A DNA stretch of 64,000 bases from Vulcanisaeta sp. JCM 14467 (GTDB taxonomy: Archaea > Thermoproteota > Thermoprotei > Thermoproteales > Thermocladiaceae), in NCBI RefSeq assembly GCF_001316245.1, contig NZ_BBDM01000001.1, forward strand, positions 1 to 64,000. The letters run 5' to 3'. Under the pieces are notes generated by a model. The model was not told the DNA's origin. It was given only the letters and a program-made list of their open reading frames with translations, and ran no database searches. This document shows, in pieces, positions 1-64,000 of the stretch. Position 1 is the stretch's first letter; every line of letters begins with the position of its first letter. The translations under genes were made by a program, and so were the position numbers.

Positions 1-155
1 AAACAAACAACAACACAACCAACAAGCAAGCACGAAACCACAAAAAAAAGCCCGAGGAAATCACCGAGCCTCCGCTAATTGGTTTTGAGGATAATCCCTG
101 GGTCCAGATCATTAGGGCTAGGGTGGTTGGCAATGAGGATCGAGAGGGACGTTGA
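1..155 (+). CDS. C-terminal end of an unidentified protein (partial)
   Basis: An open frame enters from the left edge and stops at the TGA at 153-155. Its start is rich in Gln, Asn and Lys, like a flexible linker, and passes through a run of eight A (about 43-50) where a one-base shift is needed. It then reads ITEPPLIGFEDNPWVQIIRA followed by a basic tail. It overlaps the start of the SWIM gene by 23 bases, which is usual for co-transcribed archaeal genes. I do not recognise the family. The call rests on protein-like composition and the tight overlap only. Confidence 0.35.
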   Translation, partial: TNNNTTNKQARNHKKKPEEITEPPLIGFEDNPWVQIIRARVVGNEDREGR

Positions 156-724
156 GGATTTGATTATCGAGAGACTTAGGGAGAAGTTCCCCGGTAAGCC
201 TGGCTCATGGATTAGGCGTGCTTTGAGGAGGTTTGAGTCCGGTAACGTCAGGCAAATTAGCGATAATGTCTGGGTGGTTAGTGGTGACCCTAGCTCGGTG
301 ATAGATACCCGACGTACATTGTTAGGTTCAAGGACGGTAGGTACTACTGCTCATGCTTCGAGACCAGCTGGGGATTACGCAGGAAAGCCGAGGTATGCAC
401 CACATAGCCGCAGTAATCCTCTACCGCGAGTACTCGAGACTCATGCAACCAATCTACGTGGCAGTCCTGAGCATGGAATGCGATGGTGATTATTACCTTG
501 AGGTCCTCGACAGGGATGTTAAAGTCATCAAGCAGGTCAAGGCCTTGAGTAGTGACTTGCTTAGACCCAAATACCGAGTGACCTACATCATAACAAGCGA
601 GGAACCAAAAACAATCAAGGTAAGGTACACATGCGGCGATGATGTTAGTGAGCAAGAAATAGCACTAAGCAAAATAATGAGGTATGTAGTTAATTTATTG
701 ATAGGCCTTGGGGTTAATGCCTAA
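133..724 (+). CDS. SWIM zinc-finger protein
   Basis: The rebuilt protein (about 197 residues) begins MRIERDVEDLIIERLREKF. Mid-protein it has the SWIM signature: a CSC pair (YYCSCFETSWGLRR) followed by VCTH and a hydrophobic helix (IAAVILYREY), matching CxC...CxH. SWIM domains bind zinc and mediate contacts with DNA or proteins, often beside helicases or recombination factors. The C-terminal half is a beta-rich domain I cannot name. Two frame breaks must be bridged, near 285-300 and at the C run near 396-400, where one missing C restores VCTHIA. The partial gene before it overlaps its start, so the two are probably one operon. Confidence 0.7.
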
Positions 725-775
725 TCAAGTTCACAGCAATAATCCTTTAAAGGGAATTTCCATTATGCTTAATTA

Positions 776-1191
776 ATGATGATACAAAGTCTTGGTGTTA
801 AGATTACGGCTTACTTCGTGTTTATCCACACCCATTAATCCACTACGTAGATAGTGTTAATGGGCATATGGCGATTTACATAAGGTGCAGCGAAGAAATT
901 AAGAAACCTAAATCCTCGCCTGAAATACATGTGCATCTTCGAGGATGAGACTGATGGATACCATGATAAAGGATAATGGCGTCTATGAGTTTATCCTAAG
1001 TAAGTTTTCGGAATCAACTATGACCAATGATAAGCATTTTTAGTTATCTGAGAAGGCTTATGAGGAATATCTTAGATAATATCAAAATATGTTGAAACTT
1101 TAATTGAAGAGACTAGAAATGAAAAAGCATTGCGTTTAAAATATTTAAGGTGCTTTATCTTCAATATCATGGTAAACAAGGTGATGCAATA
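776..1191 (+). pseudogene. Broken, unidentified coding remnant before the radical SAM cluster
   Basis: No intact gene is present, but consecutive segments in shifting frames look protein-like: MIQSLGVKITAYF from 776, then IHYVDSVNGHMAIYIRCSEE, then DNGVYEFILSKFSEST, then SKYVETLIEETRNEKALRLK. Joining them needs at least four frame changes and leaves stops, more than for any neighbour, so it is either a decayed gene or unusually error-rich. It lies on the same strand as the radical SAM genes and just before their promoter. I cannot assign a family. Confidence 0.3.
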
Positions 1192-1199
1192 TTTATATA
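1192..1199 (+). promoter_or_regulatory. TATA box for the radical SAM/peptide cluster
   Basis: TTTATATA is centred about 29 bases before the ATG at 1225. That is the normal spacing from an archaeal TATA box to the transcription start, so the first radical SAM mRNA should be leaderless or nearly so. It supports 1225 as the start codon. Confidence 0.55.
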
Positions 1200-1224
1200 C
1201 TCCCTATATTTTTGCTATGCTAAT

Positions 1225-2215
1225 ATGCCTTTACATTCAATCTATATTGCGCCCACATATGGATGTATAGACAAGTGTAAAGTGTGTCCAGTTTATTCAA
1301 AGAGATTTGATCGTCCTACAATATTAAAGGTAGAAGATATTGTCAATAACATTAGGAAAAAAACTGAACCTTATCAAGAGAAATGATGCTAATGCTTTGG
1401 TGCGTGTTGAAATTTCTGGTGGAGAACCACTCTTATACCCTTATATCTTCGAATTACTCGAAGAACTGTGTAGTATTAATGATTTAAGTTATATATCAAT
1501 ACTCTCGAACTTGGAACTTGTCAAAAAGAGTAGAAATATAATAAGATTAAAAAAAATTGAAAGAAAAATGCAGTAAAGGTATAATATTTGTTACAACGTA
1601 TTATAGCTATAAGCCGGAGATACATGATTATATAAGTGGAAGGAATGGGAGTTTTATGGATAAAACGGAGGGTGCTCGAATATTATTAGATATGAAGTTT
1701 AGAGTTCACTTTAAGACATTAATAACAAAATATAATTATGAATACGACTCATTAATAAAGCTATTAGATTTCCTTATCAATAAATTCGGAGATTCTATTC
1801 CTTTAACATTCTCTATACACGGACTCGATATCGTTGATAACGCATTGAAAAACGTGACTGAGATAGCAGTAGAATATAGCAAGTCCATTCCACATATCGA
1901 AAAATTTTAGATTATATTGAAGAATCCGGCCTATATCATAAGGTTAAAATAACACTCTTTAGCATTCCCCTATGCATGCTTGACCCTTATTACTGGAAGT
2001 ACGCTGGAGTATCTGAAACAATTACGATTTACCCACTTTATATGGATGCACATGGCAACACTATAGAAGATAGCTCATTGCGTGAACTACCTTCCCCAAA
2101 GTGTGATATATGTCTGCTTAAAAGCTATTGCCCAAAGCCTTGGAGGTCCTATGTTGATTATTTTGGTGATAGAGAGCTTAAGCCAATTATAATATCTCAA
2201 GAGACCAAAGGGTGA
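1225..2215 (+). CDS. Radical SAM protein 1 of the Trp-rich peptide cluster
   Basis: The rebuilt protein is about 330 residues. Near the N-terminus it has the radical SAM cluster motif CX3CX2C (YGCIDKCKVCPVY), which holds the [4Fe-4S] cluster that splits S-adenosylmethionine. The SAM-binding GGEP motif follows (VEISGGEPLLYPYIFE). The C-terminus has a short cysteine group (KCDICLLKSYCPKPW) resembling a SPASM/twitch-type auxiliary cluster site. Three frame breaks sit in single-base runs: one extra A near 1355, one extra A near 1553, and one missing T near 1907. ATG 1225 is chosen because it follows the TATA box and directly precedes the motif. It ends seven bases before radical SAM 2. Substrate is inferred to be the Trp-rich peptide encoded downstream. 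Confidence 0.8.
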
Positions 2216-2222
2216 TAGAATA

Positions 2223-3715
2223 ATGATTGTAAAAGATAACGTGAAAGTTAATACAATGATAATGGTTAATAAAGAATGTGAAAAGATACTAATGCCAGCT
2301 TTATCTTTGTATTACCATACAGGAGATGGAATTGAAATTAAGATTCATAAGAATCTTTCTATAAAAGCAGATAATGTAGAAGCACGAAGAGAAGTTCTAG
2401 AAAAACTTATCAATGATGTAATGAATGAAGAAACATTGTATAAGTTTGTTAATTATTTAAAAAGAACTGTCCATAACTTATTAATAGATAACAATTTTAC
2501 CTATATTCAAGATATTTTTGGATATAGTTATCTGGTAGATCAGAAATGCGAGAACGCTTTAGTTAACGTTCAAATAAAGCCTGTTTGTGAATTTTTCTTT
2601 AGGCCAACATTCTTTACTATAGACATAACTTATCACTGTAATCTTAAATGTCTTTACTGTGCTAGAAGATTAATTCACGATAGACAACAGGTTATAGATC
2701 CGTCTACTTTGAAGAGCATTCTAGACTTTATTGTAGAACTCTCAGCGATGCTTAATTTAAGTAGAATTTATGTTCAGCCTTATGGTGGTGAACCTACGCT
2801 ATATAATAACCTCATATTTTTTTATTGACGATTATCTTCGTGATACTTTAGGAAAACATAAATATAAGATTGTTATTGAAACCAATGGTGTTGGAATACA
2901 AGATGAGAATATTGCAAAAGAGTACTATGAGAGACATATAGGCATTGGTCTTAGTATTGATGGGCCTCGTCATATACATGATTTTCAAAGAGGAAGAGGC
3001 TCCTACGATATTGCTATAAGGGCATTAAATTCGTTAGTCAATGCAGGGTATAAAAAAAGAGGAGATAGGTGCCATATCTGTAATAACAAAGTATAGTGTC
3101 GAATTTGTAGATAACATAGTTAATCATATAATTAAGGATTTAGGTCTAACGGTAATTCACCTCAATTACCCAATTACTTATAATAAGAATTTAATACCAC
3201 CTCCCGAGAGATTTGCGGAGAAACTTATAAACGTATTTGAAAATATTATTTCAAAATACCCCTACGTTAGAGTGAGACCATTAACTGAATTTTTACTATC
3301 CTTACTAGCTGGTAATAGCTTTTCTGTATGTTATCAATATGATGGTTGCTACGCAGGTATGGCAATGCTTGCTTTCGATACGCAGGGCAATATATACCCA
3401 TGTCCAGAACTTATTACCATAGCGAAATATAGATTGGGCAATGTGAAGCAAATTAAAGACCCTAAACATGTTATATCTAAGGTTAAAATTTTTCGAAGCA
3501 GCCGATGTAATATGGTTGTGCAGTCTAACTTACGTAAAATATTACCTGGAAAAGGGCTTGGCTGCGTTGCATTTGATGAAAGATTAGGTATACATCTGCA
3601 AGAGGAATTATATTTACATCTTGCTACAAAGGTTTTATCAGAGATAGTTAATAATGTATCGTTTAGACAGAACCTAGAGAAGTACCTCGCTTTAACCTTA
3701 GAAAGATACTTATAA
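2223..3715 (+). CDS. Radical SAM/SPASM-type maturase 2 of the Trp-rich peptide cluster
   Basis: This is the largest enzyme of the cluster, about 497 residues rebuilt. An N-terminal domain of about 130 residues has no motif I know. Then come CX3CX2C (YHCNLKCLYCARR), the GGEP motif (VQPYGGEPTLY) and a GLSIDGP strand typical of peptide-modifying radical SAM enzymes. The C-terminal part has a SPASM-like signature (CYAGMAMLAFDTQGNIYPCP, then LGNV) and a further Cys pair. SPASM enzymes use extra Fe-S clusters to crosslink or oxidise peptides. An N-terminal domain plus SPASM suits a RiPP maturase with a leader-binding region. An extra T near 2815 and an extra A near 3055 break the frame. GGTGA at 2211-2215 is a ribosome binding site before ATG 2223. 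Confidence 0.82.
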
Positions 3716-3728
3716 TCTTGAAGAAAAA

Positions 3729-3736
3729 TTTAAAAA
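3729..3736 (+). promoter_or_regulatory. TATA box for the Trp-rich peptide gene
   Basis: TTTAAAAA lies about 30 bases before ATG 3763. With normal archaeal spacing, transcription would start at about 3758-3763, giving a leaderless or nearly leaderless mRNA. This suggests the peptide gene has its own promoter and may be made in excess over the two upstream enzymes. Confidence 0.45.
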
Positions 3737-3762
3737 GGAAAGAAATATGTAGAGATTCAAAT

Positions 3763-3983
3763 ATGTCGGATTCAGCTAACATAAAGAGATTAAAAAATTT
3801 ATAGTAAAAAAACTCAACAAAGAAGTAGAAATTATACTTTATGATCAGGAAGATCTAATTAAAAGATTAGTTGAAAAAGGACAATGGGGACTTAGACCTG
3901 AGTGGACCGATTGGTCAAACTGGGGGAACTGGGACGACTGGGGACAATGGGGTCAGTGGAGTGCGTGGGATAATGCCGATTAA
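3763..3983 (+). CDS. Trp-rich peptide, probable RiPP precursor (tandem xxW repeat)
   Basis: The rebuilt peptide has 73 residues. Residues 1-40 are a charged, leader-like segment (MSDSANIKRLKKFIVKK, later DLIKRLVEKG). From residue 41 it reads QWGLR and then eight triplets ending in Trp: PEW, TDW, SNW, GNW, DDW, GQW, GQW, SAW, and finally DNAD and a TAA stop. Trp falls at 42, 48, 51, 54, 57, 60, 63, 66 and 69. Read from each Trp, the motifs are W-T-D, W-S-N, W-G-N, W-D-D, W-G-Q, W-G-Q, W-S-A and W-D-N, the aromatic-X-X form crosslinked by three-residue cyclophane radical SAM enzymes. One missing A in the A run at 3792-3797 must be restored to join the ATG to the repeat; without it the frame stops at 3802. 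The stop overlaps the start of radical SAM 3 by 11 bases, coupling the two. The repeat is read directly from sequence; the modification is inference. Confidence 0.75.
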
Positions 3984-4908
3984 ATTATATCTTAAAGAGC
4001 CAATTAATTTAATTGAGAAACAAAGAGATGTATATGTCATTGATATAACGTATGATTGTAAAAATGATTGTATAACATGTCCTATGCTAAGAAAACAACC
4101 TATTTATATTGACGCACATAAATTACATCATCTATTAGATGTGGAATGCATCAATAATAGATGTGAAAATGCCACCGCTACTATTTCAGGAGGAGAGCCG
4201 TTTTTACATAAGGATTTCAATATCATAGTTAAACTATTATCTAATTATTTTAAAAATATAATTATTCAAACTCATCCTATGCTTGAATATGCACCATTGA
4301 TATTTAAGCAATTAATAACTGAATTATCGCAAACTAATATCAATATATTTATACAAGTAAGTTTATATGGATATGATGATCATACATATAGAATACTTAC
4401 AAGGCGAAATTGGTTTTTTTCTCACTAATAAAAATATATGTAGTATAATTGATATTTGTTCTAGGTCAGCCAACTGTTTTATCGAATTAAGGTTCGTCAT
4501 ACATAAATTAATTAAGAATAATGATATAGATAAACTATTAAATTATATTAATGAGCTAATAACATGCTCTAAGATGAGACAAGATACAATAAATAGTGTT
4601 AGAGTTCTTCGCTTTAATTGCCTTGATCCATTACGTATAAATTTAAGGCTTGATGTGAACCAGGAAGTTCAAATGCTCAACTACATTATATCAAGATATT
4701 TTTCATACAGTTATACAGGTAATATACCCTTAAGAATATCTACGTTTAGTGAATCAGAATTAGATATACTTAATATTTTATTATCAATGTTAGATTATAA
4801 AAAAAATACAAGATATCGATAATGCACTATTATGGAAATTATGTTTATATAGGTCCAGCTATGAACATACGTAAAAGTAACTATAGTGATATATATTTAA
4901 AAAATTGA
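3973..4908 (+). CDS. Radical SAM protein 3 of the Trp-rich peptide cluster
   Basis: The rebuilt protein has about 311 residues. MPIKLYLKEPINLIEK leads into CX3CX2C (YDCKNDCITCPML), then SGGEPFLHKDF, then IFIQVSLYGYDD, the usual order of strands in a radical SAM barrel. The C-terminal tail YGNYVYIGPAMNIR then SDIYLKN resembles the end of twitch-type domains. Two breaks sit in single-base runs: one extra T near 4415 and one missing A near 4803. Start 3973 is preferred because the earlier same-frame stretch (from 3871) is the Trp repeat read in the wrong frame. It overlaps the end of the peptide gene, so the two should be translated together, and this is the enzyme most closely tied to the peptide. 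Confidence 0.8.
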
Positions 4909-5049
4909 GCTATGAATGAATAATAATTATAGCTAAATAAATATAATAGATAAAAATAATAAATATAAAATCATCCGTTTATGAGACATGGCCTTACTTG
5001 AGTAAGGGTGAGCACGGTAAGGTCATTAATGAGGTTGCAAAAGAGGAAC

Positions 5050-5145
5050 ATGAATGTTAAATCATTCAAGAACTTCACGGATAACGTACATAACATAATC
5101 AGTGAGGACCTAAGAAATAGATACTTTTACCAGTCTCTTGAATAG
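5050..5145 (+). pseudogene. Short unidentified gene remnant
   Basis: A 31-codon frame reads MNVKSFKNFTDNVHNIISED and ends YQSLE just short of the convergent mcrC stop. Just upstream (about 4987-5057), in another frame, lies PYLSKGEHGKVINEVAKEEH. Together they look like the broken C-terminal end of a larger gene. The 4909-4986 stretch before it is very AT-rich with no visible gene. Family unknown. Confidence 0.25.
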
Positions 5146-5147
5146 CA

Positions 5148-6497
5148 CTATTTTATGAGCTCCTCTAGGAATTTTAAAAGCTTGTTAAATAACTCGGAGC
5201 TCCGTAGCTCTTTAAAGGATCTAGCTACCTTATCAATATGTATCTTAATGATGTAGAGCTTCTTTCCATCGTTTAATAGATAAGGCACATAGGAAGATGT
5301 GTCTTTAATTGAGGGGTAAACAATGAATCCCTTATTCACATCCCACCCATGCATATAGGTATATACTTGGTATACAGCATCCCTATCGCCCTCTGGACCT
5401 GACTTTAATGGGTCCTTAACAAGTTTATACTTTACGTCACCAACTGCCACAGGTTTTCCATCAACTTCAATAACTATATCTGGTTCCAGATAGACCTTAG
5501 GTCTTGGAGCAGTAACTAAAGCTTGTTCTTTTTCTCCTGCCTTTCTTACGACTATCTTAATTCCTTTAGTTCTACGTAGCCACTTCGCAGCTATTGTCAT
5601 CATTTTCCTAACAAAATTTTCAAAGAGATTATTCATATTAATATATAGTGCTGGCACCCTTATGAATTCCCTTAAGCGTGGTGGTTGTTCGTATTCCAAC
5701 CACTTCCTTATAATTACTGCAAGCCTAAGTAGTTCGTTTATATAGGGCCTATCCAAAGGCACTATGGATAATAAATCATGGATATTTACATCCCTTACCA
5801 ATGAAAATGGGCTATAATCAAGTTCAAGCATAGCCTTAAATATAATACCTGGATCTTTATCTATTATCTTAAGTAAATAGCGTGCTCTAAGATAAAGCAT
5901 ATAACCGGTATCCAATATGTATTGGTTAATGGGATTATCAACAGTATAATATTGAATCTCATATGCCACTCTTGGCGAAGGGTTTGAAAATAAAGTTTTA
6001 GGGATTAATGAGCTAAGAATTCTGCCCCTAATAACCGTGCCCTCTTCAACCTCTATTTTAGGCATCTCTAAGAAACCATACATTATGGCTTCACTTAATT
6101 TCTCTAAGTATCTCCTTACAATACCGATTACTAAAAGGTCAATAACGCTTTGGCCATTACTTGGTATAGAGATTAGGTTCTCTATTTCTCTCACTTCTTT
6201 GAAATTCTTAGCCTCACTAATAGCTAACATCCATACAAGATTCTTTATACCTATCTTCGGTTCGACAATAAGAATTATATCTCTGTCTCTACTATCCTTA
6301 AGAGCGAAGATTCCCACATAGCCTCGGGCTTTAATCGCCACTTTCCCATCAAGCCTTAATATAGCATCGAAGACCTTATTATTTCTTCTATCAAATAAAT
6401 TCAAAAGTCTATTTAAGAACTCCTTATCACTCACCAACTCTTCAGGTAGAGTCCTTTCCTCCCATTCACGCATACCTATTTCTATAGTTTCACTCAT
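5148..6497 (-). CDS. mcrC: McrC-like nuclease subunit of a McrBC restriction system
   Basis: About 449 residues, the usual size for McrC. McrC partners the McrB motor and supplies the DNA-cutting domain in modification-dependent (type IV) restriction. The C-terminal third carries a PD-(D/E)XK nuclease core: VYLEPDIVIEVDG then AVGDVKYK. The N-terminal part (YVGIFALKDSRDRDIILIVE) matches the McrC beta domain. ATG 6497 lies 11 bases after the mcrB stop and is preferred over a TTG at 6521. It is the last gene of the leftward operon hsdM-hsdS-small gene-mcrB-mcrC. The frame is intact. Confidence 0.88.
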   Translation of the reverse strand: MSETIEIGMREWEERTLPEELVSDKEFLNRLLNLFDRRNNKVFDAILRLDGKVAIKARGYVGIFALKDSRDRDIILIVEPKIGIKNLVWMLAISEAKNFKEVREIENLISIPSNGQSVIDLLVIGIVRRYLEKLSEAIMYGFLEMPKIEVEEGTVIRGRILSSLIPKTLFSNPSPRVAYEIQYYTVDNPINQYILDTGYMLYLRARYLLKIIDKDPGIIFKAMLELDYSPFSLVRDVNIHDLLSIVPLDRPYINELLRLAVIIRKWLEYEQPPRLREFIRVPALYINMNNLFENFVRKMMTIAAKWLRRTKGIKIVVRKAGEKEQALVTAPRPKVYLEPDIVIEVDGKPVAVGDVKYKLVKDPLKSGPEGDRDAVYQVYTYMHGWDVNKGFIVYPSIKDTSSYVPYLLNDGKKLYIIKIHIDKVARSFKELRSSELFNKLLKFLEELIK

Positions 6498-6507
6498 TGT
6501 AATCACT

Positions 6508-7617
6508 CTACAGCTTATCAAGTTGCGATTCTATATCTTTAATCAATTGCCGCACCCTTTGGCTCATTATACCGGTTGTTAGAAAATACGTCTCAATCAA
6601 AGGTTTTACCCTAAACTTCCACACATTGACAAGACTCTCCTTATCTCTAACTCCCTTAAAGAATAAATGACCTAAGCCCTTCTTGCCTATTAGTTCCTCA
6701 AAGAGTTTATTGACATTATTAAAGATATTGACCGCAGCATTTATCACACTATCTGGCGCTCCCTGTCCCTGAAGTAATTCTCTCAATGCTTCTTCACTTG
6801 CGTCTATCCTAATAACCTCAAACCTACGTCTCAGAGCCACACCAATGTCGAATGTTCCTCGATCAATATCGTTAGCGGTTGCTATGATATATAAGTTCTC
6901 CGGTACTACTAAATATTCTCCCGAATATGTGAGCTTAACAGGGTATCCGCGATATTCAAGAGCATATATAAGCTCGCCGAAAACACTCGCAACATCGGCT
7001 CTATTAATCTCATCTATAACTAGCACTATCCTTTTATCAGGATTCTGTTGAGCATAACGACATAGTTTAACGAAGAGTTGAGGCTCAACCACTAACTCGA
7101 TATGGCCGTCACGTGATTTCAATATCATGCGTTCAATAAAATCATCGTATCTATAACTTCTATGAAACTGTACTAAGACCCAAAAACCACGGCGCCTCTC
7201 ATTAGTAATTAATATGTGCGCTGCCCACATAGCTAAATGAGTCTTTCCTGATCCAGGTGGACCTATAAGTATGACTTGTTTAGAATTTTCAGTAATGCTA
7301 ACTACTTCACTTAACAAATCCTCTTTAGGTCTTGGATTAGGAGGCACCAAATTAGGAAATATGAACTCCTCCGGCTTCTTAACCTCGGCAAATCGCTCGA
7401 AGTTCTCCATAAGGATAATCAATCCTTTAATAACCCTTGAAGCTACAGTACCCGGACTCACAGTCTCGGCTATCCTCCCAACCTGTTCACGTGCCTTAGA
7501 GTAAAAACTAAGCATGCTCTTAAAAATCTCAAGCTTTAAATCATATGGTAAATCTTCATCTTTTAAAACGCTCGCTATACCATCAATATCATTGTCATTC
7601 CAATCCTCTATCCTCAC
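6508..7617 (-). CDS. mcrB: McrB-like AAA+ GTPase
   Basis: 369 residues with an intact frame. It has a Walker A motif (VILIGPPGSGKTHLAMWAA), Walker B with the McrB-type continuation (IVLVIDEINRADVASVFGEL), and sensor/arginine region IIATANDIDRGTFDIGVALR then RRF. McrB forms hexamers that hydrolyse GTP and translocate DNA, activating McrC. The N-terminus is a short helical segment with no obvious methyl-cytosine reader, so target recognition may lie in the neighbouring 66-residue protein or the HsdS-like subunit. GTG 7617 overlaps the stop of the upstream small gene (GTGA), showing tight coupling. Confidence 0.88.
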   Translation of the reverse strand: MRIEDWNDNDIDGIASVLKDEDLPYDLKLEIFKSMLSFYSKAREQVGRIAETVSPGTVASRVIKGLIILMENFERFAEVKKPEEFIFPNLVPPNPRPKEDLLSEVVSITENSKQVILIGPPGSGKTHLAMWAAHILITNERRRGFWVLVQFHRSYRYDDFIERMILKSRDGHIELVVEPQLFVKLCRYAQQNPDKRIVLVIDEINRADVASVFGELIYALEYRGYPVKLTYSGEYLVVPENLYIIATANDIDRGTFDIGVALRRRFEVIRIDASEEALRELLQGQGAPDSVINAAVNIFNNVNKLFEELIGKKGLGHLFFKGVRDKESLVNVWKFRVKPLIETYFLTTGIMSQRVRQLIKDIESQLDKL

Positions 7618-7805
7618 ATCTTTCTCCGAAGAAATTCATTTACAAGCCACCTCTTCAATTCTACATACTTATCAACTGGTAGAGATAGCCTAGTAAAGGA
7701 CTCATAACTCAATATCTCTAAGGCATATTTAAGACCTCTCTCCTTTAAATCATCTAATATACTTTCTTTTAATTTCGCGATCAGTTTCTCAATATCAACA
7801 GACAT
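7614..7805 (-). CDS. Small helical protein between hsdS and mcrB
   Basis: About 63 residues from ATG 7805 (66 if GTG 7814 is used). It is almost wholly helical and charged: MSVDIEKLIAKLKESILDDL, ending EFLRRKM. It lies between the hsdS stop (7818) and the mcrB start (7617), overlapping mcrB, so it is surely co-transcribed with the restriction operon. It may be an adaptor or a split-off N-terminal domain of McrB. No family recognised. Confidence 0.6.
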   Translation of the reverse strand: MSVDIEKLIAKLKESILDDLKERGLKYALEILSYESFTRLSLPVDKYVELKRWLVNEFLRRKM

Positions 7806-7817
7806 CGCAGGCACCAG

Positions 7818-9205
7818 CTAACTTAATAAATTAAAAATTTGATTCTCTAGTTCCGTAATAGCTTGTCTCTTTAAAGCATTTGCTTGATGCATATTTTCAA
7901 AAAAATTCTTTCATGTACTTAGCTACTTCTTCCCATTGCTCTATAAATGGTATTGGCATCTTTGCTAGGTCCTCTGCTCTAATATGTGCTGTAAGTCCGT
8001 AAGCCAACAATTGTATTATCTGTTTAAACAGCTTTGTCTTTGATAGTGCATTTATGTAGAAAGACACACCTTCGTCTATAGACAATTTAGGGTTAAGTAT
8101 GTAAAGGTCGCTTATAACAGATACATTATCATATGGATATACGACACCGACCTTACCGAGAGCTTCAACTGTATGAGCATTCTTGAGGATAACTAATGAA
8201 CCCTTTTTAGCGAAACTACGTGTTTTTAGTTGCCCTGGGTAACAATAAAAGCTTTCGTCATCTATATAGCCAGATTCATCTATGGATTTTGTGGAAATAT
8301 ATTTCTGGCCTTTACAGAACTCTTCATATTTTCTTGAGGATGGCGCTGTACCTGAAATTATATCATAAAACTTACCAATATAATGTATATTCTCTTCACC
8401 AATTTTAGATGCCATACTGCTAAGGAGTAGATGTATAGCAGCATCGATTCTACCAACATTCCTCATAATCTTCATAGTGCTTATACCAGTTAAACCAATA
8501 TCTTCTATCTTGAGGTATTCCTCGACTATTTTCATTGCTTTGAAGTACGCCCTCCAAGCTTTAGCCTCATACTCTTCAATAGAACTTTCTAATAATTTGG
8601 CTATTTTATTTACTAAGATAAGAGGCACATATTGTTTAATGAATATCTGTAAATCTATATGCTGATTTGTAGTTCCATATTTAGATAGTTCTAAGATAAC
8701 CTGACCTAAAGAAGTATTGAGAAACGCATCTAGATATTGTATATACTCATCTTTATTCGGTAAGAAAACACTTATGTCTCCGGTTGTTGCGACATTATTA
8801 ACACCTAGAAATTCAAATAAAATATTATTTAGGTACTTAGGGACCATACTCACTTTACCTATTGCTTGGCCAGTAATCACTATAACTAATGCATGTAAAG
8901 GAACTTCCCTGAAAAATCCCTGCTGTCTGATTTCTAGCTTTATTGGACTTATTGATAGCTTCCATAGAGATCTAACCATTATCGTTGCTATTTTCTGCGG
9001 CTTTAGTCTTCTAGATAAAGGTTTTATTAATTCTTCCATTTTAGTAACTTCTACTCGATTTTGATCGAATTCTTTCAATTATTTCTTTATATATTTTTAA
9101 ATATAATAAATTAGATGAATCAAGCCTAAGCCTTGGTATTTCTTTGAACATTTCTGTATTTAATTTCGTTATAGGAACACTTATCTTTACTGGTTTTGTA
9201 GGCAT
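7818..9205 (-). CDS. hsdS: Type I-like DNA specificity (S) subunit
   Basis: About 460 residues rebuilt. It starts MPTKPVKISVPITKLNTEM and IPRLRLDSSNLL, the usual opening of a target-recognition domain. The second half has the classic S-subunit ending: SDLYILNP, a helix, GLTAHIRAEDLAKMPIPF, then ANALKRQAITELENQIFNLL as the conserved coiled-coil spacer. S subunits choose the DNA site for the partner methylase. Frame breaks lie near 9080 and in the A/T run near 7900. The ATG overlaps the hsdM TGA by one base. The protein seems to have one recognisable TRD-plus-spacer unit. Confidence 0.75.
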
Positions 9206-11402
9206 CACTCGATCACCTCAAACTCTTGTATCCACCAGCTACATGTTCTCTCTTTCTTCCACTCTTCTAGACATTTCTCGTAGTAATCTGACTTTCTTCT
9301 TATCCATTTAAAATATTCAGTTATGATTAGAGGTAGATCATTTTCCTTTATTGGTTCAGCATTTTTACTGTGGGTGTCGTAGCCTATGTACTCTGCTAGT
9401 GCCACAAAGAACTCGTAGTCATCAGGTATCTCGTTTACTCTCTCGTAGAATAGTAGCGCTGTCTTTGTTCCTGCCCCCGTATAGTAAAATGCTCCATGCG
9501 GTAGCTCTATCACTGCCTTAAGCTTGGCCTTTACTGGTGTGTGCCTTGCCGTGAATAAGAGTCTTCTAATCCACTCGTCACCTGGATTATTTAGTACACC
9601 AACGTCTATTACTGTGAATACCTTACCGCCTAACCTTATAATTCTTAGGAATTGCTCCAATAGCACAACTTGTATAGGTAACCTGTCATGAAATAGTATC
9701 GGCTCTAAGTTACTATCATAATAAATTATATAGTTCCATCCTAACTCTGGGTCTTTAAGTATAAGTTTATAGACATAGTTGCCGTAATCTTCTGGAGTGA
9801 TCCATTCCCTTCCTAGCTTGTCAGCTATCTTTTCAGGATTAGCATTAGTTCCTAGCTTTTTCGCTAGTTCTTGTAATTCCCTACGCCCCATGTCACGTAG
9901 CCACATATTTTGAGCAAGAGCATACTGTACAAGAATATACCTATCATCTATAAGTAGCTCTCCTCTACCCCTTCCCCTGCCAGCACGTCCCATAGGTGGG
10001 TTAGTGAGTATGAGGTCAAATCCCCTCCTTACCTCATTATTGTGTCTGCTCCATATCTTCTTCATAAGGTATATTATTGGGGGTAATTCAGTCAACCTTA
10101 TGAGCTCCTCAAGTCCCTGAAGAACCTTAAGTGCTACATCGTTTTTTTCTAAGGTTATGCACTATACCTATAAAGCTTAGGAATTCGTCTGAAGCTATAT
10201 TAATTTCTACTGTCTTTTTCTCTAATCCTTTCAGTATAGCATCAGCAAATTTGTACGTGTTCTCCTCCATTTGTTCCAACTCAGTTTGTTCTAAGCCTTC
10301 CGCTACTATTCCACGTCTAATATTATCCCATTTTTCAAGAAAGCCTTTGAGAAATTCTTTAGAGGCTTTAAGATTCACTATTGGGCCGAAATTGTTTGTT
10401 GCATCGGCTCTAAATATGTTCGTTATACCATTGCCATATATCATCATGTTAACCGACGATATACTCACCATTTCCTCGAACAAATCTGTGGCAAAGAGAC
10501 GTTTTTTCAGCATAATCTCTGAGCTTGTAAGGTTCACGATACTCTGGAAACTCTTTCAGTATCTTTTCAAGCCAGAATGTGAGAAAACGAGCAGAACCAG
10601 CGCAGGGATCATATACTTTAACATTTATGGGAGAGAAGCCCTCGGCTTCAAATTGAGCCCAAGCTATCTCCCTCATAGTGATTACAAGGTTTCTATGGGT
10701 AAGATACTGACCAGCTCCACCCTTAAAGGCCTCATAGACCATTTTTTTCAAACAATGCTCCCAATGCATCATAATGTACAAGCGCTTTTTGAATTTCTAC
10801 GTTTTCTGCTATGGTCTTAAGGATCTTTTCAAGAAGATTTGTAGTCACGTGATGTTGGATAACATTAGCCATACTTTGTAAGAACATCTTTACAGCCTCA
10901 TCGCTTACACGAGAAGATAGCATTTCTATGAATGCAATTATCTCTTCATCTCTCGTTCTCCTTATATCCTTAAGCATTTCTCTGACTACTTCTGCCACTG
11001 TCTGCTCTGTACCTCCTCGTTCCCTAGCCCTCTTAACGATGTAACCTATAATAGGTAGAAGTCTCATGACTGCATCTAAACCCCCTGCTCCCTCCATTTT
11101 ATACAATATGTTGTGTACCTTATCCACAAACTCATAGATATTGGCTGAGGTGCTTACGTTCCTTATATATTTTATTAGCGTTGTATCTGCTTTATTTTTT
11201 TCCTCTCCTTCTGGACATCGTTCTCACCCTTCTCAATAACTATATAATTACTCCATCCTCTTCGATAATCCATAAGACCTCGCTCTTCATTAAGTCCCGG
11301 TAGCTTCCTTACTTCACCTAACACAGTGGCTTTATTATATCGTCCAAGCTTAATGGAAGCCAGTACTACACGCATCTTTAGAGTCATATTTAAAACTCTC
11401 AT
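9205..11402 (-). CDS. hsdM: Type I-like adenine-N6 DNA methyltransferase (M subunit)
   Basis: About 732 residues rebuilt from five segments. In order: a short N-terminal region, a helical domain (YEFVDKVHNILYKMEGAGG), then the methylase core with GGAGQYLTHRNLV, SAM-binding motif I VYDPCAGSARFLTFW, and catalytic motif IV FDLILTNPPMGRAGRG (the N-P-P of N6-adenine methylases). It marks host DNA together with HsdS. Four one-base breaks occur in runs near 11190, 10745, 10500 and 10140. ATG 11402 lies 25 bases after a TATA box at 11423-11430, making it leaderless and first in the operon. No HsdR is present; McrBC may fill the cutting role. Confidence 0.8.
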
Positions 11403-11422
11403 ATAAATATACACAATCATGC

Positions 11423-11430
11423 TATATAAA
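11423..11430 (-). promoter_or_regulatory. TATA box of the hsdMS-mcrBC operon
   Basis: On the minus strand TTTATATA is centred about 25 bases before ATG 11402. It is the only strong promoter-like element seen upstream of the five leftward defence genes. Confidence 0.5.
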
Positions 11431-11515
11431 TTTATCCGCTAATTCTGCTTATACTTATAGGGAATAGATTGAGATACTAGGTTATAACAGTTAGTGAAGA
11501 GAATCACATGGTGGT

Positions 11516-11826
11516 ATGTTCATTGAGGTTAGTGATGAGGAGATATTGACGGCCCAGAAAATGCTTGGTAGGGAGGGCATTGGTGTCGAACCAGCCAGTG
11601 CGGCGTCGTTTGCGGGCTACATAAAGGCCCTGCGTGAGGGCTTAGTTGATGCCAGGGACAAGGTTGTGCTGATAGCCACCGGGCATGCCTGAAGGATCCA
11701 GATATATTACTAATGGGCAGTGGTAGTAATGTTATTAGTGTTTTATCAATAGATGAGCTAATTTTGTCGGTGCCTTCAATATTACTTTTAAATGTTAATG
11801 TTATTGAGAAGATAAAATCTTCATGA
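11516..11826 (+). pseudogene. thrC: Truncated threonine synthase (C-terminal fragment)
   Basis: The frame MFIEVSDEEILTAQKMLG then GIGVEPASAASFAGYIKALR then KVVLIATGHALKDPDI is the C-terminal end of threonine synthase, the PLP enzyme that makes threonine from O-phosphohomoserine. The N-terminal three quarters, with the PLP lysine, are absent: upstream is only the promoter region of the divergent hsdM operon. One missing C near 11692 must be restored after ATGHA. The tail after DPDI does not look like the family. This is a remnant, probably left by rearrangement at the edge of the defence island. Confidence 0.7.
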
Positions 11827-11873
11827 CCTAATGAGATTAAAGGAGACCATGTTAAGTATCCTTGAAGGGTTAA

Positions 11874-12107
11874 ACCCAAGCCCAAAAGCCCGAAATCGCT
11901 AGTTTAAAGAGACCAGTACCTAAGCTCAGCTTTATCGAGAAGAAGGATAGGCCTGGAGCATACTTAGTCAATACATCAGCTATTTTAGGAAGACCGATAC
12001 TCGAGAAAGATGCTAAGATGCTAAAATCAAATCATTATAAAGAGTATGATTTTAGTTCTTTTCCATGCCTTAGTACCCCATATGCTGATAATGGTGTAGG
12101 TGAGTAA
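11874..12107 (+). other. Open frame without start, unidentified remnant
   Basis: A 77-codon frame without internal stops has no ATG near its beginning. It reads KRPVPKLSFIEKKDRPGAYL, then NTSAILGRPILEKDAKMLK, and ends YADNGVGE. The composition is protein-like and it follows the threonine synthase fragment on the same strand, so it may be another piece of a rearranged gene. I do not recognise it. Confidence 0.3.
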
Positions 12108-12139
12108 TTTTCTCAAAAGCTAGGTTATTTCAATTGGGC

Positions 12140-12420
12140 CTATTTTGTTGGTGCGCATTTCATGGTTTTCTCGTTCTCGTAGAATTTCCTCAGTGCTTCT
12201 GTTGGGTCTTTTGCTTGATGAGCTTCATTGCTAGTCCGTCTTCGCTTCTTACCTCGATTACCACGTCGCCGTCGAATTCCAGGCGGCAGACCGTGGTTGG
12301 TTTGATGCCTCGCCTCTCCGCCTCGTTGATCGCAATACCGATTAACTCATTGATTGTGTAGTTGAAGTCGTAGTCACTGACGAGTCTGAATTCATCGAGG
12401 TGGTACGCCCAAATGGGCAT
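12140..12420 (-). CDS. Small conserved-looking protein of unknown function
   Basis: About 93 residues after restoring one missing G near 12210. It begins MPIWAYHLDEFRLVSDYDF, has a helix (INELIGIAINEAERRGIKP), a beta pair (TTVCRLEFDGDVVIEVRS), and ends RKFYENEKTMKCAPTK. The alternating helix and strand pattern and the charged tail support a real gene. Without the frame correction it stops at 12190. It is divergent from the next gene to the right. No family assigned. Confidence 0.55.
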
Positions 12421-12497
12421 TGCGGTTTATTGCCTCGGCAAGTTTATATAGCCTTTGGAGCCGAGACTTCAATGGTTGGCCCCTTTTAAATTCGGCA

Positions 12498-13001
12498 TTG
12501 CCATTAATCATTGTGGACCCTAGGCTTAGGAGGACTTACTCGAGGTGTGTTGTGGAGGTTGCCCGTGGTACGCTCCCTGACCTCGTGAATGACCTTTATG
12601 ACTATTTAATGATTGACTTAGCCAGCATCACGTATGGTCTTAAGGACCCGAGGGCATTCCTCGTGAATGTTAGGCTTGCCATTGACTATGATTACCTGAG
12701 GCCGAGTGTGGTCTTCGTGGTTGATTACTCAAGGCCGGAGCATAGGGCCGTGGCTGAGTCTAGGATTAGGTGGCTCAGGGAGTTAAGCCTCGACTACATA
12801 CTCGCCGAGGACGAACCAGCCGAGATCAGGGCCGCAAAGGAATGCCTCAACAAGCCAAGGTGCATCGTACTCAGTAGGGACTACGACCCACTAACAATAA
12901 TGGACGAAATGATACAACCAATCAAGGTCAGTGAGAGGGCTTGGATCGTTATGAAGGTAATGGTAGACAGAAATTGCCTAAAGCGTCGAGGCTTAGCCTA
13001 G
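12498..13001 (+). CDS. Hypothetical protein
   Basis: About 167 residues from a TTG at 12498; a longer frame runs back to 12420 but includes what looks like a TATA box (GTTTATATAG, 12442-12451), so the shorter form is preferred. Segments PLIIVDPRLRRTYSRCVVEV and VVFVVDYSRPEHRAVAESRI alternate strand and helix, and the codon use matches neighbouring core genes. The C-terminus (MVDRNCLKRRGLA) looks abrupt and may follow a frame break near 12950. Function unknown. Confidence 0.5.
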   Translation: MPLIIVDPRLRRTYSRCVVEVARGTLPDLVNDLYDYLMIDLASITYGLKDPRAFLVNVRLAIDYDYLRPSVVFVVDYSRPEHRAVAESRIRWLRELSLDYILAEDEPAEIRAAKECLNKPRCIVLSRDYDPLTIMDEMIQPIKVSERAWIVMKVMVDRNCLKRRGLA

Positions 13002-13222
13002 CTTGGGCCATCATTACCTGGGTCATCCTCCACACTTCATGCATGCCGCCTAGGCCGAAGGTGGGATGCCGAGCTATCACTATCGATGGTTTATCTCTCG
13101 GCTCATTGATATGGCGCATTGAGTACGAAGCACTGCAGATGCCGTGTAATGCTAATTCGATTAGCGCACCCTGGTCGTTGCCTATTAATGCCCTGAACCG
13201 AGGTTCATGAATAGCTTTAAAT

Positions 13223-13905
13223 TTAGGTCCGCATTATTTTTATTTGATGTGGCATATTTAGGGGCTCACCTGTGACCTGAGGTTGATTGGCGGTCTCGTG
13301 TTGTGCATCGTTATTGCGGTGGACCTCGTTTGCCCATTCTAACTTCTCGATTCCTTTGATGAATCCCTTGACTGAGAACCACCTATTAGTCACCATGTAC
13401 GCCACGAGGCTTCCGCCGCTGACTCACTATATTGCTTTAAGTAGTATATGATTATCATGATTATACCAAGACTGATTAAGGCCGTATATTGTAATAAAAT
13501 TATTGATAAGACGGTCGCTATTAAAAGCAGTGCCTTAAAAATCCTTGGATGACTAGATAGGGCATTATACAGGCGGAGGCGGAGTGTTGGTGGTTTTGTG
13601 AGGAGTACGTGGTGCATGACCTCGTGCATGAATACCCTGCCGAGGACCCTCCTATCCATATTAAGCACATTATTGCTAACGTAGATTATGCTCCTCCTTT
13701 TATCATACCATGCATCCCATCTACTCTTCCTGCTCGTGTCCACCTCAACATGGCTATAACCATATCTCTCGAGCACATTGTTGACCTCATCGATGAATTG
13801 CTTAAAGTCCAGCTTGCCATCCTCGAATTGTCTCAGTGGGCATCTTAGGTCATTAATCAGTTCCTCATATCTCCCAAGCCAATCAGGTATTTCAGCCTCT
13901 TTCAT
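13223..13905 (-). CDS. Membrane zinc metallopeptidase (M48/minigluzincin-like)
   Basis: About 228 residues rebuilt. The helix VFMHEVMHHVLL carries HEXXH, where two His bind zinc and Glu is catalytic. Two hydrophobic stretches follow (KALLLIATVLSIILLQYTAL and ISLGIIMIIIYYL), then SESAAEAS, a likely third zinc ligand (Glu). A frame break near 13395 joins it to the tail VAYMVTNRWFSVKGFIKGIE. The size and layout fit small integral-membrane gluzincins that process or degrade membrane proteins. It is divergent from the cutA fragment. Family placement within M48/M56 is uncertain. Confidence 0.7.
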
Positions 13906-13939
13906 CCTGATTGATAAATTGAATGCAAACCCCTTAAAA

Positions 13940-14137
13940 ACCTTTGGGGAGGGAGGAGTTGAGGAGGGTAGTGAGGCGTTGCTTGTTATTAAGTCTAGGA
14001 GGGATAGGTTTGATGAGTTGGTGAGGCATGTTAGGGAGAGGCATCCGTATAGGGTTCCTGAGATTATTGCGTTGCCAATAATTGGTGGTTTTAGTGATTA
14101 CTTGAGGTGGATTGATGAGACGCTCAACCGGGCTTAA
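13940..14137 (+). pseudogene. cutA: Truncated CutA1 (C-terminal half)
   Basis: SEALLVIKSRRDRFDELVRH, then HPYRVPEIIALPIIGG and YLRWIDETL are the conserved C-terminal half of CutA1, a small trimeric protein linked to divalent metal tolerance. The N-terminal 40-50 residues are missing: upstream bases belong to the start region of the divergent peptidase. No single-base error explains this, so it is a true truncation or a deletion in the assembly. Confidence 0.75.
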
Positions 14138-14185
14138 AATAGCTTAGAAGTAAATGCTTTTAACGCCTTAAGCATTGGTAATTCC

Positions 14186-15426
14186 ATGCCGAGGGCATTA
14201 CTGGTTATTCTGGACGGCTGTGCTGATAGGCCGGTTAAGGAGCTTGGTGGGAAAACTCCGCTTGAGGTTGCAGTTAAGCCAACTATTGATAGGCTGGCTG
14301 CCGAGGGTTCCTGCGGCCTCATGAATGCGATAGCGCCTGGCGTCAGGCCTGGTAGTGATACGTCTCACCTGGCGATTTTTGGTTATGACCCTTACAAGTA
14401 CTACCTGGTAGGGGCCCGCTTGAGGCCTTGGGTGCCGGTTTGATGCTTAATCCTGGTGATGTTGCCTTTAGGACTAACGTGGCCACGGTTAATGAGACTT
14501 GGTCGTCATTGATAGGAGGGGTGGTAGGTACATAGACCTGGCGAGGTTAGGGAGATAGAGGGTATAATCAATAATGAGGTATTGCCGGCATTGAGGAGTA
14601 AGTATGGGATTGATGCAGTTTATAAGCAGACCGTAGAGCACAGGGGAGTCCTTGTGCTTAGGGGTGGTGTATCGCCACACGTTAGTGATACTGATCCGCA
14701 TGTGACTGGTGTCAGGGTTTCTGAGGCTAAGGCGTTAAGCGATGATGCTAGGGTCACTGCTAGTTACATTAATGATTTCACGAGGCTCGTTTATGAGAAG
14801 TTGAGTAAGGCCGAGTTTAATGAGAAGAGGAGGAGGGAGAGTAAGGGGCCGATTAACATGGTCCTACTCAGGGGTGCGGGTTCTATGAGGAGTTTCGAGC
14901 CACTTAGTTCCAGGTATAGGGTTAAGCCTGCGATAATTGCTGGCGTTGCGTTGATTAGGGGTATTGGTAGGGCGTTGGGTATGGACGTGATAAACGTTGA
15001 TAATTACATAGGCTCTAAGGATGATGACTTCATAGCGGCGTTCCAAGCCGCGGCGAGGGCATTTAATGACCACGACTTTGTGTTTGTTCACGTTAAGCCC
15101 ACGGACTCCATGTCCCATGACGGTGATGCCAGGGGTAAGGCGATGATTATTGAGAGGGTTGATGCTGGTATTAGGAGGTTCCTTGAGGAGGCGCCCAGTG
15201 ATACGTACATATTCATAACCTGTGACCATGCAACACCAATAACCGTTAGGGAACATACGGGGGATCCAGTACCATTTCTGGCATGGGGGCCTGACGTGAT
15301 GAGGGATGATGTTACTCAATTCAGTGAGAGGCTTGTGCCAAGGGCTTTTGGGGCAGGATTAGTGGTATTGATGTAATGAATATAATAGCTAATTACCTGG
15401 GTACTCTTGAGAAGTTTGGTGAGTAA
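14186..15426 (+). CDS. apgM: Archaeal cofactor-independent phosphoglycerate mutase
   Basis: Interconverts 3- and 2-phosphoglycerate in glycolysis and gluconeogenesis. The start MPRALLVILDGCADRP holds the first metal-binding Asp, followed by GVRPGSDTSHLAIFGYDP with the catalytic Ser region. The C-terminal metal site shows as VHVKPTDSMSHDGDARGKA and FITCDHATP. Length (about 413) fits the aPGAM family. Four one-base losses are seen: GGG read as GG near 14410 (YLGRGPLEALGAG restored), near 14502, near 14550, and near 15352, after which the true end IDVMNIIANYLG and TLEKFGE is read. All are in G-rich runs. Confidence 0.92.
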
Positions 15427-15980
15427 TTATTCAAAGTCCTTAAGTGGCCTAGCCATTATGTACGCATCCTCGCCATCGTGGTAGTAACCCTTTATTAAGT
15501 CGACGATTTTATAGTTCAACTTCTTATAGAGGTTTATGGCTGGTGTGTTGGAGACCCTGACCTCTAGGTAGACCTCCTCGGCGCCGTAGAAGTGCTTCAT
15601 GGCCCTCATGCCCCTAATCATCATGTTGTAGCAATGCCCAACCTCCTGGCTTCAGGTAACACACCAATGGATATTACGTGACCCTTCCTAGTTGGCTTGC
15701 CCTTCCATATATAGCTCCAGCCGAACTCAACCCTATTCATCATGTAACCGACAACCCTGCCGTCGAGCTCAGCCACTATGAAGGCCTTTGGGAAGCTCCT
15801 GTAGTGCTCCACGAAGAAGAACTCTGGGTAATTCTCGGGTAGTACCCTCCTATTGATCATAACCACGGTGTTCAAATCCGTTATTTCAAACTCCCTGAGC
15901 ACGAATACCCTGCCATCCCTACCCCTTATATACTCACGACCACTAAGCTTACTCGATATGTCCCGAACCTCCTCTCCCAT
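15427..15980 (-). CDS. rimI: Ribosomal-protein/N-terminal acetyltransferase (Ard1/RimI family)
   Basis: A GNAT-fold enzyme of about 185 residues that transfers acetyl from acetyl-CoA to protein N-termini. Family features: VFVLREFEITDLNTVVMINR at the start, FFFVEHYRSFPKAFIVAE, and the acetyl-CoA binding strand-loop ISIGVLPEARRLGIATTM followed by VYLEVRVSNTPAINLYKKLN. It matches the broad-specificity crenarchaeal Ard1 type. One break near 15622 separates the CoA motif from the rest. It converges with apgM with no gap. Confidence 0.88.
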
Positions 15981-16030
15981 TAAAAACCCTGACCCGTGAG
16001 ACTTAATACATTTTTCCTCATGGGGAGTAA

Positions 16031-16465
16031 TTACTTATCAAGTATGTATGCTGGAATAATAGCCAGGATAATAAGTCCTAGTATGTATAGGGCTGCGGTG
16101 AACGTCCTATAGGACAGACTTAGGAGACCTAATTGAGGTATTACGAAGACGACAACGCCAACAACGTCACTATAAGGAACTGGGTATGGGTCTGAGACCG
16201 GGTTCGCGTCGCCTTTGAAGATGTATGTGCATTTCTGGGCGTTATTAATGGCTATTACCCTGTGCACAATGTAATCATTGAACTCTGGTGAGTAGTAGAT
16301 GGCCACATGCCCTAGCAATGAGTTGCAGGGCTGACTCGGTGGTATTATTATGACTAAATCACCAACTTCGAGCGTTGGCTCCATTGAGTATGAACTGACG
16401 ACTGCCCACGGTATTACGAACATGGACGCAATAACAAGTACTGCTAATACATGCCATATGCTCAT
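16031..16465 (-). CDS. Signal peptidase I (archaeal/ER type, S26B)
   Basis: 144 residues with an intact frame. It has an N-terminal membrane helix (VLAVLVIASMFVIPWAVV), then SSYSMEPTLEVGDLVII with the catalytic Ser of SMEP, and NDYIVHRVIAI with the catalytic His that replaces the bacterial Lys. KGDANPVSDPYPVPYSDVVG is the family's conserved third box. A C-terminal membrane helix follows. It removes signal peptides from exported proteins outside the membrane and would serve the secreted proteins at 27099, 28958 and 38908. Confidence 0.9.
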   Translation of the reverse strand: MSIWHVLAVLVIASMFVIPWAVVSSYSMEPTLEVGDLVIIIPPSQPCNSLLGHVAIYYSPEFNDYIVHRVIAINNAQKCTYIFKGDANPVSDPYPVPYSDVVGVVVFVIPQLGLLSLSYRTFTAALYILGLIILAIIPAYILDK

Positions 16466-16524
16466 TAAATCGCTGATCCAGCCTCAGTACTTATTTTTTT
16501 ACTCGCTTTATTTTTGAAGAAAGG

Positions 16525-16532
16525 TTTTTATA
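16525..16532 (+). promoter_or_regulatory. TATA box of the thermosome gene
   Basis: TTTTTATA preceded by a purine-rich BRE-like GAAGAAAGG (16516-16524) lies about 26 bases before ATG 16555. The mRNA should be leaderless. The strong BRE/TATA pair fits a highly expressed chaperonin. Confidence 0.6.
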
Positions 16533-16554
16533 GAAGTGCTTTACGGACTCGCCG

Positions 16555-18219
16555 ATGAGCAGCGGCACACAGCAGAGGGGAGGATTACCAGTAATGGTTC
16601 TTAAGGAGGGTTCGCAAAGAACAACAGGTGCAGACGCAAGGAGAAGTAACATAATGGCTGCGAAGGTCATTGCCGAAATACTATCAACGAGCCTAGGGCC
16701 TAGGGGAATGGATAAGATGCTCATTGACGCCTTTGGCGATGTGACAATAACGGGAGATGGAGCGGCAATACTTAAGGAGATGGAGGTTCAACACCCAGCG
16801 GCTAAGCTACTCATTGAGGTTGCCAAGGCCCAGGATGCGGAGGTTGGTGATGGAACGACAACAGCCGTTGTCCTCGCCGGTAGATTGCTGGAGCTCGCCG
16901 AGGAGTTGCTTGACGAGGGTATTCACCCAACAATAATTATTGATGGTTATAAGAAGGCCATGGACTACGCAATACAGGTCGCCAATGAAATTGCAAAGCC
17001 AATAAATGTTGAGGACAAGAACCAACTCGCCCTCGTAGCAATGAACTCGCTAAGCAGTAAGATCGTTGCCGAGGCTAGGGATTACCTAGCCAAGATAGCC
17101 GTTGATGCATCGGCAATAGCGGTTGAGAAGGTTGGTGATAAGTATAACCTCGACCTGGACTGGATTAAGATTGAGAAGAAGAAGGGTCAGTCACTCTTTG
17201 AGACTCAGTTAATACAGGGCATTGTGCTTGATAAGGAGGTTGTCCACCCAGGCATGCCCAAGAGGGTTGTCAATGCCAAGATCGCAGTCCTAGACGCGCC
17301 ACTTGAGATTGAGAAGCCTGAGTGGACTACGAAGATATCTGTCTCATCGCCACAGCAGATAAAGGCATTCCTCGAGGAGGAATCCAACATACTTAAGTCC
17401 TACGTTGACAAGCTTGCCGAGATTGGCGCAAATGTTGTCATAACGCAGAAGGGCATTGATGAGGTTGCCCAGCACTACCTGGCTAAGAAGGGCATACTAG
17501 CCGTTAGGAGGGTTAAGAGGAGTGACATTGAGAAGCTTGCCAAGGCCACGGGTGCAAAGATAGTCACGAGCATTAAGGACATAAAGCCCGAGGACCTCGG
17601 CACTGCTGGGCTCGTTGAGGAGAGGAAGGTTGGCGAGGAGAAGATGGTCTTCGTTGAGCAGTGCCCGAACCCGAGGGCGGTCACAATACTACTCAGGGGT
17701 GCAGCTGATAGGATACTTGATGAGGCAGAGAGGTCAATGCAGGACGCGCTTCACGTAATTAGGGATCTATATAGGGATCCCAGGATTGTGCCGGGCGGTG
17801 GTGCGTTTGAGATGGAGATTGCGAGGAGACTTAGGGATTGGGGTAGGAAGCTACCTGGTAAGGAGCAGTTGGCAGTGCTTAAGTTTGCGGAGGCTCTCGA
17901 GCACATACCAACAATACTGGCCCTAACCGCTGGCTTAGACCCTGTTGATGCAATTGCCGAGTTAAGGAAGAGGCACGATGCTGGTGAGTTTGATGCCGGT
18001 GTTGACGTGTTAAGCGGTAAGGTTGAGAATATGGCGAAGATAAATGTCGTAGACCCGCTACTGGTTAAGACGAACGTGATTAGGAGCGCCGCTGAGGCTG
18101 CAATAATGATACTCAGGATTGATGATATAGTCGCGGCAGCCCAGACAAAGACGGGTGGTACAAGTAAGTCAAAGTCAGAGAGTGGCGGCGAGGAGGGCGA
18201 GTCAAAGTCCTCTGAGTAA
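16555..18219 (+). CDS. thsA: Thermosome subunit (group II chaperonin)
   Basis: 554 residues, typical for the family, with an intact frame. It folds proteins in an ATP-driven double-ring cage in the cytoplasm. Signatures: STSLGPRGMDKMLIDAFGDV and TGDGAAILKEM near residues 45-75, VGDGTTTAVVLAG with the nucleotide-binding Asp, and PGGGAFEMEIARRLRD near 430. The C-terminus is a Ser/Gly/Glu-rich tail, as in other thermosomes. Only one subunit lies in this window, so which paralogue it is (alpha or beta) is not certain. Confidence 0.96.
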   Translation: MSSGTQQRGGLPVMVLKEGSQRTTGADARRSNIMAAKVIAEILSTSLGPRGMDKMLIDAFGDVTITGDGAAILKEMEVQHPAAKLLIEVAKAQDAEVGDGTTTAVVLAGRLLELAEELLDEGIHPTIIIDGYKKAMDYAIQVANEIAKPINVEDKNQLALVAMNSLSSKIVAEARDYLAKIAVDASAIAVEKVGDKYNLDLDWIKIEKKKGQSLFETQLIQGIVLDKEVVHPGMPKRVVNAKIAVLDAPLEIEKPEWTTKISVSSPQQIKAFLEEESNILKSYVDKLAEIGANVVITQKGIDEVAQHYLAKKGILAVRRVKRSDIEKLAKATGAKIVTSIKDIKPEDLGTAGLVEERKVGEEKMVFVEQCPNPRAVTILLRGAADRILDEAERSMQDALHVIRDLYRDPRIVPGGGAFEMEIARRLRDWGRKLPGKEQLAVLKFAEALEHIPTILALTAGLDPVDAIAELRKRHDAGEFDAGVDVLSGKVENMAKINVVDPLLVKTNVIRSAAEAAIMILRIDDIVAAAQTKTGGTSKSKSESGGEEGESKSSE

Positions 18220-18276
18220 TGAAATTTTGCATTCATAAAGTTAGATTTTTAAACGATTTTATCCCCGTATTCTCCA

Positions 18277-18628
18277 ATGTCATCATCAAACCAAGCATCA
18301 AATTCAATCCTTAAGGAGGACGAATTAGCGAGGGTTTTAAGCGTAATTAATGACTTAGTTAAGGGTAAGTTGACGTACCCACAGGATAACCAAGTACGAA
18401 CTTGCCAGGGTGGTAGCCGCTAGGGCTAAGCAATTGGCAATGGGCGCTCAACCGCTCATTAACCCGCAGGAATTGGGTACGTATGACCCAATAGACATTG
18501 CCATTGAGGAGGTTCGTAGAGGATTACTTCCATTTATCATAGTTAGAACGCTACCAAATGGGAGGCATCTGAGGATTAAGCTTAAGGACTTACTTGATTT
18601 AAGTAGGAATTTTGATGCAAAGATTTAA
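18277..18628 (+). CDS. rpo6: DNA-directed RNA polymerase subunit Rpo6 (RpoK)
   Basis: The archaeal counterpart of bacterial omega and eukaryotic RPB6, helping assemble and stabilise RNA polymerase. The hallmark RITKYELARVVAARAKQLAM and DPIDIAIEEVRRGLLPFIIV then RTLPNGR are clear. An N-terminal extension of about 35 residues (MSSSNQASNSILKEDELARV) precedes the core. A break near 18383 separates the extension from the core. TATA at 18247-18254 lies about 27 bases before ATG 18277, so the mRNA is probably leaderless. Confidence 0.9.
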
Positions 18629-18633
18629 TAAAA

Positions 18634-18984
18634 TTAGACCTTAACTAATTCTAACTTCCCATTATCTATCCTAATCTCCACTGTATCACCAACATCCAAC
18701 CTGGGACCCAGTGCCTCGGCTTCATCCTCATTAAGCCAGATTAGTAGTCTCGGTATTGGGACCTTACCACTCATTAACGGTCCAACCATGGGCATCGACC
18801 TGAGTAATTGCTGGACGAGTGGCATTACATCCCTCATCATTTGCGAAGTCTCATCAGTGCCAGTAATGACTGGGCCCGGCGTCTCCCTCTCCTCAACTAT
18901 TTGTATCGCTATCATTTTACCGCCAGTTGGGTCATTAACCAGCGTCTTACTTACTACGTAACCCTTTATTGTTATCATCCTCAT
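18634..18984 (-). CDS. Conserved hypothetical protein, beta-rich
   Basis: 116 residues with an intact frame: MRMITIKGYVVSKTLVNDP, an Ile/Val-rich strand, a Met-rich middle helix (SQMMRDVMPLVQQLLRSMPM), and an OB- or barrel-like end (LDVGDTVEIRIDNGKLELVK). It converges on rpo6 with five bases between stops. The VGDTVEI turn is common in small beta barrels. I do not recognise a family. Confidence 0.7.
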   Translation of the reverse strand: MRMITIKGYVVSKTLVNDPTGGKMIAIQIVEERETPGPVITGTDETSQMMRDVMPLVQQLLRSMPMVGPLMSGKVPIPRLLIWLNEDEAEALGPRLDVGDTVEIRIDNGKLELVKV

Positions 18985-19118
18985 TAATCCGCACCATGCA
19001 TTTAAAAAAACTTATTATGTGGTTGGTGTGGGTTATTAATTGATGTTGAAAATATGATTACCCTCATCTGTATAAGAGAAATCGAAAGATTTAAAAATTA
19101 TAATAAACAGAAAGTATT

Positions 19119-19616
19119 GTGAATAGTGATATTCAAAGAATCATAAATGAGGTTAGGTCATCAGCTGAGGAGATTATTTCAGAAAGCCCTGATCAGATAA
19201 GGGCTGTTTACGTAATGGATAGGGAGGGCACGGTAATAACCTACGTCACAAACACCGTACTAATTAATGCCGGAAGCACGTTCTTTGCCACCCCAAGATT
19301 CATATCATCATTAAAGGGATTAGTGTCCGCATTACCTATTGGTGGCATTAATTATGTACTAATGCAGGGTATTGATGGTATCATTCAATTAATGAGCATT
19401 AGGGATGCAGGCTATATCATGATCATAATAAACTCTGAGGCATCAATAGGCCTTACTAGGATAATACTTGAGAAGTACACGGACAGGCTATATGACTTGT
19501 TGAGAAAGCTCCTTAGCGTTAGTGAGGAGGAGGTGGTGGAGGTTATTAATGTGGAGATTACGCCAAAGGATGTTGAGGATGTGATTAACTTCATAAAGAG
19601 TAAGGCTATCATGTAG
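19119..19616 (+). CDS. Roadblock/LC7-domain protein (MglB-like)
   Basis: 165 residues. An N-terminal helix is followed by the Roadblock fold: IRAVYVMDREGTVITYVTN, then SSLKGLVSALPIGGINYVLM, QGIDGIIQLMSI, YIMIIINSEA, ending in a long helix. Roadblock proteins bind small GTPases and often act as their activators or membrane anchors. It sits 10 bases before an MglA-like GTPase, the classic MglB-MglA pairing. GTG 19119 is chosen because a TATA box (TTTAAAAA, 19090-19097) lies 25-27 bases upstream, giving a leaderless mRNA. Confidence 0.75.
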   Translation: MNSDIQRIINEVRSSAEEIISESPDQIRAVYVMDREGTVITYVTNTVLINAGSTFFATPRFISSLKGLVSALPIGGINYVLMQGIDGIIQLMSIRDAGYIMIIINSEASIGLTRIILEKYTDRLYDLLRKLLSVSEEEVVEVINVEITPKDVEDVINFIKSKAIM

Positions 19617-19626
19617 GTGAGTATTT

Positions 19627-20181
19627 ATGCCGGTAAAGACAATAAAGATTGTAATAGCTGGGCCATACGGTGCTGGGAAGACCACATTCGTTAAGACACT
19701 AAGTGAGGTATTACCCATTGAGACAGATGTCCCAATAACGAAGAGCGTAACCGAGGGTAAGAGGACAACCACCGTCGCATTTGACTACGGTAGGATGAAG
19801 GTTAGGGAGGACCTTGTTGTGCACTTATTCGGTGTCCCAGGCCAAGAGAGGTTTAGTTTTATGTGGAAGATAATTGCCAGGGGTATGCATGGCTACCTAT
19901 TCATCATTGACAGTTCAAGTGAAGAGAAGGTTAAGGAGGCATTGGGTATGTATAACTTCTTTAGGGAGAATTTCCCATCAACGCCTCATATAATTGCCGC
20001 AAATAAGCAAGACGTACCTACTGCTGTGGATATACCCACCATTAAGAATATTCTGAAGGTTCCCTATGAAGTTAAGGTCATGCCACTAATAGCCACTAAC
20101 AGGAGGAGCGCGCTGTTCGTCCTTGTTTCACTGCTTGAGGAGATCAGGAGTTATCTTCTTGAGACGACTAAATATGGATAA
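19627..20181 (+). CDS. Small GTPase, MglA/Arf-like
   Basis: 184 residues with an intact frame. G1 is VIAGPYGAGKTTFVKTLSE, G3 is VHLFGVPGQERFSFMW, G4 is IAANKQDVPTA. The G3 Asp is replaced (GVPGQ rather than DxxGQ), as is usual in MglA-type GTPases where TVPGQ occurs. The partner Roadblock gene is just upstream. Such pairs set polarity and organise filaments in bacteria; here the pair lies about 1 kb from the crenactin operon, so a cytoskeletal or polarity role is a reasonable guess but not shown. Confidence 0.85.
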   Translation: MPVKTIKIVIAGPYGAGKTTFVKTLSEVLPIETDVPITKSVTEGKRTTTVAFDYGRMKVREDLVVHLFGVPGQERFSFMWKIIARGMHGYLFIIDSSSEEKVKEALGMYNFFRENFPSTPHIIAANKQDVPTAVDIPTIKNILKVPYEVKVMPLIATNRRSALFVLVSLLEEIRSYLLETTKYG

Positions 20182-20245
20182 TAAATAAACATTGATTGTT
20201 ATTATTTTACCCAATTTTTGACGTCTCCCTATGTAGATTACCTAC

Positions 20246-20534
20246 TTATACTCGCTCAAGCACTATTTCGATTGCCGCCACTGATCTCTCCTTACCGCCT
20301 TGCCCAGTTACCTTGTCGGTTAGTAGCTTTATGTCGCTTATCCTTACCTGGTTTGGTAGGAACCTGTCCCTTATCATTACTGCCGTTGAGACGGCTCTAG
20401 CGATGGCACCGCCTCTAGCCTTTAGTATTACTCTCTTGGCTCCTGCGTTGAAGCTCATTACTGTGGCTATTACGTAGCTTGTGGTTGGTTTTTTTACCCA
20501 CTAGTATTGTGGTTTCCTGCTGTGGCGTGCTCAT
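20246..20534 (-). CDS. albA: DNA/RNA-binding protein Alba
   Basis: About 97 residues rebuilt. MSTPQQETTILVGKK leads to a Ser/Tyr strand and then MSFNAGAKRVILKARGGAIA, RAVSTAVMIRDRFLPNQVRI and the C-terminal strand SVAAIEIVLERV. Alba dimers coat and compact DNA and bind RNA; acetylation of an N-terminal Lys in related proteins tunes binding. One break near 20493, in a run of T (A on the coding strand), separates the N-terminus from the core. Confidence 0.93.
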
Positions 20535-20589
20535 ACCTTATCCCGCCGTTATTCGGTGCCTCTCCAACCCTTTAAAAGCTTAATCCTAG

Positions 20590-20949
20590 TTACTTAATCG
20601 AGAGTTTAATGGAGTATCCGCCATTCAATTTACTAAGAAGTTCGGTCCCATTAATGACGTAACCAAGCACATTAACCTGTTCACCGAGGTCCACATTGCC
20701 CAAAGCAATTACCAAGCTCCTTTTCTTGACCCAATAACCAACCTCATAAGGTCTCAGGCTCGTCCTCTTACCCTCACTAACCGGGCCTAGGTCCAGTGGT
20801 ATTAGAACGACTTGGCTATACCTTATTGCATTTGCCCTGGTTGGTAATGACTTCCCAAGCCTGGCATACGTGAGTGGTGATAGGGCTGGCTCTAGCCTAA
20901 CTACTATATTTCCAAGGTCCTTAACCTCGAGAATTAGTTCATTTTCCAT
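20590..20949 (-). CDS. Cyclophilin-like fold protein
   Basis: About 119 residues from ATG 20949 (a GTG lies four codons earlier). MENELILEVKDLGNIVVRLE, then PLTYARLGKSLPTRANAIRY, VGYWVKKRSLVIAL and VNVLGYVINGTELLSKLNGG. The order of strands and the late G-Y-V-I-N-G-T-E turn fit the cyclophilin-like family of small archaeal and bacterial proteins; catalytic residues for peptidyl-prolyl isomerisation are not evident. It stands alone between alba and the Arcade operon. Confidence 0.6.
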   Translation of the reverse strand: MENELILEVKDLGNIVVRLEPALSPLTYARLGKSLPTRANAIRYSQVVLIPLDLGPVSEGKRTSLRPYEVGYWVKKRSLVIALGNVDLGEQVNVLGYVINGTELLSKLNGGYSIKLSIK

Positions 20950-21021
20950 AGTACTGTGCACCTTATAATCTCGTCACAAGAGGCGCAATCTCCTTATAAA
21001 CCTTATTGCTAATAAAATCAT

Positions 21022-21354
21022 GTGAGTTGTGGGGAGTGTAGGGTTGGTGAGGTGAATAGTGAGGATGATGTGGTTAGGGAGGGGCGTAAGTTCATATCAT
21101 GCATATTAGGCAGCCTTAACCTTAAGTTCCTAACCATAGATAACGGGGTTAAGTATCAGGCGATGTACTATGTAGAGACGACAAGTGATCATTTAAAGAA
21201 CGTGCTCGATCAAATACTTAACTGCATCAATGAAGCCATAAACTCACTGCCGGATAAATTACGGGATTACTTAAAGCCCAGGGTTAAGTTGTTTGATGAT
21301 ACGTACGTAATAATGTTTAATAATGAGTTTATCACAGTGAAGGCGATCTGGTGA
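21022..21354 (+). CDS. Arcadin-1-like protein (Arcade cluster, first gene)
   Basis: 110 residues with an intact frame. It starts at GTG 21022, and its TGA abuts the crenactin start. It begins MSCGECRVGEVNSEDD and has FISCILGSLNLKFLTIDNGV and VLDQILNCINEAINSLPDKL. Size and position next to crenactin match arcadin-1 of the Arcade gene cluster of Thermoproteales. I rely on context more than on sequence memory, so the name is tentative. Five Cys residues are unusual for a cytoplasmic protein of this size. Confidence 0.6.
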   Translation: MSCGECRVGEVNSEDDVVREGRKFISCILGSLNLKFLTIDNGVKYQAMYYVETTSDHLKNVLDQILNCINEAINSLPDKLRDYLKPRVKLFDDTYVIMFNNEFITVKAIW

Positions 21355-22668
<1,314 letters not shown>

Positions 22669-22749
22669 AAATCGTGAATGCCAATTCCATGATTCAATTA
22701 GATTAATTAGATTAAAAAGCGAGTTATTAAGTAGTAGAGTGTAGGTGTA

Positions 22750-23451
22750 ATGAGTATTGATGTTGCGAGGAAGATTCTCGAGGATTGGCTGCAGCAGAGG
22801 GGTTTCAGGGTAGTGGATAGGCTGAGTGATAGGGAGTTGGTGCTTATGGAGGGTAACAACACGATTTACCTGAGGATATCCACTGAGGAATTTCCCGCGG
22901 AATCCTACATAATAGATGAGCTTAGCAATGTCATGAGGAATAGGTTCAATTACAATAAGGCATACATAGCATTCCCACAGAGTGCAAGGGGCTTGATAAA
23001 TGGTAAGTTGTTTAGGAGTAATAGGGTTGGCGTCTACCTCTATGATCTGTCATCCACAGACCCTGAGAGGGCTGTGGAGGAGTTGATACCGAGTATACCA
23101 ATACAACTGCAGCAGGGTGTTGATGAGGGTATTAAGAGGAGGATTGATGATCTTGAGAAGGCGATTAATGATGTGAGGAGCGCGTTATTGAGCATTAACG
23201 TTCAATCACTGACCAAGGATATTAATGAGTTGAGGAGTAGGGTTACAAGGATTGAGCAGGTAATTAATGATTTAACTGAACGTGTTAATCGAATTGAGAG
23301 CGTCGAATCACAGATCATGAAGGGTTCCATGACCGTACAAGGAAGTACGCCAACCAGTGGCGGGGCTGGGAGTGAGGGTGGGTTGCCAGATTTCCTCAGT
23401 GATAATCCGTGGATTGAGGTATTGAGGAGGAGGGGTGGTGGGAATGGGTGA
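22750..23451 (+). CDS. Arcadin-2-like coiled-coil protein
   Basis: 233 residues with an intact frame. An N-terminal alpha/beta domain (VARKILEDWLQQRGFRVVDR to about residue 105) resembles a small endonuclease-like fold without visible catalytic residues. Then comes a coiled coil (about residues 120-190: IDDLEKAINDVRSALLSINV), a Gly/Ser linker, and the C-terminal peptide LPDFLSDNPWIEVLRRRGGG. In Pyrobaculum a C-terminal helix of arcadin-2 binds crenactin's hydrophobic groove and blocks filament growth; this peptide is the likely equivalent. It overlaps arcadin-3 by eight bases. Confidence 0.75.
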   Translation: MSIDVARKILEDWLQQRGFRVVDRLSDRELVLMEGNNTIYLRISTEEFPAESYIIDELSNVMRNRFNYNKAYIAFPQSARGLINGKLFRSNRVGVYLYDLSSTDPERAVEELIPSIPIQLQQGVDEGIKRRIDDLEKAINDVRSALLSINVQSLTKDINELRSRVTRIEQVINDLTERVNRIESVESQIMKGSMTVQGSTPTSGGAGSEGGLPDFLSDNPWIEVLRRRGGGNG

Positions 23452-23620
23452 GCTTGATGAGTTGATAATTAGGTTTCTCAGGGAGAAGCTTAGTCAAGAT
23501 GCTGAGTTAGCCATTAGGCTTTACATGGCTTACAAGGAGGGTGGTAGGAAGGGTGTTCTCAGGGTGATTAATGAGGAGTTGAGTAAGGTCGGCGTTGAGG
23601 TGGGTGAGGGTGAGGGTTAG
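23444..23620 (+). CDS. Arcadin-3-like small helical protein
   Basis: 58 residues from ATG 23444, overlapping the arcadin-2 stop. It is helical and acidic: MGELDELIIRFLREKLSQDA then YMAYKEGGRKGVLRVINEEL, ending in a Gly/Glu tail. Position between arcadin-2 and the SMC-like gene matches arcadin-3 in the Arcade cluster. Its function is not known. Confidence 0.65.
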   Translation: MGELDELIIRFLREKLSQDAELAIRLYMAYKEGGRKGVLRVINEELSKVGVEVGEGEG

Positions 23621-26084
23621 GATTAATGAGTTGGTTATTAGGGATTTCAGGGGATTTAGAGGAGAGCATAGGATGGTGTTTAGTGACGGCATTAACATCA
23701 TACACGGCCCTGTGGGCGCGGGTAAGACGAGTATTGTACAGGCAATTGAGTATGCCCTCTATGGAACACAGCTGGAGGTTAAGGAGAGGGTTTCGAAGCT
23801 AGCTGACTTAATCAATGAGGATGCCAACGCATCACTCGTTAGGTTAATCCTTACCGATGGTATTGAAATAACCAGGGAGCTTAGGAGGGCCGGTGAGACG
23901 GCTAGGGAGAGCCCAAGCGCCTTGATTAATGGCACCAGGTATAAGGGTGATGATGTTAACCCTAAGGTAATAGAGGCCCTGGGTGTTGATGATGATGACT
24001 TTGAGAGGTTCGTATTGGTCACGCACAGGACCCTAGAGGCCCTGGTCTACGGCAGTGTCTCAAGGAGGAGCATATTCATTGATAAGTTGTTTGGTCTTGA
24101 AATCCTTGATAACCTGAATAAGTCATTGCCCATGACGCAGCTTGAGGAGTTGATCAATAGGCTTAGGCAGAGGTTGGCGAGTATTAAGGAGCTTCCTGAA
24201 ATAATCGCTAAGTACGGTTCCATAGAGAGGGCTAAGGACAAGGTTAGGGAGCTTAGGGAGGAGATTGATAAGTTGAGGAGGGAGGAGGAGGAATTGAGCA
24301 ACACTTACAACGAACTGCTTAAGAAGAGGGAGGAGCTGCTGAAGGGCTTTAAGGGCGTTGAGGAGGTTTATAGTAATTACATAGCGACCAGACTTAGGAG
24401 GGAGAATCTTGAGCAGGAGCTTGAGAAGGCAGGGGTTAGGGAGGTTAATGAGACGAGTATTAGGCTGAGACTCGAAAGGCTCAGGGACTCACTGGTTGAG
24501 AAGCTTGAGGAATTCGCACTAATTAAGGAGGCTGATGAGGTTGGAAAGCTCGTAATAACGAACGAGAACCTGGCCGACGCAGCCGAGAGTATATACAAGG
24601 CATTTGAGGAACTCACCAAGCTTAAGGATAAGCTCATTGAGGATAGAGAATACCTCAATAACGTGCGTAATGACCTCGAGATACAGTCAGAATCCCTAAA
24701 GGCATCGCTCAGGGAGTTGGAGTCTAGGCTATCCCAGGAGGAGCCCAGGGTTAGGGAGTATAGGGAGTTGATTGGTAAGTATGGCGAACCCATTAAGGTT
24801 AGGAGGGATATTGAGGAATTGAGGAGTAGGCTGGATAAGCTCAGCTCTGAGGAGAGTTTCAGGATGTCGTTACTCAACGTTCTCCAATACATAATAAACA
24901 ACCATGAGGAGAAGTGCCCAATCTGCGGCAAGCCCCTGAGTGAGGAGGACTATGAGAATATTAAGAGGAGGATTGAGGAATTATCGAAGGGGCGTAGTAA
25001 CGAGATTGAGGAGTTGAGGAATAAACTTACCGAGCTTGAGAAGGCATTAACGAGTATGGAGGCGCTAATACCCATTGTTAATGATTATGATGCAACCATT
25101 GAGCGTGCGCGGGATGTTAGGTCGAGATTTGAGGCCGTAATGTCGAAGCTGGAGACAATCGAGAAGTCCATTAGGGATATTGATAGGAGGATCCAGATGC
25201 TCACGAGGTTTATTGATGAGTTTAGGGCTGAGATTGATGATGTTGATAGGGCAATATCGTACCTGAGGAAGTATAGGGAGCTTGAGTCCCTGAGGAAACA
25301 GGAGGAGGAATTTAGGCAGAGACTTAGTGATCTTGGCATTGATATTAGGGCTGTGACGAGTATGGAGGACCAAATTAAGTACCTTGATGAGAGGCTTAAC
25401 CAGGTTAGGGCTAGGTTGAGTGATGACTCAGCCGAACTCAGTAGGCTTGAGCTTGCCCTGTCAAGCCTTGGCTTTGATAAGGAGGATCCATCGGTGCTTA
25501 GGAGAAGACTTGATTTCCTGGAGGACTTCTACAATAGGTTGGTTAGGATTAGGGCAGGGATTAGGGAGGTTCAGGCTAGGGTTAGGGATGAGATGATTAG
25601 GGTTATTAGGGATAACGTGGGCTCAATATTCAAGTCACTATACCCGTACAACGACCTTGAAGGTGCGGGTATTGAGGTTACGGTTAGGGATAGGGGCGTT
25701 GTCGGCGTCGTTAGTGAGTACACGCTATACGCGATTAGGCCTGGCGGTAGGAAGGTCACAATATCTAGGCTGAGCGATGGGCAGAGACTAACGATAGCCC
25801 TATCATTCCTGCTAAGTGTCTATAGGGCCACGAACCACAACATCGACTTCCTGCTTATGGATGAACCAATACCATACGTGGATGCAAACATTAGGAGAGC
25901 CTTCGCGTCATTACTCGCCAGGTTCATTGGTGAGGGTTTGGTTGGTCAGGTAATAATCACGACGCAGTCTGAGGACCTCGTTAATGACATAATCAACGCC
26001 GCTAGGGAAGCCAATGTTAAGTACAGCATTATTAGGCTTGTTAAGGAGGGTAATGAGAGGAGGATTGTCCAGGGCGCTAATTAA
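23610..26084 (+). CDS. Arcadin-4, SMC/Rad50-like ATPase
   Basis: About 824 residues. The N-terminal half-ATPase starts INELVIRDFRGFRGEH and has Walker A INIIHGPVGAGKTSIVQA. Long coiled coils flank a Rad50-type zinc hook, EKCPICGKPLSEED (CPxC). The C-terminal half has the ABC signature ISRLSDGQRLTIALSFLL and Walker B NIDFLLMDEPIPYVDANIR. SMC/Rad50 proteins bridge or tether DNA; here the link to crenactin suggests a joint role in chromosome or cell-shape organisation. The frame is intact. Start is uncertain between GTG 23604 and 23610 (TTG 23595 also in frame). Confidence 0.9.
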   Translation: MRVRINELVIRDFRGFRGEHRMVFSDGINIIHGPVGAGKTSIVQAIEYALYGTQLEVKERVSKLADLINEDANASLVRLILTDGIEITRELRRAGETARESPSALINGTRYKGDDVNPKVIEALGVDDDDFERFVLVTHRTLEALVYGSVSRRSIFIDKLFGLEILDNLNKSLPMTQLEELINRLRQRLASIKELPEIIAKYGSIERAKDKVRELREEIDKLRREEEELSNTYNELLKKREELLKGFKGVEEVYSNYIATRLRRENLEQELEKAGVREVNETSIRLRLERLRDSLVEKLEEFALIKEADEVGKLVITNENLADAAESIYKAFEELTKLKDKLIEDREYLNNVRNDLEIQSESLKASLRELESRLSQEEPRVREYRELIGKYGEPIKVRRDIEELRSRLDKLSSEESFRMSLLNVLQYIINNHEEKCPICGKPLSEEDYENIKRRIEELSKGRSNEIEELRNKLTELEKALTSMEALIPIVNDYDATIERARDVRSRFEAVMSKLETIEKSIRDIDRRIQMLTRFIDEFRAEIDDVDRAISYLRKYRELESLRKQEEEFRQRLSDLGIDIRAVTSMEDQIKYLDERLNQVRARLSDDSAELSRLELALSSLGFDKEDPSVLRRRLDFLEDFYNRLVRIRAGIREVQARVRDEMIRVIRDNVGSIFKSLYPYNDLEGAGIEVTVRDRGVVGVVSEYTLYAIRPGGRKVTISRLSDGQRLTIALSFLLSVYRATNHNIDFLLMDEPIPYVDANIRRAFASLLARFIGEGLVGQVIITTQSEDLVNDIINAAREANVKYSIIRLVKEGNERRIVQGAN

Positions 26085-26139
26085 ATTGTGACTAGTAAAA
26101 TAAAATAGCTTTATTAAGGGCCCCAGGCTTAACACACCG

Positions 26140-27007
26140 ATGGAGGGCATATTCGTAGCACTGGCAATTCCCTTCAGAAATGGTAAGTTGGATAAGGAAG
26201 CCCTGGCAAGGCACGTGGACTCACTCACCAAGGCTGGCGTCGATGGCTTTTACCCCTTCGGCACGACTAGTCAAGGCCCGTACCTAACGCTTGAGGAGAG
26301 AAAGGAAGCCCTGGAGGTCATTACCAGGAACACGGATAAGCAGTTGATGGTCCACGTATTCTCATTTGACTGGCAGGAGGTTGTTGAGACTGTTAGGCTT
26401 GCCGAGAGGTATGGCGCGGTTGCCATATCATCAATACCACCAATTTATTACAAGCCCGACTACGACACGTTAAGGAGGTACTACGAGAAATTGTCACAAC
26501 TGACGAAGTTACCCATATTCATTTACAACATACCACAGAACACGGGCTTCAACGTAACGCCAGACCTAGTGGCGAGGTTGCTAAACGACGGCATTAGGAT
26601 AGCCGGCGTTAAGGACAGCACTGGCGATATAACCCAGATAATGGGCCACGTAAGGCTGGGCATAACGGTACTCAACGGCGCGGACTCCACAATCCTACCA
26701 GCTAATGGTCGGTGCCAAGGGCTGCATATCGGCCATGGCCAATGTACTGCCGGAGGTCATGAGGGAGATGTTCAATGACTTCAGGGCCGGCAGGATACAG
26801 TCAGCCATGGAAAAGCAGGACTTGATAGCCAGGGTTAGGGAGTTGATCAAGGGGTACCCAGGCGTTGACGGATACTACAAGCTAATCCACCTACTCCGCT
26901 ACGACTTCGGAACCGTCAAAGAACCATACCTAAGGCCCCTGAACGAATCCGAAGTGCAGAGACTCAGGGAGGAACTAATAAGGCTTGGTTTAAAGCCCAG
27001 GGTCTAA
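26140..27007 (+). CDS. kdgA: 2-keto-3-deoxy(phospho)gluconate aldolase
   Basis: Cleaves KDG or KDPG in the archaeal Entner-Doudoroff pathway. It is a class I aldolase of the DHDPS/NAL superfamily, about 289 residues: MEGIFVALAIPFRNGKLDKE, the pyruvate-binding PFGTTSQGPYLT, Tyr in PIFIYNIPQNTGFN, and Schiff-base Lys in IAGVKDSTGDI. The GTTSQGP form is typical of archaeal KDG aldolases rather than dihydrodipicolinate synthase. One break near 26703 separates the last 100 residues (VGAKGCISAMANVLPEVM). Confidence 0.9.
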
Positions 27008-27098
27008 CGTAGTCGCTTAAATCCCATTCAATCTCACTCGACTCAATTTTTATGAATAGCCGAAGTAAAAAAAAAGTCCCTACTAAAGAATCATATCG

Positions 27099-28952
27099 AT
27101 GGCCCTGGGCTTTAATAGACAGGGCATAGTAGCGATCGCCTTGGGCATCTCCATCATTACCGTACTCATGCTAATCTCGGTTAACACACTCGCCCAACCA
27201 TTAAACCCCAAGCCAATCCTAACAATCAATACAAACACGTACCAAATCAACTACTACAACATAACAGGCATAAGGAAGCCGACCCTCATCATTCACGGCT
27301 ACCTAAACAATAACCCAGTCCCAATGACCGTCAGCCTATTCGCCCTCGGTGAAGGACATATATACACTGTTGGTTATTACTACGGACTAGGCTCGGTAAA
27401 CATAAGTTTGACGGCGAAACCAATGATGAACATAGCCAGGGAGACCATAAGAACAATGGTTCTCAACCGAAACCTGCCAGACACCGTGTGGCCATCCATA
27501 CTCGCATTCATTACATACTTCGATAAGTCCACGAATGAAACCAGGACCGTGGTGGTGGCGATCCCATATAACCCAACCTGGATTGCAAGTAACGCATCAA
27601 TAACCATAAGCCTAACCATAGACTTCTCCAAGGTAACACCAGCCAAGATCGTCTTCAGTCATAACGCTACAAACGACACATCAATATCAGCGGCAAACTC
27701 CTCCATGGATCCCTACGGCTTCGTAGGACCATACAACTGCCTCGGGAGCATTAACGTCTTGAATGCAGCCCCACCATTAACCAATGCCGGCACAGGAATT
27801 GTCTATTGGGAGCCGCGAGCATGTGCTGGATTTAATGGCTCAATACCAATATTATGGATTGCCTGGGGTGAAGATGCATGGAGCAATAATATTGGTGGTG
27901 GGATAGTCCTAAGCATAGGTGGTTACGCCCAGAAGGGCTCAGGCCTCTATGGCGTCGCCAATGTACCGGGCTCTGGGCTTGAGGTTGTTGGTCCAACGCT
28001 CCAGTTCTCAAGTAGTTTGCCCATTTATGGAGGTTATAATGGTTATAGTTACGTTGATAATGTTTATGCATATTTCGTGTTCTCATCAAGTCCCTCATTG
28101 TCGTATTCATACCCGAACCTTTATTACTACGTCAATAGGGGGCCGGGCTTCCTTTACCTAGGCATTAACGGTACCCTAGCCCTAATACAGTTCGAAGCCT
28201 ACTACGTAGATGAGAATGGCTATACCTGGCCACTTGATGAATACGCTAATGCCACGGCAGTGATTAACCTATTACCTGGCGCCATATACAATAATGCGCT
28301 ATGGTTATGGCCGGGCATTGACCTCGGCAATGGCATCATGAGCTTCATAATGAGCCAAACAGCGCCCAAATTCGGCTTAATCAATCCAAGTTATGTTTAT
28401 GACTATGTCTTCATTTCGAGGGATAGCAACGGCAATTACCACTACAGCGGCCTATGCACATCAAGCCCCAGTATAACATGCACTTCATCAGGCTGCTACT
28501 TCTCACTAAGTGTTGCTGCATCAACCTTTAACCCCAACCCATATGGAATAGCTGCCGAGGTAGGCTTATTCGTGGCCGGCTTGATCCTTGCCTATCCAAC
28601 CGTTGGTTCAAGTATAGCCGCAATATTTGGTGGAAACGAATTCCTGGCAGGCTTAGCCACATCCGTGGTCCTTGGTATAGCTGGTCTCATGGTTCCACCA
28701 CCTGGTTCCTCATCATTCTTCTACTTTAATACTGTAATTAACTTAATCGCTAACCCTGTCTCGGCTTACTACGTGGCGTTTTACGGAACGCCCATAAAGT
28801 ATAGCTACGGCTCCGTGAGTAGTGAGGCATTTCCCGTGGGTATAATCATAAATTCAACCCAGCCTACCTGGGAAACATCTACTGCAATAAGTAGGGCAAA
28901 GCTATCTTCAATTTCCAGCGACATAGCATATATACCAGTTAAAATAATCTAA
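27099..28952 (+). CDS. Large secreted or surface protein 1
   Basis: 617 residues with an intact frame. The N-terminus (VAIALGISIITVLMLISVN) is a signal peptide or anchor, cleaved perhaps after NTLAQ. The body is rich in Asn, Ser, Tyr and Thr with many N-glycosylation sequons, typical of crenarchaeal surface proteins. Landmarks are PILWIAWGEDAWSNNIGGG and a Cys group CTSSPSITCTSSGC near residue 465. A hydrophobic segment near 490-545 (VGLFVAGLILAYPTVGSSIA, then ATSVVLGIAGLMV) may insert in the membrane. A related protein follows seven bases later. Function unknown. Confidence 0.75.
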   Translation: MALGFNRQGIVAIALGISIITVLMLISVNTLAQPLNPKPILTINTNTYQINYYNITGIRKPTLIIHGYLNNNPVPMTVSLFALGEGHIYTVGYYYGLGSVNISLTAKPMMNIARETIRTMVLNRNLPDTVWPSILAFITYFDKSTNETRTVVVAIPYNPTWIASNASITISLTIDFSKVTPAKIVFSHNATNDTSISAANSSMDPYGFVGPYNCLGSINVLNAAPPLTNAGTGIVYWEPRACAGFNGSIPILWIAWGEDAWSNNIGGGIVLSIGGYAQKGSGLYGVANVPGSGLEVVGPTLQFSSSLPIYGGYNGYSYVDNVYAYFVFSSSPSLSYSYPNLYYYVNRGPGFLYLGINGTLALIQFEAYYVDENGYTWPLDEYANATAVINLLPGAIYNNALWLWPGIDLGNGIMSFIMSQTAPKFGLINPSYVYDYVFISRDSNGNYHYSGLCTSSPSITCTSSGCYFSLSVAASTFNPNPYGIAAEVGLFVAGLILAYPTVGSSIAAIFGGNEFLAGLATSVVLGIAGLMVPPPGSSSFFYFNTVINLIANPVSAYYVAFYGTPIKYSYGSVSSEAFPVGIIINSTQPTWETSTAISRAKLSSISSDIAYIPVKII

Positions 28953-28957
28953 ACCCG

Positions 28958-30573
28958 ATGGTTGCAAGGCAAAGGCTAGCGCTCATAACAGTGGCCACCC
29001 TCGTAATAGCCATAGCCTCAACACTACTCTCCACACTGGGCGTGACAGCCTTCAACCAAGCCCTGTACAGGTGATTAGGGTTGATACGGGCATGATTACG
29101 TACTACAACTCACCACCGATGAGGGGTATGAAACCTGGCATAGTGATTAGGACGTACCTCATTAATGGGTCCTCAGTGACTCCCGTAAACGCCTTCATTA
29201 GCGTTTACGCGAACCTGCCACACGGTGATGCCTTTGGTTTATGCCTACGGCAGTTCGGTCACCGTACCATTCAGCAATGCTAAGTGGGGCTATGCAGTGA
29301 ATAAATGGCTTGGGACTAGCATGCCCGTGGGTAGTTATGATACGTCACTGCTCATATTCATCACGTACATTCATGATAATGAGTCCTGGATAGTACCAAT
29401 GGTGATCCCATACAATGTTGGCTGGGTCCTGACCATGCAGAGGCCTGGTCTAGTGGCTAATGTTACGCCCATGTATGTTTTAGCTACTGTGTACATAAAC
29501 GTGGACTCAACTAAGCCGTTTAGGGTTGTTACGGTAAACCATATAAATATGATAGATCAGCAAGTCTTTAGCACCTACAATGGTTACGTACTCTATAATT
29601 GCTCTGTAGGTGGTCGCCAGCTGGTGCATTATGCGCATCAGACCCATGAATTTATACCGCAATTAACATGCCTAGCCATAAACGGCCCACTACCGCTAGC
29701 GTGGGTCACATGGAGTAGCGGTGTGTTGAGCCATGATAAGGGGCTTGGGGTTACATTGGCCGTTGCCTTCTCGGGCACTCTTGATTGGAATGCCACGGCT
29801 ATCGGCTATGGCTATGTGGGCACGTCATACATCACTCAGGAGGATTGGCTTAGCGCCACTCCAGGTATGTGCTTGGTTCCCAGGTAAGTGAGCCTGGTTC
29901 CCTGTATTACTATTATGATAATGGTACCTGGGCGCTTGTCCGGTACAGTGTGTGGTATATTGATCCAAGGACTGGAGCCACGGAGTACCTGGGTTCAACA
30001 ATTGTTTCTGAAGTGCTTTATGTGCCTGAGTACGATAGTTATGGAGTTATGTTTGATTATGGTAATGGCACAATAAGCCTATTATATTACAGTGCTATGC
30101 CATGGATTAAGGAGTACATTGGTTACTCAACCTTAAATGTATCCTCAGTTACCTATTACGCCAACTTTGCGTATGCAAGCACGGGTTCTGAGCAGCTTTA
30201 TGAATGTAATGGTCCTGTAGACATATTAAGCGGAATAGTACAGTACCAAGTATTGCTTGGTGGTACTAATACGGCGATAGCCCCTGGATTAGTTACGATA
30301 TATAATCCCGAACCATTCACATCACCGTTAGGCATAAACAACGTAATACCTAGTATTGCCGGTATGGCAAGTTCCCCAACACTGTTTAATTCACAGAGTA
30401 TGTGGATTGAGTTCTTCAATGTTGGTGTTGGTACGAACCTATACATCTCCGTAATCAACGCGTCCGCGGTTTATGGCTTGCCCACGTTTGGCTTTATACT
30501 AAATGCGACTCATTACTATGGGAACCCACGCGTTATCTCATGTAAGTACGGTAAGTTAATTCCACTCGGCTGA
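28958..30573 (+). CDS. Large secreted or surface protein 2, paralogue of the preceding gene
   Basis: About 540 residues rebuilt. Signal-like start MVARQRLALITVATLVIAIA. PLPLAWVTWSSGVLSHDKGL and GVTLAVAFSG parallel PILWIAWGEDAWSNNIGGG and IVLSIGGYA in the previous protein, and both open with an N-YY-x-hydrophobic strand. It lacks the large hydrophobic segment near the end. Frame breaks lie near 29070, 29230 and 29880. The two genes are adjacent and probably arose by duplication. Confidence 0.65.
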
Positions 30574-30674
30574 TGCATCAGCCCATTCTTACCTCCCTAT
30601 TCCTCAAAATATATCAAAATATATTTAGGTCATTAAGTATTAATGGGCCATTAATAATACTGTATTGGGTCTGC

Positions 30675-31262
30675 ATGAGCCTTGATTCGCTTGTGAGTAA
30701 GCCTGGCGTGAGGGCGCTTGGAATTGCCGAGAGCTTTAGGCTGGACCTTAAGCACTCGATATTGGTTGGTGTTGTCATGAGAAGTGACGGGGTCATTGAT
30801 GGAGTGGCGTTGGGTAGGACTACTGTGGGTGGTTTGGATGCGACGGACGCCATAATCAATCTATACAGGTCGCTCAATAGGAATGACATTCAGTTACTGA
30901 TGATTGATGGGTGTATAATATCCTGGTACAACATAATCGACTTGGAGAGACTCTCGAGTGAGCTTGGTTTACCTATTATGTGCTTGACCTTTGAGGAGCC
31001 TGAGGGTGATGTTGTGAATGCGTTGAGGAAGTTGTTCCCGGGTGATTCGGAGGTGAGGATTAGGCTTTACGAGAAGTTGGGTAAACCTAAAGAAGTGTTG
31101 TTACCGGGTGGTTTGAGGATTTACGTTAGGATTACTGGTATTGACTATAGGACCGCCAGGACGATAATTAGGAAGTTCGTTAGGGAGGGTAAGAGACCTG
31201 AGCCCATTAGGGTTGCCAGGTTAATAGCCAATGCATTGCTTAACTATGTTAAAGCACCTTAA
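30675..31262 (+). CDS. DUF99/UPF0215 family protein (endonuclease V-like fold)
   Basis: 195 residues with an intact frame. KPGVRALGIAESFRLDLKHS, then GVALGRTTVGGLDATDAIIN and the end of the domain IYVRITGIDYRTARTIIRKF then RVARLIANALL are the DUF99 pattern. The family shares the RNase H/endonuclease V fold, but its reaction is not established. ATG 30675 removes an untypical hydrophobic lead present in the longer frame from 30573. It converges with and slightly overlaps the membrane-protein gene. Confidence 0.8.
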   Translation: MSLDSLVSKPGVRALGIAESFRLDLKHSILVGVVMRSDGVIDGVALGRTTVGGLDATDAIINLYRSLNRNDIQLLMIDGCIISWYNIIDLERLSSELGLPIMCLTFEEPEGDVVNALRKLFPGDSEVRIRLYEKLGKPKEVLLPGGLRIYVRITGIDYRTARTIIRKFVREGKRPEPIRVARLIANALLNYVKAP

Positions 31263-32227
31263 CCCTCTCACCGCTTAGGTAGGATGCCGCGACCTCTATG
31301 TAGGCTATGAAGACTAGGATGAGCGATGCCGCGATTAATTGGGGACCAATGACGTAATATATCGACCTTAGTATGGCTGATGTGAATAGGAGGGCTGGTA
31401 TTTCAAAGCCTACAATGCCGTAGTGCCTCATTGAGAACCAGAGGATGCCTGGGTTGAGCATTGGTATGCATAGTGATGACATTATTACGGCTATAAAGCC
31501 TATGAACAGCATATGAAGGGCATCACCTAATGGCACGCCGATTAGGATAGTACTGCCGTGATTATTAATGAGGCCCTACCCAGCGAAGAACCGACTGGGT
31601 ACGCCCTGGCATATACGGTCTTGAAGCTGGGCCGAACCTCCTCGGTATGCCGATAACCGCAAGCGTAAGCAGTGAGAGAATTGCCAGGTCTATTGGGTTG
31701 CCTAGGAAGTAGGTCATTATGGGGAGCAGTACTGCGTATGGAATGTCGATTATGTAAATGGGCCTCTGCCTACTCTCGGCACGCCTCATTAGGCTGACTA
31801 TCGAGGCTATGGGGAAGACGAATAGCCTAGGGCCACCCAGGTATATAGCGATTGCAAGGCTCAGTAATCCGCTTAGGAAGAATGTGTTGGGCCAGTATAG
31901 GGGCTTCCTGCCAAGGCCGCCCCTGATGATTATTAGTAATGCGTAGTAAATCGCCAGAACAATGCCAATTATCCAGCTAAACCATAACCCTAATGTGTAG
32001 GTTATGAACCATGAAATTGACAGCAGCCCGATCAGTATTGATGCGAATGGGCTTGGCATGACCCTTGTAAAGCCTGGGTGTTGGCTAAACATTATGCCGA
32101 TGTAGAAGAGCACTAGGCCTCCGAGCATTAAGTCGCCGTGGAGGTGCGCGTACCTTAGCATTAATACTGACGAGCCGATTATGAAGGATGCCATTGATAT
32201 TATGATTAACGCCTGGGAAACCCTCAT
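31249..32227 (-). CDS. Polytopic membrane protein, possibly NnrS-like
   Basis: About 325 residues rebuilt with some ten membrane helices: LIIISMASFIIGSSVLMLRY, LMLGGLVLFYIGIMF, SILIGLLSISWFITYTLGLW and others. The later part has ALHMLFIGFIAVIMSS, reminiscent of the NnrS family helix that starts ALH and is linked to haem-copper or nitric-oxide metabolism. Breaks lie near 31600 and 31545. The family call is weak; the membrane topology is clear. Confidence 0.55.
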
Positions 32228-32306
32228 TTGATAGACGAACCACCTCTTGTAGGTACTTTGCGGTAACTTATCGAATATGCCCCAAAGATTAACTGCCTAA
32301 GCATAA

Positions 32307-32648
32307 TCACTCACCGGTGCACGCAACCTCGGAATTAATCTCCACGGCCTTATTAAGCATGCTCCTCAGCGCATCCTTTACACCCTGCCTAATGTTTAAC
32401 TTATCGAGGCAATCAATGATGTACTTACTCACGGATTCGGAGGGTTCCATACTGCATTGTGAACCAACGCAGAATATGCAGTAGAGGAAGCTATTCTCAA
32501 CCTGCGTACATTCCCTCGATGCCTCATTAAGTATTGCATTAGCCTCATCATTGCTCAGCCTAACCATCCAGGTGCCGTAAGTCCTGTTGAGGTATGCCGA
32601 GCACTCAAACTCGTCATATAGGGCTAGGCACCTCCTAAGTTCGTTCAT
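32307..32648 (-). CDS. Small cysteine-rich hypothetical protein
   Basis: About 113 residues from ATG 32648, with an upstream in-frame alternative at 32684. Eight Cys are spread along it: RRCLALYDEFECSAYL, SRECTQVENSFLYCIFCVGS then QCSMEP, IIDCLDKLNIRQ and EVACTGE. The even spacing suggests disulfides or a metal site, though no known motif fits. No family recognised. Confidence 0.5.
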   Translation of the reverse strand: MNELRRCLALYDEFECSAYLNRTYGTWMVRLSNDEANAILNEASRECTQVENSFLYCIFCVGSQCSMEPSESVSKYIIDCLDKLNIRQGVKDALRSMLNKAVEINSEVACTGE

Positions 32649-32836
32649 TGCACGCACAATGTAAATAATCATCCCATAGAACAAAGCCCCAGCACTTTAT
32701 TTGCTTAATGGTCATTATGGGAACAAAGAATTAAAATTGACTTGGGATACACTTAGCTGGTGATTAAGTCAAGGACGCTGCTGATGATGTGATGAATTGA
32801 ACCCGGGATGAAAATCCACGAGCCATCGCTCAATCA

Positions 32837-33758
32837 TTACCTACTCTTCACGTACTCATTAAGCTCCATCCTCAGGTACATACCCCTCAACTCACTCAAA
32901 ACCTCACCACCCAACTTCTCCATTATCAACCTAACCATACCCCTAAAATCAGCATTAACCTTAGCAACCCTATCAACAATGTAAAGTGGGGCCGGATAAC
33001 CAAGTCTCGGCATTGTAGATAATGGCGCCATGCGTGATATCACTTGCTGTATCATACCTGGATCGCCCATGTACTCGGTGTATATTGGCAGTGTTGCTGG
33101 TAGGTATTGAACGTAGAATCCATAAACCTCCCTATCACCAACCCTACCGACAATGTACGGCTTGGTAATCAGGGCATTGGTTGATTTATACCTAGCCCTG
33201 TAGGTCTCCATCACCATATGCATCGCTAATGGCTCCTCCATTACCTGCAATGCCCTATTGACATAGTCCCTAAACTCAATATCGGTAATGCTCTGCGAAT
33301 ACCTATTACCCTTAACATCCTTAACATGAGCAAGTACCGGGATGCTGAATCTATCCACATAACTCCTCCCAATCAATGCACCATCAAGTAGCACAACATC
33401 TACCGAGAATGACCTTGAGTACTCCAGGGCATATTGGGCCTCCATGTTTAGGGCAGCTCTTTCCAACTCCTCATTCGAAATACCCAGCAATGCGTCGAAC
33501 CTATTCACCACACGACCCTTACCATCAACGTTTATGAGTAGGGCTATGTTAATTATCGATATCCTAAAACCAAGGTATGATAATTCAGTGAACCCTGAGT
33601 CAACGGCAATAAATCTAGTGAACTCCCTACTTGGTGCAACCTCAATTACGTAATTCATGAAATTACCCGCATCACTTAGCAGGTTTAGCCCTATCTCTCA
33701 TCTGGGCGATCCTGGTCTCGATTAGCTCGAGCATGTTTATTACAACGTCATTGAACAT
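32837..33758 (-). CDS. nurA: NurA-family nuclease, associated with the ATPase operon
   Basis: About 307 residues rebuilt. The nuclease core reads FIAVDSGFTELSYLG (first catalytic Asp), VDVVLLDGALIGR (second acidic site) and RLGYPAPLYIVDRVAKV at the end, as in NurA 5'-3' nucleases that work with HerA in end resection. ATG 33758 with SD-like AGGAGGGG is chosen: it gives the helix MFNDVVINMLELIETRIAQM and needs one break near 33673, whereas ATG 33658 would lose the helix. One base separates it from the upstream gene. The operon has a different ATPase from HerA. Confidence 0.75.
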
Positions 33759-33759
33759 C

Positions 33760-34413
33760 CTAGCCCCTCCTCGGGTATATCCTAGCCCTCACCTCGCTCA
33801 TTATTCTCTCAATCAATTCCTTATTAACCCTATCACCCTGAACCGCACCAACACTACTCAATAAATCAAGTATGTACGGTGGCAACTTACCAGCATCACC
33901 ATCCTGAGCAAGCTCCTCCAGGTAAGCCAGTGTACGTGAGACCCTCTTACTACGTCTCTCCGATATTATTAGGGACGCCAACTCCTTAACAACATCATCA
34001 ATACTAACACTAGGTGGGGCATTGCTGAGCAGGAACTTTAACTCATTAATCAATGGCTCAGGATCATGGATTAAGTAAATGAGTAGTGGCTTCGCAAAGA
34101 GTATGACCTTACCACCCAACGAAACACCGAACGCCTCACCCTTAACACCCTTGATAACCGCATCACCCTCAAGTTCCCCAAGCCCTATTAAGGTCCTTAA
34201 TGTGGAGTTACCAACCATAATCTCATCAACTACGTACCTCTTAACGGGTACAAAGGGCTCGGGCTTTGACGACACTATCAACTGGGCCTTAACATCTAGT
34301 GATTTAAGACTACCATTTAGATCAATGATTATTGATGCGCCATTAACATCACCGCAACTAATTACCTCATTAGCCACACAATTCCTCTCCAACCCGAGAA
34401 CTGCAACCCTCAT
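33760..34413 (-). CDS. Unknown protein in the ATPase-NurA operon
   Basis: About 217 residues with an intact frame; ATG 34413 is preferred to GTG 34422. It begins MRVAVLGLERNCVANEVISC, has a beta-rich front (GASIIIDLNGSLKSLDVKAQ, then GNSTLRTLIGLGELEGDAVI) and a helical end (SIDDVVKELASLIISERRSK). It is translationally linked to both neighbours. No family recognised. Confidence 0.65.
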   Translation of the reverse strand: MRVAVLGLERNCVANEVISCGDVNGASIIIDLNGSLKSLDVKAQLIVSSKPEPFVPVKRYVVDEIMVGNSTLRTLIGLGELEGDAVIKGVKGEAFGVSLGGKVILFAKPLLIYLIHDPEPLINELKFLLSNAPPSVSIDDVVKELASLIISERRSKRVSRTLAYLEELAQDGDAGKLPPYILDLLSSVGAVQGDRVNKELIERIMSEVRARIYPRRG

Positions 34414-34423
34414 AATCGCCACC

Positions 34424-35488
34424 TCACGTCACATACCTCCTATCAATTAGCCCCGCCCTCCACATGCTCTCCAGGTACTTATTAACCGTGGAGGTATCCA
34501 TACCGAGCTCCCTGGCTATGGCCACCTCATCAATACCAACGTTAGGACCCAGCGATGAGATCTTGATGAGCAAATCCCTGGGTATCTCGAGCTCCTTACT
34601 TATCCCATCAATTACAGCATCCACACTCTTAATGGCATCACTTATGTACTTGGCATTATCAAATGTTGGTGATGGACTTGGAATCTCGGGAACCTTATCG
34701 CCCAATAACTTACTCACTAACTTATTACTAATTCTCTTCCTGAGCCATGCCGTTATCTTGGCGTACCTATCAATTAATGCATTAACATTCCCCAGGGTAT
34801 TACTGAGCTCCTTACGCCTCAACTCAATAATACGCACTAACTCATTTAGGTAATTGTTCAATAGGTTTGGCGAACCATGCCTTATTAGTGGGAATAAATC
34901 ATTTACAAAATCATCAATGCCCATTTCAGGAATGCTCTTACCTACTATGATTGACGCATTCTTTAAGACGCTCGTTAATTCCACGTATTCCTTAATCCTA
35001 TCCTCAATATTCCTTAATGTGCTCATTAATTCAACCATGTTATTAACCTCAGAATTAATAGTCTCAAGGATTGTTGGGAGACTCTCCTTAATATTCTCCA
35101 ACTCAAGGCCGTTGAGTCTCGCCATGTAGGACCGAATCCTCTCAATTAAGTCGTTAATTCTTGAATCAATCTCATTGGCAAGCCCTGGTAAGTACTCATC
35201 AACGCCCTTCCTAGCGCTATTTAACTTATTAAATAAGTCCTTAACAGTGCTATTGAGCGAGGATGATAGTGCAGTTAATTCATTATTTAGCTCCTCAAGT
35301 CTCTGCTCGACTTCACTGTTCAGCTTATCAATACATAGCATGAATAGCGAATACTTCCTGAGGAATTCACTCGATGTCTCGGGCACCGCCCTTAATAGCG
35401 TGAAGGCTCTCTCGCAATCATTACCCTGCATATTAATCCCAGGTTGAACCTCAATACTCACCTTCAACTCATCAATACTTATGGACAA
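34424..35488 (-). CDS. Coiled-coil protein with C-terminal winged helix
   Basis: 354 residues with an intact frame. Residues about 40-270 are nearly continuous coiled coil (LNSEVEQRLEELNNELTALS). The C-terminus SLGPNVGIDEVAIARELGMD then TSTVNKYLESMWRAGLIDRR is a winged-helix DNA-binding domain. This layout recalls kleisin-like or SMC-partner proteins. TTG 35488 overlaps the end of the ATPase gene by 10 bases; no better start is visible. It could link the ATPase to DNA in the operon. Confidence 0.7.
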   Translation of the reverse strand: MSISIDELKVSIEVQPGINMQGNDCERAFTLLRAVPETSSEFLRKYSLFMLCIDKLNSEVEQRLEELNNELTALSSSLNSTVKDLFNKLNSARKGVDEYLPGLANEIDSRINDLIERIRSYMARLNGLELENIKESLPTILETINSEVNNMVELMSTLRNIEDRIKEYVELTSVLKNASIIVGKSIPEMGIDDFVNDLFPLIRHGSPNLLNNYLNELVRIIELRRKELSNTLGNVNALIDRYAKITAWLRKRISNKLVSKLLGDKVPEIPSPSPTFDNAKYISDAIKSVDAVIDGISKELEIPRDLLIKISSLGPNVGIDEVAIARELGMDTSTVNKYLESMWRAGLIDRRYVT

Positions 35489-37871
35489 TGGCTTACGTAG
35501 GGACTCACTAAGCTACCCATGTACTCACTAAGTATTGAAAGCACCTTAGGCACAAGCTCCGGCATGTATGGGGCGTACTCAGTTAAGTTACTATTAACGG
35601 GTAGTAACAACCCCCTGAGACTAAGTAACTTTACTAGGTCGCCCTCCTTAAACTCCCTCCATAGGTGTGTTGGGTATAGCCTCCTTATTAGGTACTCAAG
35701 CTCCTTAGTTGTAAAGCTCTGCTTACCCAATGACTTAAGGTAGTTTATGAAGCTAGACTCGACAGGGCTAATCCTGGCCTTACCACCCTCATCCCTAAAG
35801 ACCTCGCTGATCCTCGAGACCCTCACCCTTAACCCAGGCCTCGACTATACGCCTAATAACGGCATCCTTAGACTCCTTAGCACCGCGCCTAATCGCCATT
35901 GTGTACTGAAGAACCCTCTGCCTAACCCTATCCCTGAATGCTAATACCTCATCCCTATAATCATTAAGTTTCCCGAGAAATACCGAGTACTCCCTAGGAA
36001 TCCTATCAAGCCTTTCAAGCCTTGAACCAATCACTATGGACCTAAGCTCATCAATCCTATCAGAACCAAATACCGAGAAGTACGTGAAGTCCGTCACCGG
36101 GCCAAGCACCAACTTCCAGGACAACTTACTAATCGGTTCAACGACACTCCTCATTATGTCGTCTGTGAGTAGCGACCTCGACATTATGATGACCACTAAC
36201 GAGTCAATGAACCTTTCCTGACCATTAATCGTTATCACACCTTCATTAATAACCTTACTTAGTAACTTAACGAGTTGGTTAGGATCGCCATCAATACTCA
36301 CAACAATCCCAATCCTAATATCGAGGGGGCTCTCAATAATGCCAAGCCAGGCACCTGATGATGGGTTAAGCGTCACCTGCGAACCGAATGCCGCCCTAAC
36401 TATTTCCGCCGCTAAATCCTCACGGAAAGCATTAACAATACTAATGGCCTTACCAACTCCTCCTTAGCCTAATGATCTCCTCAGGCTCCCTACCAAACAC
36501 CAAAATCCTATGTAGCCTAGGCGATACCTGGTACGCCCTGATTATACTCACGGCAGATGAGACCTTGGTATTGCCTGGGAAAATCACGTAAATTACCGGT
36601 TCACCCTCATAGGCCGTGTAGTAGGAGCTAAAGTTAATTGATAAATCCCTCAAATCACCCTCAATTGGTGCTAAGCCTAATCGTATCAACTCATTATTAA
36701 CCCTAACTAAGCCATCCCTATCAAGCCTAAACCTAGCGACCTGAACCTCCTCAACAAGCCCCGCCTTAACCAGGGCATTGATGTACGAGGTAACATCGAA
36801 CCCAAGCTCAGAGCTTAGGTCATTAATGCTCCTGGGGATACCGGATAATAGCAATGCCCTGAACACCCTAGAGCCTCTATCGTCATCAGATCCCTCATTA
36901 ATTACGTCTAGATACGCCTTCAACTCACCATTGGCAACCTCATTCCTTAGGAATTCCTCAAAGATCTCGTAATTAAGCTCCTTACCCCTCTCCACAACCA
37001 TGTCCAGGAGCTTGGACGTAAACTTAACCAGGGCCCTAGGCGATGCCTTGCCACCCTCGGTATTCGCTACTAACTCATAAAGTGTTGCCAAATACTCACG
37101 CCTAAGTGGGTGGAGACTGTTGATAAGGCCCTTCCTGACCAGGTCGAGTCTCTCATCCGTGGAGTAGGCATTGAAGCGCTGCATTAGCATTGCCTCGTAG
37201 AGCCACAGGGGCATCCTCTCGTCGAGCATAACCTCCATGTAAACCCTACCCCTCGTTATATCAAAGACGTCAGGCACCATGTTCTTAAGGATATTATAGT
37301 AAAGCTGTGGCGTGAATGCGAGGACCATCATAATCCTGCCAAGCCTCTTCGGGTCAATGCCAAGTACGTCCCTGTAATTCCTAGGCTCAATCAGGGCCCT
37401 GATCAATGAGCCCAGCCTAATGACTAGGTCCCTAACCTTACCAGCATCACCCGGGTTAAGAGCATTCGTTAGTTCAACAGCCCTACTAACCTCATCAGCC
37501 TCATCAAGAAGCAACAGCAATGGTTCACTAGGGTTATTACGAGCCTTAATCAGGGAATTAATGACAACGTTAATATCGAGGCCAAAGGTCAGTGGGAGCC
37601 TAAGGACCCTAAGCCCAAGGCTTTGCGCCGCGGCCTCAATTGCGTCAAGGAGCTCGCTCTTACCCCAACCATACTGCCCAACAATGACAACGGCAATGTT
37701 ATCACTACCCCTGAGGAAGGCGTTGATTGCGGACTTAACTCTCTCAAGCTCATTCTCAAAACCCACTGGTGAGTACCTACGCTCGATTGGTGGAACTCCG
37801 CTGAGGTTAAGTGGCCTATCAATGAATCCAAACTTACTGTACATTATCAATGGATTGATAATATGAGCCAT
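35479..37871 (-). CDS. Large AAA/ORC-like P-loop ATPase, operon head
   Basis: About 795 residues rebuilt from three segments. N-terminal P-loop NTPase: SPVGFENELERVKSAINAFL, Walker A VVIVGQYGWGKSELLDAIE, Walker B PLLLLLDEADEVSRAVEL, then winged-helix-like repeats (SSELGFDVTSYINALVKAGL). The C-terminal third has DIRIGIVVSIDGDPNQLVKL, a helical bundle, and a last wHTH-like part (FTTKELEYLIRRLYPTHLWR). Breaks lie near 36460 (GVGKAISIVNAFREDL restored) and near 35810. It is not a HerA/FtsK ATPase by motif. It heads a four-gene leftward operon ending with NurA. Confidence 0.72.
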
Positions 37872-38084
37872 TAATTAAGAAAACAAATAAAATAAGCAAT
37901 CCCGCATTAACAACACCTACCACCATAGTTGCCATGTTGGTTGGCATTGTGTTGTGTGGTAGAATCCCTGGAGTCCCATGTATGGGCTTTGACTCTCCCT
38001 CCAATTCCTGCCCATGCCCGGCGGCGCTATGTACATACCGTGGCTTTGAATACTTACCATCCCATTTGGGTTAACGAAAACATA

Positions 38085-38881
38085 CTAATCAATGTCATAG
38101 GTAATATGCTCAACTAAAACGCCAGGTATTGGTATGAAGCCAAGCAGGTAATACGTACAACCATACGGTTTATAAACAACGACGAAGGCACCAATCGGGA
38201 TCACGTTCATAGACGGCTCCGGACTATCGGCAGAACCCACATACATATAGCCTCATTCTCAGCGCCATACATTACTCTTGAGGATGCAAAATACCTGTTC
38301 ATAGGCTTAAAGACCCATGTTAAGTTGTACGCCACAAACTTCAATGGCGTCATTATACCAGGTGTCTTTAATGATAATGATATTGTGTATTGTGAACAGT
38401 AATATGTGGAGGAGATTGAGGGTGCCTGGATTGTATAGCCTAGGGTTGGGGTGGTCCTATACTTCTCCACGGTCATGCACTGCATTGGGTACGGTACGTA
38501 GTAATTAATTGTCCAGTAACCTGGGTTATAATTACCTACACTCACCATCTTAACGTCTCCAGGCAATTGCGAGACACTTATCTTGTTTGTCTCATATTCA
38601 TAAGTCATGTATGATGCGTAGGCGTCCTGGAAGAGTTTTAGGTACTTAATGTACGTACCAGGCTCTGGCCAATATTCAATTACACTATAAAGCTGTGCAT
38701 AACCAACCGAGAAACCATTCAAACCCCTATAAACCAACCCATTCCATACTAGGCAAAAATCAACTATAGCGCTACCAAGCGAGTCGCTATAAGATCGTGC
38801 ACCATAGACAATTATGTACGTACCATTAAAATCAATCGGCCGATTCGTAGACCCTAAAGTGCAAAGACCAGGTAGAGACAT
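38085..38881 (-). CDS. Extracellular-type protein, tandem with surface protein 38908-40314
   Basis: About 265 residues after bridging one break near 38240 (tail: MNVIPIGAFVVVYKPYGCTY then LLGFIPIPGVLVEHIT). Tyr/Ser/Asn-rich strands such as INYYVPYPMQCMTVEKYRTT and YYCSQYTISLSLKT resemble the surface proteins elsewhere in the window. No signal peptide is seen at ATG 38881, so the N-terminus may be missing or joined to the upstream gene by a further break near 38900. Function unknown. Confidence 0.5.
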
Positions 38882-38907
38882 AAATCACTTGCATTTAGCC
38901 TGGAAAT

Positions 38908-40314
38908 TTATCCTAGCCTTAACCTTAACTCCATGATGATTTTATTTATCATGAACATAGGTCCAGTGGTCTTATTGATTGATGTTGAGACATATTGCAT
39001 ACTTGTTTTACCACTGGTTGTGGTGTTAATAATCATTGTGGTATTGTTAATGGTTTTCTCATCACCTATTGTTGCATTACCAACATTAACCTTAACCATC
39101 TCATTACCAGTCACATTGTTTATACCAGCGTTAACGCTGTTGAAAATCTGTAATGAGCACCATGATATTTCACTTACCTGGGCTTGATACAGAGGCATTA
39201 AGTATTGCTCTGGAGTTATTGGTATTACTGACTCGTTGAAGAAGTCATAAGTTTGCAGGTAACCACCGAAGAATAGCGACTCATTAAGTAAGTATAGCCC
39301 CGTTGGGTAGTTCTTGGTTTCATAAACGGGAATTGCATAACCACTTTGTGTTACATAATCAACCTGGAGTAAGTAGTAAGTATTGGGTAGGCAGGTTGGG
39401 TTTATTAACGTGCCATTTGGTAGTAATAATATCGGCGATATATAGACCGCAGGCCCAAAGGGTACGAGCCTCGACCTCTGGTATATGGTGTATCCATAAT
39501 TTGTAAGCTCACCTATTGTGGCATTAGGGATAAATGATAACTGACTAATTAATGACGAATTTACGTACTCATTAAATGAAAACTTGAGTATCTGAAGAAT
39601 CTCTGGGAATGCCGAGCTCGGCCATGAACTTGCATTTGTGCCCTGCCCAACCCACATGGTAAATACGCTAATGCCTGGTAAACCAACCTCATAGTACTCA
39701 CTAACACTGTTGGTGGCTGGGTTATAACCGTAGTAATAATTCCATAGGTAGTATGGTTCACCATTAAGGGCCGTTAAGTAACCACCTACGGAACTCAACT
39801 CCGTTAGTAATTGCGTTAAGCTCTCATTACCTGTCTCGAAGGCAAAAACTACGTAATTAATGCCGTTTATGTCCTCTGTTATTACTATGTACCAATTGGC
39901 ATACACTGGTTGCGGAGATACGAGGTAAGGCGGGACCTTCAGTATCCACGTAACGCCACCAGTGGCATTAGCGTTTGCCGTGGCATTTAGTAAAACCTCC
40001 TGTTGTATCGTGGTTTCAGAGGCATTGGCTATATATAGTGTAAATTCTCTACCTGCCGTTGCGGTCCAAACAGGTGTTACGTTCTCGATTAATAAGTCCT
40101 CATGATAAGTTAGTGGGTACTCACTACTTATACCGCTTAGAAATTGTACCGTGGGTCTTGAGTCTGTTAGGTTCATGGTTATTACATATGTTGTGTAGAC
40201 TACGGGTGTAGGTGCTGGGCCATAAATAATACCTGCGTAGGTAGATAATGAGATTAATATCAATATTATCGTTAGAGATAGTATAAGTATTATCCACTTA
40301 TTAGTCATCATCAC
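38908..40314 (-). CDS. Secreted, glycosylation-rich surface protein
   Basis: 468 residues with an intact frame. Signal peptide or anchor at the N-terminus (WIILILSLTIILILISLSTY). The mature part has many N-x-T/S sequons (NMTLTDS-like sites, NASETT, NATANANATGG, NNTTMIINTT) and Tyr-rich strands (NGEPYYLWNYYYGY). It ends KIIMELRLRLG with no C-terminal anchor. Probably exported and glycosylated. It is divergent from the secretion ATPase at 40418, 103 bases away, so they may share a control region. Confidence 0.65.
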   Translation of the reverse strand: MMMTNKWIILILSLTIILILISLSTYAGIIYGPAPTPVVYTTYVITMNLTDSRPTVQFLSGISSEYPLTYHEDLLIENVTPVWTATAGREFTLYIANASETTIQQEVLLNATANANATGGVTWILKVPPYLVSPQPVYANWYIVITEDINGINYVVFAFETGNESLTQLLTELSSVGGYLTALNGEPYYLWNYYYGYNPATNSVSEYYEVGLPGISVFTMWVGQGTNASSWPSSAFPEILQILKFSFNEYVNSSLISQLSFIPNATIGELTNYGYTIYQRSRLVPFGPAVYISPILLLPNGTLINPTCLPNTYYLLQVDYVTQSGYAIPVYETKNYPTGLYLLNESLFFGGYLQTYDFFNESVIPITPEQYLMPLYQAQVSEISWCSLQIFNSVNAGINNVTGNEMVKVNVGNATIGDEKTINNTTMIINTTTSGKTSMQYVSTSINKTTGPMFMINKIIMELRLRLG

Positions 40315-40417
40315 TATTTAATACCGCGCTACAGCTATATATAAGTTTCTAATCATTAAGAGTCACTGAAATTATGAGGCAGAAAGTATTTTAGGGGGTT
40401 GTCCTTTAACAAATTGA

Positions 40418-41949
40418 ATGAGTCTAGATTTTCAATTAATACAGCCAATAGGCCAACTTAAGGAACTAGAAAAGTACCCACTGTATGAACCGTTTGCTTA
40501 CGCTACAATAGTCCAGGACGAGAGGACTGGCGACATAATGTATTACCTCGAGGAGATAACGCTAGACCCAACGGAGCAGCAGGTGTACAAGGAGTTGGTG
40601 AGAATAGTTATGCTCGAGCTACCACCGCCTGAAGAGTTAATGAAGATGGGTGATGTAAAGAATTACCTACTTAATGAGTTGAAGAAGATTGTTGGTAGGT
40701 ACAGGAGACTCTTCAGGAATGTACCACCCTCATCCTTCGCTAAATTCCTCTACTACATGGAGAGGGATTTACTCGGTTATGGACCGATAGATGCGTTGAT
40801 GAGAGACGAGAATATTGAGGATATTTCATGCGATGGTGTTGGTAGGCCCATCTACGTATTCCACAGGAAGTATGAGTCAATACCGACGAATATCGTGCCA
40901 ATGACCGACCAAGCCCTTGACGACCTAGTTGTTAAGTTGATACACATGTCGGGTAGCATGTCTCAGTAGCAACCCCAATAGTTGATGCGCAATTACCAGA
41001 TGGTTCTAGGATTGCCGTTACGTATAGGAGGGAGGTCTCACCAGGCGGTTCTACATTCACGATTAGGAAATTCAGGAAGAACCCACTGACGTTCGCAGAA
41101 CTCGTCAAGTTCGGCAACATCAGTGCCGAGATAGCGGGTTACTTCTGGGTTATGCTGGATAATGGTAGGTCATTCCTAGTGCTTGGTGTCACGGGCGCAG
41201 GTAAGACAAGCTTCCTAAATGCCATGGCAACATTCATTAGGCCTAACATGAAGATAATAACCGTCGAGGAGGTCCCAGAGGTAAACCTACCCCACAAGAA
41301 CTGGGTCAGGCTAGTCACTAGGCAGAGTTATGGGGCTGAGAAGATAAACGAGATCACACTATTCGACCTAGTCAAGGCAACGCTTAGAATGAGGCCCGAC
41401 TACCTAATTGTTGGTGAGATTAGGGGTGAGGAGGCGTATGTCCTGTTTCAAGCAGTGAACACGGGCCACAGTGGCATATCTACGATGCATGCTGAGTCCT
41501 TCGAGGCAGCGGTTAATAGGCTTACGAGCCACCAATGAACATACCGCCTGCTACATACCTGCCATGAACATATTCGTCATGGTCAAGAGGGTTAAGATTG
41601 GTGGTAGGTTGACGAGGAGGGTTACTGAGGTTGGTGAGGTTTACATGGATGGTGACAAGATTAGGTTTAACACTGTGTTAGGTGGAACCCGAGGACTGAT
41701 ACTCATGAGTCATATGTTGGGAAGAGCATCCTTGTTAGGCAGATAAGTGATATGACGGGTAAGGACGTGGATGAAATACTCGGGGAAATAGACACGAGGG
41801 CGAAGATTGTCCAGTGGATGGTGGAGAATGAGATCTTTAACTTTGAGGATGTCTCAACATATGTTCAAACATACTACACAAACCCAGATAAAGTACTTAA
41901 TCAGGTATTTGGAAGGGTGAGCGAGGTTGAAAGCAGTGCTCAGATTTAA
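40418..41949 (+). CDS. GspE/VirB11-type secretion ATPase
   Basis: About 512 residues rebuilt. N-terminal domain (YPLYEPFAYATIVQDERTGD), then YMERDLLGYGPIDALMRDE, typical of archaeal type IV pilus and archaellum ATPases. Core motifs: Walker A VLGVTGAGKTSFLNAMATF, Asp box ITVEEVPEVNLPHKNWVRLV, Walker B DYLIVGEIRGEEAYVL, His box NTGHSGISTMHAES. It powers assembly or retraction of pilus-like fibres. Breaks lie near 40960, 41520 and 41690. No FlaJ/TadC-type membrane partner follows; instead come small coiled-coil proteins. Confidence 0.85.
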
Positions 41950-42292
41950 GGACCTCAATTCCCTGATTAGATATTTAAATGAGGAACTGAATAAATTATT
42001 AATAGCTAAGAAAGTACTTGATGATGAGGTAAGGAGGGATCCTCTCGTGGATATAATCGAGATAGATAAAAACGGTAATATTAACATTAAGAGAGACAGG
42101 ATATCAGAAGTAATGAAGGGACTAAGTAGTGAGCTTGATAGAAGGATTGAACGCATTAGTTCATTGCTTGAGGAATTAACGAGCGAATTTAATAATTATA
42201 ATTTCACGGGAATCGTACTTTTAGAATTTAATAATGGAATACCTAGTAGGGTATTACTATCACAACCATTAACCATGGGCGAGGGTTCATGA
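41927..42292 (+). CDS. Small coiled-coil/beta-hairpin protein A
   Basis: About 121 residues (TTG 41927 start, overlapping the ATPase end; GTG 41936 is possible). It opens AVLRFKDLNSLIRYLNEELN, which matches the opening of protein C on the other strand (KKFESLDELIRTLKSELS). A charged coiled coil follows, then a C-terminal strand pair TGIVLLEFNNGIPSRVLLSQ. Similar endings recur in five neighbours. Overlaps protein B by four bases. Confidence 0.6.
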   Translation: MKAVLRFKDLNSLIRYLNEELNKLLIAKKVLDDEVRRDPLVDIIEIDKNGNINIKRDRISEVMKGLSSELDRRIERISSLLEELTSEFNNYNFTGIVLLEFNNGIPSRVLLSQPLTMGEGS

Positions 42293-43134
42293 TACCCATA
42301 GTACCGGTATTAATAATAATCATAATGATTGGAATGTTAGTACTAGGCTTAATCAGGCCGCCCCTCACCGTGATAATACCATTGCTTGGCATTTACGTAA
42401 TATTAATGCTGATACCTTACATATTACCTAACTTAGCAATTAATCAATACCTTAGTATTAAGTACATAATGCTTCCAGTAATAGGCTTGGCGATGGGTTA
42501 TGGAATATCCATATTGATGAGCAGATACATGAATATTGATGTGCGCTCACTATTTGGGCTAGGGCGAAGTAAGGGGAGGGCTGGAAGACCAAGGACTATG
42601 AGTAACCAGAGGATTAAGAGACCCGAGATAAAACCTGAGGAATTGGATAAGCTCATTAATGAGTCAATTAATACGTTAAGACTTGGTATATCAATTAATG
42701 AAACATTGGGTAGTTGGGTTGAGTATTATGATGGGTGGACTGACGCAATAATAGGTATTTCTAGAAGATTCATGGATATTAGAGAAAGTGCAGATATAAT
42801 TAGTAAGGAGGCTTTGCTCTTATCAAGAATTAGGCAGTACGAGAGTAAGGCCTTAGCGCTTGGCTTAACGTTAAGGGAGGAGTCAGCCTTCAAGAAACAA
42901 AGAAGATCAAATAGTGAAGATAGGTTGGTAGTCTATGCTAGGCCTGAGGAATTAGTTAATGAATTAATGAATGCAACACAGATAATGAGTGTCTATGTTG
43001 ATGAGCTCGGCGGAATACTTGAGAAACTAATACATGATAATGGGATTTCTCAGTACATATTTAATTCAAGGATGCTGATCCTTTACGTGGATGGAGTACC
43101 CAGGAAACTCATAATGATTAATAAGGGCTACTAA
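42289..43134 (+). CDS. Membrane-anchored coiled-coil/beta-hairpin protein B
   Basis: 281 residues with an intact frame. Three N-terminal membrane helices: VPVLIIIIMIGMLVLGLI, VIIPLLGIYVILMLIPYILP and YIMLPVIGLAMGYGISILMS. A basic linker and a soluble helical part follow (KPEELDKLINESINTLRLGI). The end SRMLILYVDGVPRKLIMINK is the same strand-turn-strand ending as in proteins A, C and F. It is likely the membrane anchor of the small-protein set. The stop overlaps that of convergent protein C by four bases. Confidence 0.65.
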   Translation: MIPIVPVLIIIIMIGMLVLGLIRPPLTVIIPLLGIYVILMLIPYILPNLAINQYLSIKYIMLPVIGLAMGYGISILMSRYMNIDVRSLFGLGRSKGRAGRPRTMSNQRIKRPEIKPEELDKLINESINTLRLGISINETLGSWVEYYDGWTDAIIGISRRFMDIRESADIISKEALLLSRIRQYESKALALGLTLREESAFKKQRRSNSEDRLVVYARPEELVNELMNATQIMSVYVDELGGILEKLIHDNGISQYIFNSRMLILYVDGVPRKLIMINKGY

Positions 43135-43532
43135 GTACCTCCCTCACCCTGCATAATAATCATTATTGGTATTGAATCAACAAGCAACGCAATCACCGGT
43201 TGGGCCTTATCAACGTTAAGCAATTCCAGTCTATCGATCACGGACTTTATAATCGCCGACCTCCTCTGTATGTAACCAGCGGCATCATTTATCACGTTCC
43301 TCCTCGTATTAGTGCCCGGCTTATAAATAATTCTCAATGAGAACACCTCCGAGGAATCATCGATAAACCTAATATTCTCTGAAACTTCACTTGCCATTGT
43401 CATATTACTTTCAGAACCAAGTATTTCATTCCAATTCTGCTTAAGCATGTACATGAACCTATACGAGTTACTCAACTCACTCTTTAATGTACGTATTAAT
43501 TCATCCAATGATTCAAATTTTTTTAATCTCAA
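43131..43532 (-). CDS. Small coiled-coil/beta-hairpin protein C
   Basis: 133 residues from a TTG at 43532. Start RLKKFESLDELIRTLKSELS parallels protein A. It has a helical middle and the ending PVIALLVDSIPIMIIMQGEG, again hydrophobic strand, Asp, turn with Pro, hydrophobic strand. It is the last gene of the five-gene leftward set and converges with protein B. Family unknown. Confidence 0.55.
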   Translation of the reverse strand: MRLKKFESLDELIRTLKSELSNSYRFMYMLKQNWNEILGSESNMTMASEVSENIRFIDDSSEVFSLRIIYKPGTNTRRNVINDAAGYIQRRSAIIKSVIDRLELLNVDKAQPVIALLVDSIPIMIIMQGEGGT

Positions 43533-43535
43533 TAA

Positions 43536-43805
43536 TCATGAAGAACCACCAATCACCTCCTCAATCTTCCTAAATGGTTCTGGATAGTTTATATCGCTTA
43601 ATCTAACGATTGTTTCAAAGGTTCTTGAACTGCCACCAATTGTTGAGATTGCTTCATCAACAGTTTTCATAACCCTAGCCAACTCATCAGCCGTTAAACC
43701 AATGACACCACTCAGGACACTTGGTATTTCAGTCACTTCCTTAATACTAGGTAAGTGTAGTAATGATGCATTTGACATGTCTGGCAGTGAGTATCCTATT
43801 ATCAC
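43536..43805 (-). CDS. Small protein G in the coiled-coil set
   Basis: 89 residues: MIIGYSLPDMSNASLLHLPS, then SGVIGLTADELARVMKTVDE and ETIVRLSDINYPEPFRKIEE. It differs from the other members: no long coiled coil and no terminal strand pair. Its start overlaps the end of protein D by four bases, so it is surely co-translated. Family unknown. Confidence 0.5.
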   Translation of the reverse strand: MIIGYSLPDMSNASLLHLPSIKEVTEIPSVLSGVIGLTADELARVMKTVDEAISTIGGSSRTFETIVRLSDINYPEPFRKIEEVIGGSS

Positions 43806-44176
43806 TCAATTGATGAGTCATCAATCATGACTGTATATTCATCACTTATGCCAAGCTTCTCGGCAAACTCTACTGCCTGTTTAATGGACATGAGCATGTC
43901 CGTATAATAATTAATGGCATCCTTAATTGCGTTTTTATAGCCATTAGCTGTAAGTACGTAGGTTATCTCAACATCCTCAAACTTAGTAGTTATGTTTGTG
44001 TTACCCTTAACATAGGCGGCCTGGGACTTACTTCTTAATTCCCTGATTAACTTATTTGCGAATTCATTATCAGGACTATAGGCATGTATCTCATTAATTA
44101 TTTGCATTACTTCATTAAGCCTATTACCGAGGTCCAGAATCACATCCCTTAACTTATCACTTTTTAGCACTATCAA
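43802..44176 (-). CDS. Small coiled-coil/beta protein D
   Basis: 124 residues from TTG 44176, overlapping protein E by 20 bases (GTG 44170 would reduce this). MIVLKSDKLRDVILDLGNRL begins like the other members: strand then helix. A strand pair lies mid-protein (TTKFEDVEITYVLTANGYK), then a helix and the short ending YTVMIDDSSIE. Family unknown. Confidence 0.52.
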   Translation of the reverse strand: MIVLKSDKLRDVILDLGNRLNEVMQIINEIHAYSPDNEFANKLIRELRSKSQAAYVKGNTNITTKFEDVEITYVLTANGYKNAIKDAINYYTDMLMSIKQAVEFAEKLGISDEYTVMIDDSSIE

Positions 44177-44546
44177 GGTCGATCACCACCAGTGATGGTA
44201 CATCACTAAAGTACCTAACCATGGCTTTAAACTCATAATCCTTAAGCTTACCTAGCCTAATCTCAAGTGCTTCATAAATTGCGTATTCTAGCTTGAGGAA
44301 TTGAATTGCTTTTGAGAATAACTCCCTATACGCCTCCTTCGATGGTTCTTTATACAGGATTATTGGTATTGAATTCGGTATATCAATGATCATTCTTTCG
44401 CTCCTGTCAGGTAAATTAATCTCGCTACTAACCTTACTATATATCTCGTATAGGTTCTTCACATACTCCACAACCCTTTTCTTATTCTCAAGTACCCTCC
44501 TGTGTAATTCTCTCAAGTCAATACTTATATCGAGACTGGCGCTCAT
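44157..44546 (-). CDS. Small coiled-coil/beta protein E
   Basis: 129 residues. Helical start (LHRRVLENKKRVVEYVKNLY), a central strand pair ERMIIDIPNSIPIILYKEPS that looks like the terminal pair of protein C, a second helical part, and the ending PSLVVIDLDSAKK. The repeat of the strand-Asp-turn-strand motif inside and at the end suggests shared ancestry with the rest. It overlaps protein F by four bases. Confidence 0.55.
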   Translation of the reverse strand: MSASLDISIDLRELHRRVLENKKRVVEYVKNLYEIYSKVSSEINLPDRSERMIIDIPNSIPIILYKEPSKEAYRELFSKAIQFLKLEYAIYEALEIRLGKLKDYEFKAMVRYFSDVPSLVVIDLDSAKK

Positions 44547-44938
44547 GGCATTATCACCAGTTTTGTCTTCTTATTGTTATAATCTATCATTATCATTATT
44601 GAGGCATTTCTATCCTTAATCTCATTTAAATATTTACTCACCTTCTCGATTTGTCCTACTATATAATTAATGTTGCTTTCTACCGCATTTAATTTATTCA
44701 ATAACCACATCGAGTGAGGTGCAATATGTATATTCAGTGCATGTGGTATTGCCTGTACCGTTATTACCTGGTGTGATGGTTGAAAGCCGAGCTTCATAAG
44801 TTTCTCCTCCATGTTAGCATTTACTTTCAGTTTTTCCTTAATCATACCATAACGTTCCCTTAAGTTTAATAATTGTTCTTTAATTATGTTCAATTTATTT
44901 ATTGCATCCTCAATCGTACTGAATAATAGCACTAACAT
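44543..44938 (-). CDS. Small coiled-coil/beta protein F (first of the leftward set)
   Basis: 131 residues. MLVLLFSTIEDAINKLNIIK leads into a coiled coil (EQLLNLRERYGMIKEKLKVN), a middle beta part (PSHQVITVQAIPHALNIHIA), a second helix, then the ending ASIMIMIDYNNKKTKLVIMP. It is the head of five overlapping leftward genes; no strong TATA box was picked out upstream. Family unknown. Confidence 0.55.
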   Translation of the reverse strand: MLVLLFSTIEDAINKLNIIKEQLLNLRERYGMIKEKLKVNANMEEKLMKLGFQPSHQVITVQAIPHALNIHIAPHSMWLLNKLNAVESNINYIVGQIEKVSKYLNEIKDRNASIMIMIDYNNKKTKLVIMP

Positions 44939-45013
44939 TCAGATTCTCATTAATTAGGCTATATTTATTCTTTACTTGGGAAGTTTATGATTAATCCTCA
45001 TGAAGATTCATAA

Positions 45014-45241
45014 CTAGGTCTCCTCTTTAATCAACCTGGAAATCTCATTTATGGCCTTATTTATATCCTTAATGTCATTACGTATAGCCATTATTTCTGC
45101 CATGATTAATGAATTGTCAAGGCATTTAATTAGTAGGTCAGCCCAACTCCTTGAATGGTATATTTGTTTAAGCTTTTTCAGCTCTTCATATTGCTTTTCA
45201 TCAACTTCAATCACGATTCTCTTCTTGCCATTCTTAGCCAT
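45014..45241 (-). CDS. Small ribbon-helix-helix-like protein with coiled tail
   Basis: 75 residues with an intact frame. KKRIVIEVDEKQYEELKKLK, then YHSRSWADLLIKCLDN, fits a strand-helix-helix DNA-binding unit, followed by a coiled-coil tail (IRNDIKDINKAINEISRLIK). It lies 75 bases before the small-protein operon, and may regulate it. Confidence 0.55.
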   Translation of the reverse strand: MAKNGKKRIVIEVDEKQYEELKKLKQIYHSRSWADLLIKCLDNSLIMAEIMAIRNDIKDINKAINEISRLIKEET

Positions 45242-45286
45242 GCACCTAATGGTCTATTAACCAATTTTAAAGCTAATCTACTGGAA

Positions 45287-47706
45287 TTACTTACCTCTTC
45301 TTTGCGATTTCGTAACGCTAATCATAAATTCCGGTATTTCAACATACTTTACATAGTACTGAATGAGAGCTTTAACTATTTCTCTGAGCATCAACATGAG
45401 CGTCGACTTCCTAACACCAAGCACCTTAGCTGCCTCCCTCCAGGGCCTTGCCTGCAACACCTTACAAATCAGCGTCTCCTCATAGAATTGAGGCAGGACA
45501 ATATTATCAAGCCCCTTCCTTAGGTAGTACGTCTTCACAAGCTCCGTTATTGCATCCGCCGTATTCTCATACGTCATCGGACCCCACGAATAAGCAACTA
45601 AACGCCTAACCTGGGCCTCAGTGAGCCTAGGGCTATACCCAGGATCAAGGGCTTGCCCCCAATCTGTTAGTAGCATCCTAACGACGTCAGGCTCCATGTC
45701 ATGGAACGGTCCTTGCAATGAGTTGAGAAGTCTCAACCTAAACTCCTTATTTGCATAGACAGCCGCGTCCCTAGCCTTCTCACTTATTGGTTTGACAAGT
45801 AGCACACTGTACTCACCACTTATTGGATTTCTTTCAGGGCTTATGTGAACCGGCATGTAGCCATTCTTAATCCAGAAATTCAGTAGTTTGGCATTAACGC
45901 CGAAGCCAACACCAACCCAGTCAATACTCCTTTCCCTAGCCTCCTCCTCAATCCTCCTAAGCATCTCCGTGCCAAGGCCCTTGTCCTGAAGCTCGGGGTG
46001 TGTGGCAATCCTTATGATTCTCCAACCCTTTAACTTCGCGAAGTCCGTCAAGCCCCAGTACTTAATGAGCCTATCGGGTATTATGTTTCCAGGCAACTTC
46101 AAACCCCTCACCACCATGTCAATTAAGTCATCGCTTATGCCGCCCTCCTCAGCGAGCTCCACCGAGACGACGATCTTACCATTACTAAGCGTTAGGGCTC
46201 TCACGAAGTGGTGTGGTGCATCCATCATCATGCCCAGGTCATCGGGCTCATTCCTATAGTGGGCCTGCACGTATATGCCAAAGAACTGCCTCAGCCTATC
46301 TTCATCCGACAGAAAGAATTCCTTAAGGTCCGGTACTAGGTAGTTAAATTCGTGCTTATTTATTGGTTCGAGATCCTCATCTGTTATTTTAGCGGGCTCC
46401 GCATCGAGTAGTAGGGTATCGAATAACCACTGTTCTACTGGGTCGTTAGGCGCATACCTAATTGGCTCCTTAAGCTCGTATTCAATGACCTTGGTATTCT
46501 TGTCCTCTCGCAGGTACTTAAGGAACCTAAGACTAAAACCCCTACCTGCACCCTCGTAACCATGTATTGTCGATGCATATATAACCCTGCCAAATCTCTC
46601 ATGTATTCCGTAAAGCACGGGAAGTGGTATCATAGCCGCCTCATCAACCACGACAATGTCCCTACCCTCCTCACTGAGCATGTCATAAGGCCTTATGTAA
46701 TCTATGAATATTGATATCCCCACCTTAACCGAGACCACGTGATCACCCCACCGACTTACGTCCACGTCATAATTCAGTGCCCTGAGACCCTTTATGACGA
46801 ATTCCATTAGTGTCGAGACGTTGCTTGGATTCATAGCCGTCACCGCAAACCTAGCCCTACCCTTAGCCTTCCTGAGCCTATGAGCGAGGGCAGCCAATGC
46901 AAGTCCAATGATTGCTGACTTACCCCTACCCCTATCGGCTATTAACACGACATTAACCTTCTTACCCCTTGGTGGTCTCTCCAGTAGTATCTCCATTGAC
47001 CTGAGGGCCTCGACTTGGTCTTGCGTCTTGGCTAGTTCATAAATGGCCTTGGAAAACCTGATCCTACTCGGTATCTCTATCTCCCTTGGCTTCCAGGCTG
47101 GGAATCACCAATGACGGGTTCCTTAATAACCTCATCACGATCAACATTAATTATCAACGCCTTACTCATGCCCATTAATTTATTCCAAAACCTAATCTTC
47201 AGGAAGTGCCTAACATCCTCAGGCCTGTACTGGGGTACCAAGAGACTTTGCTGGAACTTCGTTAACTGCTTAACCCACTCATCAAGTGGTGGTACCATGA
47301 ATACGTAAATTCCACCACCCCTAACAATACCGCCTAACCTACCCACATCGTTAGGCTTAAGGTCATTCAATAAGTCCAGTATTGCGAAGTCCACGGTAAC
47401 TCCAAGGAGTTCATCAGTCTCCTTATACGGCCTATAATCAACGTTTGCATTTACCCCCTCAATGAACTCCTTAAACTTACCCATCCTCCTCTGGGCGTCT
47501 GGGTACTCTGGTTGGTACATGTACAACCCATGTGGTTCCTTAACAATTAACGAGAACTCCCTAAGCACATCCGCCGCATATCTGGCGAGTCTTTCCTCAT
47601 CAGTACCCACAAGTACCACTAAACTCCTATGGTTCGAAAATAATCCCTCCCTTACCAATCCCTGCAACAGTTCAGTCCAGCCCATATCCTCAGTCCAATC
47701 TACCAA
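45287..47706 (-). CDS. tmcA: tRNA(Met) cytidine acetyltransferase TmcA
   Basis: About 806 residues rebuilt. It makes N4-acetylcytidine in RNA (wobble C of tRNA-Met in bacteria; many sites in some archaea) using ATP and acetyl-CoA. Domains in order: an N-terminal domain to about residue 200; helicase-like ATPase with Walker A VVLIADRGRGKSAIIGLALA and Walker B DIVVVDEAAMIPLPVLYGI, then YASTIHGYEGAGRGFSLRFL; GNAT domain RIATHPELQDKGLGTEMLRR; and a C-terminal tRNA-binding part. One break near 47095 separates the first domain. Confidence 0.93.
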
Positions 47707-47803
47707 ATCGGGTTAGGGCTTATAAACATATGCGAATGAAGTTAATCAGTGATTAGGCGCGTTGGTTCTGAGGATGTGATGAGAGACGGGCGAGAAGGAT
47801 GAC

Positions 47804-48360
47804 TCACCTCCTTGGGAATATTGACCTACAGGACACCTGCCCACTCCTAAGCGAGATCATGAACTCCATATACTCATCATAGACATCCCTAATCCACATA
47901 TTAATGCCCCTGAAGTACGCAGGCTCGGTATTCACTAACTCAAGCAACTCATCCCTACTTAACTTATTAACGTAATAACAAGGATCCTTTAGTAATAGTA
48001 CCTACGGTATTCCCTAGCCATGACCTCACTCACCGGCGTGCCATATTCGTAATCCACATACTTAATCAGCGGCTCAATATTGCTCAATGATATATTGTTT
48101 ACAAAGCCCCTACGCACCCACTCATCAACAACCGCATAGAAATACTTAATGAGGTCATCGAGGTACGGACGCCCATTATTGAAGTACATGAGGACTATTG
48201 GATGATTAAGCCAGCCGGTTTTACCATCCCTAAGTATACCAAGCTTCCTAAGTATTGCAAGTATTACCTGCTTAGTCTCAACTCTTTGCTTACCAAGCCT
48301 TAAGTTATCCAGGAACTCAGCCGATCTCCCATGATTAATATACGGCTTGTACACTTGCAT
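47804..48360 (-). CDS. Pyrimidine-dimer glycosylase-like protein (T4 endonuclease V family)
   Basis: About 186 residues rebuilt. MQVYKPYINHGRSAEFLDNL then RLGKQRVETKQVILAI, GWLNHPIVLMYFNNGRPYL and VVDEWVRRGFVNN are the conserved pattern of the Pyr_excise/DenV-like family, which removes UV-induced pyrimidine dimers or related lesions. One break at 47990 leads to the true tail (SRDELLELVNTEPAYFRGIN then MWIRDVYDEYMEFM). Activity is inferred from family only. Confidence 0.75.
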
Positions 48361-48568
48361 TAAGTCGTAATGATAAATGAGGAGTTAAAATAAGGTTCCC
48401 TTAATTATTCATGATTAGTAATGAGGAATAGCGAAGGTAGTATTTAAAAATGCGGCGTTTCCTTAGGTCACGTATGCTAACGAATAGCGCCAAATTACAA
48501 ATGTATAATTTAATGCGATTATATGAGGATAATCTATTTATGAAGGGATTCATGATAGGTGATGAACC

Positions 48569-50055
48569 ATGAATATACCAATACATAGTGACCCCGTTTT
48601 AATAGTGTCATTAGCCTTACCCTTCGTAGCCTCAATAATAGCTGGAGCAATAGGTAGGAAGTTTAGTAGGGCTGCCATGATCATTACTTCAATATCCTTT
48701 GCGCCTCTCTTCGTATATGCATCGTACTTACTATCACTTGGTGAGGTTTACTTAGTACCCCTCGGTTCTTTACCAAGGCCAATAGGTATGGTGTATTTAA
48801 TAAGTGATGGGCTTAGTAACGCCTTCGGCTTAGCAATAGCCCTTGTTGGGATAGCTCTAGAGATTGCTTCTTATCCATACATGAAGCATAGATTTCATGT
48901 TTTAGAACTACCTGAACAATTCGATGTATATTACTTACTCTTCACATTATGTGCCGCAAGCATGGAATTACTAATATATGCATATAACCTATTATTAATG
49001 TACATAGCCCTTGAGGTATCGTTAATAACACCTGTCATACTAATCTACTACTACGGCTATGACACCCAGGGAAAGACTAGGCGCTGGATAGCCCTACTAT
49101 ACTTCGTATACGGAATGCTAGCGAGTACTCTATTCCTGATAGGCGCTGTCATGGTTGCTTTAGAGAACAACACAATGGACCTAGCCACGATAAGGAGCAT
49201 ATCACTCATAGCGTGGGCATTAATGTTCATTGGATTACTAATTAAGTTACCAAGCTTTGGCCCGCACGTATGGATACCCTGGGTCCATGGCTCCCACCCA
49301 ACACCAGTTGCAGCTTTAATATCGGGTCTCGTAGGATTGATGGCCTATGTATTGGCGAGGCTATACATTATATCTCCATACTTCATAAATGAATTCAGAC
49401 TGCCAATACTTGTTTATGCAATAATTGGTGGTATTATAATAAGCCTTGGCGTAATTAGGCATCAATACCACTATAAGTGGTTGTTGGCGTATTCAACGGC
49501 CGCAAACTCCACGTACCTACTCATAGGACTGGCACTGGTTCTTATGGAATACTTGGGCTAACCATGCACTACATATCGCATTTATTCGGTAAAACCGTGC
49601 TCTTCATGACCGCAGCCTCGATAATTGTTTATTACGAGAAATTTGACATAAGGGAAATGGGTGGGCTTCAGACATACATGCCCTCGGTTGGCGCGGCGGC
49701 AGTGCTTGGTTGGATGGCGCTTTCAGGTGTACTAACCCTATCGCTGCTTGCTGAGTTTTATCTATTTCTTGGACTTGTGGATGCCATATTACCATCATAC
49801 CCATTGTGGGTATTCATAGGGCTTGCTATTGGTTTAGCCACCATATTCATCCTAACTGGGTATTACGGCTTTTGGACCCTTAAGCAGGTATTCTATGGAC
49901 AGCCCAGGAGCAGCTATCAAAAGGTTAATGTTGATCCCAAGCTAGTGGTACCACTATACGTACTTGGTCTAGCGGCGATAATACTTTTATTCCCACCAGC
50001 GTCCACATACCTCGTGCATTCAATATTAACAGGTATTAGCGTGATAATGGGGTGA
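48569..50055 (+). CDS. nuoM: NADH dehydrogenase-like proton-pump subunit (NuoM/MrpD-like)
   Basis: About 495 residues with 13-14 membrane helices. Family landmarks: a Glu in LLMYIALEVSLITPVILIYY, a Lys in FIGLLIKLPSFGPHVWIPW, then VHGSHPTPVAALISGLVGLM and a late ISHLFGKTVLFMTAASIIVY. It carries protons in complex I-like or Mrp-like systems. The usual HxEAPT loop is HGSHPTP here, an odd variant. One break near 49555. GGTGAT upstream (48560-48565) is a ribosome binding site. It is followed after four bases by the NuoL-like gene. Confidence 0.85.
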
Positions 50056-50059
50056 TACC

Positions 50060-52054
50060 ATGCTCTCGAACCTACTAGGTGAATTAATGGGATTAATGCT
50101 GTTATCACCTATAGTACTTGCGGCGCCGATAGCCATTTATTGGTTGTTTAACCAGGACCCAAGGAGGGCTAGGCCTCTGGCTTACCTGGCGGTTATTGGG
50201 CTTGGCATATCCGCGGCAATAGCCACATACGTAGAGGTTGCGTTTCCGTGGAGGACCATAGCCTATAACATGCCGTGGATGATCCTACCAACTTTAAACG
50301 GTAGTATTACCATATACGTGTCATTCATAGTAAACTTCCTTAGTCGAAACATGGGACTATTAACCGCCTGGTTGGCCTTCATAATTGGTGTTTACAGCCT
50401 TGATTACTTAGCCAATGACTATAGGCTTGGCTGGTTCTGGTTCTTCTACAACCTTTTCGCTGCATCGATGCTACTCACGGTATATGCCAACGACTTATTG
50501 TTCATGTTCATTGGGTGGGAGGGCCTTGGCTTTAGTTCATGGGCATTAATAGGGCATTGGTATAAGGATGATGATGAGCTTTCCTACGTTGGTAGGCTCG
50601 GTGATAAGCTAATCCTAAACAAACCAGCCTGGACAACACCGTCCTATGCGGCGTATAGAGCGATAGCACGATAAGGTTTGGCGATATGCCCATGCTCGGC
50701 GCAATAGCGGCAATAGGCTTACTAGGTGGTTCCTTGATGCTAACACCCGTAAATGGCGTTTCAACCATAAACTGGGCGCGCATAGTATCAACTTTGGGTG
50801 TTGGTGGCACTGTAGCCTATTACTAGCGTTCATGCTTGGCCCATTCACTAAGAGCGCTCAGTTCCCATTCAATGATTGGTTACTCACAGCGATGACAGGC
50901 CCTACTTCCGTCTCAGCACTACTCCACTCAGCAACAATGGTTGCTGCAGGAGTCTATATATTCATGAGGTTAACAGAGTCATTGTATGCAGCGCATGTAA
51001 TTAATAACCTTGGTGTTGAGATCATGTACCTCGTTACCGTATACATAGGGCTCCTGACAGCCCTGCTTGGCGCCTTATTCGCAACAATGATTGATGAGAG
51101 GAAGGTCATACTTGCTGGGTCCACAATGTCCTCACTGGGCTTCATGATGGGCGTTACGGCATTAACACCATTCATACCTCAGGTGGTTAATATCGGTGAA
51201 TATGTAGTTCCATTAGCCGTATTAGTTGCATTTGCATACTTAATAGTGCATGCATTATCAAAGGCAACGTTATTCCTAGTGAGCGGGCACCTAATACATG
51301 TGACCCACACGAGGTTCAACATGGGTAACCTGGAACTTGGTAGGAGGATGAAGCTTGCCTTTTACGCCACGTTAGCGGCTGCCATATCCCTTGGCGGTGT
51401 ACCACCACTTGCTGGCTACTGGATCCACGCGGCGATGGATGAGGTTGCTACGGAGACTATATCGGTGGTTGGCTATGGCGCGTATATATTAATGCTGCTA
51501 GCGAGCTTGGCCTACGTGGCCTTCCTGGCCAGGTTCACCTCCTTAAACTTCATTAAGGGTGAGGCGCCGCATACCCATGAGGAGCATGGGAAGTACCCAT
51601 TGATGGTCGCAGCCTACACAATAACAGGTACCGCCGCACTGGCGGCTCTGGCAATACCCTTCGTGTTAACGCCGCATGTATTCATAGAGGCTGGTGTGGA
51701 CCCAATAGTCATTGCCATAGGTGTTGTGTTGTGGATAATATTCGTAGTCGCATTACTTAAGCCCAGGTTGGTAATTTAGGATTAATAACCAAGATATTTG
51801 AGAGGAGGTATTACATACAGGCCTTTATGGATGTGGTTTTGGCAGGGTTTGGTTCCATACTAACATTGGTTGCCTTCTACATATATAAAGGCATTGACAT
51901 ATTCTTCAACTTCATCATACCCGACGCCACGACGGCATTATCAAGGTATATAAGGGCAATACAGAGGGGTTACCTAAGGACTTACCTCGAGATGCTTCTT
52001 GTAACATTAGCCGTGGTAATACTAATAATACTAATAATAATTGCGCTGCTTTGA
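50060..52054 (+). CDS. nuoL: NADH dehydrogenase-like proton-pump subunit (NuoL-like)
   Basis: About 665 residues rebuilt. Hallmarks: LFMFIGWEGLGFSSWALIGH, FTKSAQFPFNDWLLTAMTGP, TSVSALLHSATMVAAGVYIF, and VHALSKATLFLVSGHLIH. The C-terminus has an extra segment (AFMDVVLAGFGSILTLVAFY, ending LVTLAVVILIILIIIALL), as in the NuoL lateral arm. Breaks lie near 50665, 50825 and 51775. It pairs with the NuoM-like gene; no other complex I genes are near. Confidence 0.88.
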
Positions 52055-52077
52055 TAATGTTAAATCCCTTAAATAAA

Positions 52078-53254
52078 TTACTTCTTCATTACCTGTTTTA
52101 AATACTCATTCTTCACGTAAAGTATTAACTTAGGTAGGTCAATACCCATTGGACACACCTCCTTACAATTACCAGAGTGTGTACAGAGCATTGCTGCAGG
52201 GCCGGCTCCATTATGCCCCTAGTCACCGCAGTCCATGGAATACCCATAGGGCCCGTGTATGGTGGCTTACCAAACCTAGGCCTATAGCCCAATAGGTTGG
52301 GCAGTGCATGCTGCACCTGCCACACCTTATGCAGAGTAGTATCTCCCAAAGCACTGGATCCTTGGCGGCCTTCCTCCTCCCATTATCAACGAGTACCATA
52401 TAGAATTCCTTAGGTCCCTGGGCAGGCGACACCCTATACATCTCGACATCCGCAGTGCTACTGGGCCCAGCGGTTAAGTTTACATACGTTGGTGGGTAAA
52501 GCCCTGCATATGCCGCCTGCACCAGGGTCTCAATCATTGCGTGGTATAGTGTCGGCACGATCTTCTCAATGCCATCATAGACGATGTGCACAGAGGGTAA
52601 TACGCTCGTCATCCTTATGTTACCCTCATTCTCAACAAGCAGTACTGCGCCCGTGTCTGCAGCTATTGCATTCGCACCCGTAATACCCACGTTAGCCCTA
52701 AGGAACTTCTCCCTAAGGAACTCCCTAGCCCTCTGGGCAATGGCTACTGGGTCTGGCGGTATATCAATTCTAAGTCTCTCCTTCATGACCTGGGCAATCC
52801 TCTCCTTAGTCATGTGCAGGGCTGGTGCCAGTATGTGGCTTGGTTCCTCATTGGCTATTTGCACCAAGAACTCTCCAAGATCGGTCTCCCAAACCTCATT
52901 ACCCAATTTCTCCAGGTAGGGTCTAAGCCCTGTTTCCGAGGCAACATTGTTCTTACTCATGACGATGACCTTACCACTACCAACTATCTTACCAACTATT
53001 TCCTTAGCCTCATCAGGTGTTTCCGCCAGGTAAAACCTACCGCCAATTCTCTCGACAGACTTTTTCGTTAAGTCTATGTAATAATCAAAGTTCCTAATTA
53101 CCTCCTCCTTAGCCTTCCTAAGTTCCTTAGCAAGATCCAGTAAGTATGGGTGTCTCTTTAGTATGTCGAAGACGGATGGTATGTTTGACGCCTTAGCCCT
53201 ATTTATGGCTATATCCCAATTCGGAGGTGCCAGAGACTCCATATAAGTAGCCAC
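52078..53254 (-). CDS. LUD-domain [4Fe-4S] protein (LutB-like)
   Basis: About 391 residues rebuilt. LUD domain: [40 protein letters not shown] then ENEGNIRM, and [14 protein letters not shown] ferredoxin-like part follows: [14 protein letters not shown] and, after the break near 52300, [20 protein letters not shown]. Two [4Fe-4S] clusters are likely. LutB-like proteins take part in lactate or other hydroxyacid oxidation. The partner LutA/LutC genes are not seen. A second break lies near 52205. Confidence 0.8.
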
Positions 53255-53294
53255 ATACTGTTGTATATTTAAATATGAAATCTAACCGCTGTAC

Positions 53295-54291
53295 TTATCT
53301 ACCATACTTTAAATGCCATAGTTTCATAACATCATCCTCGATGAACTCATGAACCTCACTAATAATACCTGAATTGCTAATTAGCTCAACACCAGTCTCA
53401 CCCTTAACCACCTCGCCAATGACAGAGTAATTAATGCCCAACGTATTTAATCTATTAATGGCAGACTGTACGTGATCCCTCGGTATAGTGGCTATCAGCA
53501 TTCCGGAGCTTAATGACCTGAGTGGGTCTATACCCAATGTACTGAATATCTGCTTGGTTTCGGGTAGGGTGGGGACCCTATCAACATTAATCCTCAACCT
53601 AACACCACTTGCTTCAGCAATCTCGAGAAGACCCTGGAGTAGTCCTCCCTCTGTTGGATCATGCATTGAACTTGCAATATCAGCGAGACTAAGAGCCTCC
53701 CTGACAACACTTATCTCCTTAAGTAAATTCCTTGACCTATTAAGAACCTCCTTAGGAACGCCCCTACTCATTAACTCGTCCCTAAAATCGCTTGCCAACA
53801 CCGCGGTGCCCTCAAGGGCTACGTACTTCGTCACAAGGACTAGATCACCCGGCTTAGCCCCTGAGGTGGTTACGTAGTGATCCCCAATGCCTATGGCTGT
53901 TGTTGATGCAATAACCCTATCAATACCCGGCGTGTACTCGGTATGACCACCAATCAAAGACCCTCCTAACTCAATAAGTGCCCTATTAACATCCTCCATA
54001 ATGACCCTAACGCCATCCTCACCAATATCCCGTGGTAGTAATAGTTAGTAAGAACCACCTTGGCTTAACACCCCTAACTGCTATGTCATTAGCCACAATG
54101 TTTATCGCAAACCAGCCAATACCCTCTACAGCGCCTGTTATTGGGTCCGTATGCATCACCAGGTACTTATCGCCAACCCTCACAATGGCGGCATCCTCAC
54201 CAACCCTAGGCCCAACAATCACATCCGCATCCTCAACACCCAGGTGGGTGAATACGATCCTCCTCAGGACATCATTGCTCAACTTAACCAT
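53295..54291 (-). CDS. AIR synthase-related protein (HypE-like)
   Basis: About 332 residues rebuilt. Two-domain PurM-like fold: VIVGPRVGEDAAIVRVGDKY, LVMHTDPITGAVEGIGWFAI then NIVANDIAVRGVKPRWFL, GGHTEYTPGIDRVIASTTAI and SMHDPTEGGLLQGLLEIAEA. HypE makes the cyanide ligand of [NiFe] hydrogenase from carbamoyl; its C-terminal Cys (PRIC) is not present here, the tail being LWHLKYGR, so this is a HypE-related protein of other role. One break near 54020. Confidence 0.8.
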
Positions 54292-54364
54292 TATCCAGCG
54301 GGCGTGTTAAGGGCATTTAAGGGTTCAGGTAGGGACTAAGGTAAGATTAATATAACTAGGTAAC

Positions 54365-55614
54365 GTGCGGTTAAGCGTGACTACTCCTAGGGAGATTTAT
54401 GAGAGATCCCTCGAGGCGCTTAAGGTCATTAAAGACGCACAGTCGAAGGGCTTAATGCATAGGACTCCGTTGATTAGGTCTGAAACAATAAGCAGCCTGG
54501 CTGGCGCAAACGTGTGGCTTAAGCTCGAGTCCCTACAAAAGACTGGCTCCTTCAAGGTTAGAGGCGCCTACTTCGCAATTAATAATGCCGTTAATAGGCT
54601 TGGCATTAAGCACGTGGTAACGGCATCAGCGGGCAATCACGCACAGGGAGTTGCTTACTCGGCAAGCCTAATGGGTATTAAGGCTACGGTGGTCATGCCC
54701 CAATTTACTCCCTGGATTAAGATAGCTAGGACTAGGAGGTATGGCGCTGAGGTGATACTCCATGGTGAGTCCTATAGTGAGGCTGAGGATTATGCCACGA
54801 AGCTTGCGAAGGAGTTGGGCGCATACTACGTGCATGCCTATAACGACCCAGACGTAATAGCTGGCCAGGGAACCATAGGTTTTGAGATCCTTGAGGATCT
54901 GAGTAATGTGGATTATGTAATTGTGCCGGTGGGTGGTGGCGGGCTCATTTCGGGTATAGCTCCGTGGTTAAGACGGTTAACCCAAGGGTTAAGGTCATCG
55001 GTGTGCAAAGCGAGGGTGCCCCTGGGGCTTACATGAGTCTTAAGAGCGGTAGGATAATCACGATCGAGAAGGTGGATACAATAGCCGATGGCATAGCCGT
55101 TAAGAGGATTGGCGACCTAACCTTCAAATTAATGAGTGAGTTACTAGATGATATAGTGCTGGTTAATGATCTCGAGATCGCCAAGGCAATACTCACGATC
55201 GCCGAGAGCGTGAAGGTAATAGCCGAGGGAGCCGGTGCAGCCAGCGTGGCTGCCCTAATCAGTGATAAGGTTAAGGTTAGCGGTAACGTAGTCGCCATAG
55301 TGAGCGGTGGTAATATTGACATGAACATGCTCTTCAGGGTCATTAGTAAGGCGCTCGCCCTCGAGGGTAGGATCGTGAAGATAACAGGCCTACTCCCGGA
55401 CAGGCCGGGCATGCTCGGTAAGGTAACCTCAACATTGGGTGAGCTAGGCGTTAACGTACTTGATGTTTTCCACGAGAGGTATGACCCAACAATAACGCCA
55501 GGCTATGCCGAGGTCTCATTCATAGTTGAGCTACCGCCCGAGGAGGGTGCTGCGAACAAGGTCATTAATAGGCTTAGGGAGCTTGGCTTTAACTTCAGTA
55601 TTGAAAGACCATAA
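54365..55614 (+). CDS. ilvA: Threonine ammonia-lyase (threonine dehydratase) with ACT domain
   Basis: About 415 residues rebuilt. It turns threonine into 2-oxobutanoate and ammonia, the first step to isoleucine. PLP site: KLESLQKTGSFKVRGAYFA with the Schiff-base Lys; TASAGNHAQGVAYSASLMGI; phosphate loop VPVGGGGLISGIA. The C-terminal ACT domain (VKITGLLPDRPGMLGKVTST) binds an amino acid for feedback control. One break near 54965. GTG 54365 or GTG 54377 may be the start. The RidA gene follows 32 bases later, a sensible pairing. Confidence 0.92.
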
Positions 55615-55646
55615 TACTTTAAAGCGCACGCCTTAATTCTCTAGCG

Positions 55647-56030
55647 ATGACTAGGACGATAATATTTACCGAGAAGGCGCCAAAGCCGATAGGCCCCTAC
55701 TCGCAGGCGGTGGGTGTTGGTAATTTCCTTTTCGTTAGTGGTCAAATACCCATTGACCCATCCACTGGTCAGTTGGTTAAGGGTGGTGTTAGGGAACAGA
55801 CCGAGAGGGTTCTCGAGAATGTAAAGGCTATTCTTGAGGCGGCTGGCTTCTCGTTGAGTAATGTTGCCTGGGTATTCGTGGCACTTAAGGACTTGAGTAA
55901 GTTCTCGGAGTTTAACGAGGTTTACTCGAGGTACTTTAAGGAAAATCCACCTGCGCGCATGACGGTTGAGGTGAGTAACTTACCTGGTGGTGCTTTGGTG
56001 GAGATATCCGTTATTGCCGTTAAGGACTAG
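55647..56030 (+). CDS. ridA: RidA family imine/enamine deaminase
   Basis: 127 residues with an intact frame. Full RidA pattern: [20 protein letters not shown] then [35 protein letters not shown] and [20 protein letters not shown] with the catalytic Arg. RidA hydrolyses reactive enamines made by PLP enzymes, notably 2-aminoacrylate from threonine/serine dehydratase, so its place directly after ilvA makes sense. Confidence 0.95.
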
Positions 56031-56131
56031 GATAAATGCCCGATTAAATTAAATGGTTAACATGGTAATTCATATGCATTATCCTTATAACGGTTGGGCA
56101 ATTAATTAGTGCTGCCTTGGTAAGTAATTCA

Positions 56132-56860
56132 ATGGTTAGGTTTGGTAGGAGTTACGTGACCGTATCGGAAATAGCCCAGCAATTATTTTGCGAATATAAG
56201 CTGCACCTGTCTGTGATTGAGGGTAGGATTCAGACACCTGCCATGGAGATGGGGATAATAATACATGATGAGGTGTTTAGAGGGAGGAGGGTTAATGAGG
56301 AGGAGTTCATTAACGCCATTAGGAGTAATGAGGTTGTTATTGCAACGCTGCCACTAGTAGCCAGTATAGGTGGCGTTAATATAATTGGCATACCCGACGC
56401 GGTAGTATTCATGGGGGGTGTTGCTAGAGCGGTCATTGAGTTAAAGACGAGCAATAAATGGTTAGATAGGTTATTCGATAGTGAGCATGTCCAGGCACAG
56501 CTATATGCGTACTTAATAAGCAGGTTGGGCTTGGGCGTTAACCCACTCGTCATGGTAATAAAGGTGAAGCGTGACGTGGGCATTACGGATAAGTTGCGCA
56601 GGAACATGTTTTCAACGGCCATTAAATACTTAACAAGCATTGCGGAGTTACCTGCCAGGGTTAGGTTTAGGGATTTCGTAATATACATTAGTGAATTCGA
56701 TAAGTCAATAGAGGTTCATTTAAAGTGGGCCCTGGATTATTGGCTAATGCATAGGGAGCCTAAGGCGATGCCGTCAATTGGTAAGTGCGCGGTGTGTGAG
56801 TTTAATGATAGGTGCCCGTTCAGGGCCTACAACCCTAACCCCAATGCGATTAATCCTTAA
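56132..56860 (+). CDS. Cas4-like PD-(D/E)XK Fe-S nuclease
   Basis: 242 residues from ATG 56132. First Cys ligand near the N-terminus (EIAQQLFCEYKLHLS), then the nuclease core GIPDAVVFMGG, AVIELKTSN and HVQAQLYAYLIS, and the C-terminal cluster GKCAVCEFNDRCPFRAY, giving four Cys for a [4Fe-4S] cluster. Family members are 5'-3' or 3'-5' exonucleases, used in CRISPR adaptation or in repair. No cas genes or arrays are near, so a stand-alone repair role is more likely. Confidence 0.82.
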   Translation: MVRFGRSYVTVSEIAQQLFCEYKLHLSVIEGRIQTPAMEMGIIIHDEVFRGRRVNEEEFINAIRSNEVVIATLPLVASIGGVNIIGIPDAVVFMGGVARAVIELKTSNKWLDRLFDSEHVQAQLYAYLISRLGLGVNPLVMVIKVKRDVGITDKLRRNMFSTAIKYLTSIAELPARVRFRDFVIYISEFDKSIEVHLKWALDYWLMHREPKAMPSIGKCAVCEFNDRCPFRAYNPNPNAINP

Positions 56861-57335
56861 TTTGAACGTGCCTACCCTCAACAACCTCGTTATACCTCTG
56901 CGTTCTTTTCAAGCCCATGCGCCTTAACATGGATAGTACCTGGTCTATGTATTTATTTACCTCATCCTCATTCAATCCTCTATCCCTAATAATCACCTCC
57001 ATGACCCTAGCATAGCTCTTATACTCCTCATTCAATTTTCTCCAGGGCACGCCCTTCAATGACTGCATTAGTCTCTCATTGACCGGTAATAACTTCTTGA
57101 TCATTAGGAATGAGATTATTGGATAACCAACGTAGCCCCTATGCACGGTACCATTATCAGTACTATCAACCTCCCTCCTGGAAACATCCACATAGACCTT
57201 ATACATCCTCGTACCATCCGAGGACCTAACCACCGCCTCCTTATCATTAATTACCTCAACCCTACCATCAGCAAGTGCACCAAGTGCCTCTAGCACCTTG
57301 ATCCTGGGCGGTGTTTTTAGGTAGGTGGAACTCAC
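56850..57335 (-). CDS. Hypothetical crenarchaeal-type protein
   Basis: 161 residues with an intact frame. Beta-rich first half (VEVINDKEAVVRSSDGTRMY, then VDVSRREVDSTDN), then VGYPIISFLMIKKLLPVNER and a helical, basic C-terminus (YIDQVLSMLRRMGLKRTQRY). The 3' end overlaps the Cas4-like gene by 11 bases in convergent orientation. No family recognised. Confidence 0.68.
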   Translation of the reverse strand: MSSTYLKTPPRIKVLEALGALADGRVEVINDKEAVVRSSDGTRMYKVYVDVSRREVDSTDNGTVHRGYVGYPIISFLMIKKLLPVNERLMQSLKGVPWRKLNEEYKSYARVMEVIIRDRGLNEDEVNKYIDQVLSMLRRMGLKRTQRYNEVVEGRHVQIKD

Positions 57336-57419
57336 GTGATTAACTCACTGGCTCTTTTTTTTAAGTCATTTTAATAACCTGATTAAAAATTAAATTGGCT
57401 AGGTAATACCGAATCTTAC

Positions 57420-58682
57420 ATGGGGTTTAAGGAGACGAAGACCGTCGACCAGGTACTCAATGAGGTCATTAAGTACACTAGGCATGTACCTAGGGTAGTT
57501 GAGGTAACAATAAGTGAGGCTCTCAATAAGTACCTTGCCGAGGACGTAACGGCTAGGTTTGACGTGCCTGGTTTCAATAGGTCTGCTGTTGATGGATACG
57601 CCGTGAGGAGTATTGACACGTTTGGTGCCTCACCAACAAACCCAATAATGCTTAGGGTCGTGGGCTTCATGGCTGTTGGTGACGACCCAAGTAAGTACTC
57701 ATTAAATCCAGGTGAGGCAGTTGAGATAAGCACGGGTGCGCCATTGCCGCTCAATGCCGATGCGGTGGTCATGTACGAGGATACTCGTAGATCTGGTGAC
57801 TACGTTGAAATACTAAAGCCTGTACCACCAATGGGTAATGTGTCGAGGAGGGGCGAGGATGTCAAGGCGAATGAGGTCATGTATAGGAGGGGCATGAAGA
57901 TACTTCCCTGGGATTTAGGCGTACTGGCGTCGATGGGTGTTTACAGGGTTAAGGTGTTCTCACCAAGGGTGGCGATAATAAGTACGGGTAATGAACTCGT
58001 CGAGGTCACAGACACGCCAGCCAGCGGACCACCGCCTGGCAGGGTCATTAATAGCTCGAGGTTCGTCATTGAAGGATTGCTTAAGTCCCTTGGTTGTGAA
58101 CCGAATTACCTAGGCATTGTGGGTGATGATGAGGATAGGATTGCGAAGGTCGTCGGCGACGCGCTTAGGGATCACGATGCCGTGATCACGACTGGCGGCG
58201 TGTCGGTGGGCAAGGTCGACTACACCATAAGGGCTGTGTCTAGGTTGAACCCTGAGTACTTGAACCACGGATTATCAATTAGGCCAGGTAGGCCGAATAG
58301 CATTGCCGTTGTTAATGGCAAGCCCGTATTCATGCTTAGCGGCTTCCCTGTGGCCGCCGCGACAGGATTTGACGTCCTTGTTAGACCAGTGCTCCTTTAC
58401 ATGATGGGCGCCGCTGATGATCCTAAATCAGTCATTAGGGGTGTATTGATTAGGAGGGTTTCGACACCAGTTAATACCAGGTCCTTCGTTAGGGTTAGGG
58501 CCTATTTAGGTAGGGATGGTAGGGTTTATATTGAGCCTCTGGCATTGACGGGTAGTGGGGTACTTAGTACGTTGGTTAGGGGTAATGGTATCTTAGTGGT
58601 TCCTGAGAATAGGGAGGGGTTTGATGAGGGTGATGAGGTCGAGGTCGCGTTAATTAGGCCGTTGTTTACGGAGGGTCCATGA
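57420..58682 (+). CDS. moeA: Molybdopterin molybdenumtransferase MoeA
   Basis: 420 residues with an intact frame. It inserts molybdate (or tungstate, likely in a hyperthermophile) into molybdopterin. Motifs: DVPGFNRSAVDGYAVRSIDT, EISTGAPLPLNADAVVMYED, RRGEDVKANEVMYRRGMKIL, IISTGNELVE, VITTGGVSVGKVDYT and VFMLSGFPVAAATGFDVLV. All four MoeA domains are there; no C-terminal periplasmic-binding-like extension is seen. Confidence 0.95.
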   Translation: MGFKETKTVDQVLNEVIKYTRHVPRVVEVTISEALNKYLAEDVTARFDVPGFNRSAVDGYAVRSIDTFGASPTNPIMLRVVGFMAVGDDPSKYSLNPGEAVEISTGAPLPLNADAVVMYEDTRRSGDYVEILKPVPPMGNVSRRGEDVKANEVMYRRGMKILPWDLGVLASMGVYRVKVFSPRVAIISTGNELVEVTDTPASGPPPGRVINSSRFVIEGLLKSLGCEPNYLGIVGDDEDRIAKVVGDALRDHDAVITTGGVSVGKVDYTIRAVSRLNPEYLNHGLSIRPGRPNSIAVVNGKPVFMLSGFPVAAATGFDVLVRPVLLYMMGAADDPKSVIRGVLIRRVSTPVNTRSFVRVRAYLGRDGRVYIEPLALTGSGVLSTLVRGNGILVVPENREGFDEGDEVEVALIRPLFTEGP

Positions 58683-58730
58683 TGAGGATAGCTTTTTAAC
58701 CCACCTAACCAGCCCTTCCCTTTGAAGGCA

Positions 58731-59192
58731 ATGTCTTCTTCAATTCCTGAATACTTGAGACAGTCGGTTAAGGTTAAGGAGGTGGTTAATGGGGTTGAGG
58801 TTAATTCATTCAAGGTTCCTCCGCACAAGTTCTTCGTCAATGAGGAACTCACTTACTTAACCTTACCCCTGAATGTGGATGAGAAGGTCTTGGTGAATAA
58901 GATAAATGAGCTGAAGCTCGGTAGGAAGACGATTGAGAAATTATACGCAATAAGGCTTGATGTAGAGCCCTGGAAGTACAGTGAACTTGAGCTGCCGGAC
59001 CTACTTAATAATGAGGTTGATGGGTCGTCGACAGAGGGGAGGAGTAATGTATTTTACTCAGCCTATATCCACATAAATGGTATTGAGAACTTCCTCAAGA
59101 TTGTCGCGTTTAAGTACGTGAGTTATGTGGAGGTCGATATCATTAGGCTCGCAGGTTATAAGGGCGTGGTAAGGTACCTCATACACTTCTAA
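58731..59192 (+). CDS. Hypothetical protein
   Basis: About 153 residues from ATG 58731. A TATA-like TTTTTAAC (58693-58700) lies about 33 bases before it. MSSSIPEYLRQSVKVKEVVN, then VPPHKFFVNEELTYLTLPLN, a helix (LVNKINELKLGRKTIEKLYA) and strands to the end (KYVSYVEVDIIRLAGYKGVV). Convergent with nurA, with three bases between stops. No family recognised. Confidence 0.65.
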   Translation: MSSSIPEYLRQSVKVKEVVNGVEVNSFKVPPHKFFVNEELTYLTLPLNVDEKVLVNKINELKLGRKTIEKLYAIRLDVEPWKYSELELPDLLNNEVDGSSTEGRSNVFYSAYIHINGIENFLKIVAFKYVSYVEVDIIRLAGYKGVVRYLIHF

Positions 59193-59195
59193 ATC

Positions 59196-60611
59196 CTAAT
59201 CCTGAAAATCCTCAGCCTGGGGATTTAAGTCGAGACCGAATGCCATGCCGAACCTCCTCTTCGTCTGTATCCTCAGTTTATTCACGGCGGCCATGGCATA
59301 TTCAAGGAATTGGTCCTCACCGAAATTGGCATATTCATGAGCGAGCCAAAGCAGCTTATTGTAGTGTATGGGGTCCCTGTACATGTTTATGAGCAGGTTC
59401 AGGTGATCGCTGATGTCGATTTTGTCATAAAATAGTTTCCAGGGAACTCCCTGGTTAAACATTGGCCAGTCGTAGTATGGTATCTCCACTGCTATTGGGG
59501 TGTCGCTCTCGTGGAATTTAACGTACATCATTATTACCCTTGGGAAGTTCATCAACACTTTCCTAACCCTATTCAATTCCTCATCAACGTTTAGGATACC
59601 ATAGTCATCAACAGTCCTTAATCCCTCGCTATCCTCAATCCTATCCTTAATGAATCTCAGGAGGTTGTCTATCTGCGTTAGTGACTTATGGTTGAGGTAC
59701 GCGTCCATGGCGCCGACTAATAACTTCCTGGTCATACCAACCCTAACACCCCTCATCCTAGCCAATTCCTCCAGAAGCGTTACATCAGATATTGACTGAC
59801 TGAGCACCATCCTAATGCCGAACCTTATCAAGTCCCTGTGAGCCCCATTATAGTTCTTAGCTAGTGATATCAACTTATTCCTATAATTCCTAATCCACAC
59901 AATACTATACCAGTCAATACCCCTATTAAGTATGTCAAGCAACTCCTTACTAACATTTATGAACGGCGCATCACTGAGTATGATCTCCTTAAGGGCCTTA
60001 AACAATATGTAGTCCTTAAAAATCTTTAATTTAGAGTCCTTAGTCACAAAGATCACGTTCACACCTAAGTCTCTAGCCTTATCGATCACGTTGTATAGGC
60101 TTTCCAAGGCCCTTATCACCTCAGGTATGTAGTATAGGTCGAGGAACCCCTTCGTTAGGATCAATTCGTGGATCAATGCAGTAACCTTAGCGTATAAGCT
60201 ACCATCAAGCAGCAGGAAGTTATACTTACCACTTTCTACGGCCCTTAATGCAACTTCGCTCTCTATGTACGATAATAATACCCACTTGATGGTCGGCGTG
60301 AACACAGGTACCCAGTTAACAATAACGTCTCTAACCGGTTGCTCACCAATATTATTGACGGCAATCGCCCTCGCAATAACTATAGCACTACCATCCCTAA
60401 GCTCAAGCTCCCTGACACCACCATCAACGGCAACAGCCTTAACACCGTTAAATTTATGAGGTGTAGAGGGTGGTCTCCAAAGATCCTTCGCATCACTTGC
60501 ATCTATTATTTTACTTAATATACCATGCATCGTGTTGACCCTTCTCAATCTATGATCACTATTTAACTCCATTAAACGCTTATAGTAAATGTCATAAAAT
60601 ATGTCGGCCAC
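59196..60611 (-). CDS. nurA: NurA 5'-3' nuclease (second copy)
   Basis: 471 residues with an intact frame. Core motifs: FNGVKAVAVDGGVRELELRD with the first metal-binding Asp, YNFLLLDGSLYAKV, and a late PRVIMMYVKFHESDTPIAVE. NurA normally acts with HerA, Mre11 and Rad50 in resecting double-strand breaks. It has a long helical insert (about residues 180-330) compared with the shorter NurA at 32837. No herA, mre11 or rad50 is adjacent in this window. Confidence 0.82.
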   Translation of the reverse strand: MADIFYDIYYKRLMELNSDHRLRRVNTMHGILSKIIDASDAKDLWRPPSTPHKFNGVKAVAVDGGVRELELRDGSAIVIARAIAVNNIGEQPVRDVIVNWVPVFTPTIKWVLLSYIESEVALRAVESGKYNFLLLDGSLYAKVTALIHELILTKGFLDLYYIPEVIRALESLYNVIDKARDLGVNVIFVTKDSKLKIFKDYILFKALKEIILSDAPFINVSKELLDILNRGIDWYSIVWIRNYRNKLISLAKNYNGAHRDLIRFGIRMVLSQSISDVTLLEELARMRGVRVGMTRKLLVGAMDAYLNHKSLTQIDNLLRFIKDRIEDSEGLRTVDDYGILNVDEELNRVRKVLMNFPRVIMMYVKFHESDTPIAVEIPYYDWPMFNQGVPWKLFYDKIDISDHLNLLINMYRDPIHYNKLLWLAHEYANFGEDQFLEYAMAAVNKLRIQTKRRFGMAFGLDLNPQAEDFQD

Positions 60612-60645
60612 TGAATCATTAATGAATCATCGTTATAATAGTTTT

Positions 60646-60701
60646 TGTTTACCCATATACTACTGGGTTCAGCGTTAGTTTTAGTGATGTTTAGGTAAAC
60701 A
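60646..60701. promoter_or_regulatory. Eight-base inverted repeat between divergent genes
   Basis: TGTTTACC at 60646-60653 and its exact reverse complement GGTAAACA at 60694-60701 lie in the 130-base gap between nurA (leftward) and the membrane-anchored protein gene (rightward). The centre-to-centre spacing of 48 bases would put both arms on nearly the same helical face if a regulator binds. A chance match is possible. Confidence 0.3.
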
Positions 60702-60741
60702 TTTATTAATAGGGCTTGTGTTTAATGCCCGGTAATGGGTT

Positions 60742-61489
60742 ATGAATTTAAGATACGTAATAATCGCCGTGGTTATAGTAGTCGTGGTAATAATAGGCGT
60801 GGTCTTTGCGTGGCACTTGATTTATAAGCCATCCGGACCAAGCTTTAATGAATTATTTACATACACGAATACTAACACATACACAGCTAATTACAATTAC
60901 TATATCTATTCAAACATAGCTGGGCAGGTAAGTACTGAGGATTACACCTTCACATACAGCCAGAGGGGGGTTGCGGATAGTACATAGTAGTCACCACAAC
61001 CAGTGCTCCACAAATGAGCCTGTACATAGTGACCACGCAGTTAAGTAATGGAACCATGATTCAATGCATAGCTGAGCCACTATACGCTGGTTGTACACCC
61101 ACGAACCAAACATTTAACCTAGTATACTTGGCGCTCCCCATAGTTAATTCATCATCATTCACATTAATCAGTACGCAGAAAATACTTGGCTATAACGCTA
61201 CTGTTACATATCGAGGAACACCACAATGCTAGGTAATGTGATGCCAAGCGCTATCCAGGCAGGTCTCGGCTCAGTACCTGTAAATGTAACAAGCGAGGTC
61301 TGCATGACGCAGGATGGAGTACCACTTCTGATAAGGTTAAGCGTGTTTACGATATTGAGCATTAGTGGATACTCAGCACCCATAAACATAACCCAGTCAT
61401 TACAGGCAATTAGTGTTCAAGATGGTGTTTACCTAAGTAGTAACGCAACGACATTGCTCAAGTCGCTAGGTATTAATGAGACAGGATGA
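60742..61489 (+). CDS. Membrane-anchored extracellular protein
   Basis: About 250 residues rebuilt. A single N-terminal membrane helix (VIIAVVIVVVVIIGVVFAWH) is followed by a Tyr/Thr/Asn-rich outer part (NTNTYTANYNYYIYSN). Three later Cys residues (MIQCIAEPLYAGC and VCMTQDGVPL) may form disulfides. Breaks lie near 60975 and 61225. The tail reads SSNATTLLKSLGINETG. Function unknown. Confidence 0.6.
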
Positions 61490-61547
61490 AGAATTTATTG
61501 TGAATCGCTATTAATTTAAAAAGGGAATAATTGCTAATCACGATACC

Positions 61548-62378
61548 GTGAGCGCACCTAATATTGAAATATTCGTGCACCCAACATGCAGTACATGCCA
61601 TACGTTAATTAGACTACTGAGACAGTGGGGCTACCTAGACAGGGTTAGGATAATTGACACGTCTAAGGACCCCTACACCGCAATGGAGAGAGGCGTTAGG
61701 TCTGTGCCGAGCATATTCATTAATGGCGAGTTAGTATTTGCTGGCGTCGTCGATTTTAAGAGACTTAAGGTCTTACTTGATGGTGAGTATTCAAGCAATA
61801 GGTTTGAGGGTGATCTGGATGAGCTTGAGGAGAGGTTCTTCAGGGGAGTCCTTGATAGTGTGGCGACTGCGCTGTGGCTTTATGTGAATGAGGATTGCGA
61901 TGCCTTCCTCAGGGATAGGGAATTCACAATGGCGATAATGAACATAACCGTGTATAGTAATCGTGATGAGGCATATAATGAGTTACGTAAGTACTTGAGC
62001 GATGGTAATGCCTGTAGGGAGTTCATAAGGAGGAGAGAGGATAAGTTCCTGGCCGTGATAACGAAGAATTTCGCCAGAGAGATTTATTGGCTACATGGTA
62101 AGTTCCTCGGTTGGGACGAGGTTTCTAAACTATACAGTAGGGAGGTCATTGCCCATTGGATGATAGTACGCAGCGCCCTTGGTAGGGTTGGCCTTAGGGT
62201 GTACCCAATTAGTAATGAGAGGTTTAGGGAGAAGGTTGAGAGGGTTTATGAGTACATGAGCCACACCTTTGATGATTACATGAGGCAAGTGATTGAGGAG
62301 CAGACAAACATATTCAGCGACTCAGAGTACATAGAGGTTATTGATAACGCCATAAAAAGCATTAAGAATGCCCAATAA
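61548..62378 (+). CDS. Glutaredoxin/thioredoxin-fold protein with helical C-terminal domain
   Basis: 276 residues with an intact frame, starting at GTG 61548. Residues 1-80 are a glutaredoxin-like domain with CxxC (FVHPTCSTCHTLIRLLRQWG) and the cis-Pro loop RSVPSIFINGELVFAG. The rest (about 190 residues) is a charged helical domain with Cys at NEDCDAFLRD and NACREFI, which I cannot name. A fused partner suggests a dedicated redox function. Seventeen bases separate it from the radical SAM gene. Confidence 0.75.
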   Translation: MSAPNIEIFVHPTCSTCHTLIRLLRQWGYLDRVRIIDTSKDPYTAMERGVRSVPSIFINGELVFAGVVDFKRLKVLLDGEYSSNRFEGDLDELEERFFRGVLDSVATALWLYVNEDCDAFLRDREFTMAIMNITVYSNRDEAYNELRKYLSDGNACREFIRRREDKFLAVITKNFAREIYWLHGKFLGWDEVSKLYSREVIAHWMIVRSALGRVGLRVYPISNERFREKVERVYEYMSHTFDDYMRQVIEEQTNIFSDSEYIEVIDNAIKSIKNAQ

Positions 62379-62395
62379 TCTAACCTCATGAGTAC

Positions 62396-64000
62396 ATGGA
62401 TAGGGTAGTAATACTCGATGGCTACACGGATGAGCCAGCTGGGCTTGGAGTACCACCGTACCTAGATGTTTATCCACGCTACGTGGCTGGTGCAGTATGG
62501 AGTGTCGATAGGTCCATAGACGTTAAGTACTTCACAATCGATCAGGCCAGGGCTAATTGGGCGGATTTCGTCAAAGTGACTAACGAGGCTAGATTACTTG
62601 TGGTCATAGCCGGCATTGTAACGCCCGGTAAGTACCTTGGTGGCGAGCCGATAAAGCTCGAGGAGATAGAGAAGGTCGCAAACGTAGTCACACAGCCAAT
62701 TAAGATCCTTGGTGGCCCAGTGGCTAGGTTCGGCTATGGCTCCGCGGGGGGCACGGTGGCAATACCGAGGAGCAGATTCCAGAGGTATTATGACCTAGTG
62801 GTCACTGGCGATGTTGATCTGGTGGTTTATGAGTTGTTGAGAAATAACTACCAATCATCAAAGGTCTCGCCAGCTCTGGTACACATTGATTACTCATTGA
62901 TTAACCAATTCGCGGTATTAGGTGCGGGCATAGTCACCCAGCACCCGAATTACGGTAAGAACTTAATAATTGAACTCGAGACGTACAAGTCCTGCCCAAG
63001 GTACATAACCAGCGGCTGCTCCTTCTGCGCCACCGTTAGATACGGCCCAGTTAAGTATAGGGATGCCAGGGCAATCATCGAGGAGGTCAGGGCTTTGTAC
63101 AACCTCGGGGTTAGGCACTTCAGGCTTGGCAGACAAGCCGATTTCTACACGTATATGGCCCATGACACGGGCAAGCTAGAGTATCCAAGGCCAAACCCTG
63201 AGCTATAAAGAACCTACTCGCCGGTATAAGGAATGTGGCGCCGGAATTGGAGACCCTCCACATTGATAATGTAAATCCAGGCACTATCTACCACTGGCCC
63301 AGAGAGAGTATTGAAGTTACGAAGATACTTATGAAGTACCACACGCCGGGTGACGTGGCGGCCATGGGTGTTGAAACCGCAGACCCAAGGGTTGTTAAGT
63401 TGAACAACCTCAAGGTAATGCCTGACGAGGCGTACTTCGCGATTAGGACAATCAGTGAGTTAGGTAGGGCTAGGGGCTGGAATGGTATGCCGGAGTTGCT
63501 GCCGGGCATTAACTTCGTCATTGGGCTACCCGGCGAGACTAGGGAGACCTTTAGGTTGAACATTGAATTCCTCAAGAGATTACTCAATGATGATGTTTGG
63601 GTTAGGAGGGTCAATATTAGGCAGGTACTTGTACTACAACCAACGCCCCTATGGAGCCAGGCGGATGACATTAGGCAGTTACTTAGACCATAGGAAGTAC
63701 TTCCTGGCCTTCAAGTACTGGGTCAGGAGGTACTTCGACCATGAGGTGCTGAGGAGGATCGTACCCAAAGGCACGGTGTTAAGGAAGGTATACACGGAGA
63801 CTCATTACGGTAACGGCACGTACGCCAGGCAGGTAGGTTCATACCCACTACTCATCTACATACCCGCCAGGCTCGAGCTTGGTAGGTGGATTGACGTGGT
63901 CGTTTCTGAGCATGGCTTTAGGTCGGTGATTGGCGTGCCCTACCCAGTCAGCGTCAATGAGGCGCCAAAGCGATTACTCAAGTACGTACCAAGCATGAGC
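62396..64000 (+). CDS. Archaeal radical SAM protein with N-terminal B12-binding-like domain (partial)
   Basis: The gene continues past the window edge. Residues 1-160 form a Rossmann-like domain (VVIAGIVTPGKYLGGEPIKL and ILGGPVARFGY). The cluster site is SCPRYITSGCSFCATVRYG, a CX7CX2C spacing rather than CX3CX2C, as in some archaeal families. Then come LHIDNVNPGTIYHWP, MGVETADPRVVKLNNLK and INFVIGLPGETRETF, a typical barrel order. The end ARLELGRWIDVVVSEHG resembles a TRAM-like domain. Breaks lie near 63207 and 63690. Substrate unknown; RNA or tRNA modification is possible. Confidence 0.8.

Follow-up and report, generated by a model that had tools for sequence, protein, structure and literature searches.

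Six small genes, here called A to F, follow a secretion ATPase gene in Vulcanisaeta sp. JCM 14467 (positions 41927-44938 of the window, the 64,000-nucleotide stretch that was analysed), and profile similarity above reversed-profile controls joins their products and a further protein, X, into one paralogous family in which D is the weakest member. On balance we lean towards the view that A–F are lineage-specific duplicates of X, that X is a cytosolic-side accessory of a 4A-type type IV pilus motor, and that the set forms a heteromeric collar or adaptor.

Organization of the Locus

The ATPase gene (40418..41949, plus strand) encodes a FlaI/VirB11-type enzyme that matches both the T2SSE model PF00437 (4.8e-30) and the archaellum ATPase (FlaI) model. 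It groups with the ATPases of pilus loci (100/98 in the ATPase tree, where the window clade and the ATPases of X loci come together to the exclusion of the paired-FlaJ clade); a paired-FlaJ pilus system, with an ATPase of that other clade, is also present in Vulcanisaeta. Three frame breaks, near 40951, 41530-41546 and 41680, leave the gene as four ORFs in this assembly; in relatives it is intact, encoding a protein of about 511 aa with 87-97% identity to the window ATPase.

As the preliminary description had stated, the small genes form two converging operons behind the ATPase. According to the ORF coordinates these units are closely packed, with most junctions overlapping by 4-23 bp. On the plus strand, A (41927..42292; 121 aa, soluble) overlaps the end of the ATPase gene by 23 bp and is followed by B (42289..43134; 281 aa, membrane-anchored). 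Converging on them from the minus strand are C (43131..43532; 133 aa, soluble), D (43536..44176; about 213 aa, the family domain plus a C-terminal extension), E (44157..44546; 129 aa, soluble) and F (44543..44938; 131 aa, soluble). The description had counted seven small genes; comparison with relatives reduces these to six, as ORFs 43536-43805 and 43802-44176 are the halves of D, which is intact in eight relatives and split here by a frameshift at about 43805. Substitutions in the window genes relative to a related genome fall mostly at codon position 3, indicating that these ORFs are real genes.

Homologues of the cluster occur with conserved synteny in all 12 Vulcanisaeta genomes searched, B among them in 12 of 12. 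The preliminary description had proposed following the synteny into Caldivirga as well: homologue searches detected none of A–F in that genus, only X, and the ATPase and FlaJ are retained. Since Caldivirga has ATPase and FlaJ without detected A–F, the motor does not require these proteins. Thermocladium has X and all of A–F. As in Vulcanisaeta, A and B lie directly downstream of the ATPase, with A adjoining it, and the order F-E-D is kept; in Thermocladium, C–F are unlinked to the ATPase.

Two further genes hold the same positions in relatives. A 75-aa protein (45014..45241, minus strand) encoded between TmcA and F has no Pfam match and is possibly a ribbon-helix-helix regulator of the C–F operon. 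Divergent from the ATPase is the gene for a 468-aa protein (38908..40314, minus strand), which is predicted from an N-terminal hydrophobic segment in its hydropathy profile to be secreted or membrane-anchored; it is a conserved neighbour and a candidate only for a relation to the ATPase and A–F. It shares no similarity with the large propeller-type proteins found beside X elsewhere and is thus not their counterpart.

Paralogy of A–F and X

None of the small proteins has a Pfam domain, and for B and E single-sequence homology searches found nothing outside the genus, so that profiles were required. With genus-only alignments, hhalign linked only A, B and C; addition of the Thermocladium members and of X brought in the rest, so that all six proteins were connected through X as a bridge. 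The pairs A-C, A-F, B-C, A-B and C-E scored above off-diagonal reversed-profile controls (A-F, P=5.5e-5), and X matched C (P 2e-11), A (1e-8) and E (4e-6 over 114 columns). A combined family profile matched the B domain (P 1.1e-6), F (6.7e-5 over 120 columns) and D (1.1e-4 over 66 columns), against 0.06-0.3 for its reversed controls. The earlier proposals that A–F share a layout and are diverged paralogues are thereby borne out beyond chance likeness, with strong support for A, B, C and E, moderate support for F and the least for D.

It is improbable that A, B, C and E alone make up the family and that D and F are unrelated neighbours of similar helix-strand composition. Such a division would fit the weak match of F to X alone (P 1.8e-3), the restriction of D to a 66-column match with the combined profile and the poor AlphaFold2 (AF2) model of D; against it, D shows the element order of C, the P values beat those of the reversed controls by two to three orders, the F-E-D operon is kept across genera, and F has its match to A. 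Orthologues of F occur in Thermocladium. Within the order, neither the pilus loci with paired FlaJ nor the loci with diverged ATPases yielded significant relatives of A–F.

Fold and Topology

The AF2 model of C (pLDDT 85.3) shows a strand, a helix, two strands, a second helix and two final strands (b-a-bb-a-bb); that of D, a low-confidence model (pLDDT 42) built from five sequences, has the same order. The C model has no significant match in the PDB or among viral models, and sequence matches to PDB entries were dismissed as coiled-coil noise. The nearest interpretable solved shape is archaeal prefoldin (1fxk), with a Foldseek E of 1.2 and a TM of 0.4-0.5, values that are not significant. Like the family, archaeal prefoldin combines a helical pair with a beta hairpin; the family differs in its extra first strand, its final hairpin and its genomic context. 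Scores against the prefoldin models PF02996 and PF01920 fall below cut-off, the resemblance apparently being confined to the coiled coil, and neither a structural nor a profile match is significant enough to place the family among prefoldins.

Hydropathy confirms that B is membrane-anchored and that it is the only member of A–F with membrane helices, which occupy its N-terminus (residues about 4-80) ahead of a C-terminal family domain. The soluble members have no export signal, and in Pfam and NCBIfam searches no member of the family, X included, matched a domain for sensing or catalysis. This absence tells against the proposition that A–F are a regulatory switch of the ATPase answering a signal, as ArlCDE does with CheF, and not a structural scaffold. 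In its favour are the ArlCDE precedent, the MinD-like ATPase encoded next to the unlinked FlaJ, and the variable copy number and fast divergence of A–F against a nearly invariant ATPase; we regard such a switch as rather unlikely.

Association with Type IV Pilus Loci

X (about 146 aa) is cytosolic, lacks an export signal, matches no Pfam or NCBIfam entry and is encoded in 169 of 398 Thermoproteota genomes. In seven diverse lineages (G049, L116, L179, L180, L181, L182 and L189) it lies next to an ATPase of the window clade, often together with FlaJ and pilins (PF07790), and in G049 X, ATPase and FlaJ share one operon. X is also found where the window-type ATPase/FlaJ clade is missing, in genus g3 and the Pyrobaculum-like family f3; it adjoins housekeeping genes in these groups and in Vulcanisaeta and Caldivirga, and most of 20 sampled X loci have no ATPase within about 7 kb. 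This wide distribution, together with the non-significant likeness in shape to prefoldin (E 1.2; TM about 0.5 on the target), would suit a general cytosolic role, such as a prefoldin-like chaperone or assembly factor, to which proximity to pilus genes is secondary. We consider this unlikely, if by no means negligible, given the recurrence of X beside one ATPase clade in seven lineages, the position of A and B directly after the ATPase in two genera, the membrane anchor of B and prefoldin Pfam matches that stay below cut-off.

Within Vulcanisaeta no pilin or FlaJ gene lies near the locus, as had been noted before, and on the same contig some 110 kb separate it from the nearest T2SSF. The genome nevertheless encodes, at an unlinked site, a two-domain FlaJ that belongs to the matching clade (in V. 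distributa at G014:C1:1536412-1538235); a MinD-like ATPase adjoins it. The orphan FlaJ proteins of Vulcanisaeta, Caldivirga and Thermocladium group with the operonic FlaJ of G025, a member of a related family (98/97 in the FlaJ tree), and ATPase and FlaJ have a common phyletic pattern, being present in these three genera and G025 and absent from g3 and f3. FlaJ is linked to the ATPase in G025, G049, L080, L116 and L180 and unlinked in Vulcanisaeta, where the two-domain protein is likely to be the partner of the ATPase. The operons of relatives carry PF04021 and PF07790 pilins; in Vulcanisaeta no cognate pilin was identified for the ATPase system.

The preliminary description had gone on to propose a filament, implying a break from pili. 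Outside the genus, the ATPase does occur with pilins and FlaJ: in G025 a single operon holds its orthologue (60% identity), a double-domain FlaJ, a pilin with a class III signal and an A-like gene, and the sister ATPase clade adjoins FlaJ, pilins and X in many Thermoproteota. Because the orthologue and the sister clade occur in this company, the machine is best seen as a variant type IV pilus whose accessory family has expanded. That the ATPase and the paralogues form a novel filament or secretion machine with no link to pili has been largely refuted and is now very improbable: the lack of FlaJ, pilins and Pfam domains at the Vulcanisaeta locus is outweighed by these operons, the matching FlaJ elsewhere in the genomes and the want of export signals in the soluble members. 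A scaffold powered by the ATPase, or serving it, is still plausible.

Comparison with Known Systems

The census of archaeal type IV pilus systems by Makarova, Koonin and Albers (2016; PMC4858521) includes a crenarchaeal subclade 4A and apparently mentions the ATPase with A and B; its main text contains no C–F, paralogy, X or unlinked FlaJ partner. It also reports that 4A loci of Desulfurococcales have three to four further components left untraced, for which minor pilins were proposed; X, in contrast, is cytosolic and has no export signal. No description of C–F, X or the paralogy was found in the main texts of open-licence papers.

In the archaellum, the membrane-anchored ArlX and the soluble ArlCDE surround a FlaI-type ATPase and a FlaJ platform as a ring or scaffold (PMC8978795). 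Like them, A–F are small proteins of membrane-anchored and soluble types and may have a similar ring or scaffold role; they differ in being, with X, seven paralogues of probably one fold in a pilus-type system, and neither A–F nor X has a Pfam or NCBIfam match to the ring families ArlX, ArlC, ArlD or ArlE. Bacterial PilM/PilN/PilO and GspL/GspM constitute an inner-membrane accessory scaffold in which coiled coils and small alpha-beta domains lie beside the motor. The family has no profile match to these proteins and lacks periplasmic topology.

Proposed Role and Implications

In the reading that we favour, X, probably a strand-helix-hairpin-helix-hairpin protein, would serve a motor composed of the ATPase and a two-domain FlaJ, of the type of Makarova subclade 4A. 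In Vulcanisaeta and Thermocladium the one original protein would have given rise to seven, X plus A–F; B would have acquired membrane helices and would anchor the set at the membrane, close to the ATPase and to FlaJ, the platform that is now encoded elsewhere in the genome. The resulting heteromeric collar or adaptor may dock the ATPase on FlaJ or regulate it, in the manner of ArlX or ArlCDE. Contact with the motor, the collar or adaptor role, heteromerisation, stoichiometry, the pairing with FlaJ in Vulcanisaeta and the identity of its pilin are what we infer here. A bolder proposal, speculative and on present evidence unlikely, would have X as a missing cytosolic scaffold subunit that many type IV pilus motors of archaea share and that corresponds to ArlX/ArlCDE and PilM/N/O. 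In Vulcanisaeta and Thermocladium, duplication would have replaced a ring of identical X subunits by an obligate heteromer with as many as seven paralogues; the six proteins at the locus might then match the ATPase hexamer, with B as the anchor.

Thermoproteota hold the greatest diversity of archaeal type IV pili, and X offers a concrete candidate for an untraced clade 4A component of the 2016 census. Its expansion into specialised paralogues, one of them membrane-anchored, would be a clean case of a machine gaining subunits by gene duplication.

Gene Block and Its Conservation

Within the window (1-64000 of contig 1, in an assembly totaling 2.44 Mb), the ORFs of the block lie where the preliminary description had placed them. 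A FlaI/VirB11-type secretion ATPase (40418-41949, +) directly precedes A (41927-42292, +) and B (42289-43134, +), which face C (43131-43532, -), D (43536-44176, -), E (44157-44546, -), and F (44543-44938, -). Seven small genes had been counted; there are six, as two of the ORFs are halves of D, a single gene of ~213 aa. The order ATPase-A-B/C-D-E-F is flanked by a divergent 468-aa secreted protein and by a 75-aa gene and TmcA. B and E were found in 12/12 same-genus genomes, relatives’ copies of the block are complete wherever contig ends and frame errors permit, and in all members substitutions against a relative cluster at third codon positions.

The ATPase gene is interrupted at three places in the window’s assembly. 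Apparent frame errors also split D, TmcA (45287-47706), a phosphoglycerate-mutase-like gene (14186-15376), and many other ORFs, so that ORF-based gene counts are inflated in this assembly. The 75-aa protein between TmcA and F (45014-45241) is kept across the genus and resembles a ribbon-helix-helix regulator; it has no Pfam match.

Family Relationships

Among A-F, membrane helices were found in B only, in agreement with its earlier reading as membrane-anchored. AlphaFold2 folds C as E-H-EE-H-EE (pLDDT 85.3, pTM 0.74); for D it gives this order with an added extension, at a confidence too low for use. Fold searches of PDB and viral models returned no significant match, and A-F have no Pfam or NCBIfam entry, nor does X, a ~146-aa bridging protein of Thermoproteota.

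Profile comparison with genus-only alignments joined A, B, and C only. In Thermocladium, A and B follow the ATPase, C stands alone, and an F-E-D operon of conserved order lies at another place; once these members were added, 5/15 pairs scored above every off-diagonal reversed-profile control. A Desulfurococcales pilus-locus protein (L116:182-604) matched the profiles of A, C, and F together, and served as the bridge by which X was uncovered. The X profile gave P values of 2e-11 for C, 1e-8 for A, 4e-6 for E, 4e-4 for B, 1.8e-3 for F, and 0.017 for D (best reversed control 3e-3), while a combined X+C+A+E profile gave 1.1e-6 for B, 6.7e-5 for F, and 1.1e-4 for D (reversed controls 0.06-0.3). The proposal that these genes are diverged paralogs of one family is borne out, most weakly for D, and the original observation was largely right. 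Membership of A-F and X in the PilMNO/GspLM or prefoldin families was unsupported.

According to Makarova, Koonin and Albers (PMC4858521), a subclade 4A ATPase in Vulcanisaeta and Caldivirga adjoins one cytoplasmic and one membrane protein; in the 4A loci of Desulfurococcales, they left 3-4 additional components untraced. The former locus appears to be that of the window’s ATPase with A and B, a match that we infer, whereas A and B were found here in Vulcanisaeta and Thermocladium only. Their main text makes no mention of C-F, of paralogy, or of X.

The Secretion ATPase and Its Probable FlaJ Partner

The ATPase is 87-97% conserved within the genus. No T2SSF/FlaJ gene was found near it in Vulcanisaeta, as the preliminary description had noted of pilus parts, while such a gene does lie close to other secretion ATPases in these genomes. 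Caldivirga, Thermocladium, and a genome of another family (G025) have orthologs (60-67% identity), which are absent from genus g3 and the Pyrobaculum-like family f3. In G025, the ATPase shares a single operon with an A-like gene, a FlaJ of two domains, a class III pilin that scores above the PF04021 cut-off, and another gene resembling pilins. Vulcanisaeta, Caldivirga, and Thermocladium possess a stand-alone two-domain FlaJ whose phyletic pattern matches that of the ATPase. This FlaJ clusters with that of G025 (support 98/97), and window-type ATPases cluster with pilus-locus ATPases (100/98). Given the shared pattern, these tree groupings, and the G025 operon, the Vulcanisaeta ATPase likely pairs with the unlinked FlaJ. 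The suggestion of a filament, ring or secretion scaffold powered by the ATPase was half right: the genes probably encode accessory proteins of a secretion ATPase, but the system they belong to is a variant type IV pilus and not a novel filament.

A MinD/ParA-type ATPase adjoins the stand-alone FlaJ in Vulcanisaeta and Thermocladium (L050:10275-11078, L053:6773-7615, L057:2219-3019) and is possibly a positioning or regulatory partner. Thermocladium encodes another secretion ATPase, of 423 aa, directly upstream of ATPase-A-B (L045:1657-3938), together with a 337-aa protein weakly similar to T2SSF. Inteins (PF14890) interrupt the orthologous pilus ATPases of two Desulfurococcales archaea (L116:3835-7488 and L115:1353-5951), with a LAGLIDADG domain in L115.

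Genomic Context of X

X is present in 169/398 Thermoproteota genomes. In G049 it immediately precedes the ATPase and FlaJ; in L116, L179, L180, L181, L182, and L189 an ATPase of the window’s clade lies within a few kilobases, in several cases with FlaJ and pilins too, and in L190 and L191 a pilin-like gene adjoins X. Among 20 X loci picked for taxonomic spread, with context unseen at choice, 5 contain an ATPase of this clade, against a chance expectation that we estimate at ~0.3 (15 kb window, 1.8 Mb genome, one or two such ATPases). X also occurs in genomes without this ATPase clade, and in Vulcanisaeta, Caldivirga, and Pyrobaculum-like genomes it adjoins what we take, from our reading of the sequences, to be CCA-adding-enzyme-like and other housekeeping genes. 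The association of X with pili is strong, not exclusive.

In many lineages X adjoins members of a mutually homologous family of 725-1214-aa proteins, whether or not the ATPase is present (L116:651-3812, L179:8237-11881, L180:8096-10759, L182:8027-11464, L155:5136-7742, L183:7741-10272, L184:4952-7129, L193:4870-7212, L194:5104-7722); the L180 protein has propeller and CarboxypepD_reg domains. This family is a candidate second component of X’s system. In family f15, two uncharacterized soluble proteins follow X and the pilin-like gene (L190:7512-8744, L191:7485-8662), the first with no Pfam match. In G383 (family f65), two X copies (L189:6997-7416 and 11776-12210) flank FlaJ and the ATPase, an independent small duplication.

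A Proposed Role at the Pilus Motor

X is best read as an accessory component at the cytosolic face of the pilus motor, duplicated into A-F in the Vulcanisaeta-Thermocladium lineage, one duplicate, B, acquiring a membrane anchor; in the FlaJ tree these genera are sisters (support 92/91). The set could then make a collar or adaptor linking ATPase and FlaJ. In the archaellum, membrane-anchored ArlX and soluble ArlCDE are thought to act in this way (PMC8978795); the likeness would be one of role, family membership of A-F or X being unsupported. A conserved ATPase set against fast-evolving A-F fits peripheral subunits. In Caldivirga the ATPase and FlaJ are present and A-F were not detected, so A-F are an elaboration and not core parts. 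The importance of the finding rests mainly on X.
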